DNA from: Fibrobacter sp.
GTDB taxonomy: Bacteria; Fibrobacterota; Chitinivibrionia; Chitinivibrionales; Chitinispirillaceae
Direction: 5' to 3'
NCBI GenBank assembly: GCA_012728995.1
Contig: JAAYEB010000022.1
Location: forward strand, 1 to 33,495
Length of the DNA stretch: 33,495 nucleotides
Position 1 is the first letter of the stretch. Each line of letters starts with the position of its first letter. Under the pieces are notes generated by a model. It was given only the letters and a program-made list of their open reading frames with translations, was not told the DNA's origin and did no database searches. Below are positions 1 through 33,495 of the stretch, one piece after another. The position numbers were made by a program, and so were the translations under genes.

Positions 1-298
1 CCTGATAAAACTCAAGCAAATAACGGTTCATCCTTAATGCCATGAACCGGTCTACTGTAGACTGAAACTCCAGAAAGAGATAAATGTAAGCACTTTGACC
101 ATCTGATTTTATCTCATAAACTATATCCGCGTGTCTTGAGTTTCCGGATACCGGTACAAACTTTGTATTAAGCTTTTTAAGCGAACTGAAATCCAGCTCT
201 TCAATAAACTCTTCATGAACAAAAGAACGAAGAAGTTCTTCAACGATTTTTGGATCACTGAAAATCCTGGTATACCATTTATCATGATAAGACGACAT
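1..298 (-). CDS. Rpn family recombination-promoting nuclease / putative transposase (partial, 5' part)
   Basis: The reverse strand is open from an ATG at 298 to the window edge, so only the first 99 residues are visible and the C-terminal part lies outside. The translation starts MSSYHDKWYTRIFSDPKIVE and contains HADIVYEI followed by YLFLEFQSTVDRFMALRMNR. This is the signature of the PD-(D/E)XK Rpn/YhgA-like family (transposase_31): a conserved Asp in the first motif, then an E-x-Q in 'LEFQS'. Family members are DNA endonucleases linked to RecA-independent recombination. They are scattered through genomes in many copies and often carried as solitary genes. The start has no clear Shine-Dalgarno sequence; the leader is very AT-rich. 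Family assignment is from motif recognition; activity is inferred. Confidence 0.8.
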   Translation of the reverse strand, partial: MSSYHDKWYTRIFSDPKIVEELLRSFVHEEFIEELDFSSLKKLNTKFVPVSGNSRHADIVYEIKSDGQSAYIYLFLEFQSTVDRFMALRMNRYLLEFYQ

Positions 299-345
299 GG
301 CTATAATATAATATCAATCTTTTTTGCTCATAAATAGATTTTTAT

Positions 346-374
346 TTGCCTTAAACAGGAAGGGATAGTACAAA
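346..374 (+). promoter_or_regulatory. putative sigma70-like promoter upstream of hrpA
   Basis: TTGCCT (346-351), a 17-base spacer and TACAAA (369-374) fit a weak sigma70-type promoter reading toward hrpA. Transcription from about 381 would give hrpA a leader of roughly 375 bases containing the stem-loop at 456-512. The call rests on the match to consensus only. Confidence 0.3.
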
Positions 375-455
375 TTGAGGGTAATGTTGAGAATCGGGAT
401 GTTTAGTTTAATTGATTTCCGATTTTTCTATAAACCGTGACTAAGCACAGGGTTC

Positions 456-512
456 CACACGCCCCCTAACTGAAATTGCAGAGCTGCAATAAATTACCGC
501 GGGGGTCGTGTG
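456..512. repeat. nested inverted repeat / stem-loop in the Rpn-hrpA gap
   Basis: The outer arms CACACGCCCCC (456-466) and GGGGGTCGTGTG (501-512) pair over 11 base pairs with a single bulged T. Between them lies a second perfect inverted repeat, ATTGCAG (475-481) and CTGCAAT (484-490). The outer arms are GC-rich in an AT-rich region. No U-tract follows on either strand, so this is not an ordinary intrinsic terminator. It may be a REP-like palindromic unit, an mRNA structure in the hrpA leader, or a remnant of a mobile element. Confidence 0.6.
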
Positions 513-521
513 CGCTCGTCC

Positions 522-665
522 ATGACAAATGATCCATATCCTTATTATCTTGTATTTGCTTATACGCCCCGGCGTAACAACATATTATCTTTATCCTGTT
601 TAAATGTCGAAAAACTTGAAGAAACAAATCGTGACATAAATCTTGCGTTAATAAATGAAATTTAA
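522..665 (+). CDS. possible 47-residue leader ORF (doubtful)
   Basis: An open frame from ATG 522 to TAA 663-665 encodes 47 residues beginning MTNDPYPYYLVFAYTPRRNN. It lies just after the stem-loop at 456-512 and about 90 bases before hrpA, in the same direction. No Shine-Dalgarno sequence precedes it and I recognise no family. It is listed because the surrounding 458-base gap holds no other gene. A chance ORF is at least as likely. Confidence 0.15.
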   Translation: MTNDPYPYYLVFAYTPRRNNILSLSCLNVEKLEETNRDINLALINEI

Positions 666-756
666 CTGCGTAATCCTGTAACCGGTTTTTTAAACAGAAA
701 AGAAAAATTATCCAGACAGCTTTCTTTTAAAACCAGCATGCCATCCCGAGTTATCT

Positions 757-3700
757 ATGAATTATCATTATATGGATTATCTTCCAATATACAACAAAAA
801 GCAGCAAATTCTGGATTCGATAAAAAATAATCAGGTTACTATCATTGCAGGAGAAACCGGATCGGGCAAAACAACCCAACTTCCATTATTATGCCTGGAA
901 GCAGGACGGGGGAGAAATGGACGAATAGGCTGCACACAGCCAAGACGTATTGCCGCAATATCACTTGCGAATTATGTGGCGTCATTATACGGCTCATCAA
1001 CAGGAAAAGATGTAGGGTTTAAAGTTCGGTTCCGGGAAAAATTAAGCCACAATTCAAAAATAAAATTCATGACAGATGGTATACTTCTGGCCGAAGTTGC
1101 CGGTGACCCTCAACTTTTAGAATATGATACTCTGATTATTGATGAGGCGCACGAACGCACCGTAAATATCGACCTCATTCTTGGACTCCTGAAAAAATTA
1201 CTTCCCGCACGCCCTGATCTTCACTGCGTAATCTCATCTGCAACAATTGATACAAAACTTTTTTCGCGTGGCTTTCGTAATGCACCGGTTATAACAGTAT
1301 CAGGAAGACTTTATCCGGTTCAAATTGTCTATAAACCTCTGATCGAACTATGGAAAGGGGAGAAGACTGATTCTGTTATTGAAGGCGTACGTGTGGCAGT
1401 ACAGGAAATTATCAGTTCCGGAAATGATGGCGATATTCTTGTTTTCCTGCCCACTATCAGTGACATATATGATACCATGCGGGTATTGAGCTCAATAGTC
1501 AAAGATAACTGCCTGCTGCTTTCTTTACATAGCAGGTTGTCTGAAAAAGCGCAGTCACTGGTATTCAAAAAAAACAAAAAACGGAAAATCGTTCTATCAA
1601 CAAATATTGCAGAAACATCTTTAACTGTTCCCGGAGTACGATTTGTTATTGATTCCGGTTTCGCACGAATGCTTCGATACGATCCGGTTACAGGGATTAC
1701 AAGAATGCCGATTGAACGCATATCAAAAGCATCGGCACAGCAGAGGGCCGGACGAAGTGGGAGAGTGCATGAAGGAGTCTGTATAAGGCTTTATTCAGAA
1801 ACAGATTTCCTTTCACGACCTTCATACACCACACCGGAAATTAAACGGACAAATCTTGCTGGTGTCATACTGAATCTTTATGGAGCCGGTCTTGGTGATG
1901 CTGCAAGGTTTCCATTCCTTCAGGCTCCATCAAAAAGTGCTTTGGCTAATGGATATAATCAACTTAGGGAACTTGGTGCAATAAATCGCAAAGGTAAATT
2001 AACAGGAATCGGAAAAAAAATGGTTCAGCTCCCGCTCGATCCTCCTGTTTCGCGAATGCTGCTTTACGCACACGATCATGGGGTAGCAAGGCAATTAATG
2101 ATAATTGCAGCCGGTTTGTCGGTAGAAAATCCATTTCTGCAATATGAGAACAGTACCAGAAAACTCAACTCTGATTTTTTTAATCCGGAATCGGATTTTT
2201 TAAGTCTTCTGAACTTGTGGAGAGCTGTACATGGAAAGTATTCTGTTACCCGGTATTCAATTCCACAGCTTGGATCATTTTGTGAAAAGTATGGTTTATC
2301 ACCTTTTCGGATTCGGGAATGGATCGATACATATTCGCAGATCAAGAGAATATGTCATTCGATACCTGGGTTTTACGCTAAAAAAGGTATAAAGGCACGA
2401 AAAGAATCTCTATATGAAGCTGTCCATAAAAGTTTGCTTGCAGGATTGCAAAACGGAGTTGCATCCCGTGTTGATAAAGGCATTTACAAAAATATAAAGA
2501 GTAATGAAGTGCGTCTGTATCCGGGATCAGCTTTGTTTTCAAAAGAATACAGGTGGTTGTTGTTCCATGATATCGTTGAAACCAGCCGAGTTTATGGAAG
2601 AATGGCTGCTGTAATAAAGCCCGTATGGATAGAAGAACTGTTCAGACAAGGATGCGTTTATTCATATCTGGAACCGTGGTTTGATAATGAATCGGGAACA
2701 GTCTGCGCATGCGAACAGGTGACTTTTCACGGATTAATACTTGTCAAAAATAGGCGTGTAAATCTGGGGCAAATAAATCGTTCCCTTGCCAGCGATATAT
2801 TTGTAAAGGAAGCTCTTGTCAAGGGACTGGCTGAAAACTGTTTCCGGTTTATAAAACATAATCTTGGAATCAAAAAGCAGATCCATCTCATGGAACAGAA
2901 ACTGAGAGTCTGTTTATATCCGGGAGATTATGTTCTTGAAGCATTTTACCATGAACGTCTTGGTAATACGGAAATTGTGAATACGGATGAACTGTCAGAT
3001 TTGATAAAGCAAAATGGCGGGGATCACTTTCTGAGAGCTTCAGTAGAGGATTTGATCCAAAGAACTGTCCCGTTATCTGTTGATTTGTATCCAGATAGCG
3101 TATTTCTTGTTGATCAGCTAATAAAAATTTCCTATTCTTTTGCACCTGATACCGACAATGATGGCGCGACTTTAACAGTTACGCTGTATCTGTTTAACTC
3201 AATGCCGCTTTATTATTGGGAGTGGTTTCTGCCTGTATTTATCCGACAGAGAGTCGGTAAAATTGTTTCTTTTTTTTCCGAACAGTTTGAGAAAAAAAAC
3301 ATTGATACTGAAAATGCAGTTGATGTTATTACTGATAAACTTGATTTTTCGCATGGAGGATTTCTTTCTAAGGTCTGTTCTGTAATAAAGGAGCTGTATG
3401 ATATACAGATCAATATAAGTCTGGCGAAGATTATTCCCGATTACCTTTGGCCGATTATAAAAGTTATTGATAATAACGGCATAATAGTGGAAACTTACAG
3501 GGCCTTAGTTGACAAGCCAAAGACACATGTGCCAAAAAGCGCCAAAAGATCAAAGGTACTGGAAAATATATGTAATAACCATGAATATGAGTTTCATAAA
3601 GATGTAAAGGCAAATAAACTGCTGAAACCAGTTGAGATCCGCTCCGGTGCATTACCCTTTCCTCTGGGAGGATTCTCTGCATTGACAGTTGAATCGGATA

Positions 3701-4452
3701 ATGTGTATGTCAGGATCTTTTTTTCAAAAAGTCCGGCAATTGAATCCCAGATTGCAGCAGTAAATTACCTCATAGAGCAAAGATTGTCAGAACAGCTTGC
3801 GTGGGAACTGGAAAAGTTTAGAATACCTCCTTTGTTGAAACAGAAAATTCAATCAATGTCTGGTGAAATTGAAATACAGTTATTGGCCGAACAGATATTT
3901 GTAAAGTATATAATACATTTTTCTGACGAACTGCCGGACAGTTTCGAAAAAATAGAAAAGGCTGTAGCCACATCCTGTCAAAGGATAAAAAATGCAGGAC
4001 AATTTGTTACAGAATATCTGGAAAAGTTTCAGGGAATATACAGGTCAAATGATGCCTTGTTGAAGAAATGGGCTGCACGGTACAATGGAAATGGTTCTCC
4101 TGCTGTCTATAATGAACTTCATGAAAACCTTGCTGAATACCTGAAACTATTAACAGACAATAGAACGCCTTTTTTCATAATAGAAAAACTGCCGGAGTTT
4201 CTTTGGGGAATGAGAAAACGGATAGAAAATGCGTTTCTGGATCCGGTCAAATATCGAAACCGCATGCGACGGATGATAAATTATCATGACCTGTTACGAT
4301 CTGTAAATACCAAAAACATGAACCATTCGGTATGGAAATTCAGGGAAAACCTGGAAATCTACATTGCATCCATGTTCAGTGGTGATGAGAACAGCAAAAA
4401 GCAGGTACATGCCGAGAAGAAGTTAAAAGAATTTGTTGGAGAAAGTGTCTGA
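757..4452 (+). CDS. hrpA: ATP-dependent RNA helicase HrpA (DEAH box)
   Basis: This is a 1231-residue DEAH-box helicase close to the usual length of bacterial HrpA (about 1300). Motif I is GETGSGKT at residues 32-39, DEAH is at 129-132, SAT at 161-163, and motif VI QRAGRSGR at 329-336. After the RecA-like core come the winged-helix/HA2-type region and a long C-terminal half of the HrpA-specific DUF3418 type. In other bacteria HrpA unwinds RNA and helps rescue stalled or collided ribosomes. The start at 757 is the first ATG after an in-frame stop at 691-693. A second ATG at 772 is possible, and neither has a strong Shine-Dalgarno sequence. The gene appears monocistronic; the next gene starts 347 bases downstream behind its own promoter. 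Confidence 0.93.
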   Translation: MNYHYMDYLPIYNKKQQILDSIKNNQVTIIAGETGSGKTTQLPLLCLEAGRGRNGRIGCTQPRRIAAISLANYVASLYGSSTGKDVGFKVRFREKLSHNSKIKFMTDGILLAEVAGDPQLLEYDTLIIDEAHERTVNIDLILGLLKKLLPARPDLHCVISSATIDTKLFSRGFRNAPVITVSGRLYPVQIVYKPLIELWKGEKTDSVIEGVRVAVQEIISSGNDGDILVFLPTISDIYDTMRVLSSIVKDNCLLLSLHSRLSEKAQSLVFKKNKKRKIVLSTNIAETSLTVPGVRFVIDSGFARMLRYDPVTGITRMPIERISKASAQQRAGRSGRVHEGVCIRLYSETDFLSRPSYTTPEIKRTNLAGVILNLYGAGLGDAARFPFLQAPSKSALANGYNQLRELGAINRKGKLTGIGKKMVQLPLDPPVSRMLLYAHDHGVARQLMIIAAGLSVENPFLQYENSTRKLNSDFFNPESDFLSLLNLWRAVHGKYSVTRYSIPQLGSFCEKYGLSPFRIREWIDTYSQIKRICHSIPGFYAKKGIKARKESLYEAVHKSLLAGLQNGVASRVDKGIYKNIKSNEVRLYPGSALFSKEYRWLLFHDIVETSRVYGRMAAVIKPVWIEELFRQGCVYSYLEPWFDNESGTVCACEQVTFHGLILVKNRRVNLGQINRSLASDIFVKEALVKGLAENCFRFIKHNLGIKKQIHLMEQKLRVCLYPGDYVLEAFYHERLGNTEIVNTDELSDLIKQNGGDHFLRASVEDLIQRTVPLSVDLYPDSVFLVDQLIKISYSFAPDTDNDGATLTVTLYLFNSMPLYYWEWFLPVFIRQRVGKIVSFFSEQFEKKNIDTENAVDVITDKLDFSHGGFLSKVCSVIKELYDIQINISLAKIIPDYLWPIIKVIDNNGIIVETYRALVDKPKTHVPKSAKRSKVLENICNNHEYEFHKDVKANKLLKPVEIRSGALPFPLGGFSALTVESDNVYVRIFFSKSPAIESQIAAVNYLIEQRLSEQLAWELEKFRIPPLLKQKIQSMSGEIEIQLLAEQIFVKYIIHFSDELPDSFEKIEKAVATSCQRIKNAGQFVTEYLEKFQGIYRSNDALLKKWAARYNGNGSPAVYNELHENLAEYLKLLTDNRTPFFIIEKLPEFLWGMRKRIENAFLDPVKYRNRMRRMINYHDLLRSVNTKNMNHSVWKFRENLEIYIASMFSGDENSKKQVHAEKKLKEFVGESV

Positions 4453-4547
4453 TTAACCGGGCATTCACCCTAAAAATCTGAACGATACTTTATACCCTGA
4501 GTATACAAGAGTAAAAAAATTCAAAAATCCGGGCTTTAACATATTTG

Positions 4548-4560
4548 TGTCAAAATGACA
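4548..4560. promoter_or_regulatory. 13-base palindrome, possible operator
   Basis: TGTCA-AAA-TGACA is a perfect 5+5 palindrome with a 3-base centre, about 70 bases upstream of the -35 box at 4619. Its symmetry is typical of a dimeric regulator site. No regulator gene is visible nearby, so the function is speculative. Confidence 0.3.
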
Positions 4561-4618
4561 TAATTACCTGAAATACAAATAATTAACGGGTTATCATTCG
4601 TGGTATCAGCTTTTCAAC

Positions 4619-4647
4619 TTGCCTCTTTCCCAAAAACGTGCTACAAT
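4619..4647 (+). promoter_or_regulatory. putative sigma70-like promoter for the gene at 4800
   Basis: TTGCCT (4619-4624), exactly 17 bases, then TACAAT (4642-4647). This is a good match to a vegetative promoter, with a predicted start near 4654. It would give the gene at 4800 a 5' leader of about 146 bases that holds two strong stem-loops (see 4665-4773). Confidence 0.5.
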
Positions 4648-4664
4648 TGTATTGCATCCTTTAG

Positions 4665-4773
4665 CGCCAAGCCAGACTCGCAGTTTCTGCGGGCTGGCAG
4701 GCGTTATTATGCAGTTCTTTTCCTTCATAAAAAGATTTCCTGTTATCTGCTCAGAAGATTGCAGGAAATCTTT
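4665..4773 (+). promoter_or_regulatory. structured 5' leader with two stem-loops (possible cis-regulatory RNA)
   Basis: Stem-loop 1 is GC-rich: 4665-4668 pairs with 4700-4703, 4671-4675 with 4694-4698, and 4679-4683 with 4687-4691, closing a TTT loop. Stem-loop 2 has perfect 12-base arms, AAAGATTTCCTG (4731-4742) and CAGGAAATCTTT (4762-4773), around a 19-base loop. It ends 13 bases before the AAGG (4787-4790) that serves the ATG at 4800. The second arm runs into TTTATTAT, so it could act as a weak terminator or affect access to the ribosome site. The order promoter, folded RNA, second hairpin, ORF resembles a cis-regulatory leader. I match it to no known riboswitch class. A REP-like repeat or a separate small RNA is also possible. 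Confidence 0.45.
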
Positions 4774-4799
4774 ATTATCCTCATTCAAGGCATTTATTA

Positions 4800-5555
4800 A
4801 TGAACAGGAACTGGTTCGTTTTTATCCTTTTTCTTAGTTCTGCATTCAATAGTTTTACAATAAATGCAAATGAATTACTGGAACGAAAACCATATTCTGT
4901 ACCACTGGCTGTTCTGACAGCGTTGCATGAGGGGGATGGCAGGCTGGTTGAAGTATTTGTTACTTTCGAAGGATCAAATGAGGGATGGGCCATAGGGCCT
5001 TTTCACGATCGCTACGTTAAAGACCGGAGAAAAGAGCGTATAGATCACGAGTACAGGGAAATCGTAACCCAGGCATATCTGCTGAGTCCATTTGAAGTGA
5101 TCGTATTGGATAAAGTTTGTGATTCATTCAGAAAAACCCTGAAAATTTTCGAAAGGGATTTAAGATTTCAGCGGTGGGACCGGTGTCTCTTTCTTGATCC
5201 TTTTTTCTGTTTTTTCATGAAAAACTTTCACAAATTGTATTGTGCTTCAAAAAACAACATGAACAGTTTGCCAACGGTTACAAAAATAGCAGATACCCTG
5301 TTTGACAGTTCCATGACATCGCCTTTAAGTGAAGCTCGGGTAAACAAATGGAGATCCAATAAAGATCATCAGTTGAAACTCAGGATTGCAGCCAGAGAGC
5401 TTGAATTCCAGATAGAGCAATGGCAAAAAAAAGAGTTGTCAAATAAAAGCAGGGATCCATTTAAAGATTACAGCCATGAATTTCGAAATACGTATGAAAT
5501 TTTTGTAAGGTTGTACTTTAATTTGCCTCCGGAATCAAAAAAAACTTCAAAATAG
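4800..5555 (+). CDS. exported protein of unknown function
   Basis: The product is 251 residues. The N-terminus (MNRNWFVFILFLSSAFNSFT, then INANE) looks like a Sec signal peptide with probable cleavage after about residue 23 or 24. The mature part is rich in charged and aromatic residues. A segment around residues 130-150 (Cys, many Phe) is hydrophobic but probably too short and mixed to be a membrane span. The C-terminal third is a likely helix with many Lys, Glu and Gln. I recognise no catalytic motif or family. The ATG is preceded by AAGG at 9 bases. The gene stands alone, converging on ispA, behind the promoter at 4619 and a structured leader. Periplasmic or outer-surface location is inferred from the signal peptide only. 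Confidence 0.65.
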   Translation: MNRNWFVFILFLSSAFNSFTINANELLERKPYSVPLAVLTALHEGDGRLVEVFVTFEGSNEGWAIGPFHDRYVKDRRKERIDHEYREIVTQAYLLSPFEVIVLDKVCDSFRKTLKIFERDLRFQRWDRCLFLDPFFCFFMKNFHKLYCASKNNMNSLPTVTKIADTLFDSSMTSPLSEARVNKWRSNKDHQLKLRIAARELEFQIEQWQKKELSNKSRDPFKDYSHEFRNTYEIFVRLYFNLPPESKKTSK

Positions 5556-5603
5556 ATATTCTATTACCAGAATGGAGACGAATTTACGATAAGCTGCATA
5601 TAA

Positions 5604-5661
5604 AATGGTGAATTATGAATGGTGAATGAAGAAAAGAGCTACAATCGTTGTCGTAATCGTT
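5604..5661. repeat. short direct repeats in the gap before ispA
   Basis: The 233-base gap 5556-5788 between convergent genes has no credible gene. It holds AATGGTGAAT twice (5604-5613 and 5618-5627) and AATCGTT twice at a 12-base period (5643-5649 and 5655-5661). Such degenerate short repeats often mark fast-evolving intergenic DNA. A hairpin with a TTCG loop (TGAC/GTCA) at about 5780-5791 overlaps the ispA stop. Confidence 0.4.
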
Positions 5662-5788
5662 ACCCTAATAACTGCATATTAAGCGTTCTGGATCTGATTC
5701 TTGATACCAATGTACGAGAAAAAGACTCGCGTAAAGGAATCGTTATTATTTATGTATTACCAAAGTTTTGAAATTCAGATGACTTCGG

Positions 5789-6661
5789 TCAGGAAATTCT
5801 GGTAATTATATATTCAGCAAGATCGTGTAATATCTTTCCTTTGTCGTTTAAAAAAGCGATATCATTCCAGGCATCATCAATAAGTTTACGGGCATATTTT
5901 TTTGATTCCTCAATACCAACCACAGCAGGGAATGTGGCTTTTCCTCTTTCCCTGTCGCTTCCGGCGTCTTTACCCAATTGTTCGGTAGTACTCTCCTCAT
6001 CAAGAATATCATCAACAACCTGGAAAGCCAGACCTATTTTATTTCCAAATGAAGTAAATTTCTGAAGGTCGGGTTCGGAGGCATTTGCAAGCATCGCACC
6101 TATGCGTACTGATGAACAGATAAGGGCAGCCGTTTTGTTGTTATGGATATATTCTACTATCTCACGTGTAACAGTTTTTCCTTCAGACTCAATATCCACG
6201 ACCTGACCGCCAATCATTCCCTGTGTTCCCAGGGCTGTAGCAATTTCACGGATAATATCGACTCTTGCGGTTCGTGAGAGTATTTCAAATGCGCCAATAC
6301 ATAATGCATCACCGCCAAGCACCGCCAGAGCTTCATTGAATGCTTTATGAGCAGTCAGTTTACCCCTTCTGTAATCATCATCATCCATGCACGGAAGATC
6401 ATCATGAATAAGTGAGAATGTATGCAGCATTTCGACTGCTGCTGATGTCAGTTGCACCTGTTTATCATCAACCGACCCGCCACACGCCTCATAGGCAGCT
6501 ATAAGAAGGCAGGGCCTGATCCGTTTACCACCCGCAAACATGCTGTACCGCATCAATTTATGGATAGAATCGGGGTAAGTTGTATCCGATGGCAGAACTT
6601 CCTGCAGTGTCTGGTCTGTAATATCAACAGTTTTCTTAATAAACTCTTTTAGTTTATCCAT
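5789..6661 (-). CDS. ispA: polyprenyl (farnesyl/geranylgeranyl) diphosphate synthase
   Basis: This 290-residue trans-prenyltransferase condenses isopentenyl diphosphate with allylic diphosphates to supply quinone, undecaprenyl and related isoprenoid pathways. Visible motifs are GGKRIRP (44-50), the first Asp-rich motif HDDLPCMDDDD (86-96), which has the two-residue insertion typical of bacterial farnesyl diphosphate synthases, and the second Asp-rich motif DDILD (217-221). The length fits IspA. The ATG shares one base with the xseB stop (TAATG), so the two are translationally coupled. The order xseA-xseB-ispA is common in bacteria. Product chain length (C15 versus C20) cannot be settled from sequence alone. 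Confidence 0.92.
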   Translation of the reverse strand: MDKLKEFIKKTVDITDQTLQEVLPSDTTYPDSIHKLMRYSMFAGGKRIRPCLLIAAYEACGGSVDDKQVQLTSAAVEMLHTFSLIHDDLPCMDDDDYRRGKLTAHKAFNEALAVLGGDALCIGAFEILSRTARVDIIREIATALGTQGMIGGQVVDIESEGKTVTREIVEYIHNNKTAALICSSVRIGAMLANASEPDLQKFTSFGNKIGLAFQVVDDILDEESTTEQLGKDAGSDRERGKATFPAVVGIEESKKYARKLIDDAWNDIAFLNDKGKILHDLAEYIITRIS

Positions 6662-6966
6662 TATTCCTCATCCTCGCCAGAAAACGATTCAAGTGTCATT
6701 CCCAAAATTTTTTCAACAAATTCACCGTTTTCGCCTTTGAACAATTCCCGGATTCTTCCTTGTGCGTTTTTCAGATGGGTATCGCACCGACGAACCAGAT
6801 GAATACCTTTTTCAAAGAAATATAATGCATTATCAAGTGTAAGATCATCCCGTTCCAGTTCGATGATAATTTTTTCAAGATCCTCAAGTGCCTCTTCAAA
6901 TGTCATTTTTCGGGTTTCTGTTTGCACCTGCGTTTTCCGTCTGCTCTTTGTCTTTTCTGTTCCCAT
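6661..6966 (-). CDS. xseB: exodeoxyribonuclease VII small subunit
   Basis: The product has 101 residues; the XseB core runs from about residue 20 (MTFEEALEDLEKIIIELERD) through DNALYFFEKGIHLVRRC and NAQGRIRELF. The first 20 residues are a basic, Lys/Arg/Thr-rich extension. XseB binds in several copies to XseA to form exonuclease VII, which degrades single-stranded DNA. A later start at Met21 is possible, since that is where similarity to the family begins. The gene lies 58 bases after xseA and overlaps ispA by one base, consistent with one transcript. Confidence 0.93.
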   Translation of the reverse strand: MGTEKTKSRRKTQVQTETRKMTFEEALEDLEKIIIELERDDLTLDNALYFFEKGIHLVRRCDTHLKNAQGRIRELFKGENGEFVEKILGMTLESFSGEDEE

Positions 6967-7024
6967 TAAATCCTTCCGGCTTTAAATCGTGTTTATTTAA
7001 TCTAATTCAGGCGTGGCATTGTAG

Positions 7025-8278
7025 TCAAAATGCTATTTCACTTTCACTGCTGTCGTCAATTGATACGACCCTTGCTGAAGCCCCGCCCTGAAGAAATTTC
7101 ATGTCAAGTTTTTCTCCCGGGGTGAGCTGTGAGGAGCTTCGTACAGGAATTCCGTTGTTTTTTGTTACGATACTGTATCCACGGGCAAGTGTTGACAAGG
7201 GGCTCAGGGTATCAATTCGTGCAGCAGCAAGACCCAACCGGCTGCTAAACTGCTTCATGATTATTTCCATGTTCCGTAATGTACGTTCTTCAAGACTGTC
7301 CCGTTCCTGTTGTGCCTCACGAAGCATTCGTAAAGGCTTCCGCAATGCACTGCGCCTGATTGTGTTTTGATAATGATGATTGGTTCTGCAGAAATATTTC
7401 TCAAGAGCTGATACAAACCGCTGAGAACAGATATTAAAGAAACGCTTGCTCTCTTTGCTGTCTGCAACAACTGTTTCTGCTGCTGCAGACGGGGTAGGGG
7501 CTCTTACATCAGCTACAAAATCGGTTATGGTAAAATCTACTTCATGCCCAACTGCTGATATCACTACAATTTCCGATTCAAAAACAGCTCTTGCAACTTC
7601 TTCTTCATTGAATGCCCAAAGGTCTTCAATGGATCCGCCTCCTCTGCCCACAATTATGCAGTCAACTTTTCCATAATCATTGAGCAATCGTATTGCCTGA
7701 GCAATTTCTGACGGAGCTTTATCACCCTGTACAGCAACATCAACCAGCACAATATCGGTTTGCGGAGCTCTGGAAGATATTACCTTGATTATATCGTGAA
7801 TGGCTGCTCCGTTTTTTGATGTTACAACACCTATTGTATTTATTGATTGTGGAAGCGGCCTTTTATGAATTGGATCAAACAGACCTTCCTTTTCCAGTTT
7901 TGCCTTAAGTTGCTCGAATGCAATTTGAAGTGCTCCGGTTCCAAGAGGCTGCATCCGGTGCACATCAAGCTGGTAATAACCCCCACGCTGGTAAACACGT
8001 ATCGAGGCTATCGCGATCACTGCCATTCCATCCTGCGGTTCGAAACGAAGGTCAGAAACAGAAGAACGCCAGATTACTGAAGGGATCTGGCTGTTTTGAT
8101 CCTTGAGACGAAAATAGACATGCCCGCTTGAAGCCTTTTTCCAGTTGGAAATTTCTCCTTCAACCCAGACCAGTGTATTTCCGGATTCAATTAATTTTGC
8201 AATGCCCGAATTGATTTCACTGATTGTATATGGGTGTTCCGATTCTGCAGGTGTTAAGAACTGATAATCATTATTCAT
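7025..8278 (-). CDS. xseA: exodeoxyribonuclease VII large subunit
   Basis: The product is 417 residues, within the family's range. The N-terminal OB-fold (about 18-115) is followed by the nuclease domain with GRGGGSIEDLWAFNEE, GHEVDFTITDFVADVRAPTP and SAAAE, then a helical region and a C-terminal segment ending in LARGYSIV and LQGGASARV motifs. It is the catalytic subunit that acts with XseB on single-stranded DNA ends. The ATG overlaps the ymdB stop by four bases (ATGA), so ymdB and xseA are translationally coupled. No separate Shine-Dalgarno sequence is evident. Confidence 0.95.
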   Translation of the reverse strand: MNNDYQFLTPAESEHPYTISEINSGIAKLIESGNTLVWVEGEISNWKKASSGHVYFRLKDQNSQIPSVIWRSSVSDLRFEPQDGMAVIAIASIRVYQRGGYYQLDVHRMQPLGTGALQIAFEQLKAKLEKEGLFDPIHKRPLPQSINTIGVVTSKNGAAIHDIIKVISSRAPQTDIVLVDVAVQGDKAPSEIAQAIRLLNDYGKVDCIIVGRGGGSIEDLWAFNEEEVARAVFESEIVVISAVGHEVDFTITDFVADVRAPTPSAAAETVVADSKESKRFFNICSQRFVSALEKYFCRTNHHYQNTIRRSALRKPLRMLREAQQERDSLEERTLRNMEIIMKQFSSRLGLAAARIDTLSPLSTLARGYSIVTKNNGIPVRSSSQLTPGEKLDMKFLQGGASARVVSIDDSSESEIAF

Positions 8279-9066
8279 TGAAAAATAATCCGTTCAAAAA
8301 CTCTTTTTATTGAAACTGCTTTTGCAGTAGTGTCGTCAGTTTCTATGATTACACCATTTATCATGGGGCCCTTGTCAGCCGGATCGAAACGGACATGAGT
8401 CTGAAGAAGAAAACGGCGAAGCACCTGTTCTTTTTTCATTCCAATTACAGAATCTTCGGGACCGGTCATACCTGCATCGCTTATAAAGGCTGTTCCGCCT
8501 GGAAGAATTTTTTCATCGGCAGTTTGTACATGTGTATGTGTTCCAAGCACTGCACTTACCTGTCCGTCAACATATTGTGCAAACGCCATTTTTTCACTTG
8601 TTGCTTCAGCATGGAAATCTACCAGAATATGACTGGTCTGTTCTTTGATCTGATCTATTGCACTTTTTCCGATTCGGAACGGATCATCAAGCGCTTCATG
8701 TACAAAAGTTCTTCCCTGTAGATTGATCACCCCTATAGTACGACCATCACCAAGTTCAAATACAGTAGAACCATGGCCAATATTTCCTGGTGGATAGTTC
8801 AGAGGACGAAGAACAGTTGGAGTATCAAGAAAGCTGTATTCATTATCCGGAATTGAAAAAGAGTGATTACCACCTGTAACTATATGAACTCCATATTTTC
8901 GGAGTTTTTTAAATATGTTTGAAGTCAGCCCTCGGCCGCCTGCTGCGTTTTCTCCATTCGCGATACAAACATCAATCGAGTTTTCTTTTATGAGGGATTG
9001 AAGTCTCTGAGCCAGGACCCGTCGTCCGGTATTACCGAAAATGTCTCCAATAAACAGTATTCTCAT
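8275..9066 (-). CDS. ymdB: YmdB family metallophosphoesterase (2',3'-cyclic nucleotide phosphodiesterase)
   Basis: With the start at 9066 the protein has 263 residues and begins MRILFIGDIFGNTGRR, matching the family's N-terminus. Metal-binding motifs are GDIFG, NGENAAGG, GGNHSF, DFHAE and GTHTHVQT. The family hydrolyses 2',3'-cyclic nucleotides and, in Bacillus subtilis, affects RNase Y activity and development. Its position next to rny therefore makes functional sense. A longer frame to 9105 exists, but its 13 extra codons run through the rny terminator stem (9099-9120) and do not match the family, so I reject it. No good ribosome site precedes 9066. Confidence 0.92.
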   Translation of the reverse strand: MRILFIGDIFGNTGRRVLAQRLQSLIKENSIDVCIANGENAAGGRGLTSNIFKKLRKYGVHIVTGGNHSFSIPDNEYSFLDTPTVLRPLNYPPGNIGHGSTVFELGDGRTIGVINLQGRTFVHEALDDPFRIGKSAIDQIKEQTSHILVDFHAEATSEKMAFAQYVDGQVSAVLGTHTHVQTADEKILPGGTAFISDAGMTGPEDSVIGMKKEQVLRRFLLQTHVRFDPADKGPMINGVIIETDDTTAKAVSIKRVFERIIFQ

Positions 9067-9090
9067 TTTATAAAATCTGAATTGAATGCG

Positions 9091-9120
9091 AAAAAAAAGA
9101 GACATACTGTTGTATGTCTC
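9091..9120 (-). terminator. intrinsic terminator downstream of rny
   Basis: On the minus strand GAGACATAC, loop AACA, GTATGTCTC form a perfect 9-base-pair stem (9099-9107 with 9112-9120) followed by eight U (9091-9098). It starts 11 bases after the rny stop and ends 25 bases before the ymdB ATG. Confidence 0.9.
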
Positions 9121-9130
9121 TGGTGTTAAC

Positions 9131-10708
9131 TTATTTGGCGTATTCTATAAATCTGCTTTCACGTATTATCGTAACTTTGATCTGGCCCGGATACTCCATT
9201 TCTTCCTGGATTTTAAGAGATATTTGCCCGGCCATCTCTTCTGCCTGCGCGTCATTAACAATTTCCGGTTCGACCATACATCTTATTTCACGCCCGGCCT
9301 GAATTACATAAGCTTTTTGTACCCCACGGAACGAATCAGCAATCTCTTCAAGCTTGTTCAGCCGGTTTATATAATTGGTGAGTGTTTCTCTTCGTACACC
9401 AGGCCGTGTGCTGGAAATCGTATCTGCAGCCTGAATAAGGACAGGAATAACCGAAATCGGCGGAACGTCTTCATGATGTGCAGCAATTGCATTACAGATG
9501 ATTTCATTTTCACCGTTTTTGGAAGCCAGCTCAGCACCAAGTTCAGAATGTGTACCTTCTACTTCACGATCAATTGCTTTTCCTATATCGTGAAGAAGTC
9601 CGGCACGTACAGCCATTTTGGGATCCAGACCTAATTCTGATGCCATGAGTCCTGCAAGTATTGCGACCTCTTTACTGTGTTGAAGTACATTCTGGCCATA
9701 TGAGGTTCTGTATTTTAATCGTCCCAGCATCTCAACCAGTTTTGGCTTTAACCCATGTACATCAAGTTCAAAAATCACCTCTTCAGCGGCATCTTTCATA
9801 ATTCTTTCGAGTTCTTTTTCGCTTTTTTTGATTAACTCCTCTATTCGTCCCGGATGAATTCTCCCATCAGTAATAAGCTTTTCCAGTGCCAACCGTGCAA
9901 TTTCACGACGTATTGGGTCGAATCCCGAAAGAATAACAGCTTCAGGCGTATCGTCAACAATTACATCAATTCCGGTAGCCTCTTCAAAAGAACGAATATT
10001 TCTTCCCTCACGCCCGATAATTCTACCTTTCATTTCATCATTGGGCAGATGAACAACAGAAACAGTAGACTCGACTGTCGTATCTGCGGCACAACGTTGT
10101 ATGGCCTGAATGGTTATTTCTTTAGATTCTCTTTCGGCTTCCAGTTTAGCTTTGTCTTTTATTTCCTTTATCATTTGAGCGCACTCATATCGCACCTGAC
10201 TTTCTAGGTTCTGAAGAAGAATTTTTTTAGCTTCTTCCTGCGTCATATGAGAGATTCTTTCCAGTTTTTCGTTTTCCTGAGCTATAAGACGGGTAAGTTC
10301 ATTATCTTTTGTGCGTAATGTCTTTTCTTTGGAATTAAGGAAATTTTCTCTTGCAGCAAATTCAGATTCCCGTTTATTTGTGACCTCTTCCCGTCTTTTA
10401 AGGTCAAGATCCATCTCTTTTAGCCTTTGCTGTTCCTGTCTTAACTGCTCTCTTGTTTTGGCAGCTTCTTTTTCAAAACCGGATTTAGCTTTAAACCATT
10501 CATCTTTTGCCTCGAGGATAGCAGTTTTTTTCTGAAGTTCAGCCTCATTCTTAGCCTCCTTCAACATCCGGTCTGCTTCCTTCCGGATCTCTTCTTCCTG
10601 TTTTTCTCTGTATTTGCGATCGACCAATACCCGCCAGTAAAGACCGCATGAAAAACCAGCTATTATACCAACAATTCCGATTATTATTAAAATGAGTGGA
10701 CCACCCAT
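9131..10708 (-). CDS. rny: ribonuclease Y
   Basis: The product has 525 residues, the usual RNase Y length. An N-terminal membrane anchor (about residues 4-26) is followed by a long charged coiled coil (about 30-190), a KH RNA-binding domain with GREG at 232-235, and an HD domain with the metal pair H373-D374 in HDIGKAID. RNase Y is a membrane-attached endoribonuclease that starts mRNA decay. The start is well supported: AGGAGG lies 6 bases before the ATG. It has its own putative promoter behind zapA and a strong terminator after the stop. The next gene encodes YmdB, a known partner in B. subtilis. Confidence 0.96.
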
Positions 10709-10740
10709 CTAAACCTCCTGGATATACGTGAATTTATTTT

Positions 10741-10757
10741 AAAAGGAGCTTTGCTCC
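10741..10757 (-). terminator. short terminator-like hairpin in the rny leader
   Basis: On the minus strand GGAGC-AAA-GCTCC is followed by TTTT (10741-10744). It lies after zapA and about 33 bases before the rny ATG. The stem is only 5 base pairs, so termination would be partial. It may end zapBA transcripts or act as an attenuator for rny. Confidence 0.4.
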
Positions 10758-10772
10758 CATTTCTCAAAATAG

Positions 10773-10803
10773 GTTATAATTCAAATACTGAAAAACAAGT
10801 CAA
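10773..10803 (-). promoter_or_regulatory. putative promoter for rny
   Basis: TTGACT (10798-10803) is followed, reading on the minus strand, by ATTATA after 17 bases (10775-10780) or TATAAC after 19 (10773-10778). The -35 match is strong and the -10 match moderate. It lies in the 146-base zapA-rny gap and would start rny transcription independently of zapBA. Confidence 0.4.
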
Positions 10804-10854
10804 ATTCAGACTGTTCCGGGGAGGAGAGAAAGATAGAGTCGGGCTGCAAATAAA

Positions 10855-11178
10855 TCAGATATGGTGTGCCTGGTCCTGGTCTTGCAGCGCACATTCGATT
10901 TTATGATTGAGAGATGTCAGTTGATCGTGAAGCTTGCGCAAATCTCTGCCATCCTCTTCATATTTGGCTTTTAATTCAAACAGTTCACCCGCTATATTAA
11001 GTGCAGATAAAACAGCAATTTTCATATGATCCCTTGATGCTGTTGTATTATGAATTTCAGCCATTTTCGAATTAACATACTGAGCAATTTGTTTCGTTGT
11101 TTCTGCGTCAACATCACCTTTTATTGCGTATTCCACACCAAAAATGACAACACGAACGCTTTCATTTGATGAGCCCAT
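10855..11178 (-). CDS. zapA: cell division protein ZapA
   Basis: The product has 107 residues with the ZapA pattern: an N-terminal beta-rich segment (VRVVIFGVEYAIKGDVDAET), the helix QIAQYVNSKMAEI, the family signature KIAVLSALNIAGELFELK, then a C-terminal coiled coil. ZapA binds FtsZ and bundles protofilaments at the division site. The ATG has a good ribosome site (GGGAGG at 3-8 bases). It follows the small coiled-coil gene at 11214 by 35 bases and presumably forms an operon with it. Confidence 0.92.
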   Translation of the reverse strand: MGSSNESVRVVIFGVEYAIKGDVDAETTKQIAQYVNSKMAEIHNTTASRDHMKIAVLSALNIAGELFELKAKYEEDGRDLRKLHDQLTSLNHKIECALQDQDQAHHI

Positions 11179-11213
11179 ATACCTCCCGAACAGCTAAGGT
11201 ATTTTTGACTTCT

Positions 11214-11477
11214 TTATTGAACTGCTTCAAGTTTTGCAAGCAAACCCTGAATCTTTTCAGCCGTAAGACTCAGTTTTTCCTGATTACCCTGAGAATCGGT
11301 CCTGATACTTTCAAGTTCACTTTTAAGCTGTGCGTTTTCGGCTTCCATCTGGGCAATTGTTTCACTGGATTGATCCAACTCCTCTTTAAGGCGTGAGTTT
11401 TCCTGACGTATATTTTCCAGTGTTGAGATAAGTGCCTGGACTTTATGCTCTAATTCATTCAGAAATTCTATAGACAA
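11214..11477 (-). CDS. zapB: ZapB-like coiled-coil cell division protein (TTG start)
   Basis: The product has 87 residues and is almost entirely a coiled coil, with leucines at heptad spacing (for example LEHKVQALISTLENIRQENS and LKSELESIRTD). Size, composition and position directly before zapA fit ZapB, which stabilises the Z-ring through ZapA. Coiled coils resemble each other, so homology to true ZapB is not certain. The start is TTG at 11475-11477, supported by GGGAG 8 bases upstream; no ATG fits. It appears to be transcribed from the promoter at 11557-11585. Confidence 0.65.
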   Translation of the reverse strand: MSIEFLNELEHKVQALISTLENIRQENSRLKEELDQSSETIAQMEAENAQLKSELESIRTDSQGNQEKLSLTAEKIQGLLAKLEAVQ

Positions 11478-11541
11478 GTTAATCTCCCTTCATAAGTATA
11501 TTATTTTTGGGCTCAAAAAGCCTCTAATTAAACATAAATCT

Positions 11542-11585
11542 GCACTGATTGCAATTATTATAAATATGTTAATAATCAGTGCGAA
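11542..11585 (-). promoter_or_regulatory. putative zapB-zapA promoter flanked by an inverted repeat
   Basis: On the minus strand TTCGCA (11580-11585), 17 bases and a perfect TATAAT (11557-11562) make a plausible promoter. A perfect 9-base inverted repeat, GCACTGATT (11542-11550) and AATCAGTGC (11574-11582), spans the -10 box with one arm touching the -35 box and the other near the expected start. A second repeat (ATTATTA/TAATAAT) is nested inside. This geometry suits a repressor operator, but no regulator is known. Confidence 0.45.
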
Positions 11586-11617
11586 ACAGCTACAATTTCA
11601 AATATATACCAACGCCG

Positions 11618-11639
11618 AAAAAAATGCCAGAAGCATTTT
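11618..11639 (-). terminator. putative intrinsic terminator after pheT
   Basis: On the minus strand AAAATGC (11633-11639), loop TTCTG, GCATTTT (11621-11627) form a stem followed by TTT. It begins 44 bases after the pheT stop and precedes the zapB promoter. The stem is A-T rich, so efficiency may be modest. Confidence 0.5.
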
Positions 11640-11683
11640 CATCGAGTAATATTATCATAGCACTTTTAAGAAATCAATACATT

Positions 11684-14074
11684 TCATGAACGCAGCTTTG
11701 CGCCAAGTTTCGAATGTACTTTTTTTACTATCGCCGAACTGATTGCTTCAGATTCCTTGTCTGTAAGAGTCTTTTCCGGTGAACGGAACTTTACACTGAA
11801 AGTAATGCTTTTTTTTCCCGATCCCAGTTTTTCACCTCTGTACAAATCAAACGGAGTAACCTCTTCAATTAATGGAGAAATATCCCAAATAATGGATATT
11901 ATGGATGATGCACTTATACTTTCATCCATAACAAAACAAAAATCCCGTTCCAATGCAGGAAATTTCGGTAGCGGTTTATACACAGGATGCGGCAGGGGAG
12001 ACTGTAAAAAATCTGTTATATCAAGTTCGGCATAAAAAACCTGAGTTTCTATATCAAAAAACTTGCATGTTTCCACAGAGACTCTTCCTGCAGTCCCTTT
12101 TATTAAATCACGAAAGATTACACGTGATACATCCCCTTCAAATATTTTTCCCGATTCAGGCTCAGACTCAAATACAAAAGATCCTGTACCAACATAAGTT
12201 GCTAATCTCTCAAGAATTCCTTTTAATATGTAAAAATCAACCGGAACCGGCGACGTATTCCATCCCTTTTCCAGATAATTCCCCTCTATGATAATACCGA
12301 GTATATCTCTTTCTTCAAATTCACCCGAAGGTAGTATCTGGAAAATTTTTCCAATCTCAAATAATTGATTGTTGAGATTCTTTCTGTTAAGATTATACGA
12401 CAGAATTTCCAGCATGCTGCCGACTAATGTAGTTCTCATTCCGGCCATTTCCGGATTGAGCGGATTAAGCAGTTTCACAGGCTTCTTTTCAGGAGTCAGA
12501 AAAGAACACTTGCTTTCAGAAGTCAAACTATTTGTAACGATCTCGTTTAATCCCGAAAATGCACAGGCATGCCTGATCCTGTCCGTGATTTTTTCGATTG
12601 ATGGAAGATCTGTATAAAGTGAAACAGATGCTTTTTCTGAAGGTACTATATTATCATAACCGAACAAACGCCCTGTTTCCTCAATCAAGTCTACTTCAAA
12701 GGAGAGATCATGACGAAAAAGTGGTATCGTACAATCTATACTGTTTTCAGATCTTTCTGAGCATTTGATTCCCAGTGAAGTCAAATATGAAACAATCTGC
12801 TCTTTGGACAGTTGGACACCTAACAGTTTTGAAGCCCGTGAAGGACGAATTGAAATATTACGGCACTTTAGTGGCTGAGGATAAACATCAAGCAGCCCCT
12901 CTGAAATCTGGCCACCGGCGATTTCCTTTATTAATTGGGCCGCAGTATTTAAGCTGTCGATAAGTGCTTTGTCTGGATCGACTCCCCTTTCAAAACGATA
13001 TGAAGAATCGGTTGAAAGACCAAGCCTTTTGGAAGTTTTTCTGATACCAACCGGCTCGAAATAGGCACACTCCAGGAATACATCAGTTGTTGAATCCTGA
13101 ATTTGTGATCCGGCACCGCCCATAATACCTGCAAGGGCAACAGCTCGTTTTTCATCACAAATCAACAGGTCATCAGCAAGAAGTTTCCTCTCAATTCCGT
13201 CAAGAGTTGTAAAGTGTTGCTCCTTGTCGCTCTTTTTGACAATGATTTTATGACCATTGATTGAAAAGTAATCAAATGCATGCATCGGCTGACCATACTG
13301 TATCAGGATAAAATTTGTTATGTCAACCACATTGTTGATCGGCCGAATTCCTGCCAGTGATAATCTCTGTTGCATCCATCGTGGTGAAGGTCCGATTTTG
13401 ACACCGCGTACAAGCCGACCGCAGTAACGAGGGCAGCCGGACTGGGATTCAATTTTTATTGTTATCGAATCAGTTGTTTTTTCATCACTGTTTTCAAGTG
13501 GTTTTCTGGATGGATCTTTCAGGGGGAGATCATATTTTGCACTAATTTCACGTGCAACACCAAGGATACTAAGACAATCTCCACGATCCGGTGTGATTTC
13601 TATCTCTATTACAGTATCATCAGGAAAATATACAGAAAGCTCTTCACCGATTTTACAATCCGGATCGAGATCCATTATGCCGCTATGATCTTCAGATAAC
13701 CCCAGTTCCTGTTGGGAACATAACATTCCATAAGACTCAATTCCACGAATTTTGGCCTTTTTAATAACAAAATCAGGGCTGAGTTTTGTACCGATTTCGG
13801 CCAGAGCCGTAATCATTCCAGGTCTGACATTAGGAGCACCACATACAATGGACAGAATTTCCCCGCTGCCATTATCAACTTTGCATAAAGAAAGTTTGTC
13901 GGCATTAGGGTGTTTCGATGTTTCAAGTACTTTCGCGACTTTTACACCTGAGGGAACTTGAAAATACTCGATTGAAGCTACTTCAAGACCTGCAGAAGTT
14001 AAAGCATCGGCAAGTTCCTTTGCAGGCACATCAATATCAACAAAATCTTTCAGCCAGCTATAAACTATTCTCAT
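11684..14074 (-). CDS. pheT: phenylalanine--tRNA ligase beta subunit
   Basis: The product has 796 residues, the bacterial PheT length. It starts MRIVYSWLKDFVDIDVPAKE, has the tRNA-binding (EMAP-like) domain at about 40-150 with SKHPNADKLSLCKVD, the B3/B4 editing domain including GIMGG and SYRFERGVD, the B5 domain, and a C-terminal FDX-ACB anticodon-binding domain (PLPKFPALERDFCFV). With PheS it forms the alpha2-beta2 enzyme that charges tRNA-Phe and removes mischarged tyrosine. It follows pheS by 24 bases in the thrS-infC-rpmI-rplT-pheST cluster. The ribosome site is weak. Confidence 0.96.
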   Translation of the reverse strand: MRIVYSWLKDFVDIDVPAKELADALTSAGLEVASIEYFQVPSGVKVAKVLETSKHPNADKLSLCKVDNGSGEILSIVCGAPNVRPGMITALAEIGTKLSPDFVIKKAKIRGIESYGMLCSQQELGLSEDHSGIMDLDPDCKIGEELSVYFPDDTVIEIEITPDRGDCLSILGVAREISAKYDLPLKDPSRKPLENSDEKTTDSITIKIESQSGCPRYCGRLVRGVKIGPSPRWMQQRLSLAGIRPINNVVDITNFILIQYGQPMHAFDYFSINGHKIIVKKSDKEQHFTTLDGIERKLLADDLLICDEKRAVALAGIMGGAGSQIQDSTTDVFLECAYFEPVGIRKTSKRLGLSTDSSYRFERGVDPDKALIDSLNTAAQLIKEIAGGQISEGLLDVYPQPLKCRNISIRPSRASKLLGVQLSKEQIVSYLTSLGIKCSERSENSIDCTIPLFRHDLSFEVDLIEETGRLFGYDNIVPSEKASVSLYTDLPSIEKITDRIRHACAFSGLNEIVTNSLTSESKCSFLTPEKKPVKLLNPLNPEMAGMRTTLVGSMLEILSYNLNRKNLNNQLFEIGKIFQILPSGEFEERDILGIIIEGNYLEKGWNTSPVPVDFYILKGILERLATYVGTGSFVFESEPESGKIFEGDVSRVIFRDLIKGTAGRVSVETCKFFDIETQVFYAELDITDFLQSPLPHPVYKPLPKFPALERDFCFVMDESISASSIISIIWDISPLIEEVTPFDLYRGEKLGSGKKSITFSVKFRSPEKTLTDKESEAISSAIVKKVHSKLGAKLRS

Positions 14075-14098
14075 AATAATCTTTTTAAAAAAATGTAG

Positions 14099-15133
14099 TC
14101 AGAACTGTTTTAAAAAACGCAAATCGTTTTCATAAAAAAGACGGATATCTTCGATACCAAATTTCAGGAGTGCGATTCGTTCTATACCTATACCGAACGC
14201 AAAACCGGTATATTTCTCGCTGTCTACTCCGGCACTTTTGAAAACGTTTGGATGAACCATTCCTGCTCCCAGCACTTCAAGCCATCCGGTTTTTTTACAA
14301 ATACTGCAACCAGAGCCTTTACAAAGAAAACACTCCACATCAATCTCGACACTTGGCTCAGTAAATGGAAAGAAACTCGGCCGAATTTTGAGTTTTGTCT
14401 TTTCGTCAAAAAAACGTCGGGAAAATGCAAGCAGGGTTCCTTTCAGATCTGCAAAACTGACATTCTCATCAACATATAATCCTTCAATCTGATGAAAAAG
14501 GCAGTAGGATCTGGAGCTTATTTCCTCATTGCGGTAAACGCGGCCAGGCATGATACTTCGAATAGGAGGTTTTTGTTTCTCCATTACCCGTATCTGTACC
14601 GGTGATGTTTGAGTCCGCAGAAGCATTTTATCAGAAATATAAAAGGTATCCTGCATATCACGTGCAGGATGGTACTCTGGTGTATTAAGAGCTTCAAAAT
14701 TATAGAAATCACTCTCCACTTCAGGGCCGTATGCGGTTGTAAAACCCATACTGAGAAAAATATCCCTGATTTCATTACGAATCTGCATCAGGGCATGAAG
14801 ACTTCCCCGGGGGAAAGGATACCCTGGTAAACCTGGATCAAGTGGTATTCTGTGATCTGCTTTTTCTGCACTACGCCAGGGAGCAGCATTAAATTGTTCT
14901 TCAATATCAGACCGTAACTTGTTTGATAATGCACCGAACTCCTTACGCTGATCCTCAGGGACATTTGGTATGGATTTTAGCAGACTTCTGATAATACCTT
15001 TTTTTCCAAGGTATTTAATCCTGAACTGCTCCGCACCTGCTTCATCATGTATTGACTTGAGTTCCTTTTCCGCATCAGTACGAAGTTGATCAAGATACTG
15101 GATTGTATATGCGGTATCTGAATCTGATGTCAT
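14099..15133 (-). CDS. pheS: phenylalanine--tRNA ligase alpha subunit
   Basis: The product has 344 residues from the ATG at 15131-15133. Class II motifs are visible: motif 2 in RVYRNEEISSRSYCLFHQIE and motif 3 in FAFGIGIERIALLKFGI, close to the C-terminus. A four-cysteine insertion (CFLCKGSGCSIC) precedes the catalytic GWLEVLGAGMV and looks like a small metal-binding knuckle found in some PheS proteins. The frame extends one codon to a TTG at 15136, but AAGG at 6 bases favours the ATG. It catalyses adenylation of phenylalanine together with PheT and sits 8 bases after rplT. Confidence 0.95.
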   Translation of the reverse strand: MTSDSDTAYTIQYLDQLRTDAEKELKSIHDEAGAEQFRIKYLGKKGIIRSLLKSIPNVPEDQRKEFGALSNKLRSDIEEQFNAAPWRSAEKADHRIPLDPGLPGYPFPRGSLHALMQIRNEIRDIFLSMGFTTAYGPEVESDFYNFEALNTPEYHPARDMQDTFYISDKMLLRTQTSPVQIRVMEKQKPPIRSIMPGRVYRNEEISSRSYCLFHQIEGLYVDENVSFADLKGTLLAFSRRFFDEKTKLKIRPSFFPFTEPSVEIDVECFLCKGSGCSICKKTGWLEVLGAGMVHPNVFKSAGVDSEKYTGFAFGIGIERIALLKFGIEDIRLFYENDLRFLKQF

Positions 15134-15141
15134 CAATAACC

Positions 15142-15489
15142 TTATGCTTTTACTGTTTCAACGACTTTTTTAAATGCTTCCGGTTCATGAAGAGCCAGAT
15201 GAGCCAGAGTTTTTCTGTTCAGCTCAATGCCCTTCTCTTTCAAGCCGCCGATAAGAGTACGATATGGAATCCCATTCAAACGCGCCGCTGCATTGATTCT
15301 TACTATCCATAATGAACGGAAATTACGTTTCTTTTGTCTGCGATCCCGATAAGCAAAATTACCTGAACGGAAAAATGAATCTTTTGCAATAGAATAACAG
15401 CTTCCCCGTTTACCAAAATAGCCAGAAGCATGGCTTAAGATTTTTTTGCGTTTAGCCCGTGATGCGACACGGTTTTTTGCCCTAGGCAT
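15142..15489 (-). CDS. rplT: 50S ribosomal protein L20
   Basis: The product has 115 residues, very basic, with the L20 hallmarks RAKRKKILSHASGYFGKRGS, RDRRQKKRNFRSLWIVRINA and YRTLIGGLK. L20 binds 23S rRNA early in 50S assembly; in E. coli it also represses translation of rpmI-rplT by binding its own mRNA. The ATG has a strong AAGGAG at 5 bases. It lies directly after rpmI, the usual arrangement. Confidence 0.97.
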   Translation of the reverse strand: MPRAKNRVASRAKRKKILSHASGYFGKRGSCYSIAKDSFFRSGNFAYRDRRQKKRNFRSLWIVRINAAARLNGIPYRTLIGGLKEKGIELNRKTLAHLALHEPEAFKKVVETVKA

Positions 15490-15523
15490 AAGAACTCCTT
15501 TATAGAAAGATTATTATACTCAA

Positions 15524-15718
15524 TTACACTTCAATCATTGTACGAAGCTTTTTTTCCACACCTTTAAAAATCAATGTGGTTTTTCTCAGGTTACGTTTCC
15601 TTTTTCTGCTTTTTTTATTAAGGATATGACTTTTATACGCCTTTTTGCGTTTCAGATGACCATTGGCAGTAATTTCAAATCTTTTACGTGCACAACTACG
15701 ACTTTTCATCTTAGGCAT
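15524..15718 (-). CDS. rpmI: 50S ribosomal protein L35
   Basis: The product has 64 residues, basic, starting [20 protein letters not shown] and containing [13 protein letters not shown] and [11 protein letters not shown], the typical L35 pattern. GGGAG lies 6 bases before the ATG. It sits between infC and rplT, as in most bacteria. Confidence 0.97.
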
Positions 15719-15765
15719 TTTTATCTCCCATATTCAAAAAGTTGCCGGCTTTCAAAACTGTTAGC

Positions 15766-16359
15766 CTATTCTGATTTTTCTTTTTTTCGTTCTGTTTCAA
15801 GCTTACGATTAAACTCATTAATTTTTGTTTTATCTGGAACATATATAGAGGTCATATTTCGCCCCTCCATTTTACCCGAAACTTCTATTTGAGCAAGATC
15901 CGAAAGACATTCATCCATACGTTCGAGCACTTTTTTGCCAAAATCAATATGAGTAATCTCTCTTCCCCTGAAAACTACAGTTGCTTTTACCCTGTCTCCT
16001 TTAAGGAGAAATTTACGGGCGTGATCCTTTTTAAAATTAAAATCGTGTTCATCTGTTTTAGGGTGCAGTTTAATCTCTTTAAGATGCACCACATGCTGCT
16101 TCTTTTTTGCCTCTTTTGCCTTTTTTGATTTTTCGTATTTGAATTTACCATAGTCCATTATTCGGCAAACAGGCGGGTCTGCCATAGGTGCAATTTCCAC
16201 CAGATCAAGCCCTGCTTCATTAGCCCGAATAAGAGCTTCAGATACGGTCATGATTCCAACCGCTTCACCAGCAGCACCAATTAATCTTATTCTCGGCGCT
16301 CTTATTTCATTGTTAATCCGTGTAGAGTCATCTCTTTTTTGCGGACGAAATCTATTAAT
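15766..16359 (-). CDS. infC: translation initiation factor IF-3, ATT start codon
   Basis: IF-3 blocks premature joining of the 50S subunit and checks start codon and initiator tRNA on the 30S subunit. From the ATT at 16357-16359 the protein has 197 residues. The N-terminal domain begins RINNEIRAPRIRLIGAAGEA, and the linker and C-terminal domain include GLDLVEIAP, CRIMDYGKFKYE and the Lys-rich linker. The first in-frame ATG (16249-16251) would remove about 36 residues of the conserved N-terminal domain. No ATG, GTG or TTG lies between it and the in-frame stop at 16378-16380. The ATT sits 5 bases after GGAGG, which itself abuts the thrS stop. A rare start codon is the known basis of IF-3 self-regulation in E. 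coli, where infC also uses AUU. Confidence 0.95.
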   Translation of the reverse strand: MNRFRPQKRDDSTRINNEIRAPRIRLIGAAGEAVGIMTVSEALIRANEAGLDLVEIAPMADPPVCRIMDYGKFKYEKSKKAKEAKKKQHVVHLKEIKLHPKTDEHDFNFKKDHARKFLLKGDRVKATVVFRGREITHIDFGKKVLERMDECLSDLAQIEVSGKMEGRNMTSIYVPDKTKINEFNRKLETERKKEKSE

Positions 16360-16370
16360 AAGGACCTCCT

Positions 16371-18287
16371 TTAAAAGTTATTATTAATGTCCAAACCCGG
16401 TTTATTGTAGTCAGCTAACAAACTGATAAACTCTTTTAGTGGCCTGGAGCCAAGATCACCTTTGCCATGCAGACGAACTGAAACTGAATCTGATTCCTGC
16501 TCCTTTTCACCCACAATAACCATACATGGAATCTTCTTAACTTCCGCATCACGTATTTTATATCCGACTTTTTCACTTCTGTAATCAATTTCCGACCTTA
16601 TACCTGTTTCTGTGGCTATTCGGTGTACTTTTATTGCATTCTCATTAAATCGATCTGAAATCGGAATTATCTTCAACTGAACAGGTGAAAGCCATAATGG
16701 CAAAGCACCACCATAATGTTCAAGCAGTATACCGATAAACCGTTCCATGGAACCGAAAAGAGCACGATGAATCATCACCGGACGCTTAAGCTGCCCGTCA
16801 ACATCGGTATATTCCAGATCAAACCGCTCCGGCATACTGAAATCAAGCTGAATTGTACCACACTGCCAGCTGCGATTTAAAATATCCTTTATATGAAAAT
16901 CAATTTTAGGTCCATAAAATGCACCATCACCAGGATTAATCTGGTACTCAAAATTCTGTTTTTCAAGTACATCCTGCAAAGCCTTTTCCGCTTTATCCCA
17001 GATTTCAATGGATCCAATATAATTCTCCGGCCTGGTCGACAGTTCTATTTTGTAATCTTCAAACCCGAATGTTTTGTAAATTCTCATTATAAAATCAATA
17101 ACATCGCTGATCTGATTCTCTATTTGTTCCGGCGTACAAAACAGATGCGCATCATCCTGAGTAAACTGTCGGACTCTGAAAAGTCCGTGAAGCACACCAG
17201 CTTTTTCGTGGCGATGTACAAGGCCAAATTCAAAAAAACGGATCGGGAATTCACGGTAAGAATGTCCCGAATTTTTGTAAATTAGAAGATGCCCCGGGCA
17301 ATTCATTGGCTTGACAGCATGCACAGTTTCTTCAATAGTGGTGAAATACATGTTTTCACGATACTTGTCCCAGTGGCCGCTTCGATGCCATAACTCTTCA
17401 TTCAAAATAATCGGAGTCTTGACTTCCCTGTATCCTGCCCTGAGGTGCTCACTACGACTGAAATCAAGAATCTGATTGTAAAGCACCATTCCGTAGGGAT
17501 GCCAGAAAGGAAAACCGGCTCCTTCCTGATGAAACGAAAAAAGATCAAGCTCTTTACCCAGTTTACGATGATCCCGTTTCTGCGCTTCCTCAAGAAGTCT
17601 TAAATACTCATCAAGCATGGACTGCTTTGGAAAGGAAATCCCGTAGATTCTTTGCAGCATTTTATTTTTTTCGCTGCCACGCCAGTATGCACCTGCTATT
17701 GATAAAAGTTTGAATGCTTTAATAATGCCCGTATTCGGTATATGAGGACCACGGCAGAGATCTTTCCAGCTATCCTGAACATACATGCTCGGTGATCCTG
17801 TAATGTCTTCAAGAAGCTCCAGTTTGTAGTTTTCACCTTTATTCCTGAAATATTCGTAAGCTTCTTTAGCCGATACTTCTTCCCTTTTAAATTCTATTTT
17901 TCTTCCTATTATTTCTTTTGCTTTTTTTTCAATTGTTTCAAGATCTTGTGGCGTAAAAGGTTTCTCCACATCAAAATCGTAGTAAAATCCGTTTTCGATT
18001 GATGGACCTATTGCAATTCTGGCAGAAGGAAAAAGCTCCTGAACTGCCTGGGCAAGTATATGTGAAGAAGAATGCCAGAAAATCGATTTACCCTCAGATG
18101 TATCAAAAGTAATAATCTCAACCTGATCATTTTCATTAAGAGAACGGGATAAATCAGTTAGCTCCCCATTGATTCTGGCTGCAACTGCAGAGCGTGAAAG
18201 CTTTGGACTTATTGCCCTGGCCAGATCAAAAGCAGTAGAATTCTGTTCTATATTGATATTTTTATTGTCCGGTAATTTTACATTCAT
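16371..18287 (-). CDS. thrS: threonine--tRNA ligase
   Basis: The product has 638 residues, full length. Domains in order are TGS (1-60), the editing/SAD domain with HSSSH (72-76), the class II catalytic core (MNCPGHLLIYK, RFFEFGLVHRHEKAGVLHGL, RQFTQDDAHLF), and the C-terminal anticodon-binding domain (PVQLKIIPIS onward). It charges tRNA-Thr and edits Ser-tRNA-Thr. The ATG has no obvious Shine-Dalgarno sequence. It follows tRNA-Val by about 100 bases; infC begins 11 bases after its stop, with the infC ribosome site overlapping the thrS end. Confidence 0.97.
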   Translation of the reverse strand: MNVKLPDNKNINIEQNSTAFDLARAISPKLSRSAVAARINGELTDLSRSLNENDQVEIITFDTSEGKSIFWHSSSHILAQAVQELFPSARIAIGPSIENGFYYDFDVEKPFTPQDLETIEKKAKEIIGRKIEFKREEVSAKEAYEYFRNKGENYKLELLEDITGSPSMYVQDSWKDLCRGPHIPNTGIIKAFKLLSIAGAYWRGSEKNKMLQRIYGISFPKQSMLDEYLRLLEEAQKRDHRKLGKELDLFSFHQEGAGFPFWHPYGMVLYNQILDFSRSEHLRAGYREVKTPIILNEELWHRSGHWDKYRENMYFTTIEETVHAVKPMNCPGHLLIYKNSGHSYREFPIRFFEFGLVHRHEKAGVLHGLFRVRQFTQDDAHLFCTPEQIENQISDVIDFIMRIYKTFGFEDYKIELSTRPENYIGSIEIWDKAEKALQDVLEKQNFEYQINPGDGAFYGPKIDFHIKDILNRSWQCGTIQLDFSMPERFDLEYTDVDGQLKRPVMIHRALFGSMERFIGILLEHYGGALPLWLSPVQLKIIPISDRFNENAIKVHRIATETGIRSEIDYRSEKVGYKIRDAEVKKIPCMVIVGEKEQESDSVSVRLHGKGDLGSRPLKEFISLLADYNKPGLDINNNF

Positions 18288-18308
18288 AGATTTTATAAAT
18301 CCAGGATA

Positions 18309-18324
18309 CTGGTTATTAAACCAG
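18309..18324 (-). promoter_or_regulatory. stem-loop in the thrS leader
   Basis: CTGGTT and AACCAG form a perfect 6-base-pair stem with a 4-base loop, 22 bases before the thrS ATG. E. coli thrS is controlled by leader stem-loops that imitate tRNA-Thr, but I see no Thr anticodon-like loop here. The T-box consensus is also absent, so any role is open. Confidence 0.35.
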
Positions 18325-18391
18325 ATATATTTCTAAATACAATATGCCACCTTCCGTCCTCTTTTTTTGTGAGGCTGGAACGAGGCAAAAA

Positions 18392-18465
18392 TGGGCGATA
18401 CTGGACTCGAACCAGTGACCCCTACCATGTCAAGGTAGTACTCTAACCATCTGAGCTAATCGCCC
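18392..18465 (-). tRNA. tRNA-Val (anticodon GAC)
   Basis: The 74-base minus-strand sequence starts GGGCGATTAGCTCAGATGG and folds as a cloverleaf. The acceptor stem GGGCGAT pairs with ATCGCCC and the discriminator is A. The D-arm contains TAGCTCAGATGGTTAGAG, and the anticodon arm is CTACC-TTGACAT-GGTAG with anticodon GAC. The T-arm carries GGTTCGAGTCC. The CCA end is not encoded; TTTTT follows directly. It lies upstream of thrS and may share its transcript. Confidence 0.96.
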
Positions 18466-18489
18466 TGAAAATTAAAATTTTGACCATCC

Positions 18490-18545
18490 GCAGGTTCCAC
18501 CTGCATAACCTGTGCAAATATGGTAGTCTGCCAGAAAAAAATCAA
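18490..18545 (-). promoter_or_regulatory. putative tRNA-Val promoter and leader hairpin
   Basis: On the minus strand TTGATT (18540-18545), 17 bases and CATATT (18517-18522) form a plausible sigma70-like promoter for the tRNA, with a start near 18510. The short leader then contains a perfect hairpin, GCAGGT-GGA-ACCTGC (18490-18504), 25 bases before the tRNA's first base. Confidence 0.4.
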
Positions 18546-18979
18546 GATGGCAAGTCCATAAAATACGAAAAACTCGTAGAAAAAGTCAAAATAAATATTT
18601 AAGTTAACTCGCTCCTGTTCAAAATAAATCGATTTAACAGGTGTCCAGAGATCTTTTTACCAACAAAAATCTTCAAAATCGGGTTTGCAGACATCTGATT
18701 CAGGAAAAAATGACGGTTTGAACTGCTCCAATAATGAAAAAATCATGGTTTTAAGCGATTCACTAGTGAACGTCAAATAAAGGCTGGATCGGTAGTGACT
18801 TTGGAAAAAAATTGAACAAAAGTGAAATTGAAAATATTCAAATATTCCGGATTTGCCTGAAATTGTTTATTGAAATTCATATTATCATCAGAACCAGATT
18901 CATTTTTTTAAATTTCTCCTGTTCCTCAAAATTTGCTATCATGTTATATTATTTTAATCATGAAATTCGTGGAGGGAAT
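18546..18979. other. non-coding gap between the tRNA promoter and the acetyltransferase
   Basis: This 434-base AT-rich stretch has no convincing gene. An open frame from a TTG at 18812 runs into the acetyltransferase, but the added residues are low-complexity (many Ile and Phe) and not family-like. Two symmetric elements are visible: the 12-base perfect palindrome TTCACTAGTGAA (18759-18770), and CCTGTT/AACAGG arms 16 bases apart (about 18614-18641). I see no confident promoter for the downstream operon. Confidence 0.4.
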
Positions 18980-19453
18980 ATGAGTGAACAGAACGGAATC
19001 GAAATAAGAACTGCTACCATTGATGATCTTGCAGCCATATTTCATCTGGGAGAAAAAGTTTTTACTCCTCAGGAAGTGACAAATCTTTATCGTACCTGGG
19101 ATGAATATGAGGTAACCGGGTTGTTTAACAGTGAGCCGGAACACCTTCTGGTGGCTCTTGATGATGAAAAGGTAGTAGGTTTCGCAATGGGTACAGTAAT
19201 AAAAAAAACCCATTCTGCCTGGAGTTATGGTCATCTGCTGTGGCTTGGTGTAGATTCATTGTTTGCACGTAAGGGTATCGGTAACATGCTCTTTGAGCAG
19301 TTCCGGGCAAATATGAAAAAAGAAGGTGTGCGAATCCTGATTATAGATACACAGGCAGACAATGAACCTGCTATCAGGTTTTTCCGGAAAATCGGATTCG
19401 AAAAACCAACAAGCCATGTTTATATGACACTTAATCTGGAAAAAGAAGCGTAA
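18980..19453 (+). CDS. GNAT family N-acetyltransferase
   Basis: The product has 157 residues from the ATG at 18980, which is preceded by GGAGGG. It begins MSEQNGIEIRTATIDDLAAI, as GNAT proteins typically do. The acetyl-CoA pyrophosphate loop is seen in LFARKGIGNMLFEQF, and the C-terminal NEPAIRFFRKIGFEKP motif follows. GNAT enzymes move an acetyl group from acetyl-CoA to an amine. The substrate is unknown; the RimI-like tail pattern is common to many subfamilies. Its stop overlaps the next start by one base (TAATG), so it is coupled to the M20 enzyme, suggesting that both act on related acylated amines or amino acids. Confidence 0.88.
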   Translation: MSEQNGIEIRTATIDDLAAIFHLGEKVFTPQEVTNLYRTWDEYEVTGLFNSEPEHLLVALDDEKVVGFAMGTVIKKTHSAWSYGHLLWLGVDSLFARKGIGNMLFEQFRANMKKEGVRILIIDTQADNEPAIRFFRKIGFEKPTSHVYMTLNLEKEA

Positions 19454-20553
19454 TGACAAAAAAAAATGTAACTATAGACCGTAACCGGCTTTTTTCACTG
19501 TTTCGCAACATGGTCGATATATATAGTCCATCAGGAAAAGAAGAGTCTCTGAGTGAGTATTTGACGGAATATCTGAAAAAATCCGGTTTTTCTATTATAA
19601 AGCAGCCTGTTGATCGCTTACGGTACAATCTGCTGGCTTCTACCGGAAACAATTCATTTTCAGGCTTGTTCCTGGGTCATATAGATACAGTTCCTGCCTT
19701 TGACATAGAAACAAGTGGTTTTTCTCAGCAAAAAGGGTTATGTTATGGTCTGGGCACAAGTGATATGAAAAGTGGTTGTGCTGCAATGATTGAGTCGTTT
19801 ATTGCCACACACGAAGCAGGATATTCCATAGACGATATCATGCTTGCACTTGTTGTTGGTGAAGAAGAAACTGGAGATGGTACGCAGGCATTGCTTAAGG
19901 AAAAACAGTTTGAGTGGGCATTGGTAGGTGAACCAACAAATCTTAGACCCTGTCTTAATCATTACGGGTATATAGAAATCTCGATTGTAATATCTGGTTA
20001 TCGCCAGCATGCTGCCATGTCAGGTTATGATTCAAATGCTGTTCGGACAATGCTGCGTCTGTTGCTTCGGCTTGAAGAACTGGTAGAAAAGCAATGCACT
20101 GATATGGTATTAAATATTCGCGATCTGCACAGTTCCGAATCCGGTTTCGCCGTACCGGATCGCTGTGCTGTAAACGTCGATTTACACATACCTCCCGGAA
20201 TCTCTGCAAAAGAAAATGCAGAAAAGATACATGCCTTTATTAAAAGGGAACTGGAACAAAGCAGTCTGGTAGGATGTGAAATTGAATTTCCGACACTTGC
20301 TGACGGTTACGAAATTGGTATTGATGATCCCGCCGCAGAAAAACTTCAGAAAGTTTTTATCGAACAGGATATGCAATGGAAACCAATCGCTTTTAAAAGT
20401 CATTCTGATGCTAATCTGCTTAAAGACACCGGATGTAACCCTCTTATTCTTGGTCCCGGCACACTGGCAAAAGCACATACCCGGGATGAATCAGTAAACT
20501 TTGAACAGGTAGTATCTGCTGCCAGATTATATGCATGTATGCTGGTACAATAA
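19453..20553 (+). CDS. M20 family metallopeptidase / amino-acid deacylase (ArgE/DapE/ACY1-like)
   Basis: The product has 366 residues with the di-metal site of the M20 family: H76 and D78 in GHIDTVP, D104 in GTSDMKSG, the catalytic E137 and ligand E138 in GEEE, E160 in VGEPT, and H342 in KAHTRDE. The lid (dimerisation) domain covers about 170-285. Relatives include acetylornithine deacetylase, succinyl-diaminopimelate desuccinylase and LysW-lysine hydrolase; sequence alone does not choose among them. It overlaps the GNAT stop by one base. It converges on the glycosyltransferase gene with only 16 bases between stops, and no terminator is visible there. Confidence 0.88.
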   Translation: MTKKNVTIDRNRLFSLFRNMVDIYSPSGKEESLSEYLTEYLKKSGFSIIKQPVDRLRYNLLASTGNNSFSGLFLGHIDTVPAFDIETSGFSQQKGLCYGLGTSDMKSGCAAMIESFIATHEAGYSIDDIMLALVVGEEETGDGTQALLKEKQFEWALVGEPTNLRPCLNHYGYIEISIVISGYRQHAAMSGYDSNAVRTMLRLLLRLEELVEKQCTDMVLNIRDLHSSESGFAVPDRCAVNVDLHIPPGISAKENAEKIHAFIKRELEQSSLVGCEIEFPTLADGYEIGIDDPAAEKLQKVFIEQDMQWKPIAFKSHSDANLLKDTGCNPLILGPGTLAKAHTRDESVNFEQVVSAARLYACMLVQ

Positions 20554-20569
20554 GCCCGGAACGAAGTAA

Positions 20570-21841
20570 TCAGTTACCCTGGCTTCTTTCTATAAGTGAA
20601 GCATATGCAAATTCATGCTTTTGGGCAAGTGCCGGGAGACTGAAATTTTGTTCAACAAAACCCCTTCCTTTTTTACCCATGTTCAACCTGAAATTATCGT
20701 TTCGAAGCAGAATAATTATTTTTTCTTTTAAAGTAGCCTTATTGCCTGTTTCTACACAGAATCCGGTCTCGTTGTCAAGAAGAGCCTGTGGTGTACCACC
20801 CGATCCATAACAGACGACAGGACATTCCATTGCCTGCGCTTCAAGAACAACTCTCGGAATCCCTTCATCATGATACGTGGGAAATACAAGCAATGATGCC
20901 TTTGCATATAACTGGCGTAAAAGTTGTTGAGTTACCATGCCGCAGAAAAAAACATAACTTCCCATATCGTTAGAATCTATAAAATTTTCAAGTTGTTTTT
21001 TGTATTTCACTGAATAAAACCTTCCTGCAAAAATAACCGAAGTGTCAAGACCACTCTTTTTCAGTTCGAGTGCAATTTCAAGCAGGTCAAAATGGCCCTT
21101 GTTTCTTACAACCCTTGCAGGAAGCAAAAGCACGGGTACCTTGAATTCTGACTTCAGCGATAACTGTACCAGTGAAGGATCGAAAAAGTCTGTGTCAATA
21201 CCGTTTGACAGATTGATATATTTTCCCCTCAGATAGTTGGGAACATCCAAATATGATAAACTCCCGACCGCATTGGCGAATGAAGTCTGGTACCGTATGG
21301 GAAATTTATTGAACCAACTGTTATGAAAATGATTTATAACCAGGACAGGTATTTTAAATGAAGCTGCGACTTGCATAAGGATCAGACTGTCACGCCCGCC
21401 TATAAAATGGTTGACAACAAGATCCGGTTTGTATTTTTTAATCAGATCATGGGCCACACACCTCATGTTGACAACTTCCCTGAATGAATTCATATAAAGG
21501 GGCATAAAAACAAGTTTGCAAAAAAGATTACGCAACTTATAAAAAATACCTCTGCGTGGTTTTTTATATTCAAGAGGTATATGAATAATTTTGCCCTTTC
21601 CGATTTCTGTAATTTTTATCTGTACACTGCTTTCTTCAGGCATGTACAGATTGATAATTGTAATACTGTTGCGTTCCAGAAGAATATGGTTAAGGTTTTT
21701 TATATGAATCTCTGTACCGGCTTCAAGAGATGATGCATGAGAAAACCTTAAAATAGTACGGTTCTCAAGTGTAGTTTGAATTTCATCGAAATCAGAAAAT
21801 ATCATAATCGTTTGAACTGTTAACCAATAATGTTTAAACAA
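20570..21841 (-). CDS. glycosyltransferase family 4
   Basis: The product has up to 423 residues and a GT-B fold of the GT4 type. The C-terminal nucleotide-sugar half shows LLLPARVVRNKGHFDLLEIA, VFFCGMV, and the E-x7-E signature within HDEGIPRVVLEAQAM, followed by VCYGSGGTPQALLD and NETGFCVETGN. GT4 enzymes are retaining transferases for cell-surface glycans. The start is uncertain: the frame opens with TTG at 21841, while ATG at 21805 is an alternative, and neither has a clear ribosome site. It follows the flippase gene by 49 bases on the same strand, so the pair probably makes and exports one polysaccharide or lipid-linked glycan. Confidence 0.88.
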   Translation of the reverse strand: MFKHYWLTVQTIMIFSDFDEIQTTLENRTILRFSHASSLEAGTEIHIKNLNHILLERNSITIINLYMPEESSVQIKITEIGKGKIIHIPLEYKKPRRGIFYKLRNLFCKLVFMPLYMNSFREVVNMRCVAHDLIKKYKPDLVVNHFIGGRDSLILMQVAASFKIPVLVINHFHNSWFNKFPIRYQTSFANAVGSLSYLDVPNYLRGKYINLSNGIDTDFFDPSLVQLSLKSEFKVPVLLLPARVVRNKGHFDLLEIALELKKSGLDTSVIFAGRFYSVKYKKQLENFIDSNDMGSYVFFCGMVTQQLLRQLYAKASLLVFPTYHDEGIPRVVLEAQAMECPVVCYGSGGTPQALLDNETGFCVETGNKATLKEKIIILLRNDNFRLNMGKKGRGFVEQNFSLPALAQKHEFAYASLIERSQGN

Positions 21842-21890
21842 TCAGGACAGATTTGTAATAATCCAAATTAGTGACAGGAAAAAAACAGCC

Positions 21891-23414
21891 TTAAATTTCA
21901 GCCCTGTTATTTCTGATTCCAGGGAATATTAATTTCAAAAGCCTGAAAAAATCGGTAAATGGTTTCATGCTCCCATGAAACAGAACCATTAATCCACAAT
22001 AAAAGCAAAGGAAAAAGAGCAAAGAGATCAAAATTTTAATTACAGACGTAAAATTATGGAAGTATCGTTCCATTACAATCAGGTTTATTATACCTGCAAG
22101 TAAAGATGATGAAAAAGGCTTCCATAGTACGTTAAAAATATCTGCAAATGAAATGCCGATTGGTTCACCTGCATACCATAAGCTTGGAACAAGGCTTAAA
22201 TAAACAAATGCACTGTATGCAATTGCTACACCGGTAGCACCAAACCTTAGTCCTGCTATTATAAACAATACCATTACAATCGCACTCACAATGCCAGTAT
22301 GAAACCATCGGTCGGTTCGTCCAAGTGAGACAAAAAGCCAGGCACGGGTAGAAACTATTAATTGAACTCCTGCGGAAAATCCCAGAATTGAAAAAATCCC
22401 GGCAGCCTGTATCCACTGATTGCCCAAAAGAATCAAAACCAGATCGGTACTGTTGACAGTTAAAAAAATACTGAGAGGAAAACCGCAAAAAGCAATGAAA
22501 TGTACCGCTTTGAGGTAATAAGAGTGGTATCTTGAAGGCTCATTCTGAAGTTTGCTCAGAGTGGATACTGCAACACCAGAAAGGGGAACTGTAAGCTGAT
22601 TGACAGGCGCCCAGAAAAGCTGAAATGCCTTGGAATAGTATCCCAGTTGTGTAGTTCCATATTTCCAGCCGACTAGGGTTTTGTCAAGGTTTTTTGAAAA
22701 ATAATCTACAATATAATAAGCTATAATATTTACACCGAATTTAAGCATGGGTCTGATGCCGGTTCTTCTTGAAGGTTTTGAAGGTGTCCAGGGACATAAA
22801 AGCCAGTACCCGGCACATAATGAAAACGAGAGCACAAGAGGCCTGATTACAAGTGCCCAGTACCCGAAACCTTTTAATGCCATTATCAGTGACACTGAAA
22901 AACTTATAATTATGCTGATAAAATCATTAATCGCAATTGCCATAAAGCGCAGGTCCCGTTTGAGTAATGCCTGATGCTGGGTCGAAAAACCGGCAGCAAT
23001 AAAGGAAAATGAGGAGATTATGATAATATTTATCAGGCGCGGGTCCTTAAAAAAACAGGAAATAATCGGTGAAAGGGCAATCAGAAAAATTGTGAAAATG
23101 AGACTGGCTGCAACATTTATCCAGAACAAAGTACTGACCTGGGCATGTGTTATGGATTTACGCTGTACGGTCGCATCACTGAGACCAAGATTCCTGAAAA
23201 TAAAAAAGAAACCAGTAATTGCTGTCGAAATCGCTACCAGACCAAAATCGGATGGAGTAAGTATTCGTGCAATAATCGCAGTACATATAATCTGGACACC
23301 ATAATCACAAAAACGATTGAATAAAGTAACACTGCCACCGCGAACAGCCTGCTTTTTTAACGGAGAATCTGTATAAGTTTTGTCAAAACTGTAACTTTTC
23401 TTTTGTGTTAACAT
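21891..23414 (-). CDS. polysaccharide/oligosaccharide flippase (Wzx/WzxC-like, MOP superfamily)
   Basis: The product has 507 residues and is strongly hydrophobic, with about 12-14 predicted membrane helices. The N-terminal region LKKQAVRGGSVTLFNRF, then ARILTPSDFGLVAISTAITG and RNLGLSDATVQRK, is characteristic of the WzxC/RfbX-like exporters of the MOP superfamily. These move lipid-linked oligosaccharides across the inner membrane. The ATG at 23414 is chosen by family fit. No polymerase or other synthesis genes are visible around this two-gene unit, so the other genes for the glycan must lie elsewhere. Confidence 0.88.
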   Translation of the reverse strand: MLTQKKSYSFDKTYTDSPLKKQAVRGGSVTLFNRFCDYGVQIICTAIIARILTPSDFGLVAISTAITGFFFIFRNLGLSDATVQRKSITHAQVSTLFWINVAASLIFTIFLIALSPIISCFFKDPRLINIIIISSFSFIAAGFSTQHQALLKRDLRFMAIAINDFISIIISFSVSLIMALKGFGYWALVIRPLVLSFSLCAGYWLLCPWTPSKPSRRTGIRPMLKFGVNIIAYYIVDYFSKNLDKTLVGWKYGTTQLGYYSKAFQLFWAPVNQLTVPLSGVAVSTLSKLQNEPSRYHSYYLKAVHFIAFCGFPLSIFLTVNSTDLVLILLGNQWIQAAGIFSILGFSAGVQLIVSTRAWLFVSLGRTDRWFHTGIVSAIVMVLFIIAGLRFGATGVAIAYSAFVYLSLVPSLWYAGEPIGISFADIFNVLWKPFSSSLLAGIINLIVMERYFHNFTSVIKILISLLFFLCFYCGLMVLFHGSMKPFTDFFRLLKLIFPGIRNNRAEI

Positions 23415-23655
23415 TATGACTCATAAAGATTTAAGCTTATCAAAAAAGATAAGACAAAAGGAGATACCGATACTGCCAGGTATGGAATCAATTATATAAA
23501 AGCAGAAATCAGACCAATTTGGGTAACTGGTTCCGGAATGCTGTACCCACAGGGTGGGGGAGTGTTTGTCCAGGAAAACATAAATTCATCAAAAGGTAGC
23601 TCTTTCCCTTACGAAAAATTATTCTGTGTAAGATTTCACAAGCAGAAAGGGTGCA
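23415..23655. promoter_or_regulatory. gap holding a possible wzx promoter
   Basis: This 241-base gap lies between the transporter operon's last gene and the flippase. On the minus strand a perfect TATAAT occurs at 23491-23496, with only a poor -35 candidate 15 bases further up; it would give the flippase a leader of about 70 bases. A CCCAC/GTGGG inverted repeat (about 23548-23560) and CTTAC/GTAAG arms are present, but no convincing terminator follows the ATPase gene. Confidence 0.3.
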
Positions 23656-25155
23656 TTATGATGTCGTATTCAAATGATAAATATGTCTTCTGTCAATAAA
23701 GTTTTCAAAAATTTCTTCATTGTGGCTTATCATCAGCAGGGCGCTTCCGAGTGCCCGCTTCTCATCAAGGAGTGACAACACTTTTCTTACACTGTTGAAA
23801 TCAAGTCCGTTCAGTGGTTCATCAAGTATTATCAGGTCTGGAGTCAATATCAGGGTACGTAAAAGATTAAGACGCTGCTTCTGTCCGCCGCTTAAATATT
23901 TCACTTTCTTATTTATAAATTGTTTTGTAACAGGCGGGTCAAACAGTTCCAGAAGTTTGTTCTGCAATGTCTCGGTATTGATACGGATTTTTAAGGGGAG
24001 GCCTTTGAAAGTTTCTTTAACGGTTGATTCCAGATTAAGAGCTTCATCAGCATGCTGGAAAACCATACCTGCCCTTTTTCCCCAGATCTTGTTCTGCCAT
24101 ACTGAAGGGGAACTTCTCTGCGAGACTTTTAAACCACATAAAGACATTCTGAATTTATCTGCCTTGTATAAACCCATTATGATTTTGGCAAGAGTGGTTT
24201 TTCCGACTCCACTTGGTGCTTTAAGATAAACCATTTCGCCTTTGCGAATTATGAGGGGTGCTGGTTCAGACAATGATTCATCACTGAAAACAGATAACGA
24301 TTTGCCGAATATTTCAAAATGAGGGTTTACTTCAAGAACAGTATCATGTAATGATTTGTCTGCTTTATGATTTTTGGGAGCATTAAGCCAGCTTAAATAC
24401 TCTCTGGGTGAAAAATCATCAACTCTGACCTGTGTGTCACTTATACGCGACAGTTCCTTGAAATGGATATATCGGAGAAGATCTTTATGACTGCGATATA
24501 TCTCGCTTATAATTGAATAATCGTGGGTTATTATCTGTATTGTAAACGGACATGCCCTGAATTTGGAAAACAGGAGATTGATAAAAAGGTCTCTGTAATT
24601 GTTATCAAGACTTCCTGTGGGTTCGTCAAAGACAAAAAATGACGGTTCATCCGGATTATCCTTTTGTATCAGGGCATTAATCCTCTTGAATGCCATAGCA
24701 AGCAGTATTCTCTGTTTTTCACCGCCGCTTGGCCGGTAGGGTTTCGGAAAAATGTCAATAATCTTGCGCACAGATTCGTCACCTGAACTCTGCCAAAGAT
24801 AAGACAGTATCTCTCTGTCTTCAAGCCCCCCGAGACTCCCCTCATTAAGCTGATCCTTGATAGTCATTAAAGGGTTGAGATGGGATGAAGGTTCCTGGAA
24901 TACAAAAAAACTGTTTTTACGAACCTGTTTTGTCCAGTGATTATTGAGGTGTAAACCGTAAGGTTTATTATTAATAACAATTTCAAGCCCCTCCGGATCA
25001 AGTAAACCATAAACCGATTTGGACAAAACCGACTTGCCGATTCCTGATTCACCAAAAAGAAAGGTGATTTCATTCTGATATACAGGAAAAAAATCTGTGG
25101 AGACAATAGTCCGGTTATCAGATCTGACACTGATTGAAAAACTGTTCTCTTTCAT
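23656..25155 (-). CDS. fused double ATPase of a peptide-type ABC importer
   Basis: The product has 499 residues with two complete ABC domains. Domain 1 has Walker A GESGIGKS (35-42), Q-loop FQEP, signature SGGEK (143-147), Walker B with D177-E178, and H211. Domain 2 has Walker A APSGVGKT (313-320), Q367, signature LSGGQ (421-425), Walker B with D445-E446, and H478. Both look active. The layout matches fused OppDF-like proteins such as YejF and GsiA but is shorter than GsiA. The C-terminal oligopeptide-type extension usual after each domain is absent or minimal. The ATG overlaps the upstream permease stop by four bases. It powers import through the two permeases at 25152 and 26014. Confidence 0.92.
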   Translation of the reverse strand: MKENSFSISVRSDNRTIVSTDFFPVYQNEITFLFGESGIGKSVLSKSVYGLLDPEGLEIVINNKPYGLHLNNHWTKQVRKNSFFVFQEPSSHLNPLMTIKDQLNEGSLGGLEDREILSYLWQSSGDESVRKIIDIFPKPYRPSGGEKQRILLAMAFKRINALIQKDNPDEPSFFVFDEPTGSLDNNYRDLFINLLFSKFRACPFTIQIITHDYSIISEIYRSHKDLLRYIHFKELSRISDTQVRVDDFSPREYLSWLNAPKNHKADKSLHDTVLEVNPHFEIFGKSLSVFSDESLSEPAPLIIRKGEMVYLKAPSGVGKTTLAKIIMGLYKADKFRMSLCGLKVSQRSSPSVWQNKIWGKRAGMVFQHADEALNLESTVKETFKGLPLKIRINTETLQNKLLELFDPPVTKQFINKKVKYLSGGQKQRLNLLRTLILTPDLIILDEPLNGLDFNSVRKVLSLLDEKRALGSALLMISHNEEIFENFIDRRHIYHLNTTS

Positions 25156-26024
25156 AGACGGTGCCTTTCAGCATAACCGTTCGAAATACTGTAAATGCAA
25201 AAAAGGGAGAATACTATCAGGAATGCAACTGTCAGTCCCTGAAGATGCTGCATGAAAAGTTGAGGTAAATAACCCGGATTAAACAGCGTGTTTCCAATTG
25301 CAAGTATGTCCTGTTTGCTGTCCATTTTTGCAAGAAGGCTTCCAAGTGTTACAGGCATGCTTACTGTGTTGACCCCTGTAGACAAACCCACAGAAATAAT
25401 GAAATCTACACTGCACTGAAGAAAAACTGCGCTTCCAAAAACCGAAATAAGTTTGTTGAAAATATGAATACGACTGTTTTTCCAGAGTATATCAGAATTA
25501 ATGATCCGTTTTTCAGATATGCCGCACACTTTCATCGCATTGTAAAAATCAAGTTTTGTAAAATGACTGATCCGTTCTCGCATCAAATCAACCATCTCCA
25601 TAAAAATAAAAACACTCATACAGAACGCCATTAATACAAAAACGCCAGCCCCTCCAATCCATCCTCTGGTTATCAATGCAGCTATAATTACATAACTTAA
25701 AAGCACTCCGATTATCTGTGGAACTGATCGAACAAGATTTAAAATGAATGTCAGCACAATATAACCGCTTCGGATTTTTCTGTACTGAAAAAAGTGAAGT
25801 CCAAGGGTAAGCCCCCAGCTTAGTATCAGGGTAAAGATAACAACCAGCAGACAAATAATGATAGTGTTGATGAATCCGTTCGTTACTCTCAGAAGTGCAG
25901 GTTTGTTGAGAAACATTATATCCCATATACCAAGAACGGCAACACCAAGGACCCAGATCATGGCCCACCTGTGATCCTTGTTCAAGAATATTGAAAGTAA
26001 AAATGATCGCTTTTCAGTTTTCAT
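25152..26024 (-). CDS. ABC transporter permease (DppC/YejE-like)
   Basis: The product has 290 residues with about six membrane helices. The cytoplasmic EAA-type loop is seen in DFYNAMKVCGISEKRIINSD, where the ATPase would dock. The N-terminal cytoplasmic segment and first helix (WAMIWVLGVAVLGIWDIMFL) resemble DppC-type subunits, although overall similarity to the family is weak by eye. It overlaps the upstream permease by 11 bases and the downstream ATPase by four, showing tight translational coupling and a fixed stoichiometry. Confidence 0.85.
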   Translation of the reverse strand: MKTEKRSFLLSIFLNKDHRWAMIWVLGVAVLGIWDIMFLNKPALLRVTNGFINTIIICLLVVIFTLILSWGLTLGLHFFQYRKIRSGYIVLTFILNLVRSVPQIIGVLLSYVIIAALITRGWIGGAGVFVLMAFCMSVFIFMEMVDLMRERISHFTKLDFYNAMKVCGISEKRIINSDILWKNSRIHIFNKLISVFGSAVFLQCSVDFIISVGLSTGVNTVSMPVTLGSLLAKMDSKQDILAIGNTLFNPGYLPQLFMQHLQGLTVAFLIVFSLFCIYSISNGYAERHRL

Positions 26025-27114
26025 ATTTTAAAGATTCCCGATGCACAATGAAATCGGTAATGATTTCTGTAAATTTAACAGTATAGAAAATACCAAGAAC
26101 AATGGTTAATACAATATCATAATTTTTATACAGGAGCTGACGAAGCATTTCGTAATTGAGATATCCATGAATATTAAGAGCCATCTCTATTATTATAAGT
26201 CCTGTAATAAGAAATGATGCCTGTTCCTTGATAGTAGAGAGATACTGGTAATGAGCATTCCTGAAAATATGGTCGAAAATGTGACACTTGAACTGCTTTA
26301 CAGGACGTACTATCGATTTCCAGTCTATTGTACCGCATGGATTTCCATGACGGTCTTTTGGGAAGCTGTATCTGTATTCGAGATTTTTTACCAGGCCGGC
26401 TTCAACATATCCTTTTCTGCTTTCAGCAACCAGAAATGCATAAAATTTATTTGAATACATGACAAGCAATCCATTGGAAATTAAACCAAGGAGGATCATG
26501 AAAATTGAAGAATCGGTGTTGAATTCTGTCCTTATTGAGTATGCTATTACATAGGCAGGAGAAAAAAGAATCATGTATGCAATAACTTTAAAAAAAGAAC
26601 TTAGAAAACGGGAAATTTTCCTGGCAGGAACTTTCTGCGGATTCGCTTCATGCGCAAGCCTGTGTTCAAATAAACGCTTTTTGGATACAAATCTCCATAC
26701 TGCAATTGTTTGTACTCCGTAATATGTAAGCACCATTACGATAACGTAGATAACAAGGAATTTAAAATACATTCCTGCAAGGTCAAGCAATTTTGAAAGG
26801 GAGAGTTTTTCGTGAACATGGGAGCTCTGAAGTTTTTGGTTGAACTGATCCTCTCTTATACGGAATATCTCCCGCACTGTCTTTATGTTCTTGTCTTTGT
26901 GGCCAGGATAATAGATATCCATTACATTTTGAAGAAGCTGCTGTTGAAATGGGTCATTTACATTAGTTATTGGTACTCCACTCAGCAATTGTGCTTCTGA
27001 AGAAGCTGGAGAGCTGCTTTGAAGAGAATCGAAGTCGAAAAAGAAAATTACAGAAAGGAGGATAATGCTTACAAAAATCAGCCCCAGAATATGTTCAGTC
27101 AGTTTTGATTTCAT
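26014..27114 (-). CDS. ABC transporter permease (divergent DppB/YejB-like)
   Basis: The product has 366 residues. Helix 1 (about 10-27) is followed by a roughly 80-residue hydrophilic periplasmic segment, then helices near 113-133, 173-192, 202-222, 298-315 and 332-355. A loop including RKGYVEAGLVKNLEYRYSFP sits where the EAA motif of peptide permeases lies, and a further hydrophilic insertion (about 240-295) follows. Length and topology recall YejB, but residue identity to DppB is low, so the assignment leans on gene order. GGAG precedes the ATG by 6 bases. Confidence 0.7.
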   Translation of the reverse strand: MKSKLTEHILGLIFVSIILLSVIFFFDFDSLQSSSPASSEAQLLSGVPITNVNDPFQQQLLQNVMDIYYPGHKDKNIKTVREIFRIREDQFNQKLQSSHVHEKLSLSKLLDLAGMYFKFLVIYVIVMVLTYYGVQTIAVWRFVSKKRLFEHRLAHEANPQKVPARKISRFLSSFFKVIAYMILFSPAYVIAYSIRTEFNTDSSIFMILLGLISNGLLVMYSNKFYAFLVAESRKGYVEAGLVKNLEYRYSFPKDRHGNPCGTIDWKSIVRPVKQFKCHIFDHIFRNAHYQYLSTIKEQASFLITGLIIIEMALNIHGYLNYEMLRQLLYKNYDIVLTIVLGIFYTVKFTEIITDFIVHRESLKYEN

Positions 27115-27239
27115 ATTAACTCCGCATCACTTTTTCAAGAATATATTTCTAAAAAGCCTTCCTGCTCTTCGGTACGGGACATCCGTTAGGTAACTTTTCC
27201 TGAACTCGTTTGATTCCAGACATTTTTTCCCAGTGCATC

Positions 27240-28100
27240 TTAATCAGCATGAATTGTAATTTCACTGTTGTTATAATCCACTGTGAAAGGTTTTCCCAAC
27301 AGAATCTGCTTGATCTCCTGAACTACATACTGAGTACTCTTTTCGAGTTGATCAATAATTTCAACAGAACCGCTAAGTGTACACCTGATAACAGATTTAT
27401 CTTTCTCGATATTCCATTCCGGAATTGATTTTTGTTGTTTCGTGATTTCATTGAAATGGTTGAAAAAATCGCGATATGTTTCATTAACGGATTTTAAACG
27501 GGATTCAATTCTGTATACAATGTTGTTTTGGACCTGTGTGGCTTTTTGTGCTTTTTTCTTTTGTAAAAAAACAGTTGAAGGGCCACTGTACCATCCATAC
27601 TTTCCCTGTGCCTCAAGGCTGTAAAGATAATAACTGCCCTTGAATTTGAAAATCCGCTCTACTGACCCTGAATTTTTAATTGTAAAAGAGTTTCCCGATG
27701 AGGGGTGTTTTTCATATAAACGGATTGATTCTGATAAACCAGCCGTGTCATTGATAATTTCACAGTTTGAAAAGGTTTCCTGATAAGTTTGAGGGAGACC
27801 GACAAGATTACCTTTCTCATTTTTCTGGATATGCCATGTTTTCCCTCTGTAATTAAAGCGCAAGGCTTCAGTAATCTGGTCTCCAAGAGTCGTGTTTTTA
27901 TCAATAATTTGTAAAGGTGCGTATGGAATAAAAACCTGTTTTTTTTCCTTATCCGCAACAGTCTGTTCAAAATGATTCAGGATGCTGAGTTCATAAGGGC
28001 GGGACAGAATTAAAAAATCAGCCCGATCAGCTCCGCTTATTTGTGAAACGGATGCAGACAACAGAAACAAGAATGTAAAGGGTTTTGTAATTTTTATCAT
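27240..28100 (-). CDS. periplasmic protein of unknown function in the transporter operon
   Basis: The product has 286 residues. The N-terminus (MIKITKPFTFLFLLSASVSQ, then ISGADRAD) is a plausible Sec signal peptide cleaved near residue 24. The mature protein has a beta-rich first half, including FIPYAPLQII and LRFNYRGKTWHIQKNEKGN, which recalls small SH3-like barrels. The second half is helical and charged. I recognise no family. The ATG has no Shine-Dalgarno sequence; a strong stem-loop (28120-28152) precedes it. It lies between the solute-binding protein and the permeases, so a periplasmic helper of the importer is a reasonable guess. A 125-base gap with nothing notable separates it from the next gene. 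Confidence 0.65.
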   Translation of the reverse strand: MIKITKPFTFLFLLSASVSQISGADRADFLILSRPYELSILNHFEQTVADKEKKQVFIPYAPLQIIDKNTTLGDQITEALRFNYRGKTWHIQKNEKGNLVGLPQTYQETFSNCEIINDTAGLSESIRLYEKHPSSGNSFTIKNSGSVERIFKFKGSYYLYSLEAQGKYGWYSGPSTVFLQKKKAQKATQVQNNIVYRIESRLKSVNETYRDFFNHFNEITKQQKSIPEWNIEKDKSVIRCTLSGSVEIIDQLEKSTQYVVQEIKQILLGKPFTVDYNNSEITIHAD

Positions 28101-28119
28101 ATTGAGTAATATCAGTAAG

Positions 28120-28152
28120 CGATTCGTATGCCAGATGAAGGCATACGAATCG
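28120..28152 (-). repeat. perfect 13-base-pair intercistronic stem-loop
   Basis: CGATTCGTATGCC (28120-28132) and GGCATACGAATCG (28140-28152) pair perfectly around a 7-base loop. It begins 9 bases after the stop of the solute-binding protein gene. No U-tract follows, so it is more likely an mRNA 3' stabiliser or processing site than a terminator. Such structures often raise the level of the binding protein relative to the permeases in ABC operons. Confidence 0.75.
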
Positions 28153-28161
28153 GTATGTAAT

Positions 28162-29898
28162 CTATTTCCTGACAGTTTCCTGCCATTTTTCGATTGTAGA
28201 CAATTGAGATGCAGTTCCGTACAGGTCTATACTGTTATCAGCAAACTGGGTACTAAAATAGGCCAGTGACGGAAGAGAGAAGAGCCAGCTGCCAAGAGCA
28301 ATTTTCTGATCAAGCTGATCAATATACTGGGCGTAAACTTGTTTGTCGCCAATTTCATGAGTCGACATGAAACCATATATATACTCCAGAAGTTGAGCAA
28401 AATCCTCTTTTTCGGGAGAACTGGCAAGATCAATGCGGAAGAAATTCTTGTCTTCCACAAACGACTGTTCATCAATAGTTTGTTCACCCGACTGGTTGAT
28501 TGCAGTTTTCAGATTGATTTTGTTGGCACTGAAATCCGGTTCACGGAGGAAAATGTTGTACAGGTCAAATAGAAAATTAGATCTGTAACCACTTACCGGA
28601 ACAAGTACTGCATCATAGTTGCCTCTGCGGATATCTTCGTTTTGTACTGCACTGACCTTGATTTTCCCGCCAAACAGAGCCGGGTCATTCATGATTTCAG
28701 CCAGTTCCGAAAGCTCTTCACGAAAACCAAAATTCAAGCATGTATGGATATGTACAGTGTCCGGAAGAACTGATATGTCAACAGGTTCGACTTCGATTTC
28801 TCCGGGTACTACAATATCCTCTTCAATGTAGTAGGATGTTGTAGGAAATATGCTGTTATTGAGATATTCATCATAGTTGTTACCGGTTCCCTTATAATTG
28901 GCAATATGACGCTGCTGTTCTGTTCCGATCCTGAAAAAACGGTCCATTATCTTCTTGTTATCTATCAATTGGCGTAATGCATGTCGCTGTTCAGGAGACA
29001 ATCTGGATACATTGTAAAACAGTGCAAAAAAACTGGTGCTGATACTGGATTTGTAGAAATACTTTGTTGAATCGCCAAGAATCGGGGAGATTGCTCCAAA
29101 TGGCGAGCTTAAAAGTGAATTGATATTGCGGTTTTTCAATTCAGTAGCATAGGTACTGTTATCAATATAAGGTTTCAGGACAACATTCGTTAATGATGCA
29201 CTGCCATCCGGCGGCTTGTGATAAATTATCTTTTCTTCAAATTCTGTTGCATGAAGATAGGGGCCGGTTCCATTGCTGTAAACAGGCGCATCTATGTCGG
29301 AATCGGAAGGAAGAACCTTGAAAGAAAGCACTTCCTTTATATCACTTTCTGTCCAGATACGGTCGCCCCTGAACTGAAAATGTATTTCCCCGTTTTCATC
29401 TGGACCACTGAAATCAAAATCGGGAATAGCCTGCGATACAAGAATATAATCGGGTGACATACTGCCAAGTTTCTGAATTCTTCTCAGGGTAAACCTGAGA
29501 TCCTGTGCGGTGAAAAGAATCTCCTGTGCTTCTTCAACAGTAATTTTTTTCTTCTCTGTTGTTACAGAATAACTTGTATGCCATTTTTTGCGCGGTTTAA
29601 GTCGAACAGAAACAACGCCGGTCTTCTCATCAAGACCCATGAATTCCCCCAGGCCGTCTTCATAAACTATGCCGCTGGGGTTTGCTGAAATGTTAAAAAG
29701 GCCATCAAAAAGCACCTCGTCAAGCTTGTCCGCAATTGGGACTGAACTTGGAATATGCGGATCAATACGTGGTTTCTGATGTGCAATGTAGGGAAGTACA
29801 ATCTGATCTGCCAGATTTTTACGGAATACAAAGAAATAGACCAGCGCAGATGCAATCGCAACTAATGCTATACTTACAATTAAAATGGTTTTTTTCAT
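28162..29898 (-). CDS. extracellular solute-binding protein, family 5 (peptide/oligosaccharide type)
   Basis: The product has 578 residues. A hydrophobic N-terminal helix (about 4-25, VSIALVAIASALVYFFVF) has no clear cleavage site or lipobox, so the protein may stay anchored to the inner membrane. Features of the DppA/OppA fold include DEVLFDGLFNI, DLRFTLRRIQKLG, YSNGTGPYLHA and SFFALFYNVSRLSPEQRHALR. It should bind the ligand and deliver it to the permeases. Family 5 proteins bind peptides, nickel, opines or oligosaccharides; the ligand here is unknown. AGGAG lies 8 bases before the ATG. It follows the lipoprotein gene by 26 bases. Confidence 0.85.
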   Translation of the reverse strand: MKKTILIVSIALVAIASALVYFFVFRKNLADQIVLPYIAHQKPRIDPHIPSSVPIADKLDEVLFDGLFNISANPSGIVYEDGLGEFMGLDEKTGVVSVRLKPRKKWHTSYSVTTEKKKITVEEAQEILFTAQDLRFTLRRIQKLGSMSPDYILVSQAIPDFDFSGPDENGEIHFQFRGDRIWTESDIKEVLSFKVLPSDSDIDAPVYSNGTGPYLHATEFEEKIIYHKPPDGSASLTNVVLKPYIDNSTYATELKNRNINSLLSSPFGAISPILGDSTKYFYKSSISTSFFALFYNVSRLSPEQRHALRQLIDNKKIMDRFFRIGTEQQRHIANYKGTGNNYDEYLNNSIFPTTSYYIEEDIVVPGEIEVEPVDISVLPDTVHIHTCLNFGFREELSELAEIMNDPALFGGKIKVSAVQNEDIRRGNYDAVLVPVSGYRSNFLFDLYNIFLREPDFSANKINLKTAINQSGEQTIDEQSFVEDKNFFRIDLASSPEKEDFAQLLEYIYGFMSTHEIGDKQVYAQYIDQLDQKIALGSWLFSLPSLAYFSTQFADNSIDLYGTASQLSTIEKWQETVRK

Positions 29899-29924
29899 AT
29901 GAAAGCTCCTCAGTTGTTAACAGA

Positions 29925-32300
29925 TCAGTTTTTCTTTATAATAGGTTTTTGCACCATGATACTTACAGGATGCACTTTGTAGGTATTGTGCGTGAATGTT
30001 ATCTCAAGAATGTTTGCCTTTTCCTTTTTCATCTGAACCGGTGATATCTGGCATTCATAATCATTTGATGCGCTCGGGGCTGTAATGGTAAACCTGCCCT
30101 CATTCTTGAGCGGTACCTTATTCAATGTCATCGATTCATACCACTGCTTCGAACCGGCATTATCTGCAATCTCCTTGGGGAGTTTGATATTTACGTCAAA
30201 TACCGGAAACTTGGCATCAGTTGGAATATCAATGTACATGCGGACTACGTATTTGTTATTTACCCGTCTGTCGGTAACCGGTAATGCAAAAACCCTGCGA
30301 TACTGTTTCGGTTTTACTATCCATTTTGCAGTCAAGGGGTCACATTCAGCAATACTGAGCTTGACCTTCTTGTCTTCACCTTTGTAGTATTTCCCATGGG
30401 CAACAACGGCGCGTGCTTTCAGAACGCCATCCTTGTTCGGATTTGATGTAAATTGTTTGTAAAGGAGTGTTATCGCTTTTGCCGGGAATTCATTCTCTTT
30501 CATTTTTGCGAGATGCTCAATCAGTTCGGTTTTCCGTTTCAGCAGATCATTTCTTGAGCCGGTTGCAAAAGTTACATTGTAAACCGGGAGGAATACAGAA
30601 TCAGCATAAAGCGAATCAACATTCTCCAGTACCCCAATGTTATCTTCAAGAAACTTAACAATACGTCGTCGCGAAACCCTGTCGATTTTTGTGTAAAGAG
30701 AGTCCTCAAGGTCACCAACAACTTTTGCCTTGACGGGATAGATCTCTTCAGGGTTAAGAAAATGGGTGTCTTCATAAAGCTTCCGTAAACCTTCTTCAGC
30801 TTTTGGCCAGTTTCTGTCATTAAGTGAAATCTCAATCTGGTTAGCCTGTTCATCAACCGACATCTTGTCGAGTGGTTTGTATTTGGGAATTAAAAAGTCT
30901 AGATGCATTTTTTGTGTCAGGTGTCCAAGCATTCCGCTGAAATCTCTCTGTTCCTTGAGTGAATTAAGCAAGGGGACCAGTGATGATGCTTCCTGAAAAT
31001 GTTCTGCCTTTGTGTTAAAAGTTTCAGTAAACCCGGTTATTGCGCTGTTAAGTTTTTCTTTGCAACTGTATTCATTGAATTTTCCGTAAGATTCATCAAG
31101 TGGTTTGACAAGATTTGTTTTTATTGCAGAAACTTTTTTGACAACTCCGGCAAAAAATTTGTCATCCGGCATGTCTCCAAGTTTTTCTATCGATTCATTA
31201 ATCTTTGCAAGAGAATCGCTGGCAGATTGGAGACCTCTGGCCCTGGTATCAAAATCTTTAACAAATTTGGATAATACCGTATATTCCTGGGGTGCAGCCA
31301 GACCTGCATCATTGTAAAGTGTAGCGACCCTGTAAAGTGATGAAGTCATGAAACTTTTTTCATCAAACGGAGCAGCATCATCTTTTTCTGTCAGTTTTTG
31401 TTCATAAAAAGGAACAACATCTTTCAACCGTTCATTTATGACATTCTGCGCTTCTGATACAACAGGGCTGGGTAAAGAGTCTTTTTTGGAAAAGAATTCG
31501 ATAAACAGATCAACCGATTCCATAAGAAGTCCGGGATTCCCGTCACACTGCGATTCTTTTCCGAAAAAATTCAGTACAAGGAGATAATTCTTTTGAAAAG
31601 TCATCTCTTCTTCAATTGATGATTTCAATGTCAGGTAGTTTTGATATGCTTCATCTTTGGAATTAAGGATGCTTGGTGGAAAGATTGATTCAATTGCAAG
31701 AAGCTCATTGTAGACATTTTCCAGTTCGCCATAATGATCTTTTACAAACTTGACCATTTTGGGGAAATTTGTTCCCTGAAGATGTTTTCCGGGGCCAATA
31801 GAATTATATGCTTCACGGTCAACACGGTTGTTTTCAAGAATTTCCTTGAATGATGCATGTTTGTTTTCAAATTTGAATCGCCATTGAGGGACATATCTAT
31901 AATCAACATTAAAAATCACGTCCTCAGGTATGGACTCAATTATCAGATAATAGCCGCTTCCGTTATTTTCAATCGGGTATACACTCATTGTGTCGCAAGT
32001 CGATTCGTCGGTGATCTTTTCTCCAGGCCGTTTTTTGTCTGTCAGTTGGGAGGTTAAAAAACTGGAGAAGCTTTTTTTGGCAGGTATACTTAATACCAGA
32101 TAATAGTTTTTGTCTTCAGCTGATGGAAACTGGATAAAATAACGTTTTTCCTTTTTCAGCTCAAAATCTTTTTTCCCGTCTTTAAGCTCGATATAGCCTT
32201 TTTCTGCAGAGGAAAGCTCCGGTTTAGGCTGGAGCTGTTTGTAAGCTGAACATCCAATAAAAAATAGAAACGCCAGAACTGAGATGAACCTTAATCTCAT
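29925..32300 (-). CDS. large lipoprotein of unknown function, first gene of the transporter operon
   Basis: The product has 791 residues. The signal peptide MRLRFISVLAFLFFIGCSAY carries a lipobox (FIGC, Cys17); Ser at +2 suggests outer-membrane sorting if E. coli rules apply. The first 135 mature residues look beta-rich (ELKKEKRYFIQFPSAED, YYLIIESIPEDVIF). A long helical middle (about 150-570) is rich in Lys, Glu, Leu and Phe, and the last 180 residues are again beta-rich (KAKIVVAH-like strands, VVRMYIDIPTDAKFPVFDVN). I recognise no enzyme motif or family. The GGGGG ribosome site is 8 bases from the ATG. Its position ahead of the binding protein suggests a role in capturing or passing the substrate, or in envelope assembly of the system. 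Confidence 0.7.
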   Translation of the reverse strand: MRLRFISVLAFLFFIGCSAYKQLQPKPELSSAEKGYIELKDGKKDFELKKEKRYFIQFPSAEDKNYYLVLSIPAKKSFSSFLTSQLTDKKRPGEKITDESTCDTMSVYPIENNGSGYYLIIESIPEDVIFNVDYRYVPQWRFKFENKHASFKEILENNRVDREAYNSIGPGKHLQGTNFPKMVKFVKDHYGELENVYNELLAIESIFPPSILNSKDEAYQNYLTLKSSIEEEMTFQKNYLLVLNFFGKESQCDGNPGLLMESVDLFIEFFSKKDSLPSPVVSEAQNVINERLKDVVPFYEQKLTEKDDAAPFDEKSFMTSSLYRVATLYNDAGLAAPQEYTVLSKFVKDFDTRARGLQSASDSLAKINESIEKLGDMPDDKFFAGVVKKVSAIKTNLVKPLDESYGKFNEYSCKEKLNSAITGFTETFNTKAEHFQEASSLVPLLNSLKEQRDFSGMLGHLTQKMHLDFLIPKYKPLDKMSVDEQANQIEISLNDRNWPKAEEGLRKLYEDTHFLNPEEIYPVKAKVVGDLEDSLYTKIDRVSRRRIVKFLEDNIGVLENVDSLYADSVFLPVYNVTFATGSRNDLLKRKTELIEHLAKMKENEFPAKAITLLYKQFTSNPNKDGVLKARAVVAHGKYYKGEDKKVKLSIAECDPLTAKWIVKPKQYRRVFALPVTDRRVNNKYVVRMYIDIPTDAKFPVFDVNIKLPKEIADNAGSKQWYESMTLNKVPLKNEGRFTITAPSASNDYECQISPVQMKKEKANILEITFTHNTYKVHPVSIMVQKPIIKKN

Positions 32301-32416
32301 CTAAAAACCCCCTTGGGAAGAAAAATCAATGTTTTCTATAATTTAATCAAAGAATAAATATAATAGTAGATTTTTAAAAAGGGAGTATTTTGACACATTT
32401 TTTTTGGAACAGGTAA

Positions 32417-32436
32417 TAAAAATGCTATTTCAGCAT
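32417..32436 (-). terminator. weak intrinsic terminator after the GH5 gene
   Basis: On the minus strand ATGCT-GAAAT-AGCAT (32422-32436) is followed by TTTTT (32417-32421). The stem has only 5 base pairs, so read-through into the transporter operon is likely. No strong promoter for the lipoprotein gene is evident in the rest of the 152-base gap (32301-32452). Confidence 0.45.
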
Positions 32437-32452
32437 CAATTCTTTACCAGGA

Positions 32453-33367
32453 TCAATTGTAATCCCGAAGAACTTTTCTAAGCAAAAGTCCCGATTCGCT
32501 TAAATCGGATAGTTGCCAGTTACCTTTTCTATCTGCACCAGGTTTCAGGGCAGCAGAGGTTTCAGGCATATCTGAAATCGACCAGTTACACCAGCTTAAA
32601 CTGTTTTTGTCCATAAAGGACAACCACTCTGCGGTTTCGTTCTTGTCCAGATACCCATCGCCGTTTGCTTCGCATGCCCCCCATTCAGTAACAAACAGGG
32701 CAAAGTTTTTATCAAGTGCTTTTTGAGCTTTTTGGCGAAGCCACTCCTTGTGGCTTGATGCGTAAAAATGGAGTGTGTAAGCGGTGTTGAAATCATTAAG
32801 CGGATCCTGTACGGCAATGTCAACGTCCTGAGACCATCGGGGAGTGCCGGCGACTATAAGGTTTGATGATCCCGACGAACGGATCGTTTCGGTTATCTCT
32901 TGGGCATACGGTTTGATCTCTGTTGACCAGTCCTGTTTTATTGGTTCATTGAAAATTTCATAGATGATATTTGGCATATCGTAATAACTGGATGATATTT
33001 CCTTAAAGAATTTCTTTGCAGCACCAGGATGATTCTGTGCATTATGATCGTGCCAGTCTACAATAATATATATGCCCAGCTTTTGGGCAGCTTCAATTGC
33101 GGTCCTGACTTTTTTTGTTTCGGTATCAGGGTTTAGAAGATATCCGCCATTTTCGACTGCCATTGCAAGCCGGATAACAGAGATGTTCCAGTCTTTAACA
33201 AGCCATCCTATAACATCTTCATTCCAGTATTTCCCTTTCCACTGGCTCCAGTACAAAGACATTCCCCTGATCTGTACAATTTTGCCTGAGCTGTCTACGA
33301 TACGGTTACCGTTTACCTGAAGTTTTCCGTGTTTTGAGACCGGGGATAATCCGGATAAATTATTCAT
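32453..33367 (-). CDS. GH5 family endoglucanase-like glycoside hydrolase, no signal peptide
   Basis: The product has 304 residues, a bare GH5 (subfamily 2-like) (beta/alpha)8 domain. Key features are RGMSLYWSQW near the N-terminus, WHDH (105-108), the acid/base E141 in IYEIFNEP, HFY (200-202), and the nucleophile E228 in FVTEWGA. Relatives cut beta-1,4-glucans. The start is firm: TAA lies directly before the ATG in frame, and AGGAG is 7 bases upstream. The N-terminus (MNNLSGLSPVSKHGKLQVNG) has no signal peptide or lipobox and there is no carbohydrate-binding module. It therefore probably acts in the cytoplasm or leaves by another route. It lies on the same strand just before the ABC importer operon. 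Confidence 0.9.
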   Translation of the reverse strand: MNNLSGLSPVSKHGKLQVNGNRIVDSSGKIVQIRGMSLYWSQWKGKYWNEDVIGWLVKDWNISVIRLAMAVENGGYLLNPDTETKKVRTAIEAAQKLGIYIIVDWHDHNAQNHPGAAKKFFKEISSSYYDMPNIIYEIFNEPIKQDWSTEIKPYAQEITETIRSSGSSNLIVAGTPRWSQDVDIAVQDPLNDFNTAYTLHFYASSHKEWLRQKAQKALDKNFALFVTEWGACEANGDGYLDKNETAEWLSFMDKNSLSWCNWSISDMPETSAALKPGADRKGNWQLSDLSESGLLLRKVLRDYN

Positions 33368-33400
33368 TTAAGCTCCTGCTGTTTTGCTGAATGGTATCAA

Positions 33401-33495
33401 TTAGTCCGAATGATCAGATTCAGGAATAATTGGTGCAGGCATTAAGGATTTTATCAGTTTGTTCAAAATATATACCACAAGATGTGATTGATGAG
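33401..33495 (-). CDS. possible C-terminal end of an upstream gene (partial)
   Basis: Reading in from the right edge, one minus-strand frame is open for 30 codons and ends in an acidic tail (LMPAPIIPESDHSD) with TAA at 33401-33403, 33 bases before the GH5 ATG. A second frame is also open for 24 codons, so this may be chance. If real, the gene would be in the same operon as GH5. Confidence 0.2.
   Translation of the reverse strand, partial: HQSHLVVYILNKLIKSLMPAPIIPESDHSD

Follow-up and report, generated by a model that had tools for sequence, protein, structure and literature searches.

The closest known relatives of the system analysed here are peptide importers of the Opp/Dpp/Yej family. YejABEF, the peptide and microcin C importer of Escherichia coli, consists of a binding protein, an OppB-type and an OppC-type permease and a fused double ATPase, encoded by yejA-B-E-F only. 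OppABCDF and DppABCDF combine a family-5 binding protein with a permease pair, the B subunit of which has a long loop, and with two intact ATPase domains; these ATPases are separate proteins with C-terminal [4Fe-4S] domains (PMC12136057). Residue D436 of DppA holds the amino group of the dipeptide, and the scoop motif of DppB sits in the TM1–TM2 loop and enters the cleft of the binding protein (PMC12136057). Neither OppABCDF nor DppABCDF has a lipoprotein partner or an SH3b-like partner, unlike the system reported here, no description of which was found in the literature searched.

The window, that is, the whole stretch of 33 495 nucleotides of Fibrobacter sp. that was analysed, carries a six-gene unit at positions 23656–32300. 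An earlier note on this sequence had described six genes in one direction, and all the open reading frames were found at the place given there, on the minus strand. In order of transcription, they are:

29925–32300, minus strand: LP791, a lipoprotein of 791 residues, first gene (open reading frame; invariant lipobox Cys17; AlphaFold model)
28162–29898, minus strand: SBP, a family-5 (Opp/Dpp/Yej type) binding protein of 578 residues with an N-terminal membrane anchor (SBP_bac_5, profile match, one transmembrane segment)
27240–28100, minus strand: P286, an exported protein of 286 residues (AlphaFold model; SH3b arrays in Foldseek)
26014–27114, minus strand: permA, an OppB/YejB-type permease of 366 residues (profile comparison, topology)
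25152–26024, minus strand: permB, an OppC/YejE-type permease of 290 residues (BPD_transp_1, profile comparison, topology)
23656–25155, minus strand: a fused double ABC ATPase of 499 residues (two ABC_tran domains, both sites intact, no oligo_HPY region)

The same note had the three downstream genes overlapping. This holds for permA, permB and the ATPase gene, in which neighbours share 11 and 4 bases; the P286 gene does not take part, a 125-base gap separating it from permA. A promoter scan gave results at chance level, and a terminator scan gave results slightly above chance level, no more. The downstream neighbours are a polysaccharide flippase and a glycosyltransferase (Pfam), and the flanking genes vary among the loci of relatives and are not conserved. 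Upstream lies a gene for a GH5 endoglucanase (32453–33367, minus strand), which matches Pfam Cellulase at 3.5e-59; from the start as called, it has no obvious signal peptide, and relatives do not share this neighbour.

The pump is recognizable at the level of profiles. Pfam finds two ABC_tran domains in the ATPase, and the Walker A, signature, Walker B and H-loop motifs, already reported as intact, are indeed so in both domains and invariant in relatives, so that both domains are predicted to be competent. BPD_transp_1 is matched above the cut-off by permB (8e-7) and weakly by permA. In profile–profile comparisons (hhalign), permA is closer to the OppB type (E 1.1e-5, versus 0.054 for the OppC type) and permB to the OppC type (E 5.9e-6, versus 0.002 for the OppB type), giving one permease of each type. 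In topology, permA has the long periplasmic TM1–TM2 loop of OppB, DppB and YejB. It differs from the known permeases in the EAA (coupling) region, where it carries an insertion, and permB differs in its short TM1–TM2 loop, without the long TM1–TM2 segment of OppC.

SBP falls just below the Pfam cut-off for SBP_bac_5 (30.6 bits, cut-off 32.4; E 2.5e-7). Its profile aligns with that of eight E. coli family-5 binding proteins at E 9e-13 over 371 columns (hhalign), so that it belongs to family 5 on profile comparison and keeps both lobes. The Opp/Yej-type assignment proposed earlier thus stands for SBP and both permeases, and the putative importer is, on these comparisons, a divergent relative of the Opp/Dpp/Yej systems. 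It shares with YejABEF the same four kinds of component in the same order. It differs from YejABEF in its very distant sequences, in the membrane anchor of SBP, in the two exported partners added in essentially all relatives, and in the ATPase. The C-terminal oligo_HPY region (PF08352) was not found on the window ATPase among the best 25 of 29 Pfam families, down to E 0.056, whereas YejF, OppD, OppF and GsiA in the comparison set match it at 2e-8 or better. Unlike the ATPases of OppABCDF and DppABCDF, that of the window is fused.

SBP has a single N-terminal transmembrane segment (residues 5–23) and no evident cleavage site. The position equivalent to D436 of DppA, in the GW..DY.DP region, is a gap in the profile alignment, and a conserved SGYRSNFLFDLY is found there instead; SBP therefore lacks the aspartate with which OppA, DppA and MppA hold the alpha-amino group. 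The usual pattern is also absent from NikA and GsiB. The cargo of these two proteins is non-standard, a nickel chelate and glutathione, respectively, which makes a special substrate for SBP a reasonable inference. This substrate would be small and not an ordinary peptide with a free amino end; a blocked peptide, or one derived from the cell wall, would be an example.

The two exported partners had been said to match nothing known, and they remain unrecognized by every sequence library tried: neither LP791 nor P286 has a credible match by sequence in Pfam, NCBIfam or the PDB. Weak Pfam matches of the two proteins (Abi_2, phiKZ_IP, COG2_N) were inconsistent among members and set aside. Structure prediction, as recommended in the earlier note, yielded models for both proteins. 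That of LP791 (pLDDT 90, pTM 0.55) has a beta-sandwich at about 37–138, a body of long helices at 139–653 (about 515 residues) and a C-terminal beta-sandwich at 659–783. The C-terminal quarter, which ends in QKPIIKKN, is the most conserved part of the protein. PDB fold matches to BIRC6 and other helical proteins, with a query TM of at most 0.17, were discarded, and the PliG and CpE C-terminal matches concern at most one beta-sandwich domain. No Asp occurs among the captured +2 residues following the lipobox cysteine in LP791 relatives; read by the rule for E. coli, this position gives no more than a hint of a location in the outer membrane.

In the model of P286 (pLDDT 91), a beta-rich part that would fit two barrels, predicted as SH3b-like domains at about 25–180, is followed by a long helix (183–220) and an alpha/beta tail. 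The best PDB matches in Foldseek are SH3b arrays that bind the cell wall, namely YrvJ, CBDP35 and the teichoic-acid-binding domain of SlpA; the scores are weak (E 0.003–0.013, with a whole-chain TM of about 0.2). By this fold search, P286 may resemble them in its tandem barrels. P286 differs from these arrays in having no sequence match to them, an extra long helix with the alpha/beta tail, and no enzyme domain. No SH3 family of Pfam was matched by any of 44 P286 members, and a viral fold search with P286 gave nothing firm.

Relatives were recruited by one scan of genome contigs for which a single sequence, permB, served as the query; distant phyla may therefore be under-sampled. The scan found loci in Chitinispirillaceae, other Fibrobacterota, Calditrichota and Melioribacteraceae, with all six genes in order at seven of nine scanned loci; the remaining two are contig fragments. 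Among 168 genomes of Fibrobacterota, SBP, LP791 and permB are each present in 20 and P286 in 19. The carriers are the same genomes for all four proteins, except for two fragmented assemblies: G032 is without P286 and permB, and G003 has permB, permA and the ATPase, with LP791, SBP and P286 absent. In Calditrichota, SBP occurs in 29 of 40 genomes, and permB in 26 of these 29 carriers versus 1 of the 11 non-carriers. SBP is rarer around the Melioribacteraceae member, being found in 18 of 245 genomes of its class and in 11 of 296 drawn evenly across its phylum.

Among the fetched loci, 38 besides that of the window have the same six-gene order on one strand, in Fibrobacterota, Calditrichota and Ignavibacteria-type lineages, and the LP791 and SBP genes lie side by side at every one of the 56 loci with both genes. 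The co-occurrence of both partners with the permease/ATPase set, which the earlier note had proposed as a test, is thus almost without exception. Homologues of the partners do not occur mostly without the transporter, and in the libraries tried they match no well-described family with an unrelated role. One operon, in genome G376 (locus L147, 6770–14120), keeps the other five genes and has no detectable P286 gene nearby; it is the only clear natural loss of this gene seen.

The strongest evidence that both partners work with the pump comes from genomes in which the operon is broken up. G177 (a single contig of 4.98 Mb) and its relatives, including G178, carry the genes at two separate sites, LP791-SBP and P286-permA-permB-ATPase. 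In G002, they lie at three sites (L063, L067 and L208), as LP791-SBP, P286 alone and permA-permB-ATPase. Unrelated genes have been inserted inside the operon in G030, G031 and others; at loci L060 and L062, such genes stand in the SBP–P286 and permA–permB intervals, and all six genes are kept. In every split or interrupted case, the six genes are all retained. The grouping of the genes in the split genomes suggests that LP791 is paired with SBP and P286 with the permease. Together with the co-occurrence across phyla, the split operons rule out a chance co-location of the six genes.

We consider the system to be probably an importer dedicated to one specific substrate, with LP791 acting together with SBP, and P286 together with the permease. 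The six components would form one type I ABC importer that has its origin in the Opp/Dpp/Yej family, with the two permeases and the fused ATPase as its pump. SBP, tethered to the inner membrane, would deliver the substrate. The rod-like LP791, most likely in the outer membrane, would capture the substrate or hand it over together with SBP, and P286 most likely uses its SH3b-like domains to bind peptidoglycan or the cell wall and may hold or gate the permease side. On this best reading, the importer is possibly envelope-spanning and its substrate probably unusual. A more specific version, in which the LP791 rod spans the periplasm and hands the substrate directly to the tethered SBP, P286 staples the permease to peptidoglycan and no freely diffusing binding protein is needed, is speculative and, as a whole, rather unlikely. 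What counts against a dedicated importer is the weakness of the SH3b matches of P286, which are invisible by sequence, the G376 operon that lacks P286, and a conservation of SBP far above that expected of a nutrient-binding protein, such that SBP could be mainly a structural part.

A different view of the ABC module is that it has ceased to import a nutrient and serves instead as motor or sensor in an envelope machine for envelope assembly, cell-wall remodelling or signalling; ATP hydrolysis would then drive a conformational change, passed through the SBP-like subunit to LP791 and P286. Across phyla, the tethered SBP equals RpoB in conservation (Fibrobacterota against Calditrichota, 59.5% identity, versus 56.1% for RpoB in the same genomes), and it lacks the peptide-binding aspartate; the ATPase has no oligo_HPY region, and an SH3b-like P286 and a long helical LP791 would suit such a machine. 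Within phyla, RpoB is the more conserved. In a tree of SBP and LP791, the Fibrobacterota form one clade (support 100) nested in Calditrichota, with their loci L051–L068 placed among L116–L135, beside one Ignavibacteria-type group. This tree disfavours frequent recent spread between phyla as the cause of the high conservation. A single ancient transfer of the entire set between phyla, with vertical inheritance and loss afterwards, fits better, and would explain both the nested tree and the high identity of SBP across phyla, so that part of this conservation no longer speaks for a machine. Moreover, the OppB/OppC topology persists in the permeases, as do EAA-like motifs and the long periplasmic loop, SBP keeps both its lobes, and an essential envelope machine would hardly be so patchily distributed (20 of 168 genomes). 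We regard this alternative as doubtful.

In their pairwise distances, all six families still correlate with one another once the RpoB signal is removed (partial correlations 0.40–0.84, n = 15 genomes). The pump parts are recognizable Opp relatives, as they would be in an ordinary Opp/Yej oligopeptide importer with which LP791 and P286 merely co-travel in a minor or unrelated role. Such a system would hardly be expected to retain the two proteins where the operon is split or interrupted, or across phyla amid unrelated flanks. The conserved C-terminal domain of LP791 and the lost amino-end aspartate of SBP argue in the same direction, and we find this explanation very improbable.

With the putative importer, a well-studied class of importers gains two undescribed protein families, those of LP791 and P286, which are near-obligatory parts of the system across several poorly studied phyla. 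If it is true that LP791 couples the outer membrane to SBP, this would represent a new arrangement of ABC uptake among diderm bacteria. All the parts are held in a defined six-gene set, often one operon, which makes the proposal directly testable.
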